A DNA stretch of 64,000 nt from Nocardioidaceae bacterium (GTDB taxonomy: Bacteria > Actinomycetota > Actinomycetes > Propionibacteriales > Nocardioidaceae). Shown one piece after another: positions 1 through 64,000 of this stretch. The notes beneath the pieces are model-generated. The model was not told the origin of the DNA. It did no database searches and saw only the letters and a program-made list of their open reading frames with translations. The translations under genes and the position numbers were made by a program. Each line of letters opens with the position of its first letter. Position 1 is the stretch's first letter. The stretch spans positions 62,001 to 126,000 of the forward strand of contig JAURVT010000043.1 of the NCBI GenBank assembly GCA_030655315.1. Reading direction: 5' to 3'.

Positions 1-40
1 CTCGACCGTAGCGCCAGCGAGACGTGCCCGTAACAGGGAA

Positions 41-50
41 AACCTAGGTT
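41..50. promoter_or_regulatory. Short perfect palindrome upstream of glnN
   Basis: AACCTAGGTT is a perfect 10-bp dyad 76 bases before the glutamine synthetase start. A GTAAC pentamer lies just before it (30-34), but a full GlnR-type site (two pentamers with 6-bp spacers) cannot be built here. Role unknown. Confidence 0.2.
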
Positions 51-125
51 CGTGGGGCGTGGGCACGGAGGACCGCCCGCGCCCCCGATCGCACCCACGC
101 CGCCCTGCGCCCCCACAGGAGAACC

Positions 126-2303
126 ATGACCGCGAACCCCACCCGCATGAACGCCATCACCGAGGTGAAGGCCTACGTCCCGCCGAAGGTGTCCTTCGTG
201 CCGGGCGAGACGCCGGGTCAGGTCTACGGCGAGAACGTCTTCAGCGTCACCGAGATGCAGAAGCGTCTGCCCAAGTCGATCTTCAAGTCGGTCGTGGCCA
301 CCATCGAGCGCTCCGAGCGCCTCGACCCCGTCGTCGCCGACGCGGTCGCGTCGGCCATGAAGGACTGGGCGATGGAGAAGGGTGCGACGCACTACGCGCA
401 CGTCTTCTACCCGCTGACCGGCTTCACGGCCGAGAAGCACGACAGCTTCCTCGAGCCCGTGGGCGACGGCACCGCGATCACCGAGTTCGCCGGCAAGACG
501 CTGATCCAGGGCGAGCCCGACGCCTCCAGCTTCCCCAACGGCGGCCTGCGCAACACCTTCGAGGCGCGCGGCTACACCGGCTGGGACGTGATGAGCCCGG
601 CCTACGTCCTGGAGAACCCCAACGGCACCACGCTGTGCATCCCGACGTTCTTCGTCTCGATGACCGGTGAGGCGCTGGACCACAAGACGCCGCTGCTGCG
701 CTCGCAGCAGGCGATGTCGATCCACGCCGAGCGCGTGCTGCGCCTGTTCGGCCACGCCGACCCCGAGCGCGTCGTGTCCTTCTGCGGGCCCGAGCAGGAG
801 TACTTCCTGGTCGACAGCCACTTCTTCTTCCAGCGTCCCGACCTGCTCAACGCGGGCCGCACCCTGTTCGGCGCCAAGCCCCCCAAGGGCCAGGAGTTCG
901 ACGACCACTACTTCGGTGCCGTCCCCGAGCGCGTGCTGGGCTTCATGATGGACACCGAGCGCGAGCTGTTCAAGCTCGGCATCCCGGTCAAGACCCGCCA
1001 CAACGAGGTCGCGCCCGGGCAGTTCGAGGTCGCGCCGATGTTCGAGAAGTCCAACCTCGCCTCGGACCACCAGCAGCTGCTGATGACCACCTTCAAGGCG
1101 GTCGCGCGCCGGCACGGCATGGAGTGCCTGTTCCACGAGAAGCCGTTCGACGGCGTCAACGGCTCGGGCAAGCACGTCAACTTCTCGCTGGGCAACGGCG
1201 CGCAGGGCAACCTGCTCCTGCCCGGCGACACCCCCCACGACAACGCGCAGTTCCTCGTGTTCTGCGCCGCCGTGATCCGCGCGGTGCACCTGTACGGGGG
1301 CCTGCTGCGCGTCTCGGTGGCCTCGGCGAGCAACGACCACCGCCTGGGCGCCAACGAGGCCCCGCCGGCGATCATCTCGATCTTCCTCGGCGAGCAGCTG
1401 GCCGACGTGTTCGACCAGATCGCCAAGGGCGGCGCCACCCGCTCCAAGGAGAAGGGGACGCTCATCGTCGGCGTCGACACGCTCCCCGACCTCACGAAGG
1501 ACCCGGGCGACCGCAACCGCACCAGCCCGTTCGCGTTCACCGGCAACCGGTTCGAGTTCCGCGCGCCCGGCTCGCTGCAGACCGTCGCGGGCCCGATGGT
1601 CATGCTCAACACGATCATGGCCGAGTCGCTCGACCACTGCGCCAGCGTGCTCGAGGAGGCCGTCGCCGCCGGCACCGACTTCAACGAGGCGGTGCAGGAC
1701 CTGCTCACCGACATCGTCAGCGACCACGGCTCGGTCGTGTTCAACGGCAACGGCTACTCCGAGGAGTGGGAGGTCGAGGCCGAGCAGCGCGGGCTCGCGA
1801 ACCTGCGCACCACGGTCGACGCGCTGCCCGAGCTGATCACGCCCGAGGCCGTCGAGCTGTTCGGCAGGTACGGCGTCTTCAACGAGCGCGAGATGCACAG
1901 CCGCTACGAGGTCGGCATCGAGCAGTACGTGATGAGCGTCGGCGTGGAGGCCAACATCACGCTGGAGATGGCGAGCACGATCATCCTGCCCTCGGCCCTG
2001 CGCTACCAGACCGAGCTGGCCCAGAACGTGGCCGCGCTCACGGCCGCCGGCGTCGACGCGGACACCTCGACGCTGCTGTCGGTGTCGGCCCCGGTGTCGG
2101 ACCTGCGCTCCGCGATCGGCGAGCTCGGCTCGGCGATCGCGCAGGACCACGACGAGGACGGCATCACCGCCGCCGCCTACTGCCGCGACGTGGTGCTGCC
2201 CGCCATGGCCGCCGTGCGGGCCGCGACCGACGTGCTCGAGACCATGGTCGCCGACGACCTGTGGCCGCTCCCGACGTACCAGGAGATGCTCTACATCCGC
2301 TGA
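126..2303 (+). CDS. glnN: Glutamine synthetase, type III (GlnN)
   Basis: ATP-dependent condensation of glutamate and ammonia to glutamine in the cytoplasm. The 725-aa length and the N-terminal region (IFKSVV, residues about 55-60) are typical of the large GSIII class, not the roughly 470-aa GlnA. The family signature [10 protein letters not shown] lies near residues 345-354, and the metal/nucleotide region around [10 protein letters not shown] is intact. The ATG is supported by AGGAGAA at 117-123. The gene is monocistronic and is followed by a strong hairpin. GSIII is an accessory enzyme in actinobacteria that also have GlnA, so it may serve specific nitrogen conditions. That last point is inference. 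Confidence 0.95.
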
Positions 2304-2313
2304 CCTGAGCACC

Positions 2314-2353
2314 GACGCCCGCCCCCGACCGACGAGGTCGCCGGGCGGGCGTC
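2314..2353 (+). terminator. Hairpin terminator after glnN
   Basis: An 11-bp perfect stem (2314-2324 with 2343-2353, GACGCCCGCCC and its complement) closes an 18-base loop 10 bases after the glnN stop. There is no T-run, as is usual in high-GC actinobacteria. Confidence 0.75.
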
Positions 2354-2369
2354 GTGTGTCCGGACCTCC

Positions 2370-2375
2370 TAGGCT
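2370..2375 (+). promoter_or_regulatory. Leaderless -10 hexamer (TAGGCT)
   Basis: TAGGCT ends 6 bases before the ATG at 2382, and no ribosome binding site is visible. This matches the leaderless-promoter arrangement seen repeatedly in this window. Confidence 0.5.
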
Positions 2376-2381
2376 CGCCCC

Positions 2382-3017
2382 ATGGCCAGGCTCTACACCG
2401 ATGCGACCATCGACCCCACCAAGCTCGAGCTCCTGCAGGAGTGGGCGCCCACCCGTCCGTGGTTCGACGGCACCCCGGGCGCGGCGATCGAGCAGCTCGC
2501 GAGCTACCGGTTCGACGACCCGGACGGCCAGGTCGGCCTCGAGACCGTGCTCGTCCGCGCCGGCGACGGACCCGTCCTGCACGTGCCGATCACCTTCCGC
2601 GACGCGCCGCTCGAGGGCGCCGAGTCGTCCCTGATCACCACGATGGAGCACTCCGTCCTCGGCCGTCGCTGGGTCTACGACGCCACCGGTGACCCGGTCT
2701 GGGTCGCGGCCCTCAGCACCGCCGTGCTCACCGGCGGCATCCAGGCCGACCAGATGATCGGCCCCGACGACGACCTGCGTCCGCGCGACCCCACCGCCAC
2801 CGTGGCGGGCAGCGGGACGCCGGGCACCGAGGTGCCCGCGGTCGGCTCGCTGACGTCGGAGGACACCGCGACGACCACGGTGATCGCCACGTCCGCGCTG
2901 GAGATCACCCTGACGCGGGTGCTGGGCGACCGCCCCGTCGCGGACGGGTCGCCGGTGCTGCTGGGCTCGTTCGGCGACCGCGAGGGCGTGCTGCTCGCGG
3001 TCGTGCGCCCGCTGTAG
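2382..3017 (+). CDS. Maltokinase N-terminal cap-like protein
   Basis: A 211-aa soluble protein resembling the free-standing actinobacterial proteins related to the N-terminal cap of maltokinase (the CG0192-related group). It starts MARLYTDATIDPTKLELLQEW and contains the characteristic stretch VLHVPITFRDAPLEGAE (residues about 65-82), followed by an EHSVLG...WVYDA segment. It has no kinase domain, so a catalytic role is unlikely. Function is unknown; a link to trehalose/maltose metabolism rests on family resemblance only. No sugar genes are adjacent. The start is chosen because TAGGCT sits 6 bases upstream. Confidence 0.75.
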   Translation: MARLYTDATIDPTKLELLQEWAPTRPWFDGTPGAAIEQLASYRFDDPDGQVGLETVLVRAGDGPVLHVPITFRDAPLEGAESSLITTMEHSVLGRRWVYDATGDPVWVAALSTAVLTGGIQADQMIGPDDDLRPRDPTATVAGSGTPGTEVPAVGSLTSEDTATTTVIATSALEITLTRVLGDRPVADGSPVLLGSFGDREGVLLAVVRPL

Positions 3018-3023
3018 CCCCGC

Positions 3024-3221
3024 TCAGAGGGGCAGGGGACGCTGGGCGCCGCACGCGCACTCGTCGGCCAGCACGATCCACGGGGAGCCGGGGGCGGTGC
3101 CGCCCGTGCGGAATCGGTGCATCCCGAGGCGGCAGCGCAGGACCGGGAGCCGGGCGGCGGTGACGGTCAGCAGGCTCATGTGGGACAGGAGCGTGACCTG
3201 CGGACGAGTGATACGTCGCAC
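3024..3221 (-). CDS. Small cysteine-containing protein, unknown function
   Basis: A 65-aa ORF convergent with the preceding gene. Its C-terminal half has CRLGMHRF followed by CACG (residues about 29-58). Spaced cysteines after CRLGMH occur in many small actinobacterial proteins that look like minimal zinc ribbons. The GTG start is uncertain: an internal ATG at 3179 would give 51 aa, and no clear ribosome site precedes either. I do not recognise a named family. Confidence 0.4.
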   Translation of the reverse strand: MRRITRPQVTLLSHMSLLTVTAARLPVLRCRLGMHRFRTGGTAPGSPWIVLADECACGAQRPLPL

Positions 3222-3302
3222 CGTCCCCCACCTCCCCGAGTCGTCGATGCAGGTCCGATCGGTCGGGGGCGCGCCGACCTGAGGGGTTCGGCGGGCGAGG
3301 CG

Positions 3303-3845
3303 TCAGGTCGACGAGGCCAGCGCCGAGAGGGTCAGCAGCTGGCGGCGCATCATCACCAGGTCGCCCCAGGCGAGCGCGGTCATCACCGGGCGGGGGAGCG
3401 CCCGCACCCTGAGCACCGCGAGCAGGCGGCTCCCGCCCGCACGGGGCTCCACCCGGTAGGTCACGGCCATGTCGCCCGAGGCACGTGCCACCCGCGACGG
3501 CGGGAGGGTCAGCGTGATCTCCTCGCCGTCGACGAAGGACTGCAGGCGGAAGACGGTCGCGACCTGCTGCCCGACCTCGAGCCGCTCCAGCCCGGGCGTC
3601 AGCGTGCGGGGGCTCCGGCGACCGAGGTTGTCGACCAGGTCGTAGCTGTAGGGCGCCGCGCGCAGCTGGCACAACCAGCGGAACGTGTGCGCCGGCGAGG
3701 CGTCGACGTCGACCCCGCGCAGCCACCGACCGGCGGCCCCGGGACGCAGCTCGTCGCAGGTGTAGCTCGCGGCGACCTCGGCGTCGGTGACGCCCCAGCG
3801 CACGGCTCGCCCCGTGCCCGGCGTCTGGTCCACGTCGCCCATCAT
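3303..3845 (-). CDS. SRPBCC/START-fold protein
   Basis: A 180-aa protein with the layout of polyketide-cyclase/START-like proteins: an early segment with VDASPAHTFRWLCQLRAAPYSYDLVDN (residues about 46-72), a beta-rich core and a C-terminal helix. This small-molecule-binding fold is common in actinobacteria, and the ligand cannot be told from sequence. The first codons are ATG ATG, so the start may be 3842. It is divergent from the methyltransferase, and a long imperfect inverted repeat lies directly upstream. Confidence 0.75.
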   Translation of the reverse strand: MMGDVDQTPGTGRAVRWGVTDAEVAASYTCDELRPGAAGRWLRGVDVDASPAHTFRWLCQLRAAPYSYDLVDNLGRRSPRTLTPGLERLEVGQQVATVFRLQSFVDGEEITLTLPPSRVARASGDMAVTYRVEPRAGGSRLLAVLRVRALPRPVMTALAWGDLVMMRRQLLTLSALASST

Positions 3846-3847
3846 CG

Positions 3848-3890
3848 CCCGATCGAACGACCTCTGCGCGACGACGGTCGTCCGATCGGG
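3848..3890. promoter_or_regulatory. 15-bp inverted repeat in divergent promoter region
   Basis: The arm at 3848-3862 (CCCGATCGAACGACC) is the complement of 3876-3890 with one mismatch, separated by 13 bases. It begins only 2-6 bases upstream of the leftward SRPBCC start and sits before the rightward promoter. It could be an operator serving both genes or a structured leader of the leftward transcript. Confidence 0.45.
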
Positions 3891-3909
3891 TGGGACCGAG
3901 GGGCCGTGC

Positions 3910-3938
3910 TTGACGGCGCGGGTACTCCGCCGTAGACC
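3910..3938 (+). promoter_or_regulatory. SigA-type promoter for methyltransferase
   Basis: TTGACG (3910-3915) and TAGACC (3933-3938) are separated by 17 bases, a good match to the actinobacterial housekeeping consensus. They lie 54 bases before the ATG. Confidence 0.5.
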
Positions 3939-3991
3939 GGGAGGGACGGCACCGGCCGTCGGCCGCTCGGAGCCCAGCCCCGAGGAGAGCC

Positions 3992-4831
3992 ATGACCCAG
4001 ACCACCGAGCCCGGGACCGACCCCGGCGCCGACGACCGCGCCCTGAAGTCCCGGCACGCCACCATGTGGGCGCTGGGCGACTACCCCACCCTCGCCGCCG
4101 AGGTGATCGCCGACCTCGGGCCGACCCTGGTGGAGGCGTGCGGGATCACCCTCGGTGACCGCGTTCTCGACGTCGCAGCCGGCTCGGGCAACGCGGCGAT
4201 CCCCGCGGCGCTCGCCGGCGCGGACGTGACCGCCACCGACCTCACCCCCGAGCTCCTGGAGGCGGGTCGCGCCGCAGCCGGCGCGCGCGGGGCCCGGCTG
4301 GAGTGGCGCCGGGCCGATGCCGAGGCGCTCCCGTTCGCGGACGACACGTTCGACGTCGTCATGTCGTGCGTCGGCGTGATGTTCGCGCCGCACCACCAGC
4401 GGGGTGCGGACGAGATGGTGCGCGTGTGCCGCCCCGGCGGCACCATCGGCCTGCTGAGCTGGACGCCGGCCGGGTTCGTCGGGCAGATGTTCGGGGCCCT
4501 GCGCCCCTACGTCCCGCCGCCGCCCGCAGGCGTCGACCCACCGCCCCTGTGGGGCGACGCCGAGCACGTGCGCGACCTCCTGGGTGACCGGGTCGTCGAC
4601 GTCGACGCGCGTCGGCAGACGCTGTGCGTCGACCGGTTCGGCACACCGGCGCAGTTCCGCGACTACTTCAAGACCGCCTACGGCCCGGTCGTCGCCGCCT
4701 ACGCGCAGCTGCCCGACGCCGAGGCCGCGACCGACCTCGACACCGACCTCGACGCCCTCGCCGCCCGGCACCTCGATGGGGAGGCGATGGACTGGGAGTA
4801 CCTGCTGCTCACCTGCCGCGTCCGGGACTGA
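3992..4831 (+). CDS. Class I SAM-dependent methyltransferase
   Basis: A 279-aa cytoplasmic methyltransferase. Motif I, VLDVAAGSGNAA (residues about 57-68), binds S-adenosylmethionine, followed by the acidic VTATDLTPELL (motif II) and ADAEALPFADDTFDVVMSC (motif III/IV). This is the methyltransferase-11 pattern found in UbiE/phosphoethanolamine-type enzymes. The substrate cannot be assigned. GAGGAGAG (3978-3985) before the ATG supports the start. It reads away from the SRPBCC gene and is not clearly in an operon with the next gene, which has its own leaderless start. Confidence 0.85.
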   Translation: MTQTTEPGTDPGADDRALKSRHATMWALGDYPTLAAEVIADLGPTLVEACGITLGDRVLDVAAGSGNAAIPAALAGADVTATDLTPELLEAGRAAAGARGARLEWRRADAEALPFADDTFDVVMSCVGVMFAPHHQRGADEMVRVCRPGGTIGLLSWTPAGFVGQMFGALRPYVPPPPAGVDPPPLWGDAEHVRDLLGDRVVDVDARRQTLCVDRFGTPAQFRDYFKTAYGPVVAAYAQLPDAEAATDLDTDLDALAARHLDGEAMDWEYLLLTCRVRD

Positions 4832-4888
4832 GCACGAGGTCGACCCACCTGAGCACCCGGACGGGTGCCGGCCGAGCCGTCGGTGCGC

Positions 4889-4894
4889 CACGCT
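4889..4894 (+). promoter_or_regulatory. Leaderless -10 hexamer (CACGCT)
   Basis: CACGCT lies exactly 6 bases upstream of the ATG at 4901, with no ribosome binding site. This supports starting the membrane protein there rather than at an upstream ATG at 4865. Confidence 0.35.
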
Positions 4895-4900
4895 GGGCCC

Positions 4901-5308
4901 ATGAGCGACGACGTCCCCACGCCCCGGCAGCGTCTGGTCGGGTTCGTCGTGGCGGCCGTGGTCCTCGCGGTCGTCGGCGTCGTCGCGGCCGACGCGGTGG
5001 CCGCCGCGGGCCTGCTCGGTGCGCCGGGGCTGTGGCTCGTGGTGGGCGTGGTGGCGATCGGTCGACCCCGCCTCGCGGGCGGTGTGCTCGTGCTGGGGGT
5101 GGTCGCGCTCGGCGGCGCGGTGGTGGGGTCGTCCGACGACCAGCTCCGTGGGTTCGCCACCCTCGCGACCCTGCTCGCCGCCGCGGGCGGGTCGTTCGCC
5201 TGGGGCGCCGGTTCGGCGGTGCACCTCGCGGTGGCCCGGGTCCGCCGGTCGCGCCGCGAGGAGTCGGCTCGCGACCGTGCCGGCGGGTGGGACACGATGC
5301 CTCCATGA
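4901..5308 (+). CDS. Small membrane protein, unknown function
   Basis: A 135-aa protein with three or four hydrophobic segments (roughly residues 14-33, 34-52, 57-76 and 83-101) and a basic, arginine-rich tail that should be cytoplasmic. No enzyme motif is visible and I do not recognise the family. Its stop overlaps the start of the AI-2E-type permease (ATGA), so the two are probably co-translated. Confidence 0.65.
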   Translation: MSDDVPTPRQRLVGFVVAAVVLAVVGVVAADAVAAAGLLGAPGLWLVVGVVAIGRPRLAGGVLVLGVVALGGAVVGSSDDQLRGFATLATLLAAAGGSFAWGAGSAVHLAVARVRRSRREESARDRAGGWDTMPP

Positions 5309-6486
5309 GCAGCACACCGGACGACGGCGCCGCGGGCGCCCAGCACCTCCCCTCGCGCGAGCAGGTGGTGGGCCACGGCGTCGCCTGGTCGGCGCGGTGG
5401 GCCGGCCGGCTGATCGTCGTCGCCGTGGGCCTGGTCGTGCTCGGCCTCGTCGTCGAGCGGGTGTGGAGCATCCTGCTGCCGGTCGTCCTCGGCCTCGTGG
5501 TCGCCACCCTGCTGGAGCCGCCTGCCCGCCTGCTGCACCGCCGGCTCCGGGTGCCCCACGGGGCGGCCTCAGGCCTGGTCGTGGTGGCCGCGATCCTCGT
5601 GGTCGGCCTGGTCATCACCTTCCTCGCCTCCACCATCGTCGACCAGGTCGCCGAGGTGGTCACCAGCGCCGCCGACGGGCTGGACGAGCTCGCCCGGATC
5701 GTCCGCGGCACGGGCGTCGACGTCAGCCAGTCCCAGCTCGACACCGCGATCGCCGCGGTCCAGGACCGTCTGCAGTCCAGCGCGTCCTCGATCGCCTCGG
5801 GCGTGCTGGTCGGCGTCGGCGCGGTGACCAACACCCTGGTCAACCTCGTCCTGACGCTGGTGCTCGCCTTCTTCTTCGTCAAGGACGGGCACCGGTTCGT
5901 GCCGTGGCTCGCGGCGAGCGCCGGACCGAGCGCCGGCCCGCACGTGGCGGAGGTCCTGCACCGGTCCTGGTCGGCCCTCGGCCACTTCGTCCGGACGCAG
6001 GCGCTGGTCGGGCTCATCGACGCGGTCCTCATCGGCGCGGGCCTCGCGATCGTCGGCGTGCCGCTGGTCCTGCCCCTGGCGGTCCTCACGTTCGTGGCCG
6101 CGTTCGCGCCCATCGTCGGTGCCATCACCGTCGGCGCCCTCGCGGTGCTGGTGGCCCTGGTCTCCAACGGCTGGGTGGCCGCCCTCGTCGTCGCGGGCAT
6201 CGTGCTGCTCGTCCAGCAGCTCGAGGGCAACGTGCTCCTGCCGTTCCTGCAGGGACGCAGCCTCGGCCTGCACGCCGTCGTGGTGCTGCTCGCCGTGGTG
6301 CTCGGCTCGACGCTGTTCGGCGTCGCCGGGGCGTTCCTGTCGGTGCCGTTCGTGGCCGTGGCCGCCGTGCTGGTGCGCTACCTGAACGAGGTGGTGGCCG
6401 CGCGGTCGGCTCCGGCGCCGTCGCCGGCGAGCGCGGCGGCCGAGGCGGACGCCGAGGCCGACGCCGAGCAGGCGTCCCGGGGCTGA
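5305..6486 (+). CDS. AI-2E family transporter (TqsA/PerM-like)
   Basis: A 393-aa polytopic membrane protein of the AI-2E transporter family (PF01594). It has paired N-terminal membrane helices (about residues 30-70), a long amphipathic segment rich in DQVAEVVTSAADGLDELARIV, and a C-terminal hydrophobic bundle with the conserved VALVSNGWVAALVVAGIVLLVQQLEGNVLLPFLQGRSLGLH region (about 285-325), including the family's QQ-E-N pattern. Members export autoinducers or act as Na+/H+ antiporters; the substrate here is unknown. The tail is alanine- and acidic-rich. Start overlaps the preceding stop. Confidence 0.88.
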   Translation: MSSTPDDGAAGAQHLPSREQVVGHGVAWSARWAGRLIVVAVGLVVLGLVVERVWSILLPVVLGLVVATLLEPPARLLHRRLRVPHGAASGLVVVAAILVVGLVITFLASTIVDQVAEVVTSAADGLDELARIVRGTGVDVSQSQLDTAIAAVQDRLQSSASSIASGVLVGVGAVTNTLVNLVLTLVLAFFFVKDGHRFVPWLAASAGPSAGPHVAEVLHRSWSALGHFVRTQALVGLIDAVLIGAGLAIVGVPLVLPLAVLTFVAAFAPIVGAITVGALAVLVALVSNGWVAALVVAGIVLLVQQLEGNVLLPFLQGRSLGLHAVVVLLAVVLGSTLFGVAGAFLSVPFVAVAAVLVRYLNEVVAARSAPAPSPASAAAEADAEADAEQASRG

Positions 6487-6596
6487 GCCCGTGCGCGTGC
6501 GGACCGGAGGGTGCGGCGATCCCGGACGAGGCGGGCCGGTGTTGACTGGTCGGCAATGACCCGGCCGCGCGTCGGCCCCGTTCGTGAGGAGAGCCC

Positions 6597-7625
6597 GTGC
6601 ACATCGGTGTCGACAGCTTCGTGGCCGCAGTGACCGACCCGTCGACGGGGGAGGAGATCGGCGCCGAGAAGCGGATGGAGCACCTCCTCGAGGAGATCGC
6701 GCTGGCCGACGAGGTGGGTCTGTACTCGTTCGGCATCGGGGAGCACCACCGCAGCGAGTACTACGACTCCGCGCCGGCGGTCATCCTGGCCGCAGCGGCG
6801 GCCCGCACGTCGCGGATCCGGCTCGGCAGCGCGGTCAACGTGCTGTCGGCCGCCGACCCGGTGCGGGTGTTCCAGGAGTACGCGACCCTCGACCTGATCT
6901 CGAAGGGGCGGATCGACCTCGTCGTCGGACGGGGGTCGTTCACCGAGGCGTTCCCGCTGTTCGGGCTCGACCTCGCCGACTACGACACCCTGTTCACCGA
7001 GAAGCTCGACCTCCTGCTCCGCATCCGCGAGTCGACCAACGTCACCTGGTCCGGACGGCACCGCCCCGCCCTGCGCGGCCAGGGCGTGTACCCGCGCCCC
7101 GTGCAGGAGAGGCTGCCGGTCTGGATCGGCGTCGGCGGCACCCCCGCGTCCTTCGCGCGTGCGGGCCACCTCGGGCTGCCGCTGATGGTGGCGATCATCG
7201 GCGGCCAGCCCCGTCAGTTCGCGCCCATGATCGAGCTCTACCGGCAGTCCGGGGCCCAGGCGGGCCATGCCCCCGAGGACCTCCAGGTGGGGCTGCACGT
7301 GTTCGGCTTCGTCGCCGACAGCGTCGAGGCGGCGTCCGACACCATCTACCCGGGCTGGAACGAGATGTTCACCAAGATCTCGCGCGAGCGCGGGTTCTCC
7401 GCGCCCTCGCGCCTGCAGTTCAACAACACCGCCGGACCCGACGGCGCCTTCTTCATGGGCGACCCCGACACGCTCGCGGCCAAGATCGTCCGCATCTCCG
7501 AGCAGCTCGGCGGCGTCGACCGGATCTCGCTGCAGATGACCAACCCGCGCCTGGCCCACTCGGACCTCCTGCGCGGCATCGAGCTCCTCGGCACCCAGGT
7601 CGCCCCGCTCGTCGCCGACGCCTGA
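6597..7625 (+). CDS. LLM class flavin-dependent oxidoreductase
   Basis: A 342-aa luciferase-like monooxygenase fold protein. Visible family features are GIGEHHRSEYYDSAP (residues about 46-60), TSRIRLGSAVNVLSAADPVRVFQEYATLDLISKGRIDLVVGRGSF (about 71-115) and VWIGVGGTPASFARA. This TIM-barrel family uses FMN or F420; the EHH pattern and overall layout suit the FMN-type bacterial luciferase-like group. The GTG start is supported by GTGAGGAGAG (6584-6593). It is convergent with the LysR gene. Substrate unknown. Confidence 0.88.
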   Translation: MHIGVDSFVAAVTDPSTGEEIGAEKRMEHLLEEIALADEVGLYSFGIGEHHRSEYYDSAPAVILAAAAARTSRIRLGSAVNVLSAADPVRVFQEYATLDLISKGRIDLVVGRGSFTEAFPLFGLDLADYDTLFTEKLDLLLRIRESTNVTWSGRHRPALRGQGVYPRPVQERLPVWIGVGGTPASFARAGHLGLPLMVAIIGGQPRQFAPMIELYRQSGAQAGHAPEDLQVGLHVFGFVADSVEAASDTIYPGWNEMFTKISRERGFSAPSRLQFNNTAGPDGAFFMGDPDTLAAKIVRISEQLGGVDRISLQMTNPRLAHSDLLRGIELLGTQVAPLVADA

Positions 7626-7632
7626 GGTCCCC

Positions 7633-7658
7633 CGACGAGTCGGTGCGACTACTCGTCG
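7633..7658. terminator. Hairpin between convergent LLM and lysR genes
   Basis: CGACGAGT (7633-7640) pairs perfectly with ACTCGTCG (7651-7658) around a 10-base loop. It overlaps the last codons of the leftward LysR gene, so it may act in both directions. There is no T-run. Confidence 0.4.
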
Positions 7659-8614
7659 TCGTGGCCGCGCCGCTCGTGGTCCGGGCCGAGGCGGTCGGGC
7701 TCGAGGGTCGACAGGGCGGCGCGCAGGAACCGGGTGAGGACGGGCGACCGGCGCTCGCCGCGCCGCCAGAGCACCACGGCCTCGACCGGCGCCGTCGGCT
7801 CCGACAGCCGGACCACCCGGACCGGTGACGACGCGCCGCCCACGGCGGACGCGACCGACGACGGCACCAGCGCGAACCCGCTGCCGCCCTCCACCAGGCG
7901 GACCGTCGTCTCCATGCTCGTCAGCCGGCGGCGGACGGGCGGCTCGACGCCCTCGCGCTCCCACACCTCCCGCGCCTGCTGCGCGACGCCGGGGAACCCG
8001 TCGTGCACGACCGGGGCGAGCCACCGCTCCGACGCGAGCCGGCCAAGCGCGACGTCGTCGGCGCCCGCGAGGGCGTGCGCGGCGGGCACGACGGCGACGA
8101 GGGGCTCGCGCCTGATCATCGCGACCTCGAGGTCGCGGGCGTGCAGGCGCTCCAGGTGGGAGGCGCGGGAGCAGTAGACCAGGCCGACGTCGCACGTGCG
8201 CCCGCGGACGAGGTCGACCACGTCGGGCTCGACCGCGTCGACGACCTCGGTGGTCACGTCGGGGGTGAGGGCGTCGAAGCGCTGCAGGAGCGAGGGGAGG
8301 AGCTCCCAGGCGCAGCCCGGTGACGCCGCGATCGACAGGCTGCCCTGGGTGCCGGTGCCGACCGAGCGGACGCTGGCCTCGGCGTCCTCGAGGTCGGCGA
8401 GGATCGTGCCCGCGCGGGCGACGAGGTGCTCGCCGGCCTCGGTCGGCTCGACGCCGCGTCCGTGGCGCTCGAGCAACGACACCCCCAGCTCGCGCTCGAG
8501 CTGGGCGATCGAGGCCGACAGCGGGGGCTGCGTCATGTGCAGGCGGGCCGCGGCCCGGGTGAACGACCGCTCCTGCACCACGGCGGTGAGGTAGCGCAGC
8601 TGACGGATCTCCAT
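7649..8614 (-). CDS. LysR-family transcriptional regulator of the aromatic cluster
   Basis: A 321-aa LysR regulator: N-terminal winged HTH (MEIRQLRYLTAVVQERSFTR, QPPLSASIAQLERELGVSLLER, residues 1-60) and a periplasmic-binding-like effector domain (about 88-300). It is transcribed divergently from maleylacetate reductase, the usual layout for a LysR activator of ring-cleavage genes such as the chlorocatechol and hydroxyquinol regulators. Two short dyads in the 72-base gap are candidate sites. The expected effector is a pathway intermediate; which one is not visible in the sequence. Confidence 0.92.
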   Translation of the reverse strand: MEIRQLRYLTAVVQERSFTRAAARLHMTQPPLSASIAQLERELGVSLLERHGRGVEPTEAGEHLVARAGTILADLEDAEASVRSVGTGTQGSLSIAASPGCAWELLPSLLQRFDALTPDVTTEVVDAVEPDVVDLVRGRTCDVGLVYCSRASHLERLHARDLEVAMIRREPLVAVVPAAHALAGADDVALGRLASERWLAPVVHDGFPGVAQQAREVWEREGVEPPVRRRLTSMETTVRLVEGGSGFALVPSSVASAVGGASSPVRVVRLSEPTAPVEAVVLWRRGERRSPVLTRFLRAALSTLEPDRLGPDHERRGHDDE

Positions 8615-8658
8615 ACGCAGAACCTATAGGAGGCACGCGCGATACATATTGGACGTAT
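8613..8658. promoter_or_regulatory. Candidate LysR operator pair
   Basis: Two AT-rich dyads stand out in very GC-rich DNA: ATA-N9-TAT (8613-8627, which fits the T-N11-A LysR rule) and ATAC-N9-GTAT (8642-8658). Their centres are 30 bp apart. The second covers an ATG at 8657, which argues against that ATG being the start of the dehydrogenase gene. Confidence 0.4.
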
Positions 8659-8686
8659 GTCAGACCCGGGCCCCATCATCTGTGAC

Positions 8687-9838
8687 ATGGCTCACCCCGA
8701 CCACCGCACCGGCGTCGCGTTCGCGCACGACGTGCTGGCCCAGCGCGTCGTCTTCGGCTCCGGCGCGGCGAGCCGGCTGCTCGCCGAGGAGATCGAGCGG
8801 GTCGGCGGCACGAGGGTGCTGCTCGTCGCGTCGCCGTCGGAGGCCGACCTCGCCGCCCGTCTCACCGCCCACCTCGGCGACCGCGTCAGCGTGGTGGCGA
8901 CCTTCGACGGCGTCCGGCCGCACGTGCCCGTCGCCGTCGCCGAGGCGGCCCGCGCGGTCGCCCGGTCGAGCGGCGCCGACGTCGTGGTCCCGGTCGGCGG
9001 CGGCTCCACCACCGGCACCGCCAAGGCCGTCGCCCTCACCGAGCACCTGCCCGTCGTCGCCGTGCCCACCACCTACGCCGGCTCCGAGGCCACGCCGGTG
9101 TGGGGGCTCACCGAGGACGGGCGCAAGACCACCGGCGTCGACCCGGTCGTGCTGCCGCGCACGATCGTCTACGACCCCGAGCTGACGCTGACGCTGCCCG
9201 TCGCACTGTCGGTCGCGAGCGGGCTCAACGCGCTGGCTCACTGCGTCGACTCGCTCTGGGCGCCGCGGGCCGACCCGCTGAACGCCGCCATCGCCACCGA
9301 GGGCATCCGCGCCCTGGCCGCCGGGCTCGTGGCCGTGGTCGACGACCCGGCCGACCTCGACGCCCGCGACCGGTGCCTGTACGGCGCCTACCTGTCCGCG
9401 TCGGCGTTCGCCAGCGCGGGGTCCGGCCTGCACCACAAGATCTGCCACGTCCTCGGCGGCGCGCACGACCTCCCGCACGCCGACACCCACGCCGTCGTGC
9501 TGCCCCACGTGCTCGCCTTCAACGCGCCGGCCGCGCCGGAGGCCGAGCGGCGGGTCGCCGACGCGCTCGGGGCCGACGACGCGCTCGCCGGGCTCGTGGC
9601 GCTCACCCGCCGGCTCGGCGCGCCCCACGACCTCCACAGCCTCGGGCTCGAGGAGCACGACATCGCCGCCGACGCCCGCACCGTGGCCGAGGCGGCCCCA
9701 CCCAGCAACCCCCGGCCGGTCACCGCGGCCGACGCCGAGCGGATCCTGCGCGCGGCCTGGGCCGGCCTGGACCCCACCAGCGACCCCACCCCCGACCCCA
9801 CCCCCGACCCCACCCCCCACAAGGAGGAGCGTCGATGA
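8687..9838 (+). CDS. Maleylacetate reductase
   Basis: An iron-containing-alcohol-dehydrogenase-fold enzyme that reduces maleylacetate to 3-oxoadipate with NAD(P)H. Features: RVVFGSGAASRL near the N-terminus, VGGGSTTGTAKAVAL nucleotide loop (about residues 102-116), VAVPTTYAGSEATPVWGLTEDGRKTTG, and the histidine-rich metal region HHKICHVLGG...HADTHAVVLPH (about 250-275). An in-frame ATG at 8657 would add 10 residues but lies inside a dyad. The C-terminus ends in a repetitive DPTP tract. It overlaps the dioxygenase start by ATGA. The neighbours fix the assignment among alcohol-dehydrogenase-like families. Confidence 0.9.
   Translation: MAHPDHRTGVAFAHDVLAQRVVFGSGAASRLLAEEIERVGGTRVLLVASPSEADLAARLTAHLGDRVSVVATFDGVRPHVPVAVAEAARAVARSSGADVVVPVGGGSTTGTAKAVALTEHLPVVAVPTTYAGSEATPVWGLTEDGRKTTGVDPVVLPRTIVYDPELTLTLPVALSVASGLNALAHCVDSLWAPRADPLNAAIATEGIRALAAGLVAVVDDPADLDARDRCLYGAYLSASAFASAGSGLHHKICHVLGGAHDLPHADTHAVVLPHVLAFNAPAAPEAERRVADALGADDALAGLVALTRRLGAPHDLHSLGLEEHDIAADARTVAEAAPPSNPRPVTAADAERILRAAWAGLDPTSDPTPDPTPDPTPHKEERR
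9781..9818 (+). repeat. 12-base tandem repeat encoding Asp-Pro-Thr-Pro
   Basis: About three copies of a CGACCCCACCCC unit form the 3' end of the maleylacetate reductase gene, just before the ribosome binding site AAGGAGG (9821-9827) of the next gene. Copy-number change would alter protein length in steps of four residues without shifting frame. Confidence 0.7.
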
Positions 9839-10737
9839 GCGACCCGCAGGTCACGCCCGAGCAGGAGCGGCACGAGCAGGCGGTGACCGACCAGGTGCTC
9901 GCCTCGTTCGAGCAGAGCCCGTCACCGCGGCTGCGCGAGCTGATGGAGGCCCTCGTCCGGCACTCGCACGCCTTCGTGCGCGAGGTGCGCCTGACCGAGC
10001 CCGAGTGGGCAGCGGGCATCGCGTTCCTCACCCGCTGCGGCCACATCACCGACGACCGCCGGCAGGAGTTCATCCTGCTGTCCGACGTGCTCGGGCTGTC
10101 GATGCAGACCGTCACGGTCAACGAGCCGGGCGACCCCCGTGCCACCGAGTCCACGGTGTTCGGCCCCTTCTTCGCCGAGGAGTCGCCCGCCATCGAGCCC
10201 GGCGGCGACGCGGCCCAGGGCGCGTCGGGCCAGCCGTGCTGGGTCTCGGGCACGGTCACCGACGTCGACGGCACCCCCGTCGCCGGCGCCCGGATCGACG
10301 TCTGGGAGGCCGACGACGACGGCCTGTACGACGTCCAGCACGGAGACGGCCGCGTCACCGGCCGCGCCCACCTCCGGTCCGACGACCACGGCCGCTACGC
10401 GTTCTGGTGCGTCACGCCGACCCCCTACCCGATCCCGCACGACGGCCCGGTCGGCGACCTGCTGGCCGCCAACGGCCGCGGCCCGATGCGGGCCTCGCAC
10501 CTGCACTTCATGGTCGACGCGCCGGGCCTGCACCGCCTGGTCACCCACATCTTCGTGCGCGGCGACGAGCACCAGGACTCCGACGCCGTCTTCGGGGTCA
10601 AGGACTCGCTCGTCGTCGACTTCACCGAGCACGCCGCCGACGAGACACCGCCGGACGGGCGCCCCCTCGACACCACCTGGACCCGCGCCGAGTTCGACAT
10701 CGTGCTGGCGCCCGCCGCGAAGGAGCACACCGCATGA
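9835..10737 (+). CDS. Hydroxyquinol 1,2-dioxygenase (intradiol)
   Basis: A 300-aa Fe(III) intradiol dioxygenase that cleaves hydroxyquinol (1,2,4-trihydroxybenzene) to maleylacetate. An N-terminal helical dimerisation domain (residues about 1-100) precedes the beta-sandwich catalytic domain. The four iron ligands are present as Tyr165 (LYD), Tyr198 (PYPIP), His222 and His224 (SHLHF), at nearly the spacing known for hydroxyquinol dioxygenases. The N-terminal sequence LRELMEALVRHSHAFVREVRLTEPEW is typical of that subgroup rather than of catechol dioxygenase. Being next to maleylacetate reductase supports the substrate. AAGGAGG precedes the ATG. Confidence 0.92.
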   Translation: MSDPQVTPEQERHEQAVTDQVLASFEQSPSPRLRELMEALVRHSHAFVREVRLTEPEWAAGIAFLTRCGHITDDRRQEFILLSDVLGLSMQTVTVNEPGDPRATESTVFGPFFAEESPAIEPGGDAAQGASGQPCWVSGTVTDVDGTPVAGARIDVWEADDDGLYDVQHGDGRVTGRAHLRSDDHGRYAFWCVTPTPYPIPHDGPVGDLLAANGRGPMRASHLHFMVDAPGLHRLVTHIFVRGDEHQDSDAVFGVKDSLVVDFTEHAADETPPDGRPLDTTWTRAEFDIVLAPAAKEHTA

Positions 10738-12509
10738 CCACCACCGCAGACACGGCCCCGACGGTCGACGACCTGCAGACCGACGTCCTCGTCATCGGCA
10801 GCGGCCCCGCCGGCGCGTCGGCGGCGCTGTTCCTCGCCACCTACGGCGTCGAGCACATCGTCATCACCAAGTACCGCTGGACGGCCAACACGCCGCGCGC
10901 CCACATCACCAACCAGCGCACCGTCGAGATCATGCGCGACATGGGCATCGAGGACGACGTCGTCGCCGAGGCCACGCCCCACGAGATGATGGGCGACACC
11001 GTCTTCTGCAGCAGCCTCGCCGGCGACGAGATCGGCCGCATCCACACCTGGGGCACCCACCCCACGCGCGAGGCCGACTACCGGCTCGCGAGCCCGTCGA
11101 TGAACTGCGACCTGCCGCAGACCCTGTTCGAGCCGATCCTCGTCGGCCACGCCGCGTCGCGCGGCAGCCGCATCCGCTTCGACACCGAGTACGTCTCGCT
11201 CGAGCAGGACGCCGACGGCGTCACCGTCCAGGTCCGCGACCGGCTGTCCGGCCACGCGTACGCGATCCGCGCGAAGTACGTCATCGCCGCCGACGGAGGT
11301 CGCAGCAAGGTCGTCTCCGACCTCGCGCTGCCGATGGCCGGCGAGATGGACATCGCCGGCAGCATGAACATCGTCTTCCATGCCGACCTCACCGAGCTCG
11401 TCCAGCACCGTCCGAGCGTCCTGTACTGGGTGCTCCAGCCCGGCGCCACCATCGGCGGCATCGGCCTCGGCCTGATCCGGCTGGTCCGGCCCTGGAACGA
11501 GTGGCTGATCACCTGGGGCTACGACATCTCCCAGCCCCCGCCCGACCTCGACGACGACATGGCCACCGCGATCGTGCACAACCTGATCGGCGACGACACC
11601 ATCCCGGTCACGATCCGGTCGCTGTCGCTGTGGGGCAACAACAAGATGTACGCCGAGCGCTACCGCGAGGGCCGCGTGTTCGGCGTGGGCGACGCCGTCC
11701 ACCGGCACCCGCCGTCGAACGGCCTGGGCTCCAACACCTCGGTCGGCGACTCGTACAACCTCGCCTGGAAGCTGGCCCACGTGATCCAGGGCCTGGCGGG
11801 GCCGGGGCTGCTCGACAGCTTCGACGCCGAGCGCGCGCCCGTCGGCGAGCAGATCGTGCTGCGGGCCAACAAGAGCATCGAGGAGTTCGGCGCGGTCCTC
11901 GGCGCGCTCGGGCTCGACGAGAGCCAGGACGTCGAGCAGATGCAGGCCAGCATCGCCGCCCGGGCCGACGACTCCGCCGACGGCGCCGAGAAGCGTCGCC
12001 GGCTGCGCGAGGCGCTCGAACTCAAGGACTACGAGTTCAACGCGCACGGGGTCGAGCTGGGTCAGCGCTACGCCTCGGGGGCCGTGGTGCCCGACGGCAT
12101 GCCCGAGCCGGCCTACACGCGCGACCGCGAGCTCTACTACCACCCGACCACCTGGCCCGGAGCCCGCCTGCCGCACTGCTGGCTCGGCGACGAGGGACGC
12201 CGCACCAGCACGCACGACGTCGCCGGCCACGGCCGCTTCACCCTGCTCACCGGCATCACCGGGCGCCCGTGGGCGCAGGCCGCCGAGAAGGCCGCCGCCG
12301 CGCTCGGCGTCGAGGTGCGCGGCGTCGTCGTCGGTCCCGGCGCCGACTACACCGACCTCTACGACGACTGGTCGCGGCTGCGCGAGGTCGACGAGGACGG
12401 CTGCGTGCTCGTCCGTCCCGACAACCACGTGGCCTGGCGCTCGTCGGGCCTCACCGACGACCCGGCCGCCGACCTCGAGGCCGTGCTCCGCTCCGTCCTC
12501 GACCGCTGA
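10734..12509 (+). CDS. FAD-dependent phenol/resorcinol-type hydroxylase
   Basis: A 591-aa class A flavoprotein monooxygenase, close in length and layout to 2,4-dichlorophenol 6-monooxygenase. The FAD dinucleotide motif VIGSGPAGASAALFLA is at about residues 20-35, the DG motif VIAADGGRSKV at about 182-192, and the GDAVHRHPPSNGLGSNTSVGD flavin loop at about 319-339. A thioredoxin-like C-terminal domain follows. In this cluster it most likely hydroxylates a resorcinol- or phenol-type compound to hydroxyquinol, feeding the dioxygenase. The exact substrate is inference. The start overlaps the dioxygenase stop, and AGGAG (10721-10725) precedes it. Confidence 0.88.
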   Translation: MTTTADTAPTVDDLQTDVLVIGSGPAGASAALFLATYGVEHIVITKYRWTANTPRAHITNQRTVEIMRDMGIEDDVVAEATPHEMMGDTVFCSSLAGDEIGRIHTWGTHPTREADYRLASPSMNCDLPQTLFEPILVGHAASRGSRIRFDTEYVSLEQDADGVTVQVRDRLSGHAYAIRAKYVIAADGGRSKVVSDLALPMAGEMDIAGSMNIVFHADLTELVQHRPSVLYWVLQPGATIGGIGLGLIRLVRPWNEWLITWGYDISQPPPDLDDDMATAIVHNLIGDDTIPVTIRSLSLWGNNKMYAERYREGRVFGVGDAVHRHPPSNGLGSNTSVGDSYNLAWKLAHVIQGLAGPGLLDSFDAERAPVGEQIVLRANKSIEEFGAVLGALGLDESQDVEQMQASIAARADDSADGAEKRRRLREALELKDYEFNAHGVELGQRYASGAVVPDGMPEPAYTRDRELYYHPTTWPGARLPHCWLGDEGRRTSTHDVAGHGRFTLLTGITGRPWAQAAEKAAAALGVEVRGVVVGPGADYTDLYDDWSRLREVDEDGCVLVRPDNHVAWRSSGLTDDPAADLEAVLRSVLDR

Positions 12510-12547
12510 CCCGTCACCTCGCACCCCGAACGCCCCAGGAGAAGACC

Positions 12548-13831
12548 ATGAAGATCCACCGCACCACGCCGGCCGTCGCGCTCGCGGCCGTCCTCAGCCT
12601 CGCCGTCACCGCGTGCGGTGGCACCGTCGGCGGCTCGGGCGACGACGCCGAGGGGGGCGACGACACCCTGACCCTGGGGTTCGTCTCGCCCCAGACCGGG
12701 CCCCTCGCGGCGTTCGGCGAGGCCGACGCGTTCGTCGTCGAGCAGATGAAGGCCTACTTCGCCGACAACCCGATCGACGTCGGCGGCACCGACACCAAGG
12801 TCGAGATCGTCGTCAAGGACGCCCAGAGCGACTCCACCCGGGCCGGCGAGGTGGCCGCCGAGCTGATCAACGAGGACGACGTCGACGTGCTGCTGGCGTC
12901 GTCGACCCCCGACATCGTCAACCCCGTCTCCGAGCAGTGCGAGGCCAACTCGGTGCCGTGCATCACCACCGTCGCGCCGTGGCAGCCGTTCGCGATCCGC
13001 AGCGGCGACGAGCCGGCCGACCTGAAGTACAGCTACCACTTCTTCTGGGGGCTGGAGGACGTCGCCGCGGTCTACTCCGACATGTGGTCGCAGGTCGACA
13101 CCAACGGCCAGGCGGGCGGGCTGTTCCCCAACGACCCCGACGGCCAGGCCTGGAGCGCGAACTTCCCGGCACTGGTCGAGCCGTCGGGCACCACGATCGA
13201 CGACCCCGGCCTGTACCCCAACGGCACCAAGGACTTCTCGTCGCAGATCTCGTCCTACAAGGGCAGCGACATCCTGCTCGGCGTGCCGATCCCGCCGGAC
13301 TTCACCACCTTCTGGCGCCAGGCCAAGCAGCAGGGCTACGACCCCAAGATCGCGACCGTCGGCAAGGCGCTGCTGTTCCCGTCCGTCGTCGAGGGCCTCG
13401 GAGACATCGCGAACAACCTCGGCACCGAGGTCTGGTGGCACCCGACCGCGCCGTTCACCAGCTCCCTGACCGACCAGAGCGCCCAGGAGCTGGCCGACGC
13501 TTACGAGAGCGACACCGACAGCCAGTGGACCCAGCCGCTCGGCTTCTCCCACGCCCTGTTCGAGGTGGCGGCCGCGGCCGTCACCAAGGCCGGCTCCACC
13601 GATGCCGAGGACGTCACCGGGGCCCTGGCCGACCTCGAGGTCTCGACGGTCGTGGGCGACCTCGCCTGGGGCGCCGACGACAGCATCCCGCCCTACGTCG
13701 CCAAGACGCCCGTGACGGGTGGCCAGTGGCGCGCGACCGAGGGCGGCGAGCACCCGTTCGACCTGGTCGTGGTGTCGAACCAGCTGGCCGACGAGGTGCC
13801 GCTGGGCGGCTCCGTCGAGCCGCTGTCCTGA
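12548..13831 (+). CDS. ABC importer substrate-binding lipoprotein (LivK-like)
   Basis: A 427-aa solute-binding protein of the branched-chain-amino-acid-type (HAAT) family. Residues 1-22 form a lipoprotein signal, with lipobox LAVTAC giving lipidated Cys23. The mature part starts with LTLGFVSPQTGPLAAFGEAD and has the type I periplasmic-binding fold. AGGAGAAG precedes the ATG. It directly follows the hydroxylase and leads a complete importer operon, so it probably captures the aromatic substrate rather than an amino acid. The ligand itself cannot be read from sequence. Confidence 0.9.
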   Translation: MKIHRTTPAVALAAVLSLAVTACGGTVGGSGDDAEGGDDTLTLGFVSPQTGPLAAFGEADAFVVEQMKAYFADNPIDVGGTDTKVEIVVKDAQSDSTRAGEVAAELINEDDVDVLLASSTPDIVNPVSEQCEANSVPCITTVAPWQPFAIRSGDEPADLKYSYHFFWGLEDVAAVYSDMWSQVDTNGQAGGLFPNDPDGQAWSANFPALVEPSGTTIDDPGLYPNGTKDFSSQISSYKGSDILLGVPIPPDFTTFWRQAKQQGYDPKIATVGKALLFPSVVEGLGDIANNLGTEVWWHPTAPFTSSLTDQSAQELADAYESDTDSQWTQPLGFSHALFEVAAAAVTKAGSTDAEDVTGALADLEVSTVVGDLAWGADDSIPPYVAKTPVTGGQWRATEGGEHPFDLVVVSNQLADEVPLGGSVEPLS

Positions 13832-13859
13832 TCGCCGGACGACGGGGGAGGAGGGCACG

Positions 13860-14609
13860 GTGGAGGCACCGCTGCTGAGGGTCGAGCACCTGGCCAAGGC
13901 CTACGGGCAGGTCGTCACGGCGCGCGACGTCTCGTTCGACGTCGCCGCGGGCGAGGCGCTCGGCGTGGTCGGGCCCAACGGCGCCGGCAAGTCCACGCTG
14001 CTGAACCTGGTGACGGGCACGGCGCGGTCCGACGGCGGCACGCTGCTGCTCGACGGCCAGGACGTCACCCGCTGGAGCGCGCCGCGGCGCAGCGCCGCCG
14101 GCGTCGGGCGCAGCTACCAGGTGCCGCGCCCGTTCGCCGGCATGACGGTCTTCGAGAACGTGCTCGTCGGCGCCCGGTTCGGCGGCGGCCACGGCGGTCG
14201 CGAGGCCCGTCGGCTCGCGATCGACGCGCTCGAGCGCACCGGGATGGCGCACCTGGCCAACACGCCGGCGGGCCGGCTGCGGCTGCTCGACCGCAAGCGG
14301 CTCGAGCTGGCCCGGGCCCTGGCCACCGGACCCCGGCTCATCCTGCTCGACGAGATCGCGGGCGGGCTCACCGACGCCGAGCTGCCCGAGCTGGTCGCGC
14401 TCGTCGCCGAGCTCCGCGACGCCGGCCTGGCCGTGGTCTGGATCGAGCACATCGTCCACGCGCTGCTGCAGGTCGTCGACCGGCTGATGTGCCTGGCCCT
14501 GGGCGACGTCGTCGCCATCGGCGACCCGGCCACGGTGATGCGCGACCCGCGCGTCGTCGAGGTCTACCTCGGCTCGACCGTCGACCCCGGACCGGCGGCG
14601 GCCTCGTGA
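13860..14609 (+). CDS. ABC importer ATP-binding protein (LivG-like)
   Basis: A 249-aa ATPase of the HAAT importer. Walker A is GPNGAGKST (residues 38-46), Walker B is LILLDEIAGGL, and the switch His is in VWIEHIV. The usual LSGG-type signature is replaced by LRLLDRKRLELARAL, where LivG proteins normally have a YGQQ-like segment. The GTG start is supported by GGGGGAGGAGGG (13843-13854). Its stop overlaps the next GTG start. It works with the LivF, LivH and LivM homologues that follow. Confidence 0.9.
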   Translation: MEAPLLRVEHLAKAYGQVVTARDVSFDVAAGEALGVVGPNGAGKSTLLNLVTGTARSDGGTLLLDGQDVTRWSAPRRSAAGVGRSYQVPRPFAGMTVFENVLVGARFGGGHGGREARRLAIDALERTGMAHLANTPAGRLRLLDRKRLELARALATGPRLILLDEIAGGLTDAELPELVALVAELRDAGLAVVWIEHIVHALLQVVDRLMCLALGDVVAIGDPATVMRDPRVVEVYLGSTVDPGPAAAS

Positions 14610-15313
14610 ACGCGCTGCTCAGCGTCGAGGGTGTCGACGTCCACCACGGCGACCTGCAGGCGCTGCACGGGCTCGACCTCACCCTCGACGAAGGCGAGAC
14701 GCTCGCCGTCATCGGGGCCAACGGCGCGGGCAAGACCACCCTGCTGCGCACCATCGCCGGGAGCCTGCGGGCCACCCGGGGCGAGGTCAGGCTCGACGGC
14801 GACCCGATCGGGTCCACCCCCGCGCACGTCCGCGTCGCGCGGGGGATCGCGCTCACGCCGGAGGGACGCCGGATCTTCCCGTCCCTGACCGTCGAGGAGA
14901 ACCTGCTGGTCGGCGGGTACCGCGGGCGAAAGGGTCCCTGGGACCTCCGCTCGGTCTACGAGCTGTTCCCGCTCGTCCACGGCCGTCGCACCCGGGCCGG
15001 CGCCCACCTCTCCGGTGGCGAGCAGCAGGCGACGGCCATCGGCCGCGCGCTGATGGCCAACCCCCGGCTGCTGCTGCTCGACGAGGTGTCGCTGGGGCTC
15101 GCCCCCGTCGTCGTCAAGGAGATCTACGCCGCGCTGCCCCAGGTGGTCGCGCGCGGCACCACGGTCCTGGTCGTCGAGCAGGACCTCAACCAGGCGCTCG
15201 GCGTCGCCGACCGCGTCCAGTGCCTGCTCGAGGGACGCACCGTCCTCGAGGGGCCTGCCGCGACCATCAGCCGCGAGGACGTCACCGCGGCCTACTTCGG
15301 ACTCCAGGAGTGA
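14606..15313 (+). CDS. ABC importer ATP-binding protein (LivF-like)
   Basis: A 235-aa second ATPase of the importer. Walker A GANGAGKTT (about residues 36-44), a canonical LSGGEQQATAIGRALM signature, Walker B LLLLDEVSLGLAP and the TVLVVEQD switch are all present, and ALTPEGRRIFPSLTVEENL is the typical LivF segment. The GTG start overlaps the LivG stop (GTGA). It forms a heterodimer with the LivG-like subunit. Confidence 0.92.
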   Translation: MNALLSVEGVDVHHGDLQALHGLDLTLDEGETLAVIGANGAGKTTLLRTIAGSLRATRGEVRLDGDPIGSTPAHVRVARGIALTPEGRRIFPSLTVEENLLVGGYRGRKGPWDLRSVYELFPLVHGRRTRAGAHLSGGEQQATAIGRALMANPRLLLLDEVSLGLAPVVVKEIYAALPQVVARGTTVLVVEQDLNQALGVADRVQCLLEGRTVLEGPAATISREDVTAAYFGLQE

Positions 15314-15315
15314 GC

Positions 15316-16185
15316 GTGGACTGGCTCAACGCGGTCATCCAGGGCCTGCTGCTCGGCGGCCAGTACGCGCTCCTGGCGTGCGGGCTGTCCCTGATCTTCG
15401 GGGTGATGCGCATCGTCAACCTCGCGCACGGCGTCATCGCCGTGGCGGCCGCCTACGTGGCGCTGTGGCTCGTGCAGGACGGCTCGGTCCCGCTGCTGCT
15501 CGCGCTGGTGGTCGTGGTGCCCGTGTTCGCCGCCGCCGGCTACGCGCTGCAGCGCGGCCTGTTCAACCCCGCGCTCGGCGGGGGCGAGCTCGCGCCGCTG
15601 CTGGTGTCGTTCGGTCTCGGCATCGTGCTCACCAACGTGCTGCAGCAGGTCTTCAGCGCCGACTCGCGCTCGATCGGCATCGGGTCGCTCGGGACGTCCA
15701 GCGTCCCGCTCGCGCCCGACCTCTCGGTCGGCGTGTTCTCGCTGCTCACCTTCGTGGTCGGCGTGGGCGTCATCGCCGCGGTGCAGCTGTTCCTCAGCCG
15801 CACCAGCACGGGCCGGGCCATGCGGGCCACGAGCGACGACCCCGAGACCGCCCAGCTGATGGGGATCGACCAGCGGCACCTCTACGGCGTGGCCACGGCC
15901 ATCGCCATCGGGACCGTCGCGCTGGCCGGCGTGTTCGTCGGCATGAGCACGCAGTTCTCGCCCACCTACGGCGACCTGGTGCTGATCTTCGCCTTCGAGG
16001 CCGTCATCGTCGGCGGCCTCGGATCGCTGTGGGGCACGCTGCTCGGCGGCCTCGTGCTGGGCGTCGCCCAGACCGTCGGCGCCCAGGTCGACCCCGCCTA
16101 CGGCATCCTCGCCGGCCACCTGGTGTTCCTCGCGGTCCTGCTGGTGCGACCCAGCGGGCTGATGCCGCGGACGGTGACCGCATGA
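15316..16185 (+). CDS. ABC importer permease (LivH-like)
   Basis: A 289-aa inner-membrane permease with about eight hydrophobic helices. The N-terminus NAVIQGLLLGGQYALLACGLSLIFGVMRIVNLAHG is diagnostic of LivH. The chosen GTG lies 5 bases after AGGAG (15306-15310); an earlier in-frame GTG at 15310 would overlap the LivF stop and add two residues. The stop overlaps the LivM start. Confidence 0.9.
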   Translation: MDWLNAVIQGLLLGGQYALLACGLSLIFGVMRIVNLAHGVIAVAAAYVALWLVQDGSVPLLLALVVVVPVFAAAGYALQRGLFNPALGGGELAPLLVSFGLGIVLTNVLQQVFSADSRSIGIGSLGTSSVPLAPDLSVGVFSLLTFVVGVGVIAAVQLFLSRTSTGRAMRATSDDPETAQLMGIDQRHLYGVATAIAIGTVALAGVFVGMSTQFSPTYGDLVLIFAFEAVIVGGLGSLWGTLLGGLVLGVAQTVGAQVDPAYGILAGHLVFLAVLLVRPSGLMPRTVTA

Positions 16186-17192
16186 GCGCCGTGACCGACG
16201 TCCGTCGCCGCGGCGGCCGGGCGTCGATGGTCGGCAGCGGCCTGCTCGTCGTCGCCGTGCTGGTGCTCGCGCTCTGGGTGCCCTACAACGTCTCGCTCGG
16301 CACGCTGTCGAGCCTGGTGGGGCTGTTCGTGCTCGTCATCCTCGGCACGACCTGGAACCTGATGGCCGGCTACGCGGGCATGGTGTCGATCGGGCAGCAG
16401 GCGTTCATCGGCATCGGTGGCTACGGCGTCATCCACCTCGCCGACGCGGTGGGTCTGCCGGTGCTGGGAGCCGTTGTCGCCGCGGCCGTCGTGTGCGGCG
16501 CGGTCGCCTGGGCCACCTCGTTCCTGGTCTTCCGGCTCGCCGGGGGCTACTTCGCGATCGGCACCTGGGTCGTCGCCGAGGTGGTCAAGCTGCTGACGAC
16601 GCAGGTGGACGCGCTCGGCGGCGGCTCGGGCCTGTCGCTCGGCGCGTTCCAGGGCGCCGACCGGGTGGCGCGGGTCGCGACCGTCTACTGGCTCGGGCTC
16701 ACGCTGGCCGTGGTCGTCGTGCTCGCCACCTTCGCGCTGATGCGCTCGCGCGTCGGGCTGGGGCTCACGGCCATCCGTGACGACCCCACGGCCGCGTCCG
16801 GCCTCGGCGTGCCCGTCGACCGCAGCAAGCGGATCGTCTACGTCGCGTCGTCGGCCGGCGTGGGGCTGGCGGGGGCGCTCACCGCGCTCAACACGCTGCG
16901 CGTCACGCCCGACTCGATCTTCTCCGTCGGCTTCACCGCGTCGATGATCTTCGTGGTGCTGATCGGGGGCATCGGCACGATCGAGGGGCCGATCGTCGGC
17001 GCGGTGGTCTCCTTCGTCCTCCAGGACCGGCTCGCCGACCTCGGCTCGCTCTACCTCGTCGTGCTCGGCGTCGTCGCGATCGTCGTCGTCCTGCTCGCGC
17101 CTCGGGGCCTGTGGGGCCTGGTCACGCGGGTGACCGACGTCCACCTGTTCCCCCTGGTCCACACCGTGCGCCGGGAGGCGTCCGAGGACTAG
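16182..17192 (+). CDS. ABC importer permease (LivM-like)
   Basis: A 336-aa permease with about nine hydrophobic helices. TWNLMAGYAGMVSIGQQAFIGIGGYG (residues about 54-79) and the coupling segment RSRVGLGLTAIRDDPTAASGLGV (about 189-211) are the conserved LivM features. It completes the five-gene importer. The start overlaps the LivH stop (ATGA). No hairpin terminator is obvious before the next gene. Confidence 0.92.
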   Translation: MSAVTDVRRRGGRASMVGSGLLVVAVLVLALWVPYNVSLGTLSSLVGLFVLVILGTTWNLMAGYAGMVSIGQQAFIGIGGYGVIHLADAVGLPVLGAVVAAAVVCGAVAWATSFLVFRLAGGYFAIGTWVVAEVVKLLTTQVDALGGGSGLSLGAFQGADRVARVATVYWLGLTLAVVVVLATFALMRSRVGLGLTAIRDDPTAASGLGVPVDRSKRIVYVASSAGVGLAGALTALNTLRVTPDSIFSVGFTASMIFVVLIGGIGTIEGPIVGAVVSFVLQDRLADLGSLYLVVLGVVAIVVVLLAPRGLWGLVTRVTDVHLFPLVHTVRREASED

Positions 17193-17195
17193 GTT
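17190..17195 (+). promoter_or_regulatory. Leaderless -10 hexamer (TAGGTT)
   Basis: TAGGTT overlaps the LivM stop codon and ends 6 bases before the ATG at 17202. No ribosome binding site is seen. Confidence 0.4.
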
Positions 17196-17201
17196 GTCGA
17201 G

Positions 17202-17627
17202 ATGGACGCAGAGGACGTGGCGGTCGTGCTGGCCGAGGTCGAGTCGCCGGACGCCGCGGCGCACGCGGCCGACGAGCTCGCGAGGACCCATCCGGGCGAG
17301 TCGTACGCGGTGATCGCCTCGACCGACGTCGGCGTCGACCTCGTCGGGGTGCTCGCGGCCCTGGGCGACGGCATGCGCGAGCTGGTCTGCTGCGACCCGA
17401 TGGGACCATCGGTGGTCCCCGGGCACGCCCTGTCCCTGCGCCTGCTCGACGACGGCGTGGTGGGGCAGGACCTCGCCTACACCGTGCCGGCCCTGGAGGA
17501 CGCCGTCGACCTCGCCCGGCGCGAGATCGCCCGGGAGGGATCGGGGTGGAAGAGCTCCTTCGTCGTCGTCCTGGGTCCCCGACCGGTGCTCGACCTCGCG
17601 CGCCGGCACCTGGACGTCGCCGACTGA
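17202..17627 (+). CDS. Conserved hypothetical, 141 aa
   Basis: A 141-aa acidic, soluble protein with alternating strand/helix character: SYAVIASTDVGVDLVGVLAALGDGMRELVCCDPMG (residues about 30-64) and a C-terminal SSFVVVLGPRPVLDLARRHL. I do not recognise a family and see no catalytic motif. It sits between the importer operon and the VOC/XRE pair, with its own apparent leaderless promoter, so a role in the aromatic pathway is possible but unproven. Confidence 0.6.
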   Translation: MDAEDVAVVLAEVESPDAAAHAADELARTHPGESYAVIASTDVGVDLVGVLAALGDGMRELVCCDPMGPSVVPGHALSLRLLDDGVVGQDLAYTVPALEDAVDLARREIAREGSGWKSSFVVVLGPRPVLDLARRHLDVAD

Positions 17628-17643
17628 CTCGCGTGTGTGCATT

Positions 17644-17675
17644 TTGATGCGCACGCAATGAGCACTAGAGTGCTC
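17644..17675 (+). promoter_or_regulatory. Leaderless promoter with perfect operator palindrome
   Basis: TTGATG (17644-17649) and TAGAGT (17666-17671), 16 bases apart, place transcription start at about the ATG (17678). GAGCACT-AG-AGTGCTC (17660-17675) is a perfect dyad over the -10, and a second imperfect dyad (17635-17641 with 17648-17654) covers the -35. Both suit repression, perhaps by the XRE-cupin protein encoded downstream. Confidence 0.55.
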
Positions 17676-17677
17676 GC

Positions 17678-18115
17678 ATGACGACCACCACGCAGCCGCT
17701 GCCCCCCTTCCACCTCGCGCTCCCGGTGCACGACATCGATGCCGCGCGCCACTTCTACGGAGAGGTCCTCGGCTTCGGTCGTGGTCGCTCGGACGTGCGC
17801 TGGACCGACTGGAACGTCGACGGGCACCAGGTCGTCACGCACCAGGTCGACGACCACCGCAACGCCGTCGCGGGCACCAACCCGGTCGACGGCCACGAGG
17901 TGCCCGTGCCGCACTTCGGCCTCGTGCTGTCGGTCGAGCGGTTCCAGGAGCTGGCCGGCCGGCTCACCGAGGCCGGCACCGACTTCGTGATCGAGCCCTA
18001 CGTCCGCTTCGAGGGCGAGCCCGGCGAGCAGTGGACGATGTTCTTCCTCGACCCCTCGGGCAACGCGCTCGAGTTCAAGGCCTTCCAGGACCTCTCCCAG
18101 CTGTTCGCGGTCTGA
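17678..18115 (+). CDS. VOC superfamily protein (glyoxalase/dioxygenase fold)
   Basis: A 145-aa vicinal-oxygen-chelate protein with two paired beta-alpha-beta-beta-beta units: FHLALPVHDIDAARHFYGEVLGF (residues about 10-32) and a second unit ending MFFLDPSGNALEFKAF (about 122-137). The potential metal ligands His12, His74 area and Glu135 are in the expected places. It may be an isomerase, lyase or small dioxygenase. It is followed after 2 bases by the XRE-cupin regulator gene, an apparent two-gene operon with its own operator-covered promoter. Confidence 0.82.
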   Translation: MTTTTQPLPPFHLALPVHDIDAARHFYGEVLGFGRGRSDVRWTDWNVDGHQVVTHQVDDHRNAVAGTNPVDGHEVPVPHFGLVLSVERFQELAGRLTEAGTDFVIEPYVRFEGEPGEQWTMFFLDPSGNALEFKAFQDLSQLFAV

Positions 18116-18117
18116 GC

Positions 18118-18711
18118 GTGTCGCCGGCTGACGAGGGGACGGGCGAGGGCGAGCTCGCGCGGGGGTTCCTGGTCACCGTCGGCTCGCGCATCCGGGCGCT
18201 GCGCGCGGAGCGGTCGATGACCGTGCAGCAGCTCGCCGACCGGGCCGAGGTGAGCCGCCGGCTGATGACCCAGATCGAGCTCGGCCAGGCCAACCCCAGC
18301 CTGGTGGCGATCACCCGGATCGCGCGTCAGCTGGGCACCGAGTTCACCGAGCTCCTCAGCGCTCCGGCCGAGACCCCCGTGCAGGTGCACGCCGCCGGCG
18401 CGCACGTGCTCGTGTGGTCGAGCGAGGCCGGCAGCACCGCCCACCTGCTCGCCGCCTCCGACACCCGGGCCGCCGACCTCTGGCTCTGGCGGCTGCTGCC
18501 CGGTGACGGCTACGCGGGCCGGGCCGACCCGGCGCGCTCGCAGGAGCTGTTCTACGTCCTGTCCGGCTCCCTCACCCTCGCCGTCGACGGCCTGGAGGTC
18601 GTCGTCGGCCCCGGCGCGTCGAGCCGCCTGCGCAGCGACCGCGCCTACACCTACGCCAACCCCGGCACCACCCCCGTCACGTTCGTCCGCACCGTCGCCC
18701 TCACCCCCTGA
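18118..18711 (+). CDS. XRE-family regulator with C-terminal cupin
   Basis: A 197-aa regulator: a Cro/C1-type HTH (SRIRALRAERSMTVQQLADRAEVSRRLMTQIELGQANPSL, residues about 22-62) joined to a cupin sensor domain (about 90-190, with PGDGYAGRADPARSQELFYVLSGSLTLAVDG). Such XRE-cupin proteins sense small metabolites and often autoregulate. The GTG start is chosen because the upstream part of the frame overlaps the VOC gene; no strong ribosome site is seen, so translation may be coupled. It is convergent with the repeat-flanked gene. Confidence 0.88.
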   Translation: MSPADEGTGEGELARGFLVTVGSRIRALRAERSMTVQQLADRAEVSRRLMTQIELGQANPSLVAITRIARQLGTEFTELLSAPAETPVQVHAAGAHVLVWSSEAGSTAHLLAASDTRAADLWLWRLLPGDGYAGRADPARSQELFYVLSGSLTLAVDGLEVVVGPGASSRLRSDRAYTYANPGTTPVTFVRTVALTP

Positions 18712-18719
18712 CGCGCCCC

Positions 18720-18814
18720 GTCGGATTCCCAGGTAGGCACGGTCTTCCGACAGGACCCCGGAGAACTTCCCGTGGTCCTGTCGGATCCCCGGGTGAGGTG
18801 GGACGGGTGGGACG
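18720..18814. repeat. Left 95-bp inverted repeat with internal hairpin
   Basis: Inverted copy of 19908-20002: I count about 78 of 95 matching positions with no gaps. It contains a hairpin: 18747-18761 pairs with 18770-18784 (14 of 15 pairs) around an 8-base loop. Compared with the right copy, stem pair 6 is A-T here and G-C there, and pair 8 is G-C here and A-T there: paired changes that keep the stem. The inner 18 bases (18797-18814) and outer 24 bases (one mismatch) are the best conserved. Being between convergent genes, it may also terminate transcription. Confidence 0.85.
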
Positions 18815-18820
18815 GCGACG

Positions 18821-19807
18821 TCAGACGAGCGACGCGCGCGCCGGCACGAAGAGCTGACGGGACTGCTCGATCTCGCGACGCAGGCGCTCGGCCGTCCGGC
18901 CCTCGTTGCGGTCGAGCACGTCGGACCACACGAAGCGGCTCATCCCGGCGCGGGTGGCGCGGAGCCGGTCCTCGCGGGCCTTCTCGCGGACGACGGCGTC
19001 GGACGCGGTCTCGCCCTCGCGGACGAGGCGGAGGTACTTGACCTTGCCGTCGAACTCGCCGAGGTGGCGGCCGTCGAGCCAGCTGAAGTCGGTCCGTCCG
19101 GCGACCCCGAGCGCGTCGCGCACCACGCGCTGCAGCTCGGGACGGGGGAGTCCGAACACCTTGCAGATCCAGCGGACCAATGTCTCGCCCGGCGACTCGG
19201 CGCGGGCGTCGGCGAAGGCCAGCACGAGGCGGAACCGGGCGGCCTGGGGCCAGCGCTCGAAGATCCGCTCGATCGCGGTGAGCTCGTCGACCGTGACCAG
19301 CCCCAGGTGCAGCGCCGAGTCGACCATCACCGCCGCACGCTTCTGGTCGACGAGCGTGGCCGCCTGACGCAGCGCGGCCGCGGGAGCGACCACGAGCTGC
19401 CCGTGCGCGTCCCGGGCGACGTGCGGGAGCAGCGGGGACTTGGCCTCGTGGTGGCAGACGCCGGACTCGCGGCGGCTCGATCCGCCGTCGAGCCGCAGCG
19501 CGTGGACGGTGCGCAGGTCGACGTCGACGGTGGCGATCCCGTGGGCGAGGACCGCCGTCGTGTGCGAGAGCGCGACCCGGTTGCCGAGCTTGTGGGTGCA
19601 GGCCCGCGCGGCCACGAGGTGCTGCTCCTGGGGGGCCAGGGCCCTGAACGCCTCGCCGGGGGCGTACGCGCCGACGCGCACCCGCTCCCACTCGTGCGTG
19701 TGCAGGGCCTCGCGGATGCTGCGGTCGTGGTGGCCGATCGAGAGCGCCTGCTCGCGGGTGAAGTAGCCGCCGCCGGCCTCGGCGACGAGCTCGAGATAGG
19801 GGTCCAT
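18821..19807 (-). CDS. AbiEi-type winged-helix protein with nuclease-like C-terminal fold
   Basis: A 328-aa protein. The N-terminal 60 residues (GYFTREQALSIGHHDRSIREAL, then WERVRVGAYAPGE) match the winged-helix pattern of AbiEi-type antitoxin-like proteins. The C-terminal part carries GRTDFSWLDGRHLGEFDGK, giving Asp240, Glu251, Asp253 and Lys255, which can be read as a PD-(D/E)XK nuclease core of the DUF559/Vsr-like sort, preceded by ESPGETLVRW. No toxin partner is adjacent. The gene fills the space between two 95-bp inverted repeats. The start at 19807 is preferred because upstream frame sequence runs into the repeat. Activity is inference. Confidence 0.7.
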   Translation of the reverse strand: MDPYLELVAEAGGGYFTREQALSIGHHDRSIREALHTHEWERVRVGAYAPGEAFRALAPQEQHLVAARACTHKLGNRVALSHTTAVLAHGIATVDVDLRTVHALRLDGGSSRRESGVCHHEAKSPLLPHVARDAHGQLVVAPAAALRQAATLVDQKRAAVMVDSALHLGLVTVDELTAIERIFERWPQAARFRLVLAFADARAESPGETLVRWICKVFGLPRPELQRVVRDALGVAGRTDFSWLDGRHLGEFDGKVKYLRLVREGETASDAVVREKAREDRLRATRAGMSRFVWSDVLDRNEGRTAERLRREIEQSRQLFVPARASLV

Positions 19808-19907
19808 GCACCACAGGCTGGCGGTGCGACGACGGCGGCGGCACCCGTCGTCGGTCCACCTGTGGACGGCCGGCACCCTCGCGCACCCCTGTGGACGACG
19901 GGCGGCT

Positions 19908-20002
19908 CGTCCCACCCGTCCCACCCGGCACGGAGAACCGACGGAACCACGGAGAGTTCGCCGTGGTTCCGTCGGACAACCGTGCCTACCTGGGAAACCG
20001 AC
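19908..20002. repeat. Right 95-bp inverted repeat with internal hairpin
   Basis: Inverted partner of 18720-18814. Its hairpin is perfect: 19938-19952 (CCGACGGAACCACGG) pairs with 19961-19975 around an 8-base loop. It lies between divergent genes, upstream of both, where a terminator would make little sense. That favours a mobile-element or structural role over simple termination. I see no clear target-site duplication outside the two copies. Confidence 0.85.
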
Positions 20003-20055
20003 ACGGGCAGGACGCGCGGAGCTCCGGTGGCGCGGGGGCGGGGGATGCGTGACGG

Positions 20056-20119
20056 TTGACACACGCGCCGGAGTTTGCGAAGTTTCCGTTTACAGGATTG
20101 TTGTTTCCACTCAGTGGAA
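20056..20119 (+). promoter_or_regulatory. glc operon promoter with two IclR-like operators
   Basis: A consensus -35 TTGACA is at 20056-20061 (the -10 is weak). Downstream are a perfect dyad TTCCACT-C-AGTGGAA (20105-20119) and a degenerate copy TTTCC-N7-GGA (20083-20097). Their centres are 21 bp apart, two helical turns. TTCC/GGAA dyads are typical of IclR-family sites, and IclR-family proteins often control glyoxylate genes. No such regulator gene lies in the window. Confidence 0.6.
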
Positions 20120-20137
20120 TTAGGGCGAAGGAGCGGC

Positions 20138-22318
20138 ATGGACCAGCGAGTTGAGGTCGGAGGCCTGAGGGTCGCCGAGGAGCTGCACCGGTTCGTCGAG
20201 GACGAGGCGCTGCCCGGCTCGGGCGTGGAGCCCGCGGCGTTCTGGGACGGCCTGGGCGCGATCGTGCGCGACCTGGCGCCGCGCAACCGCGAGCTGCTCG
20301 CCCGCCGAGACGAGCTCCAGGCCTCGCTGGACGGCTGGCACCGCGAGCACCCCGGCACGCCCGACCCCGACGCGTACGCCGGGTTCCTGCGCGAGATCGG
20401 CTACCTCCTCGACGAGCCCGCCGACGTCGCCGTGACGACGTCCGACGTCGACGACGAGGTCGCCCGGCTCGCCGGTCCGCAGCTGGTGGTGCCGCTGCTC
20501 AACGCGCGCTTCGCCACCAACGCCGTCAACGCGCGGTGGGGCTCGCTCTACGACGCCCTCTACGGCTCCGACGTCGTCCCCCAGGAGGGCGACCTCGCAC
20601 CGGGCCAGGGCTACAACCGGGCCCGCGGTGACGAGGTCATCGCCCGCGGCCGGGCCTTGCTCGACGCGCACTTCGCGCTCGCGACGGGCTCGCACGTCGA
20701 CGCCACCGCCTACGCCGTGGACGACGACGGCCTCGCCGTCACCGTCGACGGCGCCGTGGTGCGGCTCGCCGACCCGGCCCAGCTGGTCGGCCACCGCGGC
20801 TCGAGGGACGCGCCCGAGGGTGTCGTGCTCAAGCACCACGGGCTGCACGTCGAGATCCAGGTCGACGCCGAGCACGCCATCGGCAGCACCGACCGCGCCG
20901 GCGTCAAGGACCTGCTGGTCGAGTCCGCCGTCAGCACGATCATGGACCTCGAGGACTCCGTCGCCGCCGTCGACGCCGCCGACAAGGTGCTCGGCTACCG
21001 CAACTGGCTGCACCTGATGAGCGGCACGCTCGCCGAGGAGGTCACCAAGGGCGGCACGACCTTCACCCGGTCGATGAACGCCGACCGCACCTGCACCTCG
21101 CCCTCGGGCGAGGAGGTCACGCTGCGCGGACGCTCGCTGCTCTTCATCCGCCAGGTCGGCCACCTGATGACCACCGACGCCGTCCTCGACGCCGACGGCC
21201 AGGAGGTGCCCGAGGGCATCCTCGACGCGGTCGTCACGGCGCTGGGCAGCCTCGCCGACCTGCAGGGCCGCACCGAGCGCGCCAACTCCCTCACCGGCTC
21301 GATGTACGTCGTCAAGCCCAAGATGCACGGCCCCGACGAGGTCGCGTTCGCCGTCGAGCTGTTCGGACGGGTCGAGCAGCTGCTCGGCATGACGCCGCTG
21401 TCGATCAAGGTCGGGATCATGGACGAGGAGCGGCGCACCACGCTCAACCTCAAGGCCTGCATCGAGCAGGCCCGCGAGCGCCTCGCGTTCATCAACACCG
21501 GCTTTCTCGACCGCACCGGTGACGAGATCCACACCTCGATGCAGGCCGGCCCGGTGGTCCGCAAGGGCGCCATGAAGAGCGAGGGCTGGATCGCGGCGTA
21601 CGAGGACCTCAACGTCGACATCGGCCTGGAGTCCGGGCTGCTCGGCCGCGCCCAGATCGGCAAGGGCATGTGGGCCGCGCCCGACAGCCTCGCCGCCATG
21701 TACGAGGCGAAGATCGGTCACCCGAAGGCCGGCGCCAGCTGTGCCTGGGTGCCGTCGCCGACGGCCGCGACGGTGCACGCGCTGCACTACCACCAGGTCG
21801 ACGTCCGGGCCCGCCAGGAGGAGCTGCGCGACGGTGGCCGACGTGCCGACCGCTCCCAGCTGCTGCACGTGCCGCTCGGCGACCCGACCACCTGGTCCGA
21901 CGAGGACCGCCAGCAGGAGATCGACAACAACCTGCAGTCGCTGCTCGGCTACGTCGTCCGCTGGGTCGACGCCGGGGTGGGGTGCTCCAAGGTCCCCGAC
22001 ATCACCGGCGAGGCGCTGATGGAGGACCGCGCCACCTGCCGCATCAGCGCGCAGCACGTCGCCAACTGGCTGCTCCACGGCGTCGTCGACGCCGACCAGG
22101 TCGAGCAGACCCTGCGCCGCATGGCCGAGGTCGTCGACGGGCAGAACAGCGCCGACCCGACCTACCTGCCCATGGCCCCGGCCTTCGACGGCGACGCGTT
22201 CGCCGCCGCCCGCGAGCTCGTGCTCGGCGGCCTGGACCAGCCCGCCGGCTACACCGAGCCGATCCTGCACCGCCGCCGCGCGGAGCAGAAGACCCACCAG
22301 AAGGAGAACGCCTCGTGA
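20138..22318 (+). CDS. glcB: Malate synthase G
   Basis: Condenses glyoxylate with acetyl-CoA to malate. The 726-aa length fits the monomeric G isoform. Recognisable regions are [18 protein letters not shown] (about residues 267-284), [14 protein letters not shown] (about 502-515) and [22 protein letters not shown] (about 536-557). GAAGGAG (20127-20133) supports the ATG. It is the first gene of the glycolate operon and consumes the glyoxylate made by GlcDEF. The stop overlaps the glcG start. Confidence 0.95.
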
Positions 22319-22746
22319 CCACCCTCGACCTCGAGACCGCCCGGACCATCGTGGCGGCCACCCGAGCCCACGGCCGTGAGGCCGGGTTCAAGCCGCTCAC
22401 CGTCGTCGTGCTCGACCCGGGCGGCCACGTCGTCGCCGTCGAGCGCGAGGACGGCGCGTCGATGAGCCGCTTCGAGATCGGCTACGGCAAGGCCCACGGC
22501 GCCCTCGCCCTCGGCATGGGGTCGCGCTCGATCATGGGACGCGCGGAGCAGCAGGCCTACTTCGTCGCGGCCGTCACGCACGCCGTCGGCGGCGCGCTGG
22601 TGCCCGTCCCGGGCGGCGTGCTCGTCCGCGACGCCGACGGCACCCTCCTCGGTGCGGTCGGCGTCACCGGCGACACCTCCGACCACGACGAGGCCGCCGC
22701 CGTGGCCGGCATCGAGAGCGCGGGGCTCACCGCGCAGGCCGACTGA
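22315..22746 (+). CDS. glcG: GlcG/HbpS family protein
   Basis: A 143-aa member of the GlcG/HbpS-like (DUF336) family: [46 protein letters not shown], and a glycine-rich core [31 protein letters not shown]. Homologues bind haem or corrinoids or assist oxidases; the exact job of GlcG in glycolate operons is not established. The GTG start overlaps the glcB stop, and AAGGAG (22301-22306) precedes it. Confidence 0.88.
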
Positions 22747-22756
22747 GGCTCGCGCC

Positions 22757-24223
22757 ATGACGAGCACGGGCGTCGACGCCGTCGCCGAGCTGGCCCACCG
22801 GCTGCTCCCGGCCGCCGGGGTGGTCACCGACCGCGCGCGGCTGCGGACCTACGAGTGCGACGGTCTCGCGCACTACCGCGTGACGCCCGCGCTCGTCGTC
22901 ATCCCCGAGGACTCCGACCAGCTGGCCGCGATCGTGCGTGCGTGCGCCGAGCAGCAGGTGCCGTACGTCGCCCGCGGCTCGGGCACCGGTCTGTCCGGCG
23001 GCGCCCTGCCGCACGCCGAGGGCGTGCTCGTCGTGACCTCACGGATGCGCACCATCCGCGAGGTCAGGCGCGAGGACCAGCGCGCCGTCGTCGACCCCGG
23101 CGTCATCAACCTCGACGTCACCCGTGCCGCGACGCCGCACGGCTACTACTACGCGCCCGATCCGTCGAGCCAGCAGATCTGCTCGATCGGCGGGAACGTC
23201 GCGGAGAACTCCGGCGGCGCGCACTGCCTGAAGTACGGCTTCACCACCAACCACGTGGTGGGGGCCGACTTCGTCACCCCGACCGGGGACACCGTCCGCC
23301 TCGGCGGCGACGCGCCCGACGCGCCGGGCTACGACCTGCTGGGCGCGGTCGTGGGCTCCGAGGGCACCCTCGGCATCGTCACCACGGTGACGGTGAAGCT
23401 CACCCGCCTGCCCGAGGAGGTCCGCACCCTGCTGGTCGGCTTCGAGTCCACCGACCAGGCGGGCGCGGCCACCTCGGCGATGATCGCGGCCGGCATCGTG
23501 CCCGCGGCCGTCGAGATGATGGACGCGCTCGCGATCGAGGCCGCCGAGGCCGCCGTCCAGTGCAACTACCCCGACGGGGCCGGCGCGGTGCTCGTGATCG
23601 AGCTCGACGGCGCCGCGGAGGACGTCGCGGCCGAGTACGCCGACGTCGAGCGGCTGTGTGCCGAGAACGGCTCCTTCGAGCAGCGCCTGGCCACCGACCC
23701 CACCGACCGTGCGCTGATCTGGAAGGGCCGAAAGTCCGCGTTCGCGGCGGTCGGCCGGATCAGCCCGGACTACATCGTCCAGGACGGCGTCATCCCGCGC
23801 ACCGCCCTCCCCGAGGTGCTGAGCGCGATCGCCGAGCTCTCCGGGTCGTCGGGCGTGCGCGTGGCCAACGTCTTCCACGCCGGCGACGGCAACCTGCACC
23901 CGCTCGTGCTGTTCGACGACGCGATCGAGGGCGCGGGAGAGGCCGCGGAGAAGGTGAGCGGCGCGATCCTCGACCTGTGCATCGAACACGGCGGGTCCAT
24001 CACCGGCGAGCACGGCGTCGGCATGGACAAGGCCAAGTACATGCCGCGGATGTACACCGACGACGACCTCGACACCATGCAGCTCGTGCGCTGCGCGTTC
24101 GACCCGGCCGGCATCTCCAACCCCGGCAAGCTGTTCCCGACCCCCCGGCTGTGCGGCGAGGTGCCCGGGCGTCACAAGGGCGCCCACCCGCTGCAGGAAG
24201 CCGGTCTGGCGGAGGTGTTCTGA
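22757..24223 (+). CDS. glcD: Glycolate oxidase FAD subunit GlcD
   Basis: A 488-aa FAD-linked oxidase (VAO/PCMH fold) that oxidises glycolate to glyoxylate. The FAD-binding domain carries YVARGSGTGLSGGALP (about residues 74-89) and SIGGNVAENSGGAHCLKYG; the C-terminal cap ends with NVFHAGDGNLHPLVLFD and GGSITGEHGVGMDK, the substrate/FAD-site signatures of D-2-hydroxyacid oxidases. It overlaps glcE by one base (TGATG) and forms the membrane-linked complex with GlcE and GlcF. Confidence 0.93.
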   Translation: MTSTGVDAVAELAHRLLPAAGVVTDRARLRTYECDGLAHYRVTPALVVIPEDSDQLAAIVRACAEQQVPYVARGSGTGLSGGALPHAEGVLVVTSRMRTIREVRREDQRAVVDPGVINLDVTRAATPHGYYYAPDPSSQQICSIGGNVAENSGGAHCLKYGFTTNHVVGADFVTPTGDTVRLGGDAPDAPGYDLLGAVVGSEGTLGIVTTVTVKLTRLPEEVRTLLVGFESTDQAGAATSAMIAAGIVPAAVEMMDALAIEAAEAAVQCNYPDGAGAVLVIELDGAAEDVAAEYADVERLCAENGSFEQRLATDPTDRALIWKGRKSAFAAVGRISPDYIVQDGVIPRTALPEVLSAIAELSGSSGVRVANVFHAGDGNLHPLVLFDDAIEGAGEAAEKVSGAILDLCIEHGGSITGEHGVGMDKAKYMPRMYTDDDLDTMQLVRCAFDPAGISNPGKLFPTPRLCGEVPGRHKGAHPLQEAGLAEVF

Positions 24224-25479
24224 TGACGACCGACGTGCGGGACGACGCCGTCCGCGAGGCGCTCGGCTCGGCCTGCGACGAGGTCCGCGACCCCGGGCCC
24301 CGCGACCGGGTCGACGGCGTCGAGCCGGGCCTGGTGGCCCGTCCGACGAGCACCGAGCAGGTCGCGGAGGTGATGCGTGCCGCCGCCGCCCACGGGCTGA
24401 GCGTGGTGCCGCGCGGGCGGGGCACGAAGCTCTCGTGGGGCACGCCGCCCCGCAGCGCCGACGTGCTCCTCGACCTCGGCGCGATGGACCGGGTGCTCGA
24501 CCACGCGGCGGGCGACCTGATCGTCGCCGCCCAGGCGGGCACGCCGCTGCAGGAGGTGCAGCGGGTGGCCGCCGGTGGCGACCAGCGGCTCACCCTCGAC
24601 GAGACCGTCCCCGGCGGCACCGTCGGCGGCGTGCTGGCCACCAACGCCAGCGGCGCCCGTCGTACCGGCTTCGGCACCGCGCGCGACCTGCTGATCGGCA
24701 TCACGATGGTCCGCGCCGACGGCGTCGTCGCCAAGGCCGGCGGACGCGTGGTCAAGAACGTCGCGGGTTACGACATCGGCAAGCTGCTCATCGGCTCGGC
24801 CGGCACCCTCGGCGTCATCGTCGACGCCACCTTCCGCCTGCACCCGGTGCCCCCGAGCTCGCGGTGGGTCTCGGCCCCCGTCTCCGACCCACGTCACGCG
24901 CTCGAGCTGGCCCAGACGGCCGTCCACAGCCAGGTGGTCCCGGCCGCGGTCGAGATCGGCTGGGACGGCGACGCCGGCCAGGTGAGCGTCCTGCTGGAGG
25001 GACGCGCCGACGGCGTGTCCGCCCGGGTCGACCGCCTGCGCGAGCTGCTCGGGGCCGGCGCCACCGACGACGCCCGGCCGCCGGCCGGAGGTGCCGCCTA
25101 CCCGTGGGACGTGACCGCGTCCGGCGACGACCGCAGCACCGCGCTCAAGCTCGCCTTCTGCCTGTCGGGCCTGGCCGACGTGCTCGCTGCGGCGTCCGCG
25201 GCCGGGGCGTCGGTCCGCGGGTCCGCCGGCTCCGGCGTGCTGTACGCCGCGCTGCCGGCCTCCAAGGCGCTCGACGCGACCTCGTCCGCCGTGACGACCC
25301 TGCGCGAGGCCTGCCTGCGTCACGGCGGCAGCGCCGTCGTCGTGGACGCCGCCGCCGCCGTCAAGCAGGCCGTGGACATGTGGGGCCCCGTGCCCGCCCT
25401 CGACCTGATGCGCCGCGTGAAGGACCAGTTCGACCCCGACCACAGGCTCGCGCCGGGTCGCTTCGTGGGAGGTATCTGA
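24223..25479 (+). CDS. glcE: Glycolate oxidase subunit GlcE
   Basis: A 418-aa FAD-binding subunit homologous to GlcD but with a shorter cap. FAD-domain features: VVPRGRGTKLSWG (about residues 60-72), ETVPGGTVGGVLATNASGARRTGFG (about 127-151) and VVKNVAGYDIGKLLIGSAGTLGVI. The C-terminus DQFDPDHRLAPGRFVGG is typical of GlcE. It is translated directly behind glcD. Confidence 0.92.
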   Translation: MTTDVRDDAVREALGSACDEVRDPGPRDRVDGVEPGLVARPTSTEQVAEVMRAAAAHGLSVVPRGRGTKLSWGTPPRSADVLLDLGAMDRVLDHAAGDLIVAAQAGTPLQEVQRVAAGGDQRLTLDETVPGGTVGGVLATNASGARRTGFGTARDLLIGITMVRADGVVAKAGGRVVKNVAGYDIGKLLIGSAGTLGVIVDATFRLHPVPPSSRWVSAPVSDPRHALELAQTAVHSQVVPAAVEIGWDGDAGQVSVLLEGRADGVSARVDRLRELLGAGATDDARPPAGGAAYPWDVTASGDDRSTALKLAFCLSGLADVLAAASAAGASVRGSAGSGVLYAALPASKALDATSSAVTTLREACLRHGGSAVVVDAAAAVKQAVDMWGPVPALDLMRRVKDQFDPDHRLAPGRFVGGI

Positions 25480-25482
25480 GCC

Positions 25483-26871
25483 ATGACCGAGCAGAAGGAC
25501 ACCGAGGGGACCCTCGGCGAGATGGGCTCCGTCGCCCCCGAGGGCGACGTGCTGCGCGGCCTGGCCGACGGCCGGGTCGGCGCGTTCGACGCGCACCGCC
25601 CGCCGGACGCCGCCCTGATCGGCGACTGCGTGCACTGCGGGTTCTGCCTGCCGACCTGTCCGACGTACTCCCTGTGGGGCGAGGAGATGGACAGCCCCCG
25701 CGGCCGCATCTACCTGATGAAGGAGGGCCTCGAGGGCGAGCCGATGACCGACTCGATGGTCGGCCACATCGACGCGTGCCTCGGCTGCATGGCCTGCGTC
25801 ACCGCATGCCCGAGCGGCGTGCAGTACGACCGGCTGATCGAGCAGACCCGCGCCCAGGTCGAGCGCAACCACGTCCGCACCCCGTCCGACCGGGCCCTGC
25901 GCGGGCTGATCTTCGCGCTCTTCCCGCACCCCAAGCGGCTTCGGCTCATGCGCGGGCCCCTGCGCCTGCTGCAGCGGACGGGCCTGGACCGCCGCCTGCG
26001 CCGCACCGGCCTGCTCGAGCGGCTCTCGCCGCAGCTCGCCGCGATGGAGCGGCTCGCGCCGCGCCTGGGCAGGCCCGCCCCGCTGCCGCCGCTGATGAAG
26101 GCGCAGGGGGAGCGCCGGATGACCGTGGGCATGCTCGTCGGCTGCGTCCAGGGGGCGTTCTTCCCCGGGGTCAACGCAGCGACCGCCCGCGTGCTGGTGG
26201 CCGAGGGCTGCGACGTCGTCGTGCCCCCGTCGCAGGCGTGCTGCGGCGCGCTGTCGGTGCACAACGGCCGCGAGCCCGAGGGTCAGGCCTACGCGCGTGC
26301 CCTCGTCGACGCGTTCGAGGACTCCGGTGTCGAGCGGGTCGTCGTCAACTCCGCGGGCTGCGGCTCGACCATGAAGGAGTACGCCGAGCTGCTGGCTGAC
26401 GACCCCGACTACGCCGAGCGGGCCCGGTTGTTCGCCGACCGCGTGCGCGACGTCAGCGAGGTGCTCGTCGAGCTGGGTCCGGTGGCGCCCCGGCACCCGC
26501 TGGACGTGACGGTCGCCTACCACGACGCCTGCCACCTCGCGCACGCCCAGGGCGTCCGCTCGCAGCCGCGCGAGCTGCTGCGCGGCATCCCCGACCTGGC
26601 CCTGCGCGAGATCCCCGAGGGGGACCTGTGCTGCGGGTCGGCCGGCATCTACAACATCCTCAACCCCGAGCCCGCGCAGGAGCTCGGTGACCGCAAGGCC
26701 CGCAACATCCTGTCCACCGGCGCCTCCCTGCTCGTCACCGCCAACCCCGGCTGCCTGATGCAGGTGACCGCGGCGATCGAGCGCTCGGGCCAGCCGATGG
26801 GGATGGCCCACACCGTCGAGGTGCTCGACGCGTCGATCCGGGGTGCCTCGGCCCAGACCCTGCTGCCCTGA
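25483..26871 (+). CDS. glcF: Glycolate oxidase iron-sulfur subunit GlcF
   Basis: A 462-aa electron-transfer subunit with two [4Fe-4S] ferredoxin motifs (CVHCGFCLPTCP at about residues 49-60 and CLGCMACVTACP at about 98-109) and two cysteine-rich CCG domains (SQACCGAL and GDLCCGSAGIYN). It passes electrons from the GlcD/E flavins toward the membrane quinone pool. It follows glcE by 3 bases. Confidence 0.94.
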   Translation: MTEQKDTEGTLGEMGSVAPEGDVLRGLADGRVGAFDAHRPPDAALIGDCVHCGFCLPTCPTYSLWGEEMDSPRGRIYLMKEGLEGEPMTDSMVGHIDACLGCMACVTACPSGVQYDRLIEQTRAQVERNHVRTPSDRALRGLIFALFPHPKRLRLMRGPLRLLQRTGLDRRLRRTGLLERLSPQLAAMERLAPRLGRPAPLPPLMKAQGERRMTVGMLVGCVQGAFFPGVNAATARVLVAEGCDVVVPPSQACCGALSVHNGREPEGQAYARALVDAFEDSGVERVVVNSAGCGSTMKEYAELLADDPDYAERARLFADRVRDVSEVLVELGPVAPRHPLDVTVAYHDACHLAHAQGVRSQPRELLRGIPDLALREIPEGDLCCGSAGIYNILNPEPAQELGDRKARNILSTGASLLVTANPGCLMQVTAAIERSGQPMGMAHTVEVLDASIRGASAQTLLP

Positions 26872-26905
26872 CCCACCCGTCGCCACACCCTCCTGAGGAC
26901 CCCCG

Positions 26906-28600
26906 ATGTTCCAGCAAGATCTCGATGCCGTGGGCGGCTCGCTGACCGCGAGCGCCCTGGTCGCGGCCGTGCCGCTGCTCACCCTGTTCGTGCTGCTCGG
27001 GGTGCTGCGCCTCAAGGCCTGGGTGGCGGGCCTGATCTCGCTCGGGGTCTCCATCGTCCTGGCCGTCGCCCTGTTCTCGATGCCGATCGGACAGGCGCTG
27101 CTGGCCACGACCGAGGGGGCGGCGTTCGGCTTCTTCCCGATCCTGTGGATCGTCATCAACGCGATCTGGGTCTACAACCTCACCGTGAAGTCGGGCCACT
27201 TCGACGTCCTGCGTCGCTCGTTCGAGACCGTCAGCCCCGACCAGCGGGTGCAGGCGATCATCATCGCGTTCTGCTTCGGCGCGCTGCTCGAGGCGCTGGC
27301 CGGCTTCGGCACCCCGGTGGCGATCACCGTCGTGATGCTGATGGCCCTGGGCTTCGAGCCCATGAAGGCCGCCGTGGTGGCGCTGATCGCCAACACCGCG
27401 CCCGTCGCCTTCGGCGCCCTGGCGACCCCGATCGTCACCCTGGCCACCGTGACGTCCGGCGTGAGCGACGACCCGCGGCTCACCACCGAGACCCTGGGCG
27501 CCATGACGGGCCGCCAGACCCCGATCCTCGCCGTGATCGTGCCGCTCATCCTGGTGCTCGTCGTCGACGGGCGCCGAGGCGTCCGCCAGACGTGGCTGCC
27601 CGCGATCGTGTGCGGCGCGGCGTTCGGCGTCGCGCAGTTCGTGTCGTCCAACTTCATCTCGGTGCCGCTCGCCGACATCATCGCCGCGCTCGCCGGTGCC
27701 GCCGCGGTCGTCCTGCTGGGACGCGTGTGGAGCCCGTCCGAGATCGTCACCGCCGACCTCGACCCCGACCGCGAGGTCGCCCGCACCTCGACGGGCTCGG
27801 CCCCCTCCGGCGGCACGACCACCGCCGAGGGGCCGGTCGTCGACAGCAGGGCGGACGTCGTCCGCGCGTACGCGCCCTACGCCGTCATCATCGCGATCTT
27901 CTCGATCGCCAACCTCCCGGCCGTCAAGGAGGTCTTCGCCCAGAAGCCCTGGACGGTGGTCTTCGACTGGCCCGGGCTCGAGGTCCTCAACCCGGCCGGC
28001 GACCCGGTGTCGACGACCACCTACACGCTGAACTGGCTGCCCGCCGCCGGCACCCTGATGATCCTCGCCGGCCTGATCACCATGGTGATCCTCAAGGTGC
28101 GGCCGGCCGACGCCCTGCGCGCCTACGGCCGGACGTACGTCGAGCTCCGCTCGGCCATCATCACGGTGATGGCGGTGCTGGCCCTGGCCTACGTGCTGAA
28201 CCTCGCGGGGATGACCGGGTCGCTGGGTGCCTGGCTGGCCGGCACCGGCTCGGCCTTCGCGGTGATCGCCCCGGTCCTGGGCTGGATCGGCGTCGCCGTC
28301 ACCGGCTCGGACACCTCGGCCAACGCCCTGTTCGGGGCGCTGCAGGTGCAGACCGCGGCGCAGGCCGGGCTCGACCCGGTGCTGATGGCCTCGGCCAACA
28401 CCTCGGGCGGCGTGCTGGGCAAGATGGTCAGCCCGCAGAACCTCGCCATCGCCGCGGCGGCCGTCGGCCTCAGTGGGCGCGAGGGCGACATCTTCCGCAA
28501 GGTGATCGGCTGGAGCCTCGGGCTGCTCGTGCTCATGTGCATCCTCGTGGGGCTGCAGTCCACGCCCGTCCTCGACTGGATGGTGCCCTCGGCACCCTGA
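26906..28600 (+). CDS. glcA: L-lactate/glycolate permease (LctP/GlcA family)
   Basis: A 564-aa polytopic transporter of the lactate permease family (PF02652). Conserved segments are FGALLEALAGFGTPVAITVVMLMALGFEPMKAAVVALIANTAPVAFGALATPI (about residues 124-176) and TGSDTSANALFGALQVQTA...ANTSGGVLGKMVSPQNLAIA (about 469-515). Its place after glcF indicates glycolate, possibly also lactate, as substrate with proton symport. TGAGGA lies upstream of the ATG. Confidence 0.92.
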   Translation: MFQQDLDAVGGSLTASALVAAVPLLTLFVLLGVLRLKAWVAGLISLGVSIVLAVALFSMPIGQALLATTEGAAFGFFPILWIVINAIWVYNLTVKSGHFDVLRRSFETVSPDQRVQAIIIAFCFGALLEALAGFGTPVAITVVMLMALGFEPMKAAVVALIANTAPVAFGALATPIVTLATVTSGVSDDPRLTTETLGAMTGRQTPILAVIVPLILVLVVDGRRGVRQTWLPAIVCGAAFGVAQFVSSNFISVPLADIIAALAGAAAVVLLGRVWSPSEIVTADLDPDREVARTSTGSAPSGGTTTAEGPVVDSRADVVRAYAPYAVIIAIFSIANLPAVKEVFAQKPWTVVFDWPGLEVLNPAGDPVSTTTYTLNWLPAAGTLMILAGLITMVILKVRPADALRAYGRTYVELRSAIITVMAVLALAYVLNLAGMTGSLGAWLAGTGSAFAVIAPVLGWIGVAVTGSDTSANALFGALQVQTAAQAGLDPVLMASANTSGGVLGKMVSPQNLAIAAAAVGLSGREGDIFRKVIGWSLGLLVLMCILVGLQSTPVLDWMVPSAP

Positions 28601-28614
28601 GCGAACGGCTCCGG

Positions 28615-28659
28615 TTGACGCGCGCTCCGGGCGGTCCTACGGTTGAGTGAAAGTTCAAC
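28615..28659 (+). promoter_or_regulatory. Promoter and operator of VOC gene
   Basis: TTGACG (28615-28620) and TACGGT (28638-28643) are 17 bases apart. GTTGA-N8-TCAAC (28642-28659) forms an 18-bp dyad just over the -10 and start-site region, resembling MarR-type sites. No regulator gene is adjacent. Confidence 0.45.
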
Positions 28660-28702
28660 TAGATAGCGCGCCCGAGGGGGTGCGCCGACGTGAGGGGCCA
28701 CC

Positions 28703-29212
28703 ATGACGACCACCGACGAGTCCGTCCGGGCCGCCGAGCGCGAGCAGGTGCGCGCCCGGCTGCGCGAGCGCCACCTCGCGGCACCGGAGCGACGACCGGC
28801 CTCGACCGCGCGCGGGCTGCACCACACCGCGCTCATCTCGCTCGACGTCGAGCGGACCATCGAGTTCTACCAGGGCCTGCTCGGCTTCCCGCTCACCGAG
28901 CTGATCGAGAACCGCGACTACCCGGGCTCGTCGCACTTCTTCTTCGACATCGGCCACCAGAACCTGCTCGCGTTCTTCGACTTCCCGGGCCTGGACGTCG
29001 GCCCGTACGCCGAGGTGCTGGGTGGGCTGCACCACCTGGCGATCTCCGTCGACCCGGACCGCTGGGCCGAGCTGCAGGCCCGGCTGGAGCAGGCGGGGGT
29101 CGAGCACGTGGTGCACAGCGGTGTCTCGATCTACTTCCGCGACCCCGACGGCGCGCGGATCGAGCTGATCGCGGACCCGCTGGGGGAGATGTACGGCGAG
29201 ACCGTCCTGTGA
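28703..29212 (+). CDS. VOC superfamily protein
   Basis: A 169-aa single glyoxalase/bleomycin-resistance-type domain after a charged N-terminal helix rich in Arg and Glu (residues about 8-30). Domain features: GLHHTALISLDVERTIEFYQGLLGFPLTELIENRDYPGSSHFFFDIG and a second half LHHLAISVDPDRW...SIYFRDPDGARIELI. Candidate metal ligands are His40, His110 and Glu155. A lyase or ring-cleavage role is possible; the substrate is not evident. It has its own promoter with an operator-like dyad. Confidence 0.82.
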   Translation: MTTTDESVRAAEREQVRARLRERHLAAPERRPASTARGLHHTALISLDVERTIEFYQGLLGFPLTELIENRDYPGSSHFFFDIGHQNLLAFFDFPGLDVGPYAEVLGGLHHLAISVDPDRWAELQARLEQAGVEHVVHSGVSIYFRDPDGARIELIADPLGEMYGETVL

Positions 29213-29254
29213 CGGCCGTGGGGGCGAGCGACCGCACCTGACGGCGGGGGCGCG

Positions 29255-29260
29255 TAGGAT
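29255..29260 (+). promoter_or_regulatory. Putative -10 (TAGGAT) of the RNase J gene
   Basis: TAGGAT is the best -10-like hexamer in the intergenic region. If used, the transcript would have a leader of about 195 bases before the GTG at 29462. No convincing -35 element. Confidence 0.3.
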
Positions 29261-29397
29261 CGGTGCAGCGCGCCGCCGCCGGCTGCGAAACTGGACCCTG
29301 AACCGGCATCCGAGCGCGAAGTGCCAGCACCGGGCCCGCCCGTGGCCGGGGAAGCCCCCCGCGTCGCGGACGTGCGATCCCGCTGCTGGGCACGCGC

Positions 29398-29416
29398 CGG
29401 TCGACCTGGTCGACCG
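29398..29416 (+). promoter_or_regulatory. Perfect 19-bp palindrome in RNase J leader
   Basis: CGGTCGACC-T-GGTCGACCG is a perfect dyad 45 bases before the RNase J start. As RNA it would form a stable hairpin after opening the inner pairs. It may be a cleavage or feedback element for RNase J, or a DNA-binding site. Confidence 0.45.
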
Positions 29417-29461
29417 CCACCGACACTGCCCCGTACCAGCGAGACGAAGGACCACATCCCC

Positions 29462-31135
29462 GTGCCCCGTACCGACTACCGACGCCCGCCCAAGCTGCCT
29501 GCCGGAGGCCTTCGGGTCACCCCCATGGGCGGGCTCGGCGACGTCGGCCGCAACATGACCCTGTTCGAGCACGACGGACGGCTCCTGATCATCGACTGCG
29601 GGGTGCTGTTCCCCGAGGAGCACCAGCCCGGCATCGACGTGATCATCCCCGACTTCGGGCCGCTCAAGGACCGGCTGGACCGTCTCGACGCGCTCGTGCT
29701 CACGCACGGCCACGAGGACCACATCGGCGGCGTCCCGTACCTGCTCCGCTTGCGCCCCGACATCCCCGTCGTGGGCTCCAAGCTGACGCTCGCGCTGCTC
29801 GAGGCCAAGCTGGTCGAGTTCGACCTCAAGCTCAACGCCGTCGAGGTCGAGGCCGACGACCGCCGCAGCTTCGGCCCGTTCGACCTCGAGTTCGTCGCGG
29901 TGAACCACTCGATCCCCGACGGTCTCGCGATCGCCGTCCGGACCGAGGCGGGGCTGCTGCTCCACACCGGCGACTTCAAGATGGACCAGTTCCCGCTCGA
30001 CGACCGCATCACCGACCTGCGGGCCTTCGCCCGCCTCGGTGACGAGGGCGTCGACCTGTTCCTCTCGGACTCGACCAACGCCGAGGTCCCCGGATTCACG
30101 ATGTCCGAACGCGACCTGCTGCCCGCGATCGAGCAGGTGTTCCGTCGCGCGCCGCGCCGCGTGATCGTCTCCAGCTTCGCCAGCCACGTGCACCGCATCC
30201 AGCAGGTGCTCGACGCCTCGCACGCGAGCGGACGCAAGGTCGCCTTCATCGGGCGGTCGATGGTGCGCAACATGAAGATCGCCCAGGACCTCGGCTACCT
30301 CGACGTGCCGCAGGGCCTGCTCGTCGACCTCAAGCAGTGCAACCGGATGCCTCCGTCGCAGGTCACGCTGATCTGCACCGGCTCGCAGGGCGAGCCGATG
30401 GCGGCGCTGTCGCGGATGGCGGCCGGCGACCACACGATCGACGTCACCGACGGCGACACGGTGCTGCTGGCCAGCTCGCTGATCCCGGGCAACGAGAACG
30501 CCATCAACCGCCTGATCAACGGCCTGGGCAAGCGCGGCGCGCACGTCGTCCACTCCGGCAACGCCAAGGTGCACGTCTCGGGCCACGCCAGCGCCGGCGA
30601 GCTCACCTACTGCTACAACATCCTCGAGCCGTCCAACGTGCTCCCCGTGCACGGCGAGTGGCGCCACCTCAAGGCCAACGCCGACCTCGCGATCAAGACC
30701 GGGGTGTCGGAGAAGAACGTCCTCGTCTGCCAGGACGGCGACGTCATCGACCTCGTCGACGGCGCCATCAGCCGCACCGGCAACGTGCAGGCCGACTACG
30801 TCTACGTCGAGAACAAGGTGGTGGGCCGCACCACCGAGCGCACGCTCTCGCAGCGTCGCACGCTCGCGGACGAGGGCATCGTCACCGTCGTCGCGATCGT
30901 CGACCTCGTCTCCGGCCGCTTCGGCGAGGACCCCGAGTACCTGACGCACGGCGTCGTCGACGACGCCGACGACTTCGCCGAGCTCACCAAGAACCTCGCC
31001 GACCAGGTGATCAAGATGAGCCGCCCCCGCAGCGTCAACGACGTCGAGCAGGTCATCGGACGTGAGACGCGCCGCTGGCTCAAGCGTCGTCTGCACCGCG
31101 AGCCGCTCGTCTCGGCCGTCGTCATCGAGGAGTGA
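29462..31135 (+). CDS. rnj: Ribonuclease J
   Basis: A 557-aa metallo-beta-lactamase/beta-CASP ribonuclease with 5'-3' exo- and endonuclease activity in RNA decay and rRNA maturation. Starting near residue 82, HGHEDHIGG is the catalytic metal motif; HTGDFKMD, DSTNAEVPGFTMSE, VSSFASHVHRIQQ (beta-CASP) and PVHGEWRHL follow in the right order. The GTG at 29462 is preferred because the upstream frame is non-conserved leader. Actinobacterial rnj usually follows dapA; here a VOC gene precedes it. Overlaps the prfC start. Confidence 0.93.
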   Translation: MPRTDYRRPPKLPAGGLRVTPMGGLGDVGRNMTLFEHDGRLLIIDCGVLFPEEHQPGIDVIIPDFGPLKDRLDRLDALVLTHGHEDHIGGVPYLLRLRPDIPVVGSKLTLALLEAKLVEFDLKLNAVEVEADDRRSFGPFDLEFVAVNHSIPDGLAIAVRTEAGLLLHTGDFKMDQFPLDDRITDLRAFARLGDEGVDLFLSDSTNAEVPGFTMSERDLLPAIEQVFRRAPRRVIVSSFASHVHRIQQVLDASHASGRKVAFIGRSMVRNMKIAQDLGYLDVPQGLLVDLKQCNRMPPSQVTLICTGSQGEPMAALSRMAAGDHTIDVTDGDTVLLASSLIPGNENAINRLINGLGKRGAHVVHSGNAKVHVSGHASAGELTYCYNILEPSNVLPVHGEWRHLKANADLAIKTGVSEKNVLVCQDGDVIDLVDGAISRTGNVQADYVYVENKVVGRTTERTLSQRRTLADEGIVTVVAIVDLVSGRFGEDPEYLTHGVVDDADDFAELTKNLADQVIKMSRPRSVNDVEQVIGRETRRWLKRRLHREPLVSAVVIEE

Positions 31136-32739
31136 TGTCGGCGGACCAGGCGGCCGCGGAGGGCGTCGGGTCGGCGGACGGCATCCGTGAGGCAGCCCGC
31201 CGCCGCACGTTCGCCGTCATCTCCCACCCCGACGCCGGCAAGTCGACGCTGACCGAGGCGCTGGCCCTGCACGCGCAGGTCATCACCCAGGCCGGCGCGA
31301 CGCACGGCAAGGGCGGCCGCCGGGCCACCGTCTCGGACTGGATGGAGATGGAGCAGGCGCGCGGCATCTCCATCGCCTCCACGGCGCTGCAGTTCGACTA
31401 CGACGAGGTCGTGCTCAACCTCCTCGACACCCCCGGGCACGCCGACTTCTCCGAGGACACCTACCGGGTGCTGTCGGCGGTCGACTGCGCGGTGATGCTG
31501 CTCGACGCCGCCAAGGGCCTCGAGCCGCAGACCCTCAAGCTGTTCCAGGTCTGCCGTCGGCGACGGCTGCCGATCATCACGGTGGTCAACAAGTGGGACC
31601 GGCCCGGGCTGGACCCGCTCGAGCTGATCGACCAGATCCAGGAGCGCATCGGCATCCGTCCGACGCCGCTCACCTGGCCGGTCGGCGTGGCCGGCGACTT
31701 CCACGGCGTCCTCGACGCCTCCACCGGCGAGATGACGGCGTTCGAGCGCACCGCCGGCGGCGCGACGCGAGCGCCGGAGACCCAGCTCGACGCCGAGCAG
31801 GCCGCGGCCCGCTACCCGGTCGACTTCGCGACGGCCCAGGAGACGCTCGACCTCGTGCGCGAGGACGGCGGCGTGCACGACCAGGCCACGTTCCTCTCGG
31901 GCGAGACCTCGCCCACGGTGTTCGCGTCGGCGGCCCTGAACTTCGGCGTCAGCCACCTGCTCGGCGTCCTGGAGCGACTCGGACCGCCTCCCACGGGCGC
32001 CGACGACGTCGACGGCCGGCACCGCGACGTCGGCTCGCCGTTCAGCGCGCTGGTGTTCAAGATGCAGGCCGGCCTGGACCGCGCGCACCGCGACCACGTC
32101 GCCTACGCCCGCGTGTGCAGCGGCGTGTTCGAGCGAGGCATGAACGTCACCGACGCGCGCACCGGCCGCAAGGTCACCACCAAGTACGTGCACACGATGT
32201 TCGGCCGTGAGCGTCGCAGCGCCGACGTGGCCTACCCCGGTGACGTCATCGGGCTGGTCAACGCCAGCGAGCTGACGATCGGCGACACCGTCTACGCGGG
32301 CCCGGCCGTCCGCTACCCGCCCATCCCGCGCTTCGACCCCGAGCACTTCCGCGTGGCCCGCGGCGTCGACGCCAGCCGCTACAAGCAGCTGCACCGCGGC
32401 CTCGCCCAGCTCGACCGCGAGGGCGTCGTCCAGGTGCTGCGCTCGCCGATCCACGGCGAGCAGGCACCACTGCTCGCCGCCGTCGGCCCCATGCAGTTCG
32501 ACGTCGCCGTCGAGCGGATGGACCACGAGTTCGGTGCCGCGATCAGGACCGAGCCGCTGTCCTACGGCGTCTCGCGGGCGCTGCCCGGCGACGACGCGGT
32601 GAAGCAGCTCCAGGGCACCATCGGCGTCGACTTCGCCTACCGCCTCGACGGCTCGCCCATCGCGCTGTTCCCCGACCGGTGGCGGCTGCAGAAGGTCGCC
32701 CGCGACCACCCCGACCTCGGGCTGCTCGAGCTCGACTAG
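31135..32739 (+). CDS. prfC: Peptide chain release factor 3
   Basis: A 534-aa translational GTPase that recycles release factors RF1/RF2. G motifs: SHPDAGKSTLTEAL (G1, about residues 26-39), RGISIASTALQF (G2), DTPGHADFSEDTYR (G3) and NKWDRPGLDPLELIDQI (G4). Domain II and III features such as SPFSALVFKMQAGLDRAHRDHVAYARVCSG follow. The ATG overlaps the rnj stop; a GTG at 31132 is an alternative start. Apparently co-transcribed with rnj. Confidence 0.93.
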   Translation: MSADQAAAEGVGSADGIREAARRRTFAVISHPDAGKSTLTEALALHAQVITQAGATHGKGGRRATVSDWMEMEQARGISIASTALQFDYDEVVLNLLDTPGHADFSEDTYRVLSAVDCAVMLLDAAKGLEPQTLKLFQVCRRRRLPIITVVNKWDRPGLDPLELIDQIQERIGIRPTPLTWPVGVAGDFHGVLDASTGEMTAFERTAGGATRAPETQLDAEQAAARYPVDFATAQETLDLVREDGGVHDQATFLSGETSPTVFASAALNFGVSHLLGVLERLGPPPTGADDVDGRHRDVGSPFSALVFKMQAGLDRAHRDHVAYARVCSGVFERGMNVTDARTGRKVTTKYVHTMFGRERRSADVAYPGDVIGLVNASELTIGDTVYAGPAVRYPPIPRFDPEHFRVARGVDASRYKQLHRGLAQLDREGVVQVLRSPIHGEQAPLLAAVGPMQFDVAVERMDHEFGAAIRTEPLSYGVSRALPGDDAVKQLQGTIGVDFAYRLDGSPIALFPDRWRLQKVARDHPDLGLLELD

Positions 32740-33020
32740 GCACGCAGACCCCCGACCGCCCGCACGATCGTCCCGCGGGTGGACGACGACTCGTCCGCGT
32801 CGACCCCGGTCGACCTCGTCCTGGGGGCTGGGACGTGACGCAGGCGGACGGGCGCTGGTTCGCCGGGCTCGACACCACCTGACCGGCACCCGCGCGTCGA
32901 CGGTCCGGTGGCCCGGCCGGTGGGGCCGTCAGGCATCGTGGTGCCACGCGGCGGGTCGGCGCGACCCGGCGCCGCGTCGGACGCCGGGCCGATGCGTCCG
33001 TCAGACGCAGGGAGCGAACC

Positions 33021-35564
33021 GTGGACACCTCGCAGGGCCACGTCCGGGTGCGGGGGGCGCGCGAGCACAACCTGCGCGGCGTCGACGTCGATGTCCCGCG
33101 CGACGCGTTCGTCGTCTTCACCGGGGTGTCGGGCTCGGGGAAGTCCTCGCTGGCGTTCGGCACCGTGTACGCGGAGGCGCAGCGCCGCTACTTCGAGTCG
33201 GTGGCGCCCTACGCCCGCCGCCTGCTGCAGCAGACGGGCGCGCCGCAGGTGCAGGAGATCTCCGGGCTGCCCCCCGCGGTCGCGCTGCAGCAGCGACGCG
33301 GCACCGCCACCTCGCGCTCGACGGTGGGCACGCTGACCACGATGTCGAACCTGCTGCGCATCCTGTTCTCGCGGGCGGGCACCTACCCCGACGGCGCCGA
33401 CCACCTGGCCGCCGAGGCCTTCTCGCCCAACACCGTGGCCGGCGCCTGCGAGCGGTGCCACGGGCTCGGCGTGACGCGCGACGTGGCCGAGGACCTCCTC
33501 GTGCCCGACCCGTCGCTGAGCATCCGCGACGGCGCGATCGCTGCCTGGCCCGGCGCGTGGCAGGGCCACAACCTGCGACGGATCGTGACCAACCTCGGCA
33601 TCGACGTCGACGTCGCCTGGTCCGAGCTGCCCGCCGCGGACCGGGAGTGGCTGCTGTTCACCGAGGAGCAGCCGTCGGTGCTCATCCGTCCGCAGGACAA
33701 GGACGGCGGGGGAGGCCGCGACTACCACGGCACGTTCCACAGCGCCCGCGGCCACGTGCAGCACACCCTGGCCAAGACCGGCAGCCAGGCCATGCGCAAG
33801 AAGATGCTGGCCTTCGTCCGCGCGGCCACGTGCCCGGTGTGCGGGGGCAGCGGGCTGCGGCCCGAGGCGGTGGCGGTCACCTACCAGGGCAGCACGATCG
33901 TCGAGCTCAGCGCGATGACCGTGGCCGACCTCGCGGCCGTGCTGGACGACGTCGGACCCGAGGGACGCAGCGAGGCCGCGGCCCGGCTGTCCGACGACCT
34001 CGTGACCCGGCTGCGGGTCCTCGTCGAGCTGGGCCTGGGGTACCTGACGCTCGGCCGCAGCTCCACCACCCTGTCGGCCGGCGAGGCCCACCGGCTGCGC
34101 CTGGCCACCCAGCTGCGGTCGGGGCTGTTCGGCGTGGTCTACGTCCTGGACGAGCCGTCGGCGGGCCTGCACCCTGCCGACGTGGAGCCGCTGCTGACGG
34201 TGCTGGCCGACCTCAAGGCCGCCGGCAACTCGCTGTTCGTGGTCGAGCACGACCTGGACGTGGTGCGACGGGCCGACTGGGTCGTCGACATCGGGCCGGG
34301 CGCGGGCGACCGGGGCGGCGAGGTCCTGTACAGCGGCACGGTGGACGGCCTGGAGGCGGTGGGCGCCTCGCCGACCAGCGACTACCTGTTCGGCCGGCTC
34401 CGGCAGCAGCCGCGCGAGCCGCGGACCCCGTCCGCCTGGGTCCACCTCGACGGCATCACCCGGCACAACCTCGACGACGTGTCGGTACGGCTGCCGGTGG
34501 GGGCGATGACCGCGGTGACCGGGGTCTCCGGCGCCGGGAAGTCCACGCTCGTCACCCAGGTGCTGGCGGGGGCGGTGCGCCGCCGGCTCGGGGTGCACCC
34601 GCCGGCGGCGGAGCCGGACGACGACGAGGCCGACGACGGGTTCGCCGGGGCCCCCGAGGCGGTGCCCGACGGCCCCGCCGACCTCCGCGCCGCCCGCGGG
34701 CTGGAGGTGTTCGACCGGGTCGTCGTGGTCGACCAGCGGGCCATCGGACGCACCCCGCGCTCGAACCTGGCGACCTACACCGGCCTGTTCGACGTCGTCC
34801 GCCGGCTGTTCGCGGCGACGCCGGTGGCCCGGGAGCGCGGGTACGGTGCCGGCCACTTCTCCTTCAACACCCCCGGCGGACGGTGCGAGACGTGCAAGGG
34901 CGAGGGCACCGTCTCGGTGGAGCTGCTCTTCCTGCCCGGCACCGACGCGCCGTGCGGCACCTGCAAGGGCGCTCGCTACGACGCCGCCACCCTCGAGGCG
35001 ACCTACGACGGCCGCAGCATCGCCGACGTGCTCGCGCTGCCCGTCGACGCCGCGGCCGAGCTGTTCGCCGACGTCCCGGCGGCGGCCCGGGTGCTGGCGA
35101 GCCTGCGCGACGTCGGCCTGGGCTACCTGGGCCTTGGACAGCCCGCCACCGAGCTCAGCGGGGGAGAGGCGCAGCGGATCAAGCTGGCCTCGGAGCTGCA
35201 CCGCGTCGCGACCGGGCACACCCTCTACCTGCTGGACGAGCCCACCACCGGCCTGCACCCGGCCGACGCCGCGTCGATCGTCGGCCAGCTGCACCGGCTG
35301 GTCGACTCTGGCCACACCGTCGTCGTCGTGGAGCACGACCTCGACACCATCGCCACGGTCGACTGGGTCGTCGACCTGGGTCCCGGGGGCGGTGACACCG
35401 GCGGCCGGGTCGTCGCCACCGGCACGCCGCGCGAGGTCGCGTCGGCCGGCGTGGGCGCCACCGCGCCCTACCTCGCGCGCCGGCTGGGCGACGTCGGTGC
35501 AGGTCAGGCCAGCGCGATGGTCGCGTCGCGCACGAACTGCGGGTCGGTGAGCGAGTCGCCGTAG
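33021..35564 (+). CDS. UvrA-like ABC ATPase (UvrA2/DrrC type)
   Basis: An 847-aa twin-ATPase of the UvrA family. Walker A motifs are GVSGSGKSS (about residues 34-42) and GVSGAGKST (about 500-508), with zinc-binding cysteine pairs (CERCHG, CPVCGG, CETCKG, CGTCKG). The second signature is canonical LSGGEAQRIKLA, but the first reads LSAGEAHRLRLA. At about 100 residues shorter than housekeeping UvrA it probably lacks the UvrB-binding insertion, as in UvrA2 and drug-resistance DrrC proteins. Role: DNA-adduct or intercalator tolerance, by family only. GTG start after CAGGGAG. Its 3' end overlaps the convergent pucR gene by 61 bp. Confidence 0.88.
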   Translation: MDTSQGHVRVRGAREHNLRGVDVDVPRDAFVVFTGVSGSGKSSLAFGTVYAEAQRRYFESVAPYARRLLQQTGAPQVQEISGLPPAVALQQRRGTATSRSTVGTLTTMSNLLRILFSRAGTYPDGADHLAAEAFSPNTVAGACERCHGLGVTRDVAEDLLVPDPSLSIRDGAIAAWPGAWQGHNLRRIVTNLGIDVDVAWSELPAADREWLLFTEEQPSVLIRPQDKDGGGGRDYHGTFHSARGHVQHTLAKTGSQAMRKKMLAFVRAATCPVCGGSGLRPEAVAVTYQGSTIVELSAMTVADLAAVLDDVGPEGRSEAAARLSDDLVTRLRVLVELGLGYLTLGRSSTTLSAGEAHRLRLATQLRSGLFGVVYVLDEPSAGLHPADVEPLLTVLADLKAAGNSLFVVEHDLDVVRRADWVVDIGPGAGDRGGEVLYSGTVDGLEAVGASPTSDYLFGRLRQQPREPRTPSAWVHLDGITRHNLDDVSVRLPVGAMTAVTGVSGAGKSTLVTQVLAGAVRRRLGVHPPAAEPDDDEADDGFAGAPEAVPDGPADLRAARGLEVFDRVVVVDQRAIGRTPRSNLATYTGLFDVVRRLFAATPVARERGYGAGHFSFNTPGGRCETCKGEGTVSVELLFLPGTDAPCGTCKGARYDAATLEATYDGRSIADVLALPVDAAAELFADVPAAARVLASLRDVGLGYLGLGQPATELSGGEAQRIKLASELHRVATGHTLYLLDEPTTGLHPADAASIVGQLHRLVDSGHTVVVVEHDLDTIATVDWVVDLGPGGGDTGGRVVATGTPREVASAGVGATAPYLARRLGDVGAGQASAMVASRTNCGSVSESP

Positions 35565-36688
35565 ACCTCGCGCAGCTGGCCCACGCGGTAGCGGACGGTC
35601 TGGGGGTGCACGAACAGCGCCTGGGCGACGTCCTCGCGGCGTCCGTGGTGCAGCAGCCAGGCGAGCAGGGTGGCGGTGAGCTTCTCCTGCGAGCCCGGGC
35701 TCAGGTCGGCGAGGGGGGCGAGCACCCGGGCCCGCAGGTCCGCCCGGGCGTCGGGGTCCGCGCCGACCACGAGATCGGCCAGGTGGACGTCGGTGTCGCC
35801 GGTCAGCGCGAGTCGGTGGGCGTGGAGCGCCCGCTGGTAGGACTGGCTCGCCTGCGCCCAGGGCCGGGCCGGTCCGACGACGCCGTTCGCGTCCGTCGCC
35901 ACCCGCACGAGGACGCGTCGCTCCCGGCCGAGCCCGGTGGGGACCAGCAGCACCGACGACCCCGCCTCGAGGGTCAGGGCGGCCGTGTCCTCGGGGAGGT
36001 ACAGGGTGCGGGGGTCGAGCAGGCGGCGCATCGAGCGGACCTTGGCGTCGGGGACGACGACGGCGGTCAGATGCTCGGGCGGGTCCCAGCCGGCGCGGTC
36101 GGCGGCCGAGACCAGCTCGGTCTCCGGCGCGCCGTCGAGGATGCGGGTGGCGAGCCGGTCGAGCCGCTGCTGCCGCAGGCGGCCGGACGTGGCCAGCTCG
36201 TCGGCGTGGCCGCTGACGCTGGCGTCGGACAGGCCGTCGATGAAGGTGAAGACCAGCTCGGCGAGCCGGGCGATGGTGGTGGCGTCGAGCCCGCTGGCGA
36301 CGGCCGCCGCGCTCATCTCCCGCCACGCCACCCGGGCCCCGACCCGGTAGGCCTGCGCGAGCGCGTCCATGCTCCGACCGCTGCGGACCTCGCCGCGTCC
36401 GAGCGCGTACGCCGCCTCCATCACCGCCTCGATCTGGTCGCCGGCGTCGATGCCCTCCTGCCGGGCGGCGAGGTCGAGGAACCCGTCCAGCGCCACGGTG
36501 ACCGCGGTCTCGATGGTGCGACCCATCCGGCCCCGGAACGGGTCGCGGTAGCTGGGGACCTCGCTGATGACCGCCGTGACGGTCTTCTCGGCGACCCCGG
36601 CCATGCCCGCCCGCATCTGCCGGACGACGACCGGCGGCAGCCGCAGGGCCGCCTCGTCGCCCTGGACGGCGTCCACGTCGATCGCCAT
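35504..36688 (-). CDS. PucR/CdaR-family transcriptional regulator
   Basis: A 394-aa regulator with a C-terminal helix-turn-helix of the PucR type (GRREDVAQALFVHPQTVRYRVGQLREVYG, residues about 355-383), a central GGDEF-like degenerate domain and an N-terminal sensory region. AAAGGAGCACC directly before the ATG fixes the start. It is divergent from the reductase-desaturase operon and shares a perfect palindrome with it, so it most likely controls desaturase expression and its own gene. The signal is unknown. Confidence 0.88.
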   Translation of the reverse strand: MAIDVDAVQGDEAALRLPPVVVRQMRAGMAGVAEKTVTAVISEVPSYRDPFRGRMGRTIETAVTVALDGFLDLAARQEGIDAGDQIEAVMEAAYALGRGEVRSGRSMDALAQAYRVGARVAWREMSAAAVASGLDATTIARLAELVFTFIDGLSDASVSGHADELATSGRLRQQRLDRLATRILDGAPETELVSAADRAGWDPPEHLTAVVVPDAKVRSMRRLLDPRTLYLPEDTAALTLEAGSSVLLVPTGLGRERRVLVRVATDANGVVGPARPWAQASQSYQRALHAHRLALTGDTDVHLADLVVGADPDARADLRARVLAPLADLSPGSQEKLTATLLAWLLHHGRREDVAQALFVHPQTVRYRVGQLREVYGDSLTDPQFVRDATIALA

Positions 36689-36696
36689 GGGTGCTC

Positions 36697-36717
36697 CTTT
36701 GTTCGCAGAGAACAAAG
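36697..36717. promoter_or_regulatory. Perfect 21-bp operator palindrome
   Basis: CTTTGTTC-N5-GAACAAAG, two perfect 8-base arms, lies 8 bases before the pucR start and overlaps its ribosome binding site, 64 bases before the reductase ATG. It is the obvious candidate site for the divergent PucR-type regulator. It is markedly AT-rich compared with its surroundings. Confidence 0.65.
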
Positions 36718-36780
36718 AGTACGCCCAGATTCACGTTCACCGGCCATGAAATTGACCCCGCGAGCGACGAGGATAGGACC

Positions 36781-37911
36781 ATGACCGACATCCTGGAGCG
36801 ACCGACCGGTGGGCTCTCGCTGCGCCACCGGCTCTCGCGACTGGCCGAGGCGGCGACCACGCCTCTCCTGCCGTCCGACTACCTCGACCTGGCGGCGCCG
36901 CTGCGCTCCGGTGCCGACCTGCGCGCCCGGATCGTCGCCGTCGAGCCCGAGACCCGTGACGCCGCCACCATCGTGCTCAAGCCCGGCGCCGACTGGGCGG
37001 GCCACGTGCCCGGCCAGTACGTCCGCATCGGCATCGACGTCGACGGCGTCCGCGAGTGGCGCGCCTACTCGCTGACCCACGGCCCGCGACCCGACGGCCT
37101 GATCTCGATCACCGTCAAGGCCGTGCCCGGCGGCAAGGTGAGCAACCACCTGGTGCACGAGGCACGTCCGCGCACGCTGGTCCACCTCGAGCAGGCCGCC
37201 GGCGACTTCGTGCTGGACCCCGCGGCCTCCAAGCTGCTTTTCGTCACCGCGGGATCGGGCGTCACCCCGGTGATCGGGATGCTCCGCAACCTGTTCCCGG
37301 TCACTGACTCCGGCGTCGTCGACCTCCCGCGGAGCAGCCACCTCGACATCGTCGTGGTGCACGTGGCGCCCACCGAGCCCGACTCGATCTTCCTCGCCAA
37401 CCTCCGTGAGCTCGACACCCACGGCGCCATCACGCTGGTGCCGCGCTACGACGACGAGCACGGCGTCCTCGACGTCGCCGAGCTCGCCGAGCTCGTGCCC
37501 GACCTGGCCGACCGGACCACCTACGCCTGCGGCCCCGGTGGTCTGCTCGACGCGCTCACCGCGCACCACCAGGCCGCGGGCCTCGACCTGTTCACCGAGC
37601 AGTTCCGGGCCGGCTTCGTCGAGGCCGGCGACGGCGGCACCATCGCGTTCGACGACGGCTCCGTGCTCGTCGCCGACGGCGCCACCCCCATCCTCGACGT
37701 CGGCGAGGCGGGCGGCCGGCTGATGCCGAGCGGGTGCCGCATGGGCGTCTGCTTCGGCTGCGTGCTGCCGCTGAGGGAGGGATCCGTCCGCGACCTGCGC
37801 AACGGAGCCATCACCTCGGTCGACCCGATCTCCTCCGCCCACGGCGGAGTGCCCATCCAGACCTGCATCAACGCCGCTGCCGGCGCCTGTCACCTAGGAG
37901 ACAAGTCATGA
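36781..37911 (+). CDS. Ferredoxin reductase for fatty-acid desaturase
   Basis: A 376-aa NAD(P)H-dependent electron-transfer protein: FAD domain (PGQYVRIGIDVDGVREWRAYSL, residues about 78-99), NAD domain (LLFVTAGSGVTPVIGMLRNL, about 152-171; TYACGPGGLLDAL) and a C-terminal plant-type [2Fe-2S] ferredoxin with Cys319, Cys324, Cys327 and Cys362. This all-in-one layout matches the oxidoreductase partner of mycobacterial DesA3-type desaturases. The stop overlaps the desaturase start. ATG at 36781 is preceded by GAGGATAGG. Confidence 0.92.
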   Translation: MTDILERPTGGLSLRHRLSRLAEAATTPLLPSDYLDLAAPLRSGADLRARIVAVEPETRDAATIVLKPGADWAGHVPGQYVRIGIDVDGVREWRAYSLTHGPRPDGLISITVKAVPGGKVSNHLVHEARPRTLVHLEQAAGDFVLDPAASKLLFVTAGSGVTPVIGMLRNLFPVTDSGVVDLPRSSHLDIVVVHVAPTEPDSIFLANLRELDTHGAITLVPRYDDEHGVLDVAELAELVPDLADRTTYACGPGGLLDALTAHHQAAGLDLFTEQFRAGFVEAGDGGTIAFDDGSVLVADGATPILDVGEAGGRLMPSGCRMGVCFGCVLPLREGSVRDLRNGAITSVDPISSAHGGVPIQTCINAAAGACHLGDKS

Positions 37912-39146
37912 CCACGATCCAGCAGAAGGCCGACAACCCGATCGCGCACCTCAGCGCCGACGACATCGAGACCCTCGGACGTGAGCTCGACGCGATCCGC
38001 CAGGAGGTCATCGACACCCGTGGCGCCGACGACGCGGCGTACATCCGCAGGATCATCAGGACCCAGCGCGGCCTCGAGGCCGGCAGCCGTGCGCTGCTGC
38101 TCTTCTCGATCCTCCCGCCGGCGTGGATCGCGGGCACCGCGGGCCTGAGCATCGCCAAGATCCTCGAGAACATGGAGATCGGGCACAACGTCATGCACGG
38201 CCAGTGGGACTGGATGCGCGACCCGAAGATCCACTCGACCAGCTGGGAGTGGGACAACGCCAGCCCCGCCGACCAGTGGAAGCACGGCCACAACGAGCTG
38301 CACCACACGTACACGAACGTCGTCGGCAAGGACAACGACCTCGGCTACGGCATCATGCGCGTCGACGAGGACCAGCGCTGGCAGCCGTTCTACCTCGCGC
38401 AGCCGGTGTGGAACTTCGTCAACGCCTGCTTCTTCGAGTACGGGATCGCGGCCTACGACCTCGAGCTGGCCAAAAACCTGGCCACGCCCAAGGCCCAGCG
38501 CCCCGCCGACTTCAAGGCCCGCGTCAAGCAGACCCTGACCAAGATCCGTCACCAGGCCACCAAGGACTACGTGGTCCACCCGGCGTTGTCGATCCCCACC
38601 GGCTCGTTCGTGCCCACGCTCGCCGCCAACTTCACCGCCAACCTCGTGCGCAACCTGTGGACGCACTCGGTGATCATGTGCGGCCACTTCCCCGAGGGCG
38701 TCGAGACCTTCGAGAAGACCTCGATCGACGGCGAGACCCGCGGCGACTGGTACCTGCGCCAGATGCTCGGCTCGGCCAACATCTCCGGCAGCCCCCTCAT
38801 GCACCTGATGACGGGCAACCTGAGCTTCCAGATCGAGCACCACCTGTTCCCCGACCTGCCGAGCAACCGGTACGCCGAGATCGCCCCGAAGGTGCAGGCG
38901 CTGTTCGACAAGTACGAGCTGACCTACGTCTCGGCGCCGCTGCCCAAGCAGGTCTACTCCGCGTGGCACAAGATCGTGCGGCTCTCGCTGCCGAACCACT
39001 GGCTCGCCGAGACCACTGCCAAGAACGCGCCGTCGCAGCTGGCCAAGCTCTACAAGATGACCACCGGCGGCAAGAAGGTCCGCCGCACCATCGAGATGCG
39101 CGACCAGCGCGAGCGTCGCGACGTGGCCGAGGCCCAGGCCGCCTAG
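37908..39146 (+). CDS. Membrane fatty-acid (acyl-CoA) desaturase
   Basis: A 412-aa di-iron desaturase. Three histidine boxes are intact: HNVMH (starting at His93), HNELHH (starting at His128) and QIEHH (His311, His312). Hydrophobic stretches before box 1 and around residues 225-255 anchor it in the membrane. It introduces a double bond into long-chain acyl groups using electrons from the upstream reductase, adjusting membrane fluidity or mycolate-type lipid precursors. The strong downstream hairpin ends the operon. AGGAG precedes the ATG. Confidence 0.94.
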   Translation: MTTIQQKADNPIAHLSADDIETLGRELDAIRQEVIDTRGADDAAYIRRIIRTQRGLEAGSRALLLFSILPPAWIAGTAGLSIAKILENMEIGHNVMHGQWDWMRDPKIHSTSWEWDNASPADQWKHGHNELHHTYTNVVGKDNDLGYGIMRVDEDQRWQPFYLAQPVWNFVNACFFEYGIAAYDLELAKNLATPKAQRPADFKARVKQTLTKIRHQATKDYVVHPALSIPTGSFVPTLAANFTANLVRNLWTHSVIMCGHFPEGVETFEKTSIDGETRGDWYLRQMLGSANISGSPLMHLMTGNLSFQIEHHLFPDLPSNRYAEIAPKVQALFDKYELTYVSAPLPKQVYSAWHKIVRLSLPNHWLAETTAKNAPSQLAKLYKMTTGGKKVRRTIEMRDQRERRDVAEAQAA

Positions 39147-39154
39147 CGTCCGAC

Positions 39155-39200
39155 GACACCCCGGACCGTCCCTCCCGCGAGGTCGACGGTCCGGGGTGTC
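39155..39200 (+). terminator. Strong hairpin terminator after the desaturase gene
   Basis: A perfect 16-bp stem (39155-39170 with 39185-39200, starting GACACCCCGGACC) with a 14-base loop begins 9 bases after the stop codon. No T-run. Confidence 0.85.
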
Positions 39201-39318
39201 CGTGCGTGCACGACCCGTCGGAGCCGGTCTCACCGCCACGCCCGGGAGACCGCGTGGTGGCCCAGCCCGGACCGGTCGCCGATCGGTGCCGCACCGTGAC
39301 GTCGCGGAAGATCGGACG

Positions 39319-40506
39319 ATGGCCCGATCGCGCACGCTCGTCCTGGTCCTCGCCGGTGGTGCAGGTGGTCGTCTCGGCCTGCTGACGCGCGATCGAGCCA
39401 AGCCGGCGGTGCCGTTCGCCGGCTCCCACCGGCTGATCGACTTCCCCCTGTCGAACGCGCGCAACTCCGGCGTCGACGACGTCTGGGTCGCCCAGCAGCA
39501 CGATCCCGCCTCGCTGACCCACCACCTGTCCAACGGCAGGCCGTGGGACCTGGACCGGACCGGCGGTGGGCTGCGGATCATCCAGCCGGCGCTCGGCGAG
39601 GACGTCCGCTCGGGGTTCCACCAGGGGACGGCCGACGCCCTGTGGCGCACCGGCCCCCTGATCCGTCAGGCCGACCCGGAGGTGCTCGTGGTCGTCAGCT
39701 CGGACGCCGTCTACGCGCTCGACTACGAGGAGCTCGCCGCGGACCACGCGGCGTCCGGTGCCGCGGTCACCATCGTGACGACGCGGGTCGATCCCGACGA
39801 CGCCGGACGGTACGGGGTCGTGCAGGCCGAGGACGGACGGGTGCTCGACTACGCCTACAAGCCCGAGGACCCGCAGGGCGACCTCGTCGCCAACGAGGTG
39901 TTCGCGTTCAGCCCGACCAGGGTGCTCGACGAGATGGACCGCATCGCCGAGGAGCGCGACCCGGACGACGGGCTGGACGACCTGGGCGACGACCTGCTCC
40001 CGCGGCTGGTGGCGGACGGGCTGGCCCGCGAACGACGTCTGGAGTCGTACTGGCGCGACGTGGGCACCGTCGAGTCGTACTGGCAGGCCCACCAGGACCT
40101 GCTCGCGGACCCGCCCCCGATCGACCTCGACGACCCCGCCTGGCCCATCGCGTCCCGCGGCGACGGCGCCCGGCTCCCGGCCCGGCTGGGCCCGTCGGCG
40201 CACGTCGTCCGATCGATGGTCGGTGCCGGCGCGGTCGTCGACGGCCGGGTGACCGGAAGCGTCCTCGGGCCGCGGTCCCGCGTCGACGACGGCGCCGAGG
40301 TCGTCGACTCGGTGCTGCTGCCCGGCGTCCACGTCCGCTCCGGTGCTCGGGTCGTGCGGTCGGTCCTGGACGACGGCGTGGTCGTCGGCCGCGACGCTCG
40401 CGTCGGGGGACCCGAGGCGGTGACGCTCGTCGGTGGGGCAGCCGAGCTGGCAGCGGGCTCGACCGTCGCGGCAGGTGAGCAGCACCCGCCGGAGGACGAG
40501 GACTAG
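39319..40506 (+). CDS. GlgC-like nucleotidyltransferase
   Basis: A 395-aa protein of the ADP-glucose pyrophosphorylase family: nucleotide-binding LAGGAGGRLGLLTRDRAKPAVPFAG (residues about 11-35), FHQGTADALWR (about 104-114), a central YWRDVGTVESYWQAHQDLL, and a C-terminal left-handed-helix region with repeated V-V-D-S-V-L patterns. It would make ADP-glucose from glucose-1-phosphate and ATP. Sequence between motifs is divergent and no glycogen or trehalose genes adjoin, so it may be a second, specialised GlgC. The upstream ATG at 39319 is preferred over an earlier GTG. Confidence 0.82.
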   Translation: MARSRTLVLVLAGGAGGRLGLLTRDRAKPAVPFAGSHRLIDFPLSNARNSGVDDVWVAQQHDPASLTHHLSNGRPWDLDRTGGGLRIIQPALGEDVRSGFHQGTADALWRTGPLIRQADPEVLVVVSSDAVYALDYEELAADHAASGAAVTIVTTRVDPDDAGRYGVVQAEDGRVLDYAYKPEDPQGDLVANEVFAFSPTRVLDEMDRIAEERDPDDGLDDLGDDLLPRLVADGLARERRLESYWRDVGTVESYWQAHQDLLADPPPIDLDDPAWPIASRGDGARLPARLGPSAHVVRSMVGAGAVVDGRVTGSVLGPRSRVDDGAEVVDSVLLPGVHVRSGARVVRSVLDDGVVVGRDARVGGPEAVTLVGGAAELAAGSTVAAGEQHPPEDED

Positions 40507-40597
40507 CGGCGCACGACGGCACCGGTTCCCGGTGGCCGGGTGCGGGCTCGGGCCCGGCGGACCGCGCTCGCGCCGAGGGTGAGTCAGACTACTGGCC

Positions 40598-41578
40598 ATG
40601 AGCGATGCCGCGATCCTCGCCGAGAACCTCGTCAAGACCTTCAAGGGAGACGTACGGGCCCTCGAGGGGGTGTCGCTGAGCGTCGAGTCCGGCACGGTGC
40701 TGGGCCTGCTCGGGCCCAACGGAGCGGGCAAGACGACCACCGTCAACGTGCTGACCACGCTGCTGCGTCCCGACTCCGGCCGGGCGCGGGTGGCCGGCGT
40801 CGACGTCCTGGCGGACCCGGCCGAGGCGCGCCGCCGGATCGGGCTGGCCGGTCAGTACGCCGCCGTCGACGAGAAGCTCACCGGGCGGGAGAACCTCATG
40901 CTGGTGGCCCGTCTCAACCATCTCTCGGGCGCCGAGTCCCGCAGCCGGGCCACCGCCCTGCTGGAGCAGTTCGGTCTGACCGACGCCGGCGGGCGCACCG
41001 CGACGACGTACTCGGGAGGCATGCGGCGGCGCCTGGACCTCGCGGCCGCGCTGGTCGCCCGTCCGCCGGTGCTCTTCCTCGACGAGCCGACGACCGGTCT
41101 CGACCCGCGCAGCCGCATCGACCTGTGGGCCGTCATCGAGGACCTCGTGCGCGAGGGCGTGACCGTGCTGCTGACGACGCAGTACCTCGAGGAGGCCGAC
41201 CGGCTGGCCGACCGGATCTCGCTGGTGGACCACGGCCGGGTCATCGCCGACGGCACCGCGGCCGAGCTCAAGGCACGCCACGGCGGGGCGGTGGTCGAGG
41301 TCCGCCTCGAGGACTCCGCCGACGCCGGGTCGGTGGCGGGGCTGCTGACCGACGTGGGCGAGGGCCCGCCCACCGTCGACGGAGACCTGGTGCGGGTCCC
41401 GGCCAGCGCCGGCACCCGGGTCCTGGCCGAGGTGGTGCGTCGCCTCGACGATCACCAGGTCGCCGCCCGCGGGATGGCCCTGCGCGAACCCAGCCTCGAC
41501 GACGTCTTCCTCTCCCTCACGGGCCGGCCACCCGAGGCCGACCCGGACGACACCGACCCGAAGGAGACCGGACGATGA
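40598..41578 (+). CDS. ABC exporter ATP-binding protein (DrrA-type)
   Basis: A 326-aa ATPase of the daunorubicin-resistance type. Walker A GPNGAGKTT (about residues 43-51), signature YSGGMRRRLDLAAAL (about 139-153), Walker B VLFLDEPTTGLDPRSR and a C-terminal regulatory domain ending REPSLDDVFLSLTG. It drives export of a hydrophobic compound with the permease that follows (4-base overlap). The start has no ribosome site; CAGACT lies 7 bases upstream, suggesting a leaderless message. Confidence 0.92.
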   Translation: MSDAAILAENLVKTFKGDVRALEGVSLSVESGTVLGLLGPNGAGKTTTVNVLTTLLRPDSGRARVAGVDVLADPAEARRRIGLAGQYAAVDEKLTGRENLMLVARLNHLSGAESRSRATALLEQFGLTDAGGRTATTYSGGMRRRLDLAAALVARPPVLFLDEPTTGLDPRSRIDLWAVIEDLVREGVTVLLTTQYLEEADRLADRISLVDHGRVIADGTAAELKARHGGAVVEVRLEDSADAGSVAGLLTDVGEGPPTVDGDLVRVPASAGTRVLAEVVRRLDDHQVAARGMALREPSLDDVFLSLTGRPPEADPDDTDPKETGR

Positions 41579-42417
41579 GCGACACCGCGGCACGTCAGCC
41601 CATGTCCAGCGCCCTCGTCTGGGCGGTGCGCGACACCCTGGCCATGGCCGGGCGCAACCTGCGCCGGCTGTCGCGCCAGCCCGAGCAGGTCGTGTTCAAC
41701 GTGGTCTCGCCGATCATGTTCACGCTGCTCTTCCGCTACGTCTTCGGTGGCGCGATCGGCGGTCTGCAGGGGCTCAACTACGTCAACTACCTGGTCCCGG
41801 GCATCGCGGTGCAGACGGTGCTGTTCTCCGCGGGCGTCACCGGCTTCGCGCTCGCCGACGACATGCAGAAGGGCTTCGTCGACCGGTTGCGCTCGCTGCC
41901 CATGTCGCGCAGCGCGGTCTTCGGGGGCCGCGTGGTCGCCGACACCGTCAACAACGCGTTCGGCCTCCTGGTGCTGGTGGCCACGGGGTACGCCGTCGGC
42001 TTCCGGCCCGCCAGCCTCGCCGGGCTCGTGGCCGCGCTGCTGCTCCTGCTGCTCTTCGCCCTGGCGGTCAGCCTGGGCTACGCCCTGATCGGGCTGGTGG
42101 TGCGCAGCCCGGAGGCCGTCAACGCGGCGACGTTCCCGATCATCTTCCCGCTCACCTTCGCCTCTTCGGCGTTCGTGCCCGTCGCGACGATGCCCGGCTG
42201 GCTGCAGGGGTTCGCGACCCACCAACCGGTCAGCGTGGTCATCAACGCCGCCCGCTCGCTCATCCTCGGCGACACGGCCACGGCCGACCAGCGCGCCCTG
42301 CTGCTGAGCGGCGCCGACACGCTGTCGCTGGTGCTGCAGTCCCTGGCGTGGAGCGCGGGGATCGGGCTCCTGTTCGGGCTGCTCTGCACCCGGACCTACC
42401 GCAACCTCGGCCGGTGA
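41575..42417 (+). CDS. ABC exporter permease (DrrB-type)
   Basis: A 280-aa ABC-2-type permease with about six membrane helices and the conserved ABC-2 region (NYLVPGIAVQTVLFSAGVTGFALADDMQKGFVDRLRSLPMSRSAVFGGRVVAD, about residues 70-122). AAGGAG (41561-41566) precedes the ATG. It pairs with the DrrA-type ATPase; the exported compound is unknown. Confidence 0.92.
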   Translation: MSDTAARQPMSSALVWAVRDTLAMAGRNLRRLSRQPEQVVFNVVSPIMFTLLFRYVFGGAIGGLQGLNYVNYLVPGIAVQTVLFSAGVTGFALADDMQKGFVDRLRSLPMSRSAVFGGRVVADTVNNAFGLLVLVATGYAVGFRPASLAGLVAALLLLLLFALAVSLGYALIGLVVRSPEAVNAATFPIIFPLTFASSAFVPVATMPGWLQGFATHQPVSVVINAARSLILGDTATADQRALLLSGADTLSLVLQSLAWSAGIGLLFGLLCTRTYRNLGR

Positions 42418-42420
42418 CGC

Positions 42421-42446
42421 CCGTCCGAGCGTCCGCCGACGGACGG
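42421..42446 (+). terminator. Weak hairpin after the exporter operon
   Basis: CCGTCCG (42421-42427) pairs with CGGACGG (42440-42446), 12-base loop, 4 bases after the permease stop. A possible terminator without T-run. Confidence 0.35.
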
Positions 42447-42490
42447 CCAGGAGGGCTGCCTCGCGAGCGCCCGGCCCCTGGGGTCGCGAG

Positions 42491-43396
42491 ATGAAGGTCG
42501 TCCTTGCGGGTGGGTCGGGTGCGTTGGGGCGTCGGCTGGCCGGTGCGCTCGCCGCCCGGGGGCACGAGGTGGTGGTCCTGAGTCGCAGGCCGTCGTCCTC
42601 GCCCCACCGCACGGTCTGGTGGGACGGCGCGACGCCCGGCCCGTGGGCGGCGGAGCTCGCGGGGAGCGCGGTGGTCAACCTGGCCGGCGAGCTGGTGGAC
42701 CGACGACCGACCGCGGCGAACGTGGCCCTGCTGAGGCAGTCCCGAGTCGGTCCGACCCGTGCCCTCGCCGCAGCGACGGCGTCGCTGGAGGAGCCCGTGC
42801 CCGTGTGGCTGCAGGCGAGCACGCTGGCCATCTACGGCGACGCCCACGAGGAGGTCCTGACCGAGTCGTCCGCGCTCGCGACCGGGCCCCCGCAGATGGC
42901 GGGCGTGGCGAGAGCCTGGGAGAGGGCCGCCGACGGCGTCGACGCCGAGCGCACCGTCGTCCTGCGGACGAGCATCGTGCTCGACCGCGGCACTCCGGCC
43001 CTGGACCGGCTGACCGGTGTGGTGCGGTGGGGGCTCGGCGGCAGAATCGCGTCGGGCCGGCAGTGGTTCAGCTGGATCCACGTGGACGACTGGCTGAGCA
43101 TCGCCGTCCAGGCCCTGGAGGGTGAGGGGGCGGCGGGCGGCCTGACGGGCGTGGTGCACGCGACGGCGCCCGGTCCGGTCCGCAACGCCGAGCTGATGAG
43201 GCTCCTGCGACAGGCCCTGCGTCGTCCTGCGGCTCCTCCGACGCCGGCCTGGGCGGTCCGAGCGGGGTCGGTGCTGCTGCGCACGGACCCCGCGCTCGCC
43301 CTGACCGGGCGTCGGGCGGTGCCCGCGCGGTTGCAGGACGCCGGCTTCACCTTCGCCCACCCCGAGCTCGAGCAGGCGCTGCCGGACCTGGTCTGA
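42491..43396 (+). CDS. TIGR01777-family NAD(P)-binding epimerase
   Basis: A 301-aa extended-SDR protein. The dinucleotide motif VVLAGGSGALGRRLAGALAARGHEVVVLSR is at residues 3-32, VVNLAGE at about 61-67, and QASTLAIYGD at about 107-116. The C-terminal PARLQDAGFTFAHPELEQAL is the DUF1731 signature of this family (YfcH-like). The reaction is unknown. No good ribosome site precedes the ATG. It is convergent with the PH-domain gene. Confidence 0.88.
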   Translation: MKVVLAGGSGALGRRLAGALAARGHEVVVLSRRPSSSPHRTVWWDGATPGPWAAELAGSAVVNLAGELVDRRPTAANVALLRQSRVGPTRALAAATASLEEPVPVWLQASTLAIYGDAHEEVLTESSALATGPPQMAGVARAWERAADGVDAERTVVLRTSIVLDRGTPALDRLTGVVRWGLGGRIASGRQWFSWIHVDDWLSIAVQALEGEGAAGGLTGVVHATAPGPVRNAELMRLLRQALRRPAAPPTPAWAVRAGSVLLRTDPALALTGRRAVPARLQDAGFTFAHPELEQALPDLV

Positions 43397-43419
43397 CCCG
43401 GCCGGGTAGCCGCCTCTGT

Positions 43420-43782
43420 TCAGCGGGCGCCGATGGCCTCGTTGATCCGGTCGACCGTCCGGTGCGGGTCGTCGACGGTGACGACGATGCGGTCGAACCG
43501 CTCGGCCGGGTCGAGCGTGATGACGATCGCGCGGTCGTATCCCGAGATGTTCCAGAACTGCTTGGTCCCACCGCTGTGGAACGTGCCGGCGAGCCTCCCC
43601 GGCAGGCCGAGCCCGGGAGCACGCCAGCCCTTGGGCTCGTGCCTCATGCCCGGGTCGAAGGTGGCTCCCCGGACGTGCTCCAGCGGAATGTGCAGGCGCC
43701 GGGTGAACGACCACATCTTGCCGAGCCCGACCGGCTCGACGGTGAGGTCGTGGGAGCTGATGGTCACGTCGTTGGTGCTCAT
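43420..43782 (-). CDS. Bacterial PH-domain-like protein
   Basis: A 120-aa soluble protein with the pattern of the bacterial PH-like (DUF304-related) domain: HIPLEHVRGATFDPGM...PKGWRAPGLGLPGRLAGTFHSGGTKQFWNISGYDRAIVITLDPAERFDRIVVTVDDP. It lacks transmembrane segments. GATCAGGAGGACCC gives a strong ribosome site. Its ATG overlaps the stop of the TetR gene (ATGA), so the regulator probably controls it. Function unknown. Confidence 0.75.
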   Translation of the reverse strand: MSTNDVTISSHDLTVEPVGLGKMWSFTRRLHIPLEHVRGATFDPGMRHEPKGWRAPGLGLPGRLAGTFHSGGTKQFWNISGYDRAIVITLDPAERFDRIVVTVDDPHRTVDRINEAIGAR

Positions 43783-44153
43783 GTGGGTCCTCCTGATCGA
43801 GGAAGTCCCGCTCGGGTGAGCAGGCGTCTTCCCAGCTGTTCCTCGGTGATGTCGTGCGCCTCCAGGACGCCGGCGATCCGTTCTCGCACGTGCGGGTCGC
43901 CGGGGGCGAGCTCCAGCAGCCCGATCAGTGCCAGGTCGAGTCGCGACGCCGGGTCCCTCGTGGTGTCGACCGCGTCGAGAGCCCGCATGAAGAGCCCGTG
44001 CTTGCTCCCGAAGGCGCCGTAGAGGCTGCCCCGGTGCACACCGGTGGCCTCGACGAGGTTGTCGACCGAGGTCGCTGCATAGCCTCGCTGCCGGAAGACC
44101 TCGGCAGCGGCATCCACCGCCTCCGATTCCTGGAACGTTCGTGTGCGGCCCAT
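43779..44153 (-). CDS. Short TetR-family regulator
   Basis: A 124-aa protein starting MGRTRTFQESEAVDAAAEVFRQRGYAATSVDNLVEATGVHRGSLYGAFGSKHGLFMRAL, a typical TetR DNA-binding domain (residues 1-60). The ligand domain is only about 60 residues, well short of the usual 130 or so, yet the frame closes neatly on the next gene's start, so this looks like a genuinely short member or an old truncation. A TTGA/TCAA half-dyad (44157-44174) just upstream may be its own operator. Confidence 0.75.
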   Translation of the reverse strand: MGRTRTFQESEAVDAAAEVFRQRGYAATSVDNLVEATGVHRGSLYGAFGSKHGLFMRALDAVDTTRDPASRLDLALIGLLELAPGDPHVRERIAGVLEAHDITEEQLGRRLLTRAGLPRSGGPT

Positions 44154-44307
44154 GTTTTGAGAATAGTCATTCAAGAACGATCGATCAAGTACCCAGCCGC
44201 GCTGGACCGCCGGTCCGGTGAACCCTGGATGAACGTCCGCCGGTTCGGCTCACGAGCGCGCTCGCCTCGCCGACCGTGACGTCGATGGCCACGCAGCAGG
44301 AGGTTCG

Positions 44308-46110
44308 ATGAGGGTCGCGAGGGCGCACGGCGTGACGGCATCGGCGGCGACGCGAGCCGGCGACGGTCTCCTGCGTCTGGTCACGTCGGGCGACGAGTCC
44401 GGGCACGGCGGTGTGGAGGTCGGAGCACTGGCGACGGCCGCCGTGATGGCTCCGGCGGACGCCGACGTGAGCGCGGTGGACGAGATCTTCCGTCGCCAGC
44501 CCGCCCTGCGGTGCGTCGTGCTCGACATCACCGGAGCCCCCAGGCTGATCGACCGCACGTGGTACGAGTCGCTGATGACCGGGCCGATGGGCTACGGGCG
44601 TCTGCTGTTCTCGCGCCGGCTCCTGCGCGACGTCGTGCCGATCCGGTCGGTCGTCCTCGACGCCCGCACGACGGTCGCGAGCGCGGCCGCCGTGATCATC
44701 GAGCACGGCAGCGCAGGCACCGTGCACGAGGCCGTCCTCGTCGCGTGGACGGACGGGACGCTGGGCGTCGTCACGGCCGCCGCGGTCTTCGAGCAGCTGG
44801 CCCGCCACTTCGCGCACCAGTCGATGCACGACCCGATGACCGGGCTGCCGAACCGCTCGCTGCTCATGCACCGGCTGTACCGGGCCGACCGTGACACCGA
44901 GCCGACCGTCCTGCTGTACGTGGACCTGGACCGGTTCAAGGACGTCAACGACCACCTCGGCCACGCCGCCGGCGACGAGGTCCTCGTGCAGTTCGCGCAA
45001 CGCCTGCTGGGCGTCGTGGGGGAGGAGGACGTCGTCGCCCGCCTGGGTGGCGACGAGTTCGCCGTCCTGAGGACCGGGAACCACACGAGGACCACGATCA
45101 CGGCCCTCGCCGAGCGGCTGGTCCTCGAGGCGGCGGCGCCGTTCGTGGTCGGGTCCGGCGAGGACCAGCAGCTGGTCCACCTGGGTGCCAGCGTCGGCGT
45201 GGCCCGCTCCGACGTCGAAGGAAGCGAGCAGCACCGGTGGCCGTGGGACGTGATCCTGCGGCACGCGGACCTGGCCATCTACCGGGCCAAGGCGCAGGGG
45301 CGCGGTCGCTCGGCGCACTTCGAGCCGAGCCTGCTCGTCGACCTCGAGAAGTCCGGGACCCGAGCGCGACGCGACGTCGAGCGACGGCTGCGGCACGCCA
45401 TCTCCGCCGACCGGATCGCCGTGCACTTCCAGCCCGTCGTCGACCTCGCCACCGGGCAGCCCGTGGGTCACGAGGCGCTGGCGCGCTGGGACGACCCCGA
45501 GCTGGGCCCGGTGAGCCCCGGGGAGTTCATCCCCGTCGCGGAGACCGCCGGCCTCGTCACCGACCTGGGGCGCCGCGTCCTCGACCAGGCCTGCCGGCAC
45601 GCCGCGCGGTGGACCGACCGGACCGCGGCCGGTCTGCTGTCGGTCGTCTCGGTCAACGTCTCACCGGTCCAGCTCGCCGACCGGGGCTTCGTGGCCGACG
45701 TCGAGACGGCCCTGCGGGAGAGCGGGCTCGCACCGGGCCGACTGTGCCTGGAGATCACCGAGACGGCCGCCATCGACGACGTCGCGTCCGCGGCCCGACG
45801 CCTCGGCCGGCTGCGGGACCTCGGCGTGCGCCTCGCGCTCGACGACTTCGGCACCGGTCACTCCTCGCTCACCCTGCTGCGCGAGCTGCCCGTCCACGTC
45901 CTCAAGATCGACCGCTCGTTCATCGCGAGGATCACCACCGACCGCGGTGACGCCGTGCTCGTCGCGCTGCTCGTCGACGCCGCGCACCGGCTCGGCCTCG
46001 ACGTCTGCGCCGAGGGCGTCGAGACCAGGGCCCAGGCGGACGCGCTGGTCGAGATGGGGTGCGACCTCGCGCAGGGCTGGCTCTACGGTCGCCCCGCCCC
46101 GCCCGTCTGA
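44308..46110 (+). CDS. CBS-like/GGDEF/EAL cyclic-di-GMP protein
   Basis: A 600-aa cytoplasmic protein. Residues about 50-170 look like a CBS-pair sensor (LIDRTWYESLMTGPMGYGRLLFSRR). A GGDEF domain follows (about 175-345) with intact LGGDEFAVL; the position of the RxxD inhibitory site instead reads GEED. The EAL domain (about 355-600) has EALARW, NVSP, EITE, DDFGTGHSS, LKIDRSF, EGVET and QGWLYGRP, so both cyclase and phosphodiesterase chemistry appear possible. No membrane segment. CAGGAGG (44297-44303) fixes the start. Monocistronic. Confidence 0.93.
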   Translation: MRVARAHGVTASAATRAGDGLLRLVTSGDESGHGGVEVGALATAAVMAPADADVSAVDEIFRRQPALRCVVLDITGAPRLIDRTWYESLMTGPMGYGRLLFSRRLLRDVVPIRSVVLDARTTVASAAAVIIEHGSAGTVHEAVLVAWTDGTLGVVTAAAVFEQLARHFAHQSMHDPMTGLPNRSLLMHRLYRADRDTEPTVLLYVDLDRFKDVNDHLGHAAGDEVLVQFAQRLLGVVGEEDVVARLGGDEFAVLRTGNHTRTTITALAERLVLEAAAPFVVGSGEDQQLVHLGASVGVARSDVEGSEQHRWPWDVILRHADLAIYRAKAQGRGRSAHFEPSLLVDLEKSGTRARRDVERRLRHAISADRIAVHFQPVVDLATGQPVGHEALARWDDPELGPVSPGEFIPVAETAGLVTDLGRRVLDQACRHAARWTDRTAAGLLSVVSVNVSPVQLADRGFVADVETALRESGLAPGRLCLEITETAAIDDVASAARRLGRLRDLGVRLALDDFGTGHSSLTLLRELPVHVLKIDRSFIARITTDRGDAVLVALLVDAAHRLGLDVCAEGVETRAQADALVEMGCDLAQGWLYGRPAPPV

Positions 46111-46203
46111 GCCACGAGCTCGGGGGACGCGGCCGACCCGACCGCTGGCGGTTCCGTCAGACGGAAGGACCTGCTGGCACGCTGTGACCTGGAGCACGAC
46201 GCT

Positions 46204-47478
46204 GTGGCCATGGATCCCTCGGTCGACGCCCCGTCCTCTCAGCGTGCAATGCCGGGCGCGCACCGGTGGGCGGTCGCGCTCTGCTGGCTGGCCGTGGCGT
46301 TCGACGGGTTCGACCTCGTCGTCCTCGGCGCCGTCATCCCGACGCTGATCGAGACCGGCGACCTCGGCTTCGATCCCGCGTCCGCGACGCTCGCCGCGAC
46401 CGTCGGCCTGGTCGGCGTCGGCCTGGGCGCCCTGGCCATCGGACCGCTCACCGACCGGTTCGGACGCCGCCGGACCCTCATCGCCTGCGTCGCGAGCTTC
46501 TCGTTGTTCACGCTGCTGATCGCGGTGGCGCCGAGCCTGGAGGTCTTCGTCGCCCTGCGGTTCCTGGCCGGACTCGGCCTGGGTGGGTGCCTGCCGATCG
46601 CGCTCGCGTTCATGAGCGAGGCCTCGCCGGACGGTCGTGCCGGTGCGGCCGTCACGCGCACCATGACCGGCTACCACGTCGGCGCCGTCCTGACCGCCCT
46701 CCTCGCGCTGCTCCTGGTGCAGGAGCTCGGCCTGGACTGGCGCTCGTTGTTCGTGGTCGGGGGCGTGGCGGGTCTGGTGTCCGTGCCGTTGATGTGGGCC
46801 AGGATGCCCGAGTCCGAGGCGTACCTGCGGGCCCGCGAGGCCGGGGCCGCGGGCACCCAGGTGGCGAGCGCACCCGTCGCGGCCCTGCTGCGCGGGAGGT
46901 ACCTGCGGATCAGCATCGGCCTGTGGGTGGCATCCTTCATGGGCCTGCTGCTCGTGTACGGCCTCAACACGTGGCTGCCGACGATCATGCGGGCCGCCGG
47001 CTACGAGGTGGGCGCGTCCCTCGGCCTGCTGCTGGTGCTCAACGTCGGCGCCGTCGCCGGCCTGGTGGTCGGTGGACGGGTCTCCGACGCCCGCGGCAAC
47101 AAGCCCAGCGTGCTCGCCTGGTTCGCGCTCGCCGCGGTGTTCCTGGCCGGCCTCAGCATCCGGCTGGAGTCCCAGGTGCTGCTGTACGTCGCGGTCTTCG
47201 TCACCGGCTTCTTCGTCTTCAGCGCCCAGGTGCTCGTCTACGCCTTCGTCGGCCAGCTCTACCCGACCGACGCCCGCGGCACGGCGCTCGGCTTCGCCTC
47301 CGGCGTCGGCCGGCTCGGCGCGATCCTCGGCCCGTCCATCACCGGCGTGCTCGTGACGGCGGGCATCGAGTACCCGTGGGGCTTCTACGTGTTCTCGCTC
47401 GCCGCGGTGCTCGCCGTCGTGGCGCTGTCGTTCGTGCCCGCCGACCGGCCCGTCGCCGACCCGGTCACCACCGCCTGA
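46204..47478 (+). CDS. MFS transporter, aromatic acid:H+ symporter type
   Basis: A 424-aa major facilitator protein with about 12 membrane helices. The first helix carries AFDGFDLVVLGAVIPTL, the DGxD pattern of the AAHS (PcaK/BenK-like) family; the loop 2-3 motif reads GPLTDRFGRRRTL. It probably imports an aromatic acid, a second such route beside the ABC importer at 12.5-17.2 kb. GGAG (46191-46194) favours the GTG at 46204; an ATG at 46210 is the alternative. Its 3' end overlaps the convergent TetR gene by 94 bp. Confidence 0.88.
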   Translation: MAMDPSVDAPSSQRAMPGAHRWAVALCWLAVAFDGFDLVVLGAVIPTLIETGDLGFDPASATLAATVGLVGVGLGALAIGPLTDRFGRRRTLIACVASFSLFTLLIAVAPSLEVFVALRFLAGLGLGGCLPIALAFMSEASPDGRAGAAVTRTMTGYHVGAVLTALLALLLVQELGLDWRSLFVVGGVAGLVSVPLMWARMPESEAYLRAREAGAAGTQVASAPVAALLRGRYLRISIGLWVASFMGLLLVYGLNTWLPTIMRAAGYEVGASLGLLLVLNVGAVAGLVVGGRVSDARGNKPSVLAWFALAAVFLAGLSIRLESQVLLYVAVFVTGFFVFSAQVLVYAFVGQLYPTDARGTALGFASGVGRLGAILGPSITGVLVTAGIEYPWGFYVFSLAAVLAVVALSFVPADRPVADPVTTA

Positions 47479-48050
47479 GACGGTCGGGTCCGGGGGTCGG
47501 TCGGGTCCAGGGCCGCGGTGAGCCACGGGAGCACCACGTCGTCGAGCTGGGCACCGGTGACGTCGTCGAGCCCGTCGAGCTCGAGGAAGTGGCGTCCGAT
47601 CGTCAGTCCGAGGATCGCGCAGACGACCAGCGTCGCCCGCAGCGACGTGTCGCCGTCGGCGGGACCGTCCCCGGCCCGCGCGAGGCGGTGCGCCCGCTCG
47701 TCCAGGAAGTGCTTCATCGCCGACGCCGCCTCGGGGGAGGTGAGCATCGAGCGCACCAGCGCGCGCGTCTGTGGCGGCAACGACCCCAGGCGGACGCCCA
47801 GGACGTCGCGCAGGTGCCGGCCGAGGTCGCCGAGGTCGTCGTCGACGGGAAGCTGGACGGCCTCGGCGAACAGCGCGTCCTTGCTGCCGTAGTGCTGCAG
47901 GACGAGCGACGGATCGACCCCGGCGCGCTCGGCGATCGCTCGCACCGTCGCGCCCTGGAGGCCCTTGGCCCCGAACTCGGCCTGCGCCGACTCCAGGATC
48001 CTGCGCCCCGTCTCGGCCCGCTGCGCTGCTCGTGAGGTCGTCGGTGCCAT
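47385..48050 (-). CDS. TetR-family regulator
   Basis: A 221-aa regulator: TetR HTH (ILESAQAEFGAKGLQGATVRAIAERAGVDPSLVLQHYGSKDALFAEA, residues about 18-64), then a helical ligand domain (about 75-190) and a Ser/Thr-rich tail encoded across the MFS gene's 3' end. It is divergent from the SDR gene, and the 77-base gap holds dyads built from CTCAAC/GTTGAG half-sites, so it likely represses both. The ATG at 48050 is preferred over one at 48059. Confidence 0.88.
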   Translation of the reverse strand: MAPTTSRAAQRAETGRRILESAQAEFGAKGLQGATVRAIAERAGVDPSLVLQHYGSKDALFAEAVQLPVDDDLGDLGRHLRDVLGVRLGSLPPQTRALVRSMLTSPEAASAMKHFLDERAHRLARAGDGPADGDTSLRATLVVCAILGLTIGRHFLELDGLDDVTGAQLDDVVLPWLTAALDPTDPRTRPSQAVVTGSATGRSAGTNDSATTASTAASENT

Positions 48051-48066
48051 GGATCTCACTCTACAG

Positions 48067-48107
48067 GCGTTGAGCGACGGTGCTAGCCTGGCTCAACACG
48101 CGTTGAG
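48067..48107. promoter_or_regulatory. TetR operator region
   Basis: CTCAACACGCGTTGAG (48092-48107) is a near-perfect 16-bp dyad, and a further half-site GCGTTGAG is at 48067-48074. They lie between the divergent TetR and SDR starts and probably bind the TetR protein. Confidence 0.6.
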
Positions 48108-48127
48108 TGAAACGAGAAGGAGCGCTC

Positions 48128-48841
48128 ATGACGGATCGAGACACGACGGCACCCGCTGACACGGTGCTGCTGGTGGGCGCCTCACGTGGTCTGGGCCTGG
48201 CCCTGGCGGCGGCCTACCTCGACCGCGGCGCGCAGGTGGTCGCCACCGTGCGCGGCGACGACCACCCCGAGCTGCGCCGGCTGGCCGAGCAGGGCGACGG
48301 CGCGCTCACCATCGAGCACGTCGACATCGATCGGCCGGACGAGGTCGAGGCGTTGCGCGACCGGCTCGGCGGGGCCCGCTTCACGGTCCTGCACGTCAAT
48401 GCCGGGGTCACCCACCGCGAGGACCTGACCGTCGCCGACATCGACACCGACGAGTTCATCCGGGTGATGGTCACCAACGCCCTGAGCCCGCTGCGCCTGA
48501 TCGAGCGCCTCGACGGCGTCGTCGACCCCCACGGCACGATCGCCGTCATGTCGTCCGGGCAGGGGAGCATCGCGAACAACGAGCGGGGTGGGTTCGAGGT
48601 CTACCGGGCCAGCAAGTCCGCGCTGAACCAGCTCATGCGCAGCTATGCGGCCCGGCACCGCGACGACCCGCGGACCCTGCTGCTCCTGGCACCGGGCTGG
48701 GTGAGGACCGCGCTGGGCGGCCCCGGGGCCCGGCTCACGCCGCAGGAGAGCGCGGTCGACGTGGTGGAGACCGTCCTGGCTCAGCGTGGGCACGGTGGCC
48801 TGCAGTTCCTGGACCGTCACGCCGGGACAGTGGCCTGGTGA
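48128..48841 (+). CDS. Short-chain dehydrogenase/reductase
   Basis: A 237-aa Rossmann-fold SDR. The cofactor loop reads VLLVGASRGLGLALAAAYLDRG (residues about 13-34), NAGV is at about 93-96, the catalytic Ser is in VMSSGQGS and the YRASK dyad is at about 159-163. Shorter and more divergent than classical SDRs, like the C-factor/csgA group. GAAGGAG precedes the ATG. Its stop overlaps the start of an amidohydrolase remnant, so it was probably the first gene of a two-gene operon. Confidence 0.88.
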   Translation: MTDRDTTAPADTVLLVGASRGLGLALAAAYLDRGAQVVATVRGDDHPELRRLAEQGDGALTIEHVDIDRPDEVEALRDRLGGARFTVLHVNAGVTHREDLTVADIDTDEFIRVMVTNALSPLRLIERLDGVVDPHGTIAVMSSGQGSIANNERGGFEVYRASKSALNQLMRSYAARHRDDPRTLLLLAPGWVRTALGGPGARLTPQESAVDVVETVLAQRGHGGLQFLDRHAGTVAW

Positions 48842-48942
48842 GCACCCTCTCGCCGGTCGGCGTGGACGAGTACGTCGACACCACCGTCATCGCGATCGAG
48901 GAGCACTGGACGACGCCGGCCCTCGCAGCCGCGCTGGAGTGA
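48838..48942 (+). pseudogene. Amidohydrolase 5' remnant (34 codons)
   Basis: The GTG start overlaps the SDR stop (GTGA), and the reading frame encodes VDTTVIAIEEHWTTPALAAALE before a TGA at 48940. IAIEEHWTTPAL is the usual opening of metal-dependent amidohydrolases/decarboxylases of the amidohydrolase-2 family (about 300-350 aa, gamma-resorcylate and carboxymuconate-semialdehyde decarboxylase relatives). Nothing downstream in any frame continues the protein, so the gene appears to have been lost by deletion, leaving a stub. Confidence 0.6.
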
Positions 48943-48949
48943 CCGCGCC

Positions 48950-49000
48950 GCCGTCATGGGGAGTCGGGCGACGCGGCCACGGACATCGTTCCCTGTCACC
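48950..49000. repeat. Copy A of a 51-bp spaced repeat
   Basis: Shares with 52743-52793 a 24-base block (48977-49000; 20 of 24 identical, core TCGTTCCC and GTCACC) and an 11-base block at its left end (9 of 11 matching), at exactly the same distance, while the middle 15-16 bases differ. A perfect 12-bp palindrome GTCACCGGTGAC (48995-49006) straddles the right end. Possibly a dispersed extragenic repeat. Confidence 0.4.
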
Positions 49001-49129
49001 GGTGACATCAAACCTCCCGACACCACCGGAGCCTGGCGGTGGGGCGAGGTGGCCGGCTGGAGTCCGACCACCCGGGCAACCACCGCGACCGGCGTGGCGG
49101 CCGCCGGGCCGCTCAGGCACGATGCCTGC

Positions 49130-49735
49130 ATGGACCGAGAGGCTCGACCAACCGGTGGACGAAGTAGGCGAGTCGAGCTCGCCGTCGTGCACGTCGTGGA
49201 GGCGGACTGGGCGCGCGTCAGGGCCGTCCGCCTGACCGCCCTGGCCGAGTCGCCCCGGGCGTTCGGCTCGTCCCACGCCCGGGAGGCCGCATATGACGAG
49301 GCCGATTGGCGCCGCTGGTGCCGCGACACGTCCACGTTCCTCGCGACGCGTGACGGCGCTCCGATCGGGATGGTGGCCGGGGTCGGCGGGACCAGCCATG
49401 ACGAGCGCAAGGTCGTCGCGATGTGGCTCGATCCGGGCCACCGGGGGACGGGTGCCGCGGCGGCGCTCCTCGTCGCCGTGTAGGACTGGGCCCTGGGCGA
49501 CGGCGCGACCACGTTGGCGCTGTGGGTCACGCGGGGCAACGACGCCGCCACCGGCCTGTACCGGCGGGCCGGGTTCACCGCGACGGGCGACTCCAAGCCT
49601 CTCCCGAGCGACCCGACCCTCGTCGAGGACCTGTTGGTCCTCGACCTGGTGTCCACGGTGGCGGGCCGCGGCGGTGGCTCGGCGGGTCGGTCGGCGTCAC
49701 CCGATGTTCGGCGACCGGAGGGTCGCATTCGGTGA
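49130..49735 (+). pseudogene. GNAT acetyltransferase split by an in-frame TAG
   Basis: The frame encodes a GNAT protein: RAVRLTALAESPRAFGSSHAREAAYDEADWRRW, the acetyl-CoA motif VVAMWLDPGHRGTGAAAALLVAV, then a TAG at 49481-49483 (codon 118), then in the same frame DWALGDGATTLALWVTRGNDAATGLYRRAGF, the second half of the fold. A single base change (for example from GAG) would make this stop. Either a recent nonsense pseudogene or a sequencing error. The ATG has CACGAT 6 bases upstream inside the dyad CAGGCA-CGA-TGCCTG (49114-49128). Confidence 0.8.
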
Positions 49736-49854
49736 GGCGAGGGCGGAGTCGTCCGTGACGGCCGCGAGCATCCCGCCCACGGCCCTCGCGCCACGGTTCG
49801 GGGCCGGGTCCCGAGCGGCGTGACGATGCTGGGCATCGACACTTGCCAGGGCGA

Positions 49855-49870
49855 TCGAACGTGTGTTCGA
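49855..49870 (+). promoter_or_regulatory. Canonical LexA (SOS) box
   Basis: TCGAAC-GTGT-GTTCGA is a perfect match to the Gram-positive/actinobacterial LexA site TCGAAC-N4-GTTCGA. It ends 8 bases before the GTG of the 67-aa ORF, overlapping where a leaderless -10 would lie, a position suited to repression. Confidence 0.8.
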
Positions 49871-49878
49871 CTGACCTC

Positions 49879-50082
49879 GTGAGTCGAGACGGCGAGACGG
49901 AGCGGCAGTGGGCCGCGGGGTACGAAGCGGCGCGGACGTACTGCCTGACCCGAGGTGCGGTGCACGCGCAGCACCTGAGACCCGCGTCGCCCAGCCCGGC
50001 CTTCGAGGCCGGCTACGACTGGGGGGTCTGGGACTACGAGGACGCCAACGGTCTGCCCCACGGCCGCGAGCGGGGCGCCTAG
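49879..50082 (+). CDS. Small SOS-box-controlled protein, unknown function
   Basis: A 67-aa acidic protein from a GTG start: ERQWAAGYEAARTYCLTRGAVHAQHLRP, then FEAGYDWGVWDYEDANGLPHGRERG. The spacing of W, GY, A, Y, G and a closing G-x-W-x-x-x-x-x-x-G-L faintly recalls the helicase-associated (HA) repeat, as a single unit; this is a weak resemblance. No membrane segment. The LexA box just upstream predicts induction by DNA damage. The ribosome site is weak (leaderless start likely). Confidence 0.6.
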   Translation: MSRDGETERQWAAGYEAARTYCLTRGAVHAQHLRPASPSPAFEAGYDWGVWDYEDANGLPHGRERGA

Positions 50083-50148
50083 TCGGGGTGGGCGTGGCAC
50101 CTCTCGCCTCGGGACGGCGGCATCGTCCGCACCGTCCCGGACGACTGG

Positions 50149-50154
50149 CACGAT
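50149..50154 (+). promoter_or_regulatory. Leaderless -10 hexamer (CACGAT)
   Basis: CACGAT lies 6 bases before the ATG at 50161. The same 11 bases GGCACGATGCC also precede the split acetyltransferase gene (49116-49126) at the same distance. Confidence 0.35.
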
Positions 50155-50160
50155 GCCGGG

Positions 50161-50727
50161 ATGACCGACCGGTGCGACCTCGAGTCCGTCGAGACCGCTC
50201 GTCTGAGACTCCGCCGCCGCCGCGTGAGCGACGCCCGGGTCCTCCACGAGCTCTGGACCGAGCGGGACCCGCGCGTTCCCGCACACCGTCGGATCGACGC
50301 TGACGGGCGACCGACGGAGGCCGACCTGGCCGCCCGGATCCTCGAGGACGACGGCTCACGCCCCGGGCTGCTGACCGTCGAGCGCCGGGACGACGGCGAG
50401 GTCGTCGGGTGCTGCGGGCTGGTGCGGACCGGCGTCGCCACGCCTCGTGAGCCCGCGCTGGCCTTCGAGCTCCTGCGTCGCGCGCAGGGTCGCGGTCTCG
50501 CGACGGAGGCGGGCGAGGCGGTGGTGGACCTGGCCGGAGCGGCCGGGCACGACCGGCTGTGGGCCACGGTCTGGGACTGGAACCGTCCGTCACGCCGCGT
50601 GCTCGAGAAGCTCGGCTTCACGGAGTCGAGGTCCGAGATCGGCGTGGCCGGCGCCCGGACGCTGGTGATGGTGCGCGCGCTGAGTCCTCGGGGGCCGGCC
50701 CGTCAGGACGGCCCGCCGAGCCGGTGA
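50161..50727 (+). CDS. GNAT acetyltransferase (RimJ/RimL-like)
   Basis: A 188-aa N-acetyltransferase: ETARLRLRRRRVSDARVLHELW at the N-terminus, GEVVGCCGLVRTG strand, ALAFELLRRAQGRGLATEAGEAVVDLA carrying the acetyl-CoA loop (RGLATEA, about residues 113-119), and TVWDWNRPSRRVLEKLGF. Pattern of the ribosomal-protein-alanine acetyltransferase-like group; the substrate is unknown. Convergent with, and overlapping by 25 bp, the next gene. Confidence 0.85.
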   Translation: MTDRCDLESVETARLRLRRRRVSDARVLHELWTERDPRVPAHRRIDADGRPTEADLAARILEDDGSRPGLLTVERRDDGEVVGCCGLVRTGVATPREPALAFELLRRAQGRGLATEAGEAVVDLAGAAGHDRLWATVWDWNRPSRRVLEKLGFTESRSEIGVAGARTLVMVRALSPRGPARQDGPPSR

Positions 50728-51296
50728 CGCACCACCCGTCGGCGCAGGGTGGGGGAGGCCACCAGCTCGTAGCCGGCCTCGAGGAACACCTGCAGCAGCC
50801 CGACGGAGGCCTCGTCCCAGATCACGGTCTTGCCCGGTGGTGGCTCCGTGGGGTACCCCTCGAGCACGCGGGCGCCGATGTTCCGACCGTGCTCGACCGT
50901 GGCGGCGGCCAGCTCGTACATCAGCCCCTGCTTGCGGAACCCCTTGCGCACCACGAAGCAGGTGACCGAGCAGACGCCGGCGAGCTCGGGGTCCATCCGC
51001 ATCCACGACTTCTGCCGGGCCCACACGCGGGGGTAGTGGTCGCGCGGCTCGACCGCGACCCAGCCGACCGGCTCGCCGTCGAGGTAGCCGATGAGGCCCG
51101 ACGTGGGTCCGTCGGTGCCGCACCCGACCTGCTCGAGCAGGGCGGCGTCCCGCTCGGACTGGGTGGTGTCGCGCCAGATCCAGCCCGGCACCTTCAGGGC
51201 CTGGCAGCGGCACTTCCGTGCGCCGCCGGTGTCGAGCACCGTCTCGACGTCCTCGGTCGTGGCCTCGTTGGCCGGTCGCCACGTGAACTGGGTCAC
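50703..51296 (-). CDS. GNAT acetyltransferase
   Basis: A 197-aa protein with an N-terminal segment specific to a subgroup of actinobacterial GNATs (ARKCRCQALKVPGWIWRDT, residues about 26-44) and a GNAT core: GEPVGWVAVEPRDHYPRV, CSVTCFVVRKGFRKQGLMYELAAATVEHGRN (acetyl-CoA loop RKGFRKQGL, about 116-124) and a C-terminal GLLQVFLEAGYELV. Substrate unknown. The GTG start has TAGGGT 5 bases upstream, suggesting a leaderless transcript. Confidence 0.85.
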   Translation of the reverse strand: MTQFTWRPANEATTEDVETVLDTGGARKCRCQALKVPGWIWRDTTQSERDAALLEQVGCGTDGPTSGLIGYLDGEPVGWVAVEPRDHYPRVWARQKSWMRMDPELAGVCSVTCFVVRKGFRKQGLMYELAAATVEHGRNIGARVLEGYPTEPPPGKTVIWDEASVGLLQVFLEAGYELVASPTLRRRVVRHRLGGPS

Positions 51297-51335
51297 ACCG
51301 CACCCTAAGCCCGCACCGACTCCCGCGCGAGGGAC

Positions 51336-51800
51336 CTACCGGGCGAGGTGGGCGCCGGTCCAGGACTCGCCGCCGCTCACGTCGGCCACGACGTCCAGCC
51401 AGTCGGGCACCGGAGCGGGTGGACGGTCCCCGTCGTCGATCTCGGCGACGAGGGTCCCGTCCTCGTGCTCGTCGATGGCCACGAGGAGCCCGTCCCGGCG
51501 GACCAGGTGCCTGGTCTTGTGCAGCGACCGTGCGGGCAGCGCCGCGAGGGCCGCCCACTCGGCGTCGTCCAGGTAGAGGTTGGTGCACGCCACCTCGCCG
51601 GGCCCCGTCCCCAGCCGGATCTTCTGCCCCAGCTTGCGGGTGACCGATCCGTCGTCCGCCGTGACCTCGCGGAGCCGCAGCCGCGTTCCCGTCAGGTAGC
51701 GGTCGTGGACCTGCTGGGTGCTGCTCACGCCCGCGGGCAGGCGGGCCACGACGAACCGCCGCTCCCGCTCGACGACCGCGTACTTCAGGGACACCGACAC
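51336..51800 (-). CDS. CYTH-domain phosphohydrolase-like protein
   Basis: A 154-aa CYTH (triphosphate tunnel) domain protein. The N-terminal signature is VERERRF, an ExExR form of the family's ExExK. RLRLREVTADDGSVTRKLGQK supplies basic tunnel residues and VAIDEHEDGTLVAEID the acidic metal-binding strand. Relatives hydrolyse inorganic triphosphate or thiamine triphosphate or act as class IV adenylyl cyclases; this one cannot be placed. GTG start with a leaderless TAGGGT. Confidence 0.85.
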   Translation of the reverse strand: MSVSLKYAVVERERRFVVARLPAGVSSTQQVHDRYLTGTRLRLREVTADDGSVTRKLGQKIRLGTGPGEVACTNLYLDDAEWAALAALPARSLHKTRHLVRRDGLLVAIDEHEDGTLVAEIDDGDRPPAPVPDWLDVVADVSGGESWTGAHLAR

Positions 51801-51806
51801 CCCTCG

Positions 51807-51812
51807 ACCCTA
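51807..51812 (-). promoter_or_regulatory. Leaderless -10 hexamer (TAGGGT)
   Basis: On the minus strand TAGGGT ends 6 bases before the GTG of the CYTH gene, with no ribosome site. Confidence 0.45.
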
Positions 51813-51826
51813 GGTGGCGGCGGTCG

Positions 51827-52555
51827 TCAGTGTGGCGACCCGAGGGCGTCGAGGTCGCGCACGGCGTAGCGGTGGTGCTCCCACTCCTCCTCGAGGATCG
51901 TCCCGAGGCACTGCCCGACGGTCTCGGCGAAGGCCGGGTCGTGGGGGTTCGGTCGTTCCTCGGCCAGCACCTCCTCGGTGACGTCGCAGAGGTAGTCACG
52001 GACCATCGCGACGCGCTCGGCGCGGGCGGACAGGACCTGCGCGTAGGTCGGGGTGGCGGTGGAGAACACCGACATGTCCTCGCCGTCCTCGGCCATGCTG
52101 TGGTCGGCCAGGCCCAGCGGGTGGAACGGCCGCTCGAGCCGCAGCACCCCGCGTCCCAGCCACATGTCGGTGGCCATCACCAGGTGGCGCAGCGTCTGCG
52201 CGAACGACCACTCGCCCGCGACCCGGGCGTCGACGGTCCCGGCCGGCATCGCCTCGACGCGATCGAGCGTCCCCACCCACGTCCGCTCCAGCGCCGCCCA
52301 GGCCCGACGTAGGCCCTGCGGGGTGGTGGAGCCGCGCAGCTCGCGCCCGGGGAACCGGCGGTCGAGCTCGGCGTCGACGAACGCGACGACGTCGACGCCG
52401 TTGACGGTGAGGCCACCGGCCTCGACCAGCCACGGCGCCTCGATGTCCATGCCCTGGACCAGCACGCCTCGCATCACCGCGCCGGACAGGTCGGACTCGA
52501 CGAAGCGGGCGCCGCGAAGGTCCCGCCCCCTGAACTCCCTCGGGTCGCCGTCCAT
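51827..52555 (-). CDS. Pentapeptide-repeat/DinB-superfamily protein
   Basis: A 242-aa protein with two parts: an N-terminal stretch FRGRDLRGARFVESDLSGAVMRGVLVQGMDI (residues about 8-38) in pentapeptide-repeat style, and a DinB-like helical bundle (about 75-235) with SFAQTLRHLVMATDMW and EEEWEHHRYAVRDLDAL. Histidines in RHL and EHH could form the DinB metal site used by mycothiol-dependent S-transferases, which suits a mycothiol-making host; that function is inference. Confidence 0.82.
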   Translation of the reverse strand: MDGDPREFRGRDLRGARFVESDLSGAVMRGVLVQGMDIEAPWLVEAGGLTVNGVDVVAFVDAELDRRFPGRELRGSTTPQGLRRAWAALERTWVGTLDRVEAMPAGTVDARVAGEWSFAQTLRHLVMATDMWLGRGVLRLERPFHPLGLADHSMAEDGEDMSVFSTATPTYAQVLSARAERVAMVRDYLCDVTEEVLAEERPNPHDPAFAETVGQCLGTILEEEWEHHRYAVRDLDALGSPH

Positions 52556-52742
52556 GCGGCAGCGTAGATCCTTCCACCGACCTCGGGTCGGGGTCTCGGC
52601 CTCGTGGGCCCACCCGCTGGGGAGCGGGCGAGCCGGGACGCGACCGGGGCTCACGTTCTTGCGCGTGCCCGTCTCGTCGCGATCCCCTCGACGACGGAGC
52701 CGAGGGCCCCCGTGACTGGTCCGTCGTGTGCCTCCTTGCTCA

Positions 52743-52793
52743 GCCGTGATCGGCTCGGCACAGGTCGGACCTCGGGCGTCGTTCCCGGTCACC
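52743..52793. repeat. Copy B of a 51-bp spaced repeat
   Basis: Partner of copy A at 48950-49000, with matching 24-base (52770-52793) and 11-base end blocks at identical spacing. It contains the stop codon of the DUF2231 gene and a small hairpin AGCCG-TGAT-CGGCT (52742-52755). Confidence 0.4.
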
Positions 52794-53241
52794 TGGCCGC
52801 GGCGGGGGTGTCGCCCCAGGCGGCGCGGGCGCCGGAGTCGCCGACCCGGTAGACCTGGACGCCGGCGGCGACCGAGGCCAGGACGGCGAGGACGGCGACG
52901 CCGGTGGTGATGGCCTTGCGTGCGATACCGGCGCGGTCGAGCAGGAGCAGGACGACCAGGAGGACGACCATCGGGAGCGCGAACCAGAGCAGCTGGTCGC
53001 CGAGCTCGGCGTGCTTGCCGGGGTCGCCGACGCGCTTCTCCAGGGCCTCGCCGCTGGAGGTGGCGACGGGGATGAGGGCGGTGCCGACGACGCCGAGTGC
53101 CGCGACGACCCAGCCGTAGGTCTGGCGCCAGGCGGGGCGCAGCGCGACCAGCACGGCCCCGATGATCGTCAGGGGGAGCAGCACGACGACGGCGTGCACC
53201 ACCAGGGGGTGCAGGGGCAGGCCGTTGAACGAGTCGAACAC
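52789..53241 (-). CDS. DUF2231 membrane protein
   Basis: A 150-aa integral membrane protein of the DUF2231 family: FDSFNGLPLHPLVVHAVVVLLPLTIIGAVLVAL, where HPLVVHAVV is the conserved core of helix 1, then three more helices (about residues 40-60, 85-105 and 115-135). Function unknown; homologues sit near redox or copper genes. AAGGAGA directly before the GTG at 53241 fixes the start. Divergent from the two-component operon. Confidence 0.85.
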   Translation of the reverse strand: MFDSFNGLPLHPLVVHAVVVLLPLTIIGAVLVALRPAWRQTYGWVVAALGVVGTALIPVATSSGEALEKRVGDPGKHAELGDQLLWFALPMVVLLVVLLLLDRAGIARKAITTGVAVLAVLASVAAGVQVYRVGDSGARAAWGDTPAAAR

Positions 53242-53371
53242 GAGGTCTCCTTCGGGCAGGACCGTCCACGGTGGAGAGCCCCGGACCCAGCCTCGGCGTC
53301 CCACCGTTAAGAGAGCGTCATGCCCGCATCAAGTCCACGGCGCGCGGCCGGGAGCGCGACGGTTGCCGGGC

Positions 53372-53377
53372 TAGCCT
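53372..53377 (+). promoter_or_regulatory. Leaderless -10 hexamer (TAGCCT)
   Basis: TAGCCT ends 6 bases before the response-regulator ATG; there is no ribosome binding site. Confidence 0.45.
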
Positions 53378-53383
53378 GCGGCC

Positions 53384-54069
53384 ATGGTGCACGTGCTGCT
53401 GGTGGAGGACGACGACGCGATCCGCCACGGCCTCACCCGCGCGCTCGGCGAGGGCGGTGACTCGGTCACCGCGGTCCGGACCGGGGCCGAGGGGATCTCC
53501 GCCGCGGTCGACCAGCGTCCGGACGTGGTCGTGCTCGACCTCGGTCTGCCCGACCTCGACGGTGCGGACGTCCTGACGATGCTGCGGGCGGTGAGCGAGG
53601 TGCCCGTCATCGTCGCCACGGCGCGCGACGACGAGCGTGACGTGGTGCGGCTGCTCGACGCGGGCGCCGACGACTACGTGATCAAGCCGTACTCGGCGGC
53701 CCAGGTGCGGGCCCGCATCCGTGCGGTGCTGCGCCGCAGCGCACCGGGGACGCCCGAGACGGCCGTGGTCGTGGGCGGCCTGCGCATCGACCCGGCCTCG
53801 CGCTCGGCCAGTCTCGACGGGGCCGACGTGCACCTCACGCGCAAGGAGTTCGACCTGCTCCTCGTCCTCGCCCGCCACGCCGGCTCGGTAGTGACCCGGC
53901 GGAGCCTGCTGGCCGAGGTCTGGCAGCTGCCGTGGGGCGGCGCGGACCGCACGGTCGACGTCCACCTGTCGTGGCTGCGTCGCAAGCTGGGGGAGACCGC
54001 CGCCGTGCCGCGCTACCTGCACAGCGTGCGCGGGGTCGGCGTGAAGCTCGTCGCCCCCGACGACCTCCC

Positions 54070-54073
<4 letters not shown>
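53384..54073 (+). CDS. OmpR-family response regulator
   Basis: A 229-aa regulator: receiver domain (LLVEDDDAIRHGL; phospho-acceptor Asp52 in VVLDLGLPD; Lys in DDYVIKPY) and a winged-helix output domain (LTRKEFDLLLVLARHAGSVVTRRSLLAEVW...RTVDVHLSWLRRKLGE...VRGVGVKL, residues about 145-225). It forms an operon with the overlapping kinase gene. The regulon is unknown; the divergent DUF2231 gene is a plausible target. Confidence 0.93.
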
Positions 54074-55470
<1,397 letters not shown>

Positions 55471-55855
55471 CCGCGCTGAGTGGCTGCCGATGGTCCGGGC
55501 GCGTGCTCGCGTCGTGGACGAGGCACCGGACGTCAGCAGCTCCCACCGGTCCGGCGTGGCCGCACCGGTCCCACCGCCCGGGGTTCGACCACGGGCTCCC
55601 GGGCCGGCGTCCGGGCGGGCGGGGCGCGACCCCTGCCCCTGCCCCCGGCATCGTGCGCCGTCGCCCCGACGGCCGCCGGTGGACCCGTGCACCCCGAGGC
55701 CGACGCGGGACCGTCGGTGTGGTCCACGTGCCAGGGGGTCTTCCGGGGGTGGGGGACTGCCCGGGAACGACGAGATCCCACCGTCGGGCTCGTGAGCCTG
55801 ACGATGGGACTGGTGCTGCGATCACCCCGTAGGTGGGGTGCAACCCACGGGATCG
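55471..55855. other. Gene-free stretch before tRNA-Leu
   Basis: About 385 bases without a convincing gene in either strand; the open frames are GC-driven shadows. It holds a small hairpin (CACCCC at 55823-55828 with GGGGTG at 55835-55840), 16-33 bases beyond the tRNA 3' end on the minus strand, a possible tRNA terminator. Nothing else recognised. Confidence 0.5.
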
Positions 55856-55940
55856 TGTCCGAGGGGGGACTTGAACCCCCATGCCCTATACGGGCACTAG
55901 CACCTCAAGCTAGCGCGTCTACCTATTCCGCCACCCGGAC
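55856..55940 (-). tRNA. tRNA-Leu (anticodon GAG)
   Basis: An 85-base class II tRNA. The acceptor stem GTCCGGG pairs with CTCGGAC (one G-U), the discriminator base is A as expected for leucine, the anticodon stem CTAGC/GCTAG encloses TTGAGGT with anticodon GAG, a long variable arm follows (GTGCCCGTATAGGGCAT), and the T-arm has GGTTCAAGTC. The 3' CCA is not encoded. It reads codon CUC. Confidence 0.95.
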
Positions 55941-56015
55941 GTGAGGGACGCAGCGCGTCCCTCGGTGCGGTCAGAACACTAGCAAACACCGTCAGGCACT
56001 CTCACATCGGTCGGG

Positions 56016-56021
56016 CAGGAT
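56016..56021 (+). promoter_or_regulatory. Leaderless -10 hexamer (CAGGAT)
   Basis: CAGGAT lies 7 bases before the ATG at 56029 of the M20 gene, which has no ribosome site; this favours 56029 over the in-frame ATG at 56020. Confidence 0.35.
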
Positions 56022-56028
56022 GGGGTGC

Positions 56029-57345
56029 ATGACGGACGCACAGCAGACGCCCTCCTACGACCCCACGGCCGAGGTCGTCCGGATCTGCCAGGAGCTGATC
56101 CGGATCGACACCCAGAACTTCGGCGACGGCTCGGGCCCGGGGGAGCGCAAGGCCGCGGAGTACGTCGCGGCGAGCCTGGACGAGGTGGGCATCGAGTCGA
56201 CGCTCGTCGAGTCGGCGCCCGGTCGGGCCAGCGTCGTCGCCCGGTGGGGAGACCACTCCGGCGACGAGCCGCCGCTGCTGCTGCACGGCCACCTCGACGT
56301 CGTGCCGGCGCAGGCGGCCGACTGGTCGCAGGACCCGTTCGGCGGCGAGCTGGTCGATGGGTACCTGTACGGACGCGGTGCGGTCGACATGAAGGACTTC
56401 GACGCGATGGTGCTGTCGGTCGTCCGGGCGCGCCAGCGCGCCGGGGTGCCGCCGCGGCGTCCCGTCGTGCTCGCCTTCACCGCCGACGAGGAGGCCGGCA
56501 GCACCTACGGCGCGCACCACCTGGTGGACGAGCACCCCGACCTGTTCGAGGGCGTCACCGAGGCCGTCGGCGAGGTGGGCGGCTACTCGGTCGAGGTGGG
56601 CGGCAAGCGGCTGTACCTGGTGGAGTCCGGCGAGAAGGGCATCTCCTGGATGCGGCTCACCGTCGACGGCACGGCCGGTCACGGCTCGATGCGCCACCCC
56701 GACAACGCCGTGGTCGCCCTGGCCGAGGCCGTCGCCCGCCTGGGCCGCCACGAGTGGCCCGACGAGCCCGGCCCGTCCATGCAGCTGCTGCTCGACAAGG
56801 TCGCGGAGTTGTCGGGCATCGACCGTCAGCACACGTCGGCCCTGATGGAGCAGTTCGGCCCGGCCGCGCGGATGGTGGGCGCCGGCATGCGCAACACCAC
56901 CAACCCGACGATGCTGTCGGCCGGCTACAAGGTCAACGTGGTGCCCGGCACGGCCCAGGCCCACGTCGACGGGCGCTACCTGCCGGGACACCAGGACAGC
57001 TTCATGGCCGCGGTCCAGGACGTCCTCGGCGACCGCGTACGCGCCGAGCCCGAGACCTTCCAGCCGGCGCTCGAGATCGGCTTCGAGGGCGACCTCGTGG
57101 ACGCGATGACGATGGCGCTGCACACCCAGGACCCCGAGGCCCACATCGCGCCGTACCTGATGTCGGGCGGCACCGATGCCAAGGCCTGGGACCGCCTCGG
57201 CATCCGCTCCTACGGGTTCACGCCCCTGCGCCTTCCCGCCGACCTCGACTTCACCGCGCTCTTCCACGGCATCGACGAGCGCGTCCCCACCGACGCCCTC
57301 GAGTTCGGCTGCAAGGTCCTCGACTCCCTCGTCGACCTCGCCTGA
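56029..57345 (+). CDS. M20/M25/M40 family metallopeptidase
   Basis: A 438-aa dinuclear zinc hydrolase (ArgE/DapE/carboxypeptidase G2 group). Metal-site motifs: LLLHGHLDVVPA (first His-x-Asp, about residues 84-95), GRGAVDMKDFDA (Asp), TADEEAGSTYGA (Glu pair, about 153-164), and a late GGTDAKAWDRLGI region. A dimerisation domain with GTAGHGSMRHPDNAV sits in the middle. It cleaves an N-acyl amino acid or small peptide; the substrate is not determined. Confidence 0.9.
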   Translation: MTDAQQTPSYDPTAEVVRICQELIRIDTQNFGDGSGPGERKAAEYVAASLDEVGIESTLVESAPGRASVVARWGDHSGDEPPLLLHGHLDVVPAQAADWSQDPFGGELVDGYLYGRGAVDMKDFDAMVLSVVRARQRAGVPPRRPVVLAFTADEEAGSTYGAHHLVDEHPDLFEGVTEAVGEVGGYSVEVGGKRLYLVESGEKGISWMRLTVDGTAGHGSMRHPDNAVVALAEAVARLGRHEWPDEPGPSMQLLLDKVAELSGIDRQHTSALMEQFGPAARMVGAGMRNTTNPTMLSAGYKVNVVPGTAQAHVDGRYLPGHQDSFMAAVQDVLGDRVRAEPETFQPALEIGFEGDLVDAMTMALHTQDPEAHIAPYLMSGGTDAKAWDRLGIRSYGFTPLRLPADLDFTALFHGIDERVPTDALEFGCKVLDSLVDLA

Positions 57346-57454
57346 CGGGCCCAGGCATCCCGGCGGGCTGCGTTGCTCGCTGCTCGAGGAGCAAGGTCGG
57401 CTCGTCGTCGCAGCGGCGCCTTGCCCGCCGGGCGCCTGGACCCGTCAGCTGGTC

Positions 57455-57637
57455 TCAGAGGGTCCTGCGCATCCGGATGATCTTGCGACGCAGGACGACG
57501 CGGCGGGTGCCGTCGGGGAAGAGGCGGAGCCTGTCCAGCTCCCAGCCCTGGTACTCCGCGGCGTCGGTCAGCAGGCGACGCACCGCCGAGCGGGAGTGCG
57601 TGCGGGAGAGGGAGAAGCGCTGGAACTCGTACTCCAC
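57455..57637 (-). CDS. DUF5703 family protein
   Basis: A 60-aa basic protein: MEYEFQRFSLSRTHSRSAVRRLLTDAAEYQGWELDRLRLFPDGTRRVVLRRKIIR. It matches the small actinobacterial DUF5703 proteins in length and in the YQGWELDR...DGTRRVVLRRKIIR pattern. Function unknown; it typically sits, as here, close to the M20 peptidase and aldo/keto reductase genes. GAAGGGATCACC precedes the ATG. Confidence 0.85.
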   Translation of the reverse strand: MEYEFQRFSLSRTHSRSAVRRLLTDAAEYQGWELDRLRLFPDGTRRVVLRRKIIRMRRTL

Positions 57638-57700
57638 GGTGATCCCTTCTCGATGTCCGACGACCCATCATGCCGAACGGGTCCTGACCGCACCTACCGG

Positions 57701-58651
57701 TCAGCCGCCTGCCGAGACGTCGTCGAGCGCGCGGACGATCTCGGCCGGCAGCTCGACCTTCTCCACCGACAGGCACGCGCGCAGCTGGTCGGCCGTCCGG
57801 GCGCCCAGCAGGACCGACGTGACGCCGGGCCGGTCGCGCACCCAGGCGAGGGCGACCTCGACGGGGCTGAGGCCCAGACCGTCGGCCGCCCGCACCACCG
57901 CCTCGGTGACGCGGGCCCCGTGGTCGTCGAGGTAGGGGTCGACGAAGGAGGCCATGTCGTCGGACGCGGCCCGCGAGTCCGACGGGATGCCGTGGCGGTA
58001 CTTGCCGGTCAGCACCCCCCGTCCGAGCGGGGACCACGCGAGCACGCCGACGCCCAGCGCCTCGGCGGCCGGGACGACCTCGTGCTCGACGTCGCGGTTG
58101 AGCAGCGAGTACTCGACCTGGGTGGACACGATCGCGGCCCGTCCGGCGGCGCTGGTCTGCCAGGCGTGCGCGAGGGCCGTCTGCCAGCCCGCGTAGTTGG
58201 ACACGCCGACGTAGCGGACGCGCCCGGAGGTCACGGCGACGTCGAGCGCCGAGAGCGTCTCGTCGAGCGGGACGTCGGGGCTCCAGCGGTGCACCTGCCA
58301 CAGGTCGAGGTGGTCGGTGCCGAGCCGGCGCAGCGAGTCGTCGAGGCGCGCCAGCATCGAGCGGCGCGAGGTGTCGGCGACCTTGCCGCGGGAGGTGACC
58401 TTGAGGCCCGCCTTGGAGGCGATGACCACCTCCTCGCGCCGCACGACGGTGCCGAGCATCCGGCCGAGCAGCTCCTCGGACGCGCCGCCCGCGTAGGTGG
58501 GCGCGGTGTCGAGCAGGTAGCCGCCCGCGTCGAGATAGGCGCGCAGGACGTCGGGGGCCTCGTGCTCGTCGGTGGTGCGACCCCACGACCACGTGCCCAG
58601 GCCGAGACGGGGGACCTGCAGCCCCGACCGTCCGACGTAGCGCTCTCGCAT
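57701..58651 (-). CDS. Aldo/keto reductase
   Basis: A 316-aa NADPH-dependent (alpha/beta)8 oxidoreductase: GLGTWSWG (residues about 17-24), LLDTAPTYAGGASEELLG (catalytic Asp and Tyr, about 46-63), ASKAGLK (Lys, about 78-84), LWQVHRWSP (His), GVSNYAGW and WSPLGRGVLTGKY. Conserved tetrad intact. Substrate unknown. On the minus strand TAGCCT lies 7 bases before the ATG, a leaderless start. Divergent from the LLM gene. Confidence 0.92.
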   Translation of the reverse strand: MRERYVGRSGLQVPRLGLGTWSWGRTTDEHEAPDVLRAYLDAGGYLLDTAPTYAGGASEELLGRMLGTVVRREEVVIASKAGLKVTSRGKVADTSRRSMLARLDDSLRRLGTDHLDLWQVHRWSPDVPLDETLSALDVAVTSGRVRYVGVSNYAGWQTALAHAWQTSAAGRAAIVSTQVEYSLLNRDVEHEVVPAAEALGVGVLAWSPLGRGVLTGKYRHGIPSDSRAASDDMASFVDPYLDDHGARVTEAVVRAADGLGLSPVEVALAWVRDRPGVTSVLLGARTADQLRACLSVEKVELPAEIVRALDDVSAGG

Positions 58652-58658
58652 GCGCTGA

Positions 58659-58664
58659 AGGCTA
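58659..58664 (-). promoter_or_regulatory. Leaderless -10 hexamer (TAGCCT)
   Basis: Minus-strand TAGCCT ends 7 bases before the aldo/keto reductase ATG; no ribosome site. Confidence 0.45.
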
Positions 58665-58746
58665 GTGCCCGCGGTGTCCCTGCCGAGGGTTAGGCTCGCC
58701 GACGCCGTGGGGAATCACACGGCGGTCATGCCGAGAGGAGCGCACC

Positions 58747-59796
58747 GTGCGCCTGGGACTGAACGTGGGCTACGTCGCCGGCCCCGACGTCGCCGAGAGG
58801 GTCGAGACCGCCGTCCTGGCCGACGAGCTGGGCTACGACGTCGTCTGGGCGGCCGAGGCCTACGGCTCCGACGCCCCGACGCTGCTGTCCTGGATCGGCG
58901 CGCGCACGTCGCGCATCGACCTCGGCAGCGCCATCATGCAGATCCCGGCCCGCACGCCGGCGATGACGGCGATGACCGCGGCCACCCTCGACCGCCTGTC
59001 CGAGGGGCGCTTCCGCCTCGGGCTCGGCGTCTCGGGACCGCAGGTCTCCGAGGGCTGGCACGGCGTCCGGTTCGAGAAGCCGCTCGCCCGCACCCGCGAG
59101 TACGTCGAGATCGTCCGGGCGGCGCTGGCTCGCGAGACCGTCCGCCACGAGGGCGAGTTCTTCACGCTGCCGCTGCCCGACGGGCCCGGCAAGGCGCTCA
59201 AGCTGATGCTCCACCCGCAGCGGGCCGACCTCCCCGTCTACCTGGCGTCCGTCGGCCCCAAGAACCTCGAGCTCACCGGCGAGATCGCCGACGGGTGGCT
59301 GGCCATCTTCTTCGCCCCCGAGCACGCCTCGGTCTCGCTGGACCCGCTCGACGCCGGTCTGGCACGCGCCGGACGCGGACGCGACGGGTTCGACGTCGTC
59401 GCCACCGTGCCGGTCGTGGTCGGCGACGACCTCGAGACGTGCGCCGCGCCGCTGCGTCCCTACACCGCCCTGTACGTCGGCGGGATGGGCAGCCGGAAGC
59501 AGAACTTCTACAACGCGCTGGCCCGCCGGATGGGGTTCGACGACGCCGCGCAGGAGGTCCAGGACCTCTACCTCGACCACCAGCCGCGCGAGGCGGCGGC
59601 CGCCGTCCCGTTCGAGCTGATCGACCAGACCGCCCTGATCGGGCCCAGGGAGCGGATCGCCGAGCGGCTGCACGCCTACGCCGAGGCGGGCGCCACCACG
59701 ATCGCGGTCTCCACGTTCGGCGAGACCCACGACGAGCGCGCCGCCGTGCTCCGGACGATGGCCGACGCGCTCGACGCGTCCGGCCTGGGGGAGTGA
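58747..59796 (+). CDS. LLM class F420-dependent oxidoreductase
   Basis: A 349-aa F420-type luciferase-like enzyme: RLGLNVGYVAGPDVAERVETAVLADELGYDVVWAAEAYGSDAPTLLSWIGARTSRIDLGSAIMQIPARTPAMTAMTAATLD, and GRFRLGLGVSGPQVSEGWHG (about residues 95-114), both typical of F420-dependent actinobacterial members. GAGAGGAG precedes the GTG. It lies 1 base from uppP, as in other actinobacterial genomes, but the substrate is unknown. Confidence 0.92.
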   Translation: MRLGLNVGYVAGPDVAERVETAVLADELGYDVVWAAEAYGSDAPTLLSWIGARTSRIDLGSAIMQIPARTPAMTAMTAATLDRLSEGRFRLGLGVSGPQVSEGWHGVRFEKPLARTREYVEIVRAALARETVRHEGEFFTLPLPDGPGKALKLMLHPQRADLPVYLASVGPKNLELTGEIADGWLAIFFAPEHASVSLDPLDAGLARAGRGRDGFDVVATVPVVVGDDLETCAAPLRPYTALYVGGMGSRKQNFYNALARRMGFDDAAQEVQDLYLDHQPREAAAAVPFELIDQTALIGPRERIAERLHAYAEAGATTIAVSTFGETHDERAAVLRTMADALDASGLGE

Positions 59797-59797
59797 C

Positions 59798-60631
59798 GTG
59801 GAGCTGTTGCAGGCGATCTTCCTGGGCGTGCTGCAGGGACTGACCGAGTTCCTGCCCATCTCGTCCAGTGCCCACCTCGCGATCTACCCCAAGTTCTTCG
59901 GCTGGGAGGACCCCGGCGCCGCGTTCACCGCGGTCGTCCAGATCGGCACCGAGCTGGCCGTCCTCATCTACTTCCGGCACGACATCTGGACCATCGGGTC
60001 GGGCTGGGTGCGCGGGCTGTTCAGCCGCGCCGCCCGTCAGGAGCACGAGTGGCGGATGGGCTGGTTCGTCATCATCGGCTCGATGCCGATCGTGCTGCTC
60101 GGCCTGGTGCTCGAGGACGCGATCGACAGCCAGTTCCGCAACCTGTGGGTGATCGGCTCGACGCTGATCGTGCTCGGCCTGGTGCTCGCGCTCGCCGAGC
60201 GGGTCGGGCGGCTGGACCGTCCGATCGAGAAGCTCTCCTGGGGCCACGCGATCGCGTTCGGTCTCGCGCAGGCCGCGGCGCTGGTCCCCGGCGTCTCCCG
60301 CTCCGGCGCCACCATCACCATGGGCCTGTTCCTCGGCTACGAGCGCGCGGCCGCCACCCGCTACGCGTTCCTGCTCGCGATCCCCGCCGTCGTCGGGGCC
60401 GGGCTCTACAAGCTCAAGGACGTGCCGGGCGCCGACAACCCCTACGGCATCGGGCCGACGGCCGTCGCCACCGTCGTGTCGTTCGTCGTCGGGTACGCCT
60501 CGATCGCGTGGCTGCTCAAGTACGTCAGCACGCACTCGTACACGCCGTTCGTGATCTACCGCGTGGGCCTCGGCGCGCTGGTCCTGGTGCTCGTGGGCGC
60601 CGGCGTCATCACCGCTGGCGTCGCCGCCTGA
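59798..60631 (+). CDS. uppP: Undecaprenyl-diphosphatase (UppP/BacA)
   Basis: A 277-aa polytopic membrane phosphatase that recycles undecaprenyl pyrophosphate for cell-wall synthesis and confers bacitracin tolerance. Both signature regions are present: LQGLTEFLPISSSAHL (residues about 12-27) and the PGVSRSGATITMGLFLG phosphate-binding segment (about 165-181). GGGGGAG (59787-59792) precedes the GTG start. Co-transcribed with the LLM gene. Confidence 0.95.
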   Translation: MELLQAIFLGVLQGLTEFLPISSSAHLAIYPKFFGWEDPGAAFTAVVQIGTELAVLIYFRHDIWTIGSGWVRGLFSRAARQEHEWRMGWFVIIGSMPIVLLGLVLEDAIDSQFRNLWVIGSTLIVLGLVLALAERVGRLDRPIEKLSWGHAIAFGLAQAAALVPGVSRSGATITMGLFLGYERAAATRYAFLLAIPAVVGAGLYKLKDVPGADNPYGIGPTAVATVVSFVVGYASIAWLLKYVSTHSYTPFVIYRVGLGALVLVLVGAGVITAGVAA

Positions 60632-60644
60632 CGCCTCGCGGCCG

Positions 60645-61616
60645 CTAGAGCCAGCCGGACTTCTTGAAGCTGCGGTAGAGCCAGGCCACCACGAGCACCA
60701 TCCCGAGCAGGCACAGCGGGTAGCCCCACGGGTAGGTCAGCTCGGGCATCTTCTCGAAGTTCATCCCGTACACGCCGGCGATCAGCGTGGGCGCCGCGAA
60801 CATCGCGGCGTACGCGGCGAGCTTGCGCATGTCGTCGTTCTGCTGCAGCGACAATCGCGCCAGGTGCCCGTTCAGCGCGTTGTCGAGCAGGTGGTCGGCG
60901 GCGTCGATGTCGTCCGCGACGCGGGCCAGGTGGTCGGCGACGTCGCGGTAGAACGGCATCGCGCGCTCGGGGATGAAGTCGAACTCCCCGCGCAGCAGCC
61001 GCGCCGTGGGCGTCTTGAGCGGCAGGATCGCCCGCCGGCACTCGAGCATCTCGCGCTTGAGGCGGTAGATGCGGTCGGAGTCGCGGGTGCGCCCGTCGGA
61101 GAACACCGACGCCTCCACCTCCTCCACGTCGGCCTGCAGCTCGTCGGCGACCGCCTCGTACTGGTCGACCACGCCGTCGACCACCGCGTACAGCGCGGCC
61201 GCCGGCCCGTGGTCGAGGAAGAACAGGCGCTCCTCGGCGCGCGAGCGGACGTCGCCGAGCGGGTGGTTGCCGTTGCGGACGGTGATGAAGTAGTTCGGGC
61301 CGAGGAAGGCGTCGATCTCGCCGGTCTCCACCTGGTCGTCCTGGTACGACAGCGTCTTGAGCACGATGAAGAAGTGGTCCTTGTACTTCTCCATCTTGGG
61401 CCGCTGGTGCGGCTCGGAGACGTCCTCGATCGCGAGCCGGTGCAGGCCGAACAGCTCGCCGATCTCGTGCAGCTCGTCCGCAGACGGCTCGTGGAGGCCG
61501 ATCCAGACGAAGTCGTTCTCGCCCTCGACCGTGGCCAGCAGGTGACGCACCTCCTTCAGCGAGCAGCGGTCGGAGGCCCGCTTGCCGTCGCGGTAGACGG
61601 CGGCGTCGATGATCAC
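60645..61616 (-). CDS. corA: CorA-family magnesium/cobalt transporter
   Basis: A 323-aa pentameric Mg2+ channel: a large N-terminal cytoplasmic funnel, a long stalk helix (ARLLRGEFDFIPERAMPFYRDVADHLARVADDIDAADHLLDNAL), and two C-terminal membrane helices with the selectivity motif YGMNF (about residues 282-286), followed by KMPELTYPWGYPL. The GTG at 61616 gives a normal N-terminus; the longer upstream frame overlaps the divergent phosphatase gene and is not used. Confidence 0.93.
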   Translation of the reverse strand: MIIDAAVYRDGKRASDRCSLKEVRHLLATVEGENDFVWIGLHEPSADELHEIGELFGLHRLAIEDVSEPHQRPKMEKYKDHFFIVLKTLSYQDDQVETGEIDAFLGPNYFITVRNGNHPLGDVRSRAEERLFFLDHGPAAALYAVVDGVVDQYEAVADELQADVEEVEASVFSDGRTRDSDRIYRLKREMLECRRAILPLKTPTARLLRGEFDFIPERAMPFYRDVADHLARVADDIDAADHLLDNALNGHLARLSLQQNDDMRKLAAYAAMFAAPTLIAGVYGMNFEKMPELTYPWGYPLCLLGMVLVVAWLYRSFKKSGWL

Positions 61617-61652
61617 GGGGACATCATGGCCTGCCCGCTCGTGGGACCCGCA

Positions 61653-61658
61653 TAGGCT
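61653..61658 (+). promoter_or_regulatory. Leaderless -10 hexamer (TAGGCT)
   Basis: TAGGCT ends 6 bases before the GTG of the histidine phosphatase gene. The same hexamer precedes the DUF3090 and mshC genes by 7 bases. Confidence 0.5.
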
Positions 61659-61664
61659 GGCCGT

Positions 61665-62369
61665 GTGCCCACCCTCGTGCTCGTCCGCCACGGCCGTACC
61701 CCCGCCAACGCCCAGGGCGTCCTCGCCGGCCGCACCCCCGGCGTCCACCTCGACGACGTCGGTCGGGAGCAGGCCGAGAAGGTCGCCGCGCGGCTGGCCG
61801 CGGTGCCGCTGGCGCGCCTGGTCGCCAGCCCGCTGACCCGCACCGTCGAGACCGCCAAGGCCATCGCGGCCCACCAGGAGCCCGTGCCCACGATCGTCCG
61901 CGACAAGGGCCTGATCGAGTGCGGCTACGGCGACTGGACCGGCAAGCCCCTCAAGGAGCTGTCCAAGCACCCGCTCTGGAAGACCGTCCAGAGCCAGCCG
62001 AGCGCGGTGACGTTCCCCGGCGGCGAGTCGCTCGCCGGCGTCCAGCACCGGGCCGTCACCACCGTCCGCAGGATCGACGCCGAGGTGGCGGCCGAGCACG
62101 GCGACGGTGCCTGCTGGGTCGGGGTCAGCCACGGCGACGTGATCAAGGCGATCCTCGCCGACGCGCTCGGCATGCACCTCGACTCGTTCCAGCGGCTCAT
62201 GGTCGCGCCCGCGTCGGTCAGCGTCATCCAGTACACCGCCAGCCGTCCGGTCGTCCTGTTCGTCAACGACGGCGGCGCCGACCTGTCCGGCCTCAAGCCG
62301 CCCGCCCGCAAGCGCGCCCGCAAGCGCAGCGGCGACGCTGCCGTGGGCGGCGGGGACGGATCGCTCTGA
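61665..62369 (+). CDS. Histidine phosphatase, MSMEG_4193 family
   Basis: A 234-aa phosphoglycerate-mutase-like protein: LVRHGRTPANAQGVLAG (catalytic His9), ASPLTRTVETAKAIA, a Glu in LIECGYGDWTGKPLKEL and WVGVSHGDVIKAILADALGMHLDSFQRL (second His). The LxECxYGDWTGxxLKEL segment marks the actinobacterial MSMEG_4193 group. The lysine/arginine-rich C-terminal tail is unusual. First gene of the conserved run to mshC. Substrate unknown. Confidence 0.92.
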   Translation: MPTLVLVRHGRTPANAQGVLAGRTPGVHLDDVGREQAEKVAARLAAVPLARLVASPLTRTVETAKAIAAHQEPVPTIVRDKGLIECGYGDWTGKPLKELSKHPLWKTVQSQPSAVTFPGGESLAGVQHRAVTTVRRIDAEVAAEHGDGACWVGVSHGDVIKAILADALGMHLDSFQRLMVAPASVSVIQYTASRPVVLFVNDGGADLSGLKPPARKRARKRSGDAAVGGGDGSL

Positions 62370-62404
62370 GCGTGACCCGACCCGCGCCGTGTGGCACGAC
62401 GCAA

Positions 62405-62410
62405 TAGGCT
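62405..62410 (+). promoter_or_regulatory. Leaderless -10 hexamer (TAGGCT)
   Basis: TAGGCT ends 7 bases before the DUF3090 ATG; no ribosome site. It supports ATG 62418 over the in-frame GTG-region starts upstream. Confidence 0.45.
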
Positions 62411-62417
62411 CGTGGTC

Positions 62418-62939
62418 ATGCTGATCCACCGGTACGAGACGCCGACCCGCTTCATCGCGGGCACCGTCGGGACGCCGGGGGCGCGGACGTTCTTCCTCCA
62501 GGCTCGCGAGGGCAACCGGCTCACGTCGGTCTCGCTCGAGAAGGAGCAGGTCTCGGTGCTCGCGGAGCGGATCGACGAGCTGCTGGAGTCCGCGCTCGAG
62601 ACGCACGCCGAGCACCTCGCCGACGTCACGACCGACATGGGTCCCCTCGACCAGCCGATCGAGGAGGAGTTCAAGGTCGGCACCATGACGCTGGCCTGGG
62701 AGGACGACTCCGCGTCCGTGCTCGTCGAGGCGTTCTCGCTCACCGACGGCGACGAGGAGGAGGCCACCGACAAGCTGGTCGTGCGCCTCAGCGTCGGGGC
62801 CGCGCACGGGTTCGCCGAGCGGGCCCGCAGTGTCGTCGGCGCCGGCCGCGAGCGCTGCCAGTTCTGCGGCGGACCGATCGACCCGGCCGGTCACCTCTGC
62901 CCGCGCGCCAACGGCTTCCGCCGCGTGATCCGTGACTGA
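62418..62939 (+). CDS. DUF3090 family protein
   Basis: A 173-aa protein starting MLIHRYETPTRFIAGTVGTPGARTFFLQAREG, the standard opening of DUF3090. The middle is acidic and beta-rich (LVEAFSLTDGDEEEATDKLVVRLS), and the C-terminus has CQFCGGPIDPAGHLCPRANG, a probable zinc knuckle. Function unknown. It overlaps the SCO1664-like gene by 8 bases, so the two are translationally coupled. Confidence 0.9.
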   Translation: MLIHRYETPTRFIAGTVGTPGARTFFLQAREGNRLTSVSLEKEQVSVLAERIDELLESALETHAEHLADVTTDMGPLDQPIEEEFKVGTMTLAWEDDSASVLVEAFSLTDGDEEEATDKLVVRLSVGAAHGFAERARSVVGAGRERCQFCGGPIDPAGHLCPRANGFRRVIRD

Positions 62940-63732
62940 CGACGCCCGCTCCCACGTCGCGCAGGTCCTGGCCGCCGGCGACCTCGAGATCAGTGGTCGT
63001 CTCGTGCAGGCCTCCAACGCGACCTTCCTGGCCGAGGCGCGCGACGGCGGCACGACCGTCCCCTGCGTCTACAAGCCCGTCCGCGGCGAGAAGCCGCTGT
63101 GGGACTTCCCGACCGGCACGCTGGCCGGACGCGAGGTGGCCGCCTACGTCGTCTCCGAGCTCGGCGGGTGGGACGTCGTCCCGACCACCGTGCTCGGCGA
63201 CGGACCGTTCGGGCCGGGCATGGTGCAGGCCTGGGTCGACGTGCCCGACGACGCCGACGTGGTCGACGTCGTGCCCGAGGGCGAGGTGCCCGACGGCTGG
63301 CTCCACGTGCTGGACGCGTTCGACGAGCGCGACCGGCCGATCTCGCTGGTCCACGCCGACGACGAGCGGCTGCGGCGGCTCGCGCTGTTCGACGTCGTCG
63401 TCAACAACGCCGACCGCAAGGGCGGTCACGTGCTCCCCGACGCCGACGGCAACGTCCGCGGCTGCGACCACGGCATCTGCTTCCACATGGAGGACAAGCT
63501 GCGCACCGTCCTGTGGGGATGGAGCGACGAGGCGCTCACCGACGACGAGCTCACGACGCTCGGCGCGCTGCGCGTCGAGCTCGAGGAGGAGCCGGTGCGC
63601 CGCCGCCTGCTCGGGCTGATCTCGCCGATCGAGCACCTCGCGCTCGTGGGGCGGGTCGACGCGCTCATCGGGTCCGGCCGGCTGCCCGAGCCCGCGGGCC
63701 ACTGGCCGTCCATCCCGTGGCCGGCGTTCTGA
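62932..63732 (+). CDS. SCO1664-family (PI3/4-kinase-like) protein
   Basis: A 266-aa protein of the SCO1664 family, distantly related to phosphatidylinositol 3/4-kinases: LVQASNATFLAE...VYKPVRGEKPLWDFPTGTLAGREVAAYVVSELGGWDVVP (phosphate loop and the Lys of VYKP, residues about 25-82), NNADRKGGHVL (catalytic-loop-like D-x-K, about 161-171) and GCDHGICFHMEDKLRTVLWGW (DHG metal motif, about 180-200). The kinase substrate is unknown. The start overlaps the DUF3090 stop. Confidence 0.88.
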   Translation: MTDDARSHVAQVLAAGDLEISGRLVQASNATFLAEARDGGTTVPCVYKPVRGEKPLWDFPTGTLAGREVAAYVVSELGGWDVVPTTVLGDGPFGPGMVQAWVDVPDDADVVDVVPEGEVPDGWLHVLDAFDERDRPISLVHADDERLRRLALFDVVVNNADRKGGHVLPDADGNVRGCDHGICFHMEDKLRTVLWGWSDEALTDDELTTLGALRVELEEEPVRRRLLGLISPIEHLALVGRVDALIGSGRLPEPAGHWPSIPWPAF

Positions 63733-63743
63733 GCGGCTCCCGA

Positions 63744-63749
63744 TAGGCT
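63744..63749 (+). promoter_or_regulatory. Leaderless -10 hexamer (TAGGCT)
   Basis: TAGGCT ends 7 bases before the mshC ATG; no ribosome binding site. Confidence 0.45.
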
Positions 63750-63756
63750 CGCGGTC

Positions 63757-64000
63757 ATGCGTTCCTGGTCTGCCCCCGACGTCCCGTCGCTCGCCGACCA
63801 CCAGTTGGGCCACGGCCCGCAGGTGCGCGTGCACGACACCGCCAGCGGTGGGCTCGTCGACAGCGACCCGTCCGACACGGCGCGGATGTACGTCTGCGGC
63901 ATCACGCCCTACGACGCCACCCACCTCGGTCACGCGTCCACGTACCTGACGTTCGACCTGCTGCTCCGCGCCTGGCGCGACCGCGGGCTCGACGTCTCGT
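63757..64000 (+). CDS. mshC: Mycothiol ligase MshC (5' part, cut by window end)
   Basis: The first 81 codons of cysteine:1-D-myo-inosityl 2-amino-2-deoxy-alpha-D-glucopyranoside ligase, the mycothiol-pathway enzyme that joins cysteine to GlcN-inositol. [35 protein letters not shown] shows the zinc-ligand Cys47 and the THLGH form of the class I HIGH motif. The MshC-specific [14 protein letters not shown] separates it from cysteinyl-tRNA synthetase. About 330 further residues lie beyond the window. Confidence 0.93.

Follow-up and report, generated by a model that had tools for sequence, protein, structure and literature searches.

What is a single nuclease-like gene doing between two long inverted repeats, each with its own hairpin? 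The locus lies in a window of 64,000 nucleotides (the whole stretch of DNA that was analysed) from a Nocardioidaceae bacterium. An earlier note, made from the letters alone, had described two ungapped 95-bp copies in opposite orientation around one gene (18821-19807) and had suggested a mobile or domesticated cassette in which a nuclease takes the place of a transposase. Alignment confirmed this geometry: the two arms are 82% complementary (78/95) without gaps, 1093 nt lie between them, and the right-arm head is identical to the left-arm head save for one substitution.

18031-18711, plus strand: left neighbour, an ORF for an XRE-type repressor with a cupin-like part (named by reading its translation); it ends 8 bp short of the left arm and is outside the element
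18720-18814, plus strand: left arm, 95 bp, made of head, hairpin and tail
18720-18742: left-arm head GTCGGATTCCCAGGTAGGCACGG, outermost, 23 nt
18746-18785: left-arm hairpin, stem 18746-18761 / 18770-18785, loop of 8 nt
after the left hairpin: GC-rich left-arm tail GTGAGGTGGGACGGGTGGGACGG, common to gene-less inverted pairs
18821-19807, minus strand: nuclease gene, ATG to TGA, 328 codons, 328 aa, the sole gene between the arms
about residues 1-57 of its product: predicted AbiEi-type winged helix, followed by an AbiEi-like middle part
18851-19201, minus strand: predicted nuclease domain, PD-(D/E)XK, Vsr / I-Bth0305I-like, C-terminal (residues 203-319)
19908-20002, minus strand: right arm, 95-bp inverted copy, head outermost at 19980-20002
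19937-19976: right-arm hairpin, stem 19937-19952 / 19961-19976, loop of 8 nt
20138-22318, plus strand: right neighbour, a malate synthase G-like gene whose upstream region contains the right arm; outside the element

Searches of Rfam and NCBIfam gave no match for the window element. The stems of the two arms differ at two pairs, and both sides were changed in each, as had been noticed earlier. The further claim that structure is selected fared less well. Among 63 units of the arm family, pairing is clearly above the expectation for independent columns at just two pairs of the stem (unit columns 33-60 and 37-56), and most stem columns pair no oftener than independence predicts, so that covariation argues only faintly for structural selection.

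The enclosed gene is predicted to encode an AbiEi-type winged helix fused to a PD-(D/E)XK nuclease of the Vsr / I-Bth0305I type, at the level of fold. This domain assignment, already proposed in the earlier note, is borne out by profile matches, an AlphaFold2 model (pLDDT 93.8, pTM 0.90, from a 45-member alignment) and structure comparison of that model. On the AbiEi side, residues 1-200 of the model resemble the AbiEi antitoxin 6y8q (Z 9.1), PADLOC AbiEi models match the protein down to E 2e-15, and the Pfam family AbiEi_4 scores 24.9 bits against a cut-off of 25. On the nuclease side, residues 203-319 align with the catalytic domain of the homing endonuclease I-Bth0305I (3r3p; Z 9.4, 97 residues, 2.5 Å) and with Vsr (1cw0; Z 8.0), values of about 8-9 being evidence of fold and not of function. 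The modelled core is alpha-beta-beta-beta-alpha-beta, with helix 206-217, strands 224-231, 234-243 and 248-252, helix 268-283 and strand 288-292. In the family alignment E208, D240, E251, D253 and K257 are invariant. Of the residues named earlier, Asp240 and Asp253 thus stand, and Lys255 is nearly invariant rather than strict, being Ala in a 40%-identical paralog (L049). The window protein matches neither the DUF559 (PF04480) nor the REase_MTES_1575 model, whereas distant paralogs of the same genome match both in the nuclease domain, and two of them (L052 and L053) pass the DUF559 cut-off.

The arm is not confined to this gene. A search of the 4.18-Mb genome with the arm gave 76 matches, and the aligned copies resolve into 38 further loci that carry no gene, which answers the earlier suggestion that solitary, REPIN-like hairpin copies might exist. 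The dispersed copies occur in three forms:

form 1: a 92-bp palindrome, that is, head, hairpin and inverted head
form 2: a single arm, that is, head, hairpin and tail
form 3: an inverted pair of 209-254 bp, that is, arm, short centre and inverted arm

The window cassette corresponds to form 3 with a gene in its centre, and the gene-less pairs carry the same tails. The head is nearly invariant across the 63 units, and the base just outside the element is always a purine on the right and, with one exception, a pyrimidine on the left. None of the 22 elements with complete ends has a target-site duplication (direct repeat of 2-9 bp). Apart from short, chance-like pieces, the arm repeat was not found in any of 294 further genomes from its taxonomic family, and from this absence and the 38 loci here we conclude that the copies multiplied in this lineage. 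IS-like ends TGTCAGGACATCNGTGACA, perhaps of the IS481 type, abut or interrupt palindrome copies at three loci (L037:133-208, L038:133-208 and L046 near 1485), and two contigs start at such TGTCAGGACATCNGTGACA ends beside palindrome copies.

The copies lie mostly downstream of genes: 20 are in convergent, 11 in tandem and 1 in divergent intergenic positions, against a baseline of 11/23/11 in the window. Such a preference would suit palindromes that are ordinary bidirectional terminators, or REP elements that some other enzyme moves, with nuclease genes that merely survive between the palindromes, and this explanation appears improbable to us. In the window itself the right arm lies between divergent genes and not at a gene end, and the other evidence against it comes from the relatives of the gene.

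We sampled the nearest relatives of the window protein (31-43% identity over most of the length) on actinobacterial contigs, for example of Nocardioides, Rhodococcus, Gordonia and Microlunatus, and scored an inverted repeat within 450 bp of both gene ends at thresholds of E<1e-3 and E<1e-10. Inverted palindromic arms were detected around 63 of the 79 testable relatives at E<1e-3 and around 52 of 79 at E<1e-10. The relatives do carry arms, then, and the search of related genomes sustained the earlier reading. In contrast, control genes rarely had flanking inverted repeats (neighbour genes, 2/46 and 0/46 at the two thresholds), and random pseudo-cassettes had them in 22/936 and 1/936 cases. The single strong repeat of the random control (at L079) is not a pair of true arms; it comes from two secretion-type ATPase genes that are homologous and lie on opposite strands. 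With only one such repeat among 936 pseudo-cassettes at E<1e-10, and with 38 further loci in the genome, a chance origin of the window arms is excluded. In a second sample of 20 Gordonia paralog loci, which includes a few short or truncated reading frames, arms were present at 13/20 (E<1e-3) and 11/20 (E<1e-10). The remaining 16 of the 79 relatives had no detectable arms in the tested span, and some of these have decayed or more distant arms.

The arms of relatives are strong hairpins built on one plan, with sequences that differ by lineage. Of 12 Nocardioides genomes, 6 have dispersed copies of related arms (25-54 matches each), and two Gordonia species have them at several further loci. In Desertihabitans (L122) the arms, at 4731-4877 and 5914-6060, are 147 bp long, roughly double the normal length, and contain two palindromes in succession. 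Directly after the stop codon N. albus has a downstream palindrome, which is missing in N. luteus JCM 3358.

In most relatives some 80-140 bp separate the upstream arm from the start codon. This position, together with the binding of AbiEi antitoxins to inverted repeats in their own promoter (PMC7319586), gives some ground for autoregulation, in which the protein would bind the inverted repeats to control its own gene and the genome-wide copies would be regulatory targets. We regard it as the least probable of the alternatives considered. It offers no place for a second, inverted arm downstream of the gene, the solitary copies stand at gene 3' ends and not at promoters, and a repressor needs no intact nuclease fold with invariant acidic residues.

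How specific is the pairing of gene and palindrome? All six AbiEi/nuclease genes of the window genome are bracketed, each by different arms. Identities among the five other paralogs, and between each of them and the window protein, are 27-40%, and the arms of these paralogs are mutually unrelated. For example, the 40%-identical paralog L049 (G000:C43:88750-89966) has its own arm family, dispersed at about 20 further loci. At another locus (L051; G000:C9:127557, just past the window end), inverted tandem CGATCCGTCG-like arrays without a clear hairpin flank the nuclease paralog. Across the sampled loci, arms are common to 40 of 64 locus pairs with more than 60% protein identity and to none of 1607 pairs with less than 40%. 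When all locus pairs are taken together, the more similar two proteins are, the more similar are their arms (Mantel r 0.56, reached in 0 of 2000 permutations). Within a genome, only paralogs with closely similar proteins have related arms. Judged from these sequence comparisons, the arms track the protein and not the host, and each nuclease lineage has its own. Ordinary terminators, or palindromes served by another enzyme, would not be expected to behave in this way; the copies are mostly downstream of genes, yet they are specific to a nuclease. None of the results that the earlier note had listed as refuting its reading was obtained.

The cassette also behaves as a discrete unit, as had been supposed from the repeats. 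When related cassettes at unrelated sites are compared, homology covers everything between the two outer arm ends and breaks off at, or close to, these ends. In one genome, for instance, the homology between L079 and L086 covers 4789-6017 and the arms span 4787-6001. The pairs L090/L098 (within one genome), L083/L098 and L094/L098 likewise run from arm end to arm end, and no flanking homology beyond the arms was found among cassettes at unrelated sites. Close relatives show the other side of its inheritance. Both neighbours are shared by 17 of 19 cassette pairs that are more than 80% identical, from which we conclude that the gene is largely vertical and the cassette rarely mobile.

Sites without the cassette were compared in several lineages. 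In several Gordonia species the cassette has a VOC-type gene on one side and a convergent aldolase gene on the other; at this site a decayed remnant is found in one genome (G355), and the cassette is absent in two others (G369 and G379). In these two genomes (L192 and L191, respectively) the cassette-less site is a short convergent intergenic region with a different palindrome (CGCATGAAAGTCACCGCAG...) that may be a solitary member of the family belonging to another nuclease; the palindrome at the G379 site had no match near the two G379 paralogs compared. For the window cassette, flanks that are directly adjacent were seen in no genome of the family. The malate synthase gene is conserved elsewhere in the family without the cassette; 10 of 11 related loci have no nuclease-like gene near it, and one has a distant (26%) match. 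A unique solitary copy in G. sputi is missing at the orthologous sites of two genomes (G330 and G356), and the junctions are not clean. Near L160:1862, in the comparison of Gordonia sputi with jacobaea (L160 and L167), interspecies homology starts about 190 bp from a solitary palindrome, which suggests a rearrangement breakpoint nearby. Gene order is also rearranged directly downstream of the cassette between N. luteus and N. albus (L092 versus L093 and L103, around 6000-8000), with the breakpoint near the downstream palindrome.

The Gordonia site, occupied in several species, decayed in one genome and without a cassette in two, can also be read as the trace of a homing-like selfish cassette. 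The nuclease would cut the empty site or the palindrome, homologous repair would copy the cassette in, and the palindromes would be by-products of recognition and repair and not mobile units. Among solved structures, moreover, a homing endonuclease (I-Bth0305I) is nearest in fold to the nuclease domain. This reading is unlikely, and the best placed of the three alternatives; it leaves dozens of gene-less copies at unrelated intergenic sites unexplained, cassettes at unrelated sites have no homology in their flanks, and the solitary head-hairpin-head form differs from a cassette minus its gene.

The homing, terminator and autoregulation explanations account for less and rank below the reading that we prefer. 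With a probability of roughly 0.6, the locus is a REPtron-like (REPIN/RAYT-like) element built on an unrelated, homing-endonuclease-like nuclease. By analogy with REPtrons, the nuclease most probably acts on its own palindrome and would do the moving in place of a transposase. The unit would be an arm, the nuclease gene and an inverted arm, with the heads outward. The winged helix and the nuclease domain would recognise the palindrome of their lineage, probably in a hairpin or cruciform state that replication or transcription exposes, and the nuclease would nick or cut at the outer end of the palindrome and promote its copying. Copies, mostly gene-less and of the head-hairpin-head or paired form, would enter intergenic DNA at new places, downstream of genes, with no duplication of the target, and the gene-bearing cassette would move rarely and otherwise be inherited vertically, like RAYT genes. 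Neither the lack of target duplications nor the symmetry of the outer ends favours a DDE transposase; both speak against one. As a counterpoint to the proposed role of the nuclease, another, unrecognised enzyme could move the palindromes.

We give about even odds to a wider proposal. The large AbiEi/DUF559-type nuclease superfamily of Actinomycetota, whose genes are at present annotated as antitoxin or hypothetical protein, may comprise the enzymes of unrecognised palindrome-bounded mobile elements, each dispersing its own palindrome through the host genome by a nuclease-based, duplication-free mechanism with an origin separate from that of HUH transposases. If the REPtron-like reading is right, the lifestyle of REP plus enzyme had two or more origins in evolution, and a homing-endonuclease-like nuclease was the starting point of the second. 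A role would be found for a common group of actinobacterial genes that look like antitoxins or like unknowns, and numerous dispersed palindromes of high-GC genomes, so far unexplained, could be assigned to an enzyme. In addition, with several enzyme-palindrome pairs in a genome, the spread and persistence of palindromes would become directly testable with a new enzyme class.

Compared with known systems, the element shares features with several. In AbiE type IV toxin-antitoxin systems, the solved antitoxin and the AbiEi models resemble the N-terminal and middle parts of the window protein; the adjoining AbiEii nucleotidyltransferase toxin gene is, however, absent here, and a nuclease domain is added after the AbiEi part. 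Without a toxin partner, and as a lone gene between arms with XRE-cupin-like and malate synthase-like neighbours, the locus is not an AbiE system. Vsr-like homing endonucleases such as I-Bth0305I have the same nuclease-domain fold, but here it is fused to an AbiEi-type winged helix and free-standing in a palindrome-bounded cassette with dispersed gene-less palindromes. The DUF559 and REase_MTES_1575 families are related through the nuclease domains of the distant paralogs, although the window protein reaches neither model. Our literature search, with most subscription papers and preprints outside its scope, found no link of these two families to flanking palindromes and no description of AbiEi/DUF559-type nucleases with such palindromes, in agreement with the earlier impression that the arrangement had not been described. 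Bacterial MITEs and their parent IS are similar in that gene-less inverted pairs share arms and tails with a gene-bearing form; they differ in that the present element has no target-site duplication and no DDE transposase gene.

The closest likeness in lifestyle is to REPtrons, in which palindromes without a gene are dispersed by an enzyme whose single-copy, mostly vertical gene is flanked by inverted palindromes (PMC3116915, PMC8049555, PMC8266576). As in REPIN/RAYT (TnpA-REP) systems, a single-copy, mostly vertical enzyme gene lies between inverted palindromes, gene-less palindromes occur in extragenic DNA singly and as inverted doublets, different enzymes of one genome have different palindromes, and enzyme and palindrome co-vary. 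The arms are mostly 65-100 bp, in contrast to the 20-40 bp given for REPs in PMC3733652. The enzymes also differ, since RAYT is an HUH/Y1 (IS200/IS605-like) transposase and the window protein is predicted to combine an AbiEi winged helix with a Vsr-like PD-(D/E)XK domain. A RAYT enzyme was considered as the mover and rejected: the genome has no Y1_Tnp (PF01797) match at E<=1, and 10 of 14 control genomes were positive. Because this enzyme is lacking, no AbiE toxin partner is present and the literature search found no description, we regard the system as categorically new, with the role of the nuclease proposed by analogy. If a kind is defined by lifestyle rather than by enzyme, the system would be a variant of the REPIN/RAYT kind.

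Follow-up and report, generated by a model that had tools for sequence, protein, structure and literature searches.

A perfect LexA/SOS operator with palindromic half-sites, TCGAACGTGTGTTCGA, lies on the forward strand at positions 49855–49870 of the window (i.e., the whole stretch of 64,000 nucleotides analysed here), directly upstream of a 67-codon gene that looks like a real member of an undescribed family of damage-response proteins. Gene and switch move jointly among soil actinobacteria, in many cases on mobile DNA of the conjugation type, and this joins a known regulator (LexA) to a new protein family and to an unexpected mobile-element link. Comparison between genomes supports LexA control, selection at the level of the protein and portability of the pair. 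The account that we consider probable is that of a LexA-repressed and likely leaderless gene for a soluble, mostly acidic helical hairpin, which forms a portable module with its operator and would serve its element as a protein-binding effector.

The gene (49879–50082, forward strand) begins with GTG at 49879–49881, 8 nt after the box, and ends with TAG at 50080–50082. In a scan of the window the operator is the sole LexA-box match with zero or one mismatch, the other eight matches each carrying two. Upstream lies a broken GNAT acetyltransferase gene (49187–49735, forward strand), with matches to Acetyltransf_1 on both sides of an in-frame TAG at 49481–49483 (profile positions 16–81 and 86–116 of 116), and downstream an intact GNAT acetyltransferase gene (50161–50727, forward strand; Acetyltransf_3, E 5e-19); both are given for context only. 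This layout confirms the initial annotation, which had described a perfect LexA box 8 bases before the GTG of a 67-aa ORF set between a broken and an intact acetyltransferase gene. It further proposed a small protein induced by DNA damage; comparison lends strong support to SOS (LexA) control (boxes in 22/22 relatives, purifying selection, boxes at recA and ruvC), and induction on damage is what we infer.

Conservation of the operator and layout of the promoter

A search of 98 genomes with the single sequence gave four clear relatives, and a profile search of 341 Nocardioidaceae genomes gave 22 full-length members (the window's included) and four weak or partial hits, i.e., about 22 of the 341 family genomes carry the gene. 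A contig scan with the single sequence as query gave no match; the alignment as query then gave 14 loci in a scan of named genomes, mostly from Nocardioides and one from Aeromicrobium. Samples at the level of order and class, a limited first look that leaves room for members elsewhere, held clear members only within Nocardioidaceae, and no relatives of the small protein were found in the phage, plasmid and IMG/VR collections.

Box and ORF occur together in every full-length relative: directly upstream, 22/22 have a LexA site that agrees at 11 or 12 of the 12 defined bases, whereas the remainder of these loci, 60,501 positions, contains 0 such sites. The distance from box to start codon is 8 nt in most relatives and 7 in a few. 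When the 22 are aligned with the box as anchor, the information content is 1.3–2.0 bits in the defined columns of the box and about 0.1–0.7 in most flanking ones, and what stands out besides the box is the TG of the start codon, a TTGAC-like block 5–6 nt before the box and a T two bases past it, kept in 21/22 relatives although it lies outside the palindrome. The 22 relatives share ancestry and are hence not independent, but their flanks have diverged and the box has not. Ratios of dN/dS are 0.12–0.39 in close pairs and 0.44 (dN 0.33, dS 0.75) between the window copy and its nearest relative; by these values, the small protein is under purifying selection. A chance palindrome in front of a spurious ORF might be suspected in high-G+C DNA, which is rich in such ORFs, from the short frame and the GTG start, but the 22/22 conservation of box, spacing and protein and a dN/dS well below 1 refute this idea and leave it a negligible probability.

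In three copies the N-terminal part of the gene seems to be damaged (by a stop, a frameshift or a lost start). These copies (L070, L071 and L075), whose lesions are an in-frame TAG, a mismatch of start and frame, and the lack of an in-frame start immediately after the box, keep the LexA box, and a downstream ATG exists.

A −35-like hexamer, TTGCCA (49843–49848, forward strand), corresponds to the TTGAC-like block of the 22-relative alignment (TTGACC or TTGACG in most), and a probable −10 element, TCGACT (49867–49872, forward strand), overlaps the 3′ half-site of the LexA box. The spacer between them is 18 nt long and the start codon stands 6 nt after TCGACT. With these elements and this spacing, transcription would begin on the GTG or right beside it, so that a leaderless mRNA is probable; the M. 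tuberculosis lexA mRNA is likewise leaderless (PMC2897130). A strict sigma-70 consensus scan called no promoter at the small gene, a miss that is expected because the −10 element is TCGACT. A leaderless, LexA-blocked promoter appears to be the natural reading of this arrangement: sitting between the −35 and −10 elements, bound LexA would cover the spacer and the −10 element, block RNA polymerase and keep the promoter shut. DNA damage, or single-stranded DNA arising from phage attack or conjugation, would then lead RecA to trigger the cleavage of LexA, and a burst of the small protein would follow.

LexA sites elsewhere in the same genome

The window's genome (4.18 Mb) encodes both LexA and RecA and contains seven perfect TCGAACNNNNGTTCGA sites, versus none for a reversed control pattern. 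A LexA box, TCGAACAGGTGTTCGG, precedes recA; ruvC, a radical-SAM gene and a DUF222 gene each have a box of this form upstream, and LexA-type sites precede a LysM-domain gene that adjoins lexA. On this pattern, a box of the type found at the small gene is the LexA operator in this organism. A further box lies upstream of a 236-aa ORF without a Pfam match, in the same TTGAC-N4-box promoter layout as at the small gene; we take this ORF to be ImuA-like.

The LexA motif of Streptomyces venezuelae reads tCGAAC-N4-GNNCGa, and the targets there include a radical-SAM gene (PMC9380542). The case described here resembles the LexA regulons of S. venezuelae and Mycobacterium tuberculosis in the sequence of the operator, in its placement over the promoter and in its companions in this genome (recA, ruvC, radical SAM and DUF222), but differs in that the regulated gene encodes a small protein without a Pfam, NCBIfam or PHROGs family, seen only in Nocardioidaceae. 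The actinobacterial SOS response would thereby gain a protein family that has no name yet and whose promoter is almost invariant. Among the papers in the collection searched, none joins LexA, the SOS regulon and Nocardioides.

Several of the sites merit description in their own right. At the DUF222 (13E12-type) gene (L106, 226–1562), the ATG follows the site TCGAACACACGTTCCC at a distance of 16 nt. Between the divergent LysM gene and the lexA side (L105, about 1524–1570), overlapping LexA-type sites, GTGTTCGATAGAACCTGTGTTCGATCGAACACGTGTAC, may act as a double operator that controls a LysM-type SOS protein. At L002 (1501–1664) the ATG of a 52-codon frame falls within a perfect LexA box (MFDPRVLTGDPERVK...), which makes this frame a candidate for a second small SOS gene of this genome. 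One more perfect box stands 9 nt ahead of what may be the start of a methyltransferase gene (L006, 658–1516), and another (L007, around 1501) has no clear gene downstream. Not all seven perfect sites look functional, because the one at L003 lies inside a long coding frame.

The small protein and its possible roles

AlphaFold2 models the window protein as a helical hairpin (helices 2–25, 27–32 and 40–56; pLDDT 87.7), and an element-borne member has the same layout (helices 5–24, 27–36 and 42–58; pLDDT 85.2). Among the residues conserved in all or nearly all members are G14, Y15, L23, G45, D52, D55, A56, N57 and G58; the second-helix motif WDYEDANG is invariant, and 17 of 19 members carry a net charge of −2 to −7. 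Neither a membrane segment or other hydrophobic stretch nor a LysM domain is visible in the sequence, and the protein is predicted to be a soluble helical hairpin.

The family appears to be new, with no match in Pfam, NCBIfam or PHROGs and members seen only in Nocardioidaceae. At E ≤ 10, five members matched no Pfam family, NCBIfam and PHROGs returned nothing apart from one irrelevant weak hit, and PADLOC returned no match among 13 members. The best fold matches were E 6.4 in the PDB, Z 2.4 with VIA-align and, in BFVD, an unnamed 62-residue viral protein (E 0.39; TM 0.64/0.69), a short helical hairpin being too simple for such matches to mean much. The faint similarity to a helicase-associated repeat mentioned in the initial annotation was dropped, since no Pfam match at E ≤ 10 was found. 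The ribosome modulation factor (RMF, PF04957), considered because of a GYxxG...GYxxA pattern, was rejected: hhalign gave a probability of 2.0% (a weak negative with only 4 RMF rows) and hmmscan no match. The likeness is a superficial GYxxG...GW/GYxxA helical-hairpin pattern, and the small protein is mostly acidic whereas RMF is basic. A phage protein named RMF came no higher than rank 42 in the fold search (E 9.5), and no RMF relatives were gathered from the phage or IMG/VR collections. One weak profile hit (L103, E 9e-4), which came from a genome of a different family and shows an RMF-like NPY motif, has neither a LexA box nor a PF04957 match and was set aside.

For small SOS proteins the initial annotation had mentioned roles in inhibiting division or in assisting repair. 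Many small SOS proteins block cell division (PMC9578287), and SOS control and small size would fit an inhibitor that stops septation during repair, as do SulA, YneA, SidA, SosA and the LysM-type proteins of actinobacteria. The gene shares with YneA, SosA, SidA and the LysM-type inhibitors its small product and LexA control, but the product has no membrane segment or LysM domain, is modelled as a soluble hairpin and matches no Pfam family. Beside lexA the genome encodes a LysM protein of its own, preceded by LexA-type sites; both this and the patchy, mobile distribution of the small gene, present in about 22 of 341 genomes, speak against a core checkpoint. We regard an inhibitor of division as quite improbable.

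Mobile elements are also known to carry anti-SOS proteins (PMC9578287), and a modulator of RecA or SOS in the manner of PsiB or DinI, binding RecA or a partner to damp or prolong the response to single-stranded DNA during transfer, would likewise be small, acidic, borne on an element and, as here, next to a replication gene. The mobile-element SOS modulator PsiB and the SOS small protein DinI are small, acidic, SOS-linked and often found on conjugative DNA (see also PMC9578287). However, profile searches in Pfam, NCBIfam and PHROGs gave no PsiB- or DinI-type match, and no relation in sequence or fold to any known family was detected; here an all-helical hairpin is predicted and the LexA box is the gene's own, and PsiB-like proteins act on entry and do not require LexA control. 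Such a role is unlikely, if conceivable.

The reading of function that we favour, without holding it strongly, is that of a protein-binding effector useful to mobile DNA, in which the WDYEDANG motif of the second helix would bind a host or phage protein to the benefit of the mobile element. Its target might belong to the RecA/SOS machinery, to replication, to phage defence or to the cell cycle.

Mobile elements and the Prim-Pol slot

In many Nocardioides the small gene has a LysM-domain gene on one side and a gene for a Prim-Pol primase-polymerase on the other, and it adjoins the Prim-Pol gene in 12 genomes. Around these genes stand TadE-like, T2SSF (Tad-type pilus), ParB-like, NlpC/P60 and DUF6112 genes. 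A further copy, L115, has a TraG-type coupling protein and an ArdC-like gene in its vicinity, and for L074 the nearby gene is a phage-type integrase. From this gene content we call the host elements integrative-conjugative-type. Copies of the small gene thus occur as cargo inside elements with replication and conjugation genes, variably present at one site, and comparison supports the view that box and gene have been gained and lost together in such elements of Nocardioides. Among the papers in the collection searched, none joins Nocardioides, ICE and primase.

Relatives of Prim-Pol occur in 71 of 319 family genomes and are absent from the window's genome. Among the best 30 of these loci, 11 have the gene and the box, the latter 376–518 bp upstream of Prim-Pol on the same strand, and 19 have no box; a twelfth pair of gene and Prim-Pol is in G283. 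The 19 have no site above 10/12, their 10/12 sites being part of the Prim-Pol start region, and one of them (G168) holds a decayed remnant of the gene without a box. The position of the box in the 11 elements might suggest that it serves replication or transfer by way of Prim-Pol, with the ORF as a passenger. But elements without the ORF lack the box as well, even where their Prim-Pol is up to 93% identical, orphan copies without Prim-Pol retain it, and the ORF is itself under purifying selection; the pattern of presence and absence rejects the box as Prim-Pol's own and makes this explanation very unlikely. The box therefore belongs to the small gene, and the two form one occupant of a variable slot, moving as one unit because sister elements without the gene are also without the LexA site.

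The window's copy is a chromosomal orphan, with ordinary chromosomal genes as neighbours, and its nearest relative is an orphan in N. alkalitolerans (64% identity). At least five copies are chromosomal orphans of this kind without a visible element. Comparison of orphan loci found no neighbour gene in common and no conserved adjacent partner of the kind expected in a toxin-antitoxin pair. On the preferred account, the window copy would be a chromosomal orphan of the portable module; a small tree fits descent of orphans from elements and of elements from orphans alike. These orphans and the three damaged-looking copies speak against that account.

Upstream of Prim-Pol (L119–L148), the slot holds different genes in different elements. 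In sister elements without the SOS gene these include GmrSD_N, UvrD-type, LeoBC, AbiJ-like and ZacA genes. Such company would suit a phage-defence or self-killing effector, interchangeable cargo beside Prim-Pol that uses SOS as a damage alarm, and frequent loss and damaged copies would fit a costly gene; PADLOC, however, gave no match, no partner or antitoxin gene is conserved alongside, and we hold this reading to be possible but doubtful. The same tentative standing is given to a broader form, a new class of SOS-gated effectors of phage defence or anti-defence, i.e., a helical hairpin of 60–75 residues with the host's LexA as its only sensor, carried as interchangeable cargo beside the replication gene of conjugative elements in Nocardioidaceae and retained by some hosts as an orphan. 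Any link to defence or anti-defence would come from the position in the cargo slot only, and in most gene-bearing elements the upstream neighbour is an element core gene, not a defence gene.

A conjugative-element function turned on by DNA damage has a likeness in the UV-inducible sensitisation of SXT/R391 elements, which involves orf43, a homologue of traV (PMC4885824); orf43 is a conjugation gene, whereas the present one stands alone, has its own LexA operator and is absent from many sister elements. In these comparisons a LexA operator and the gene behind it shift together as one module, within a slot of mobile elements that is taken up in other cases by anti-phage genes. It thereby becomes possible to test directly if mobile DNA relies on the damage alarm of its host for the timing of a protein for defence, counter-defence or the modulation of SOS. 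Homology between elements ends about 110 nt before the start of Prim-Pol, at CTTAGGGATACCT; GGTATCC words recur in this stretch, which may be an origin.
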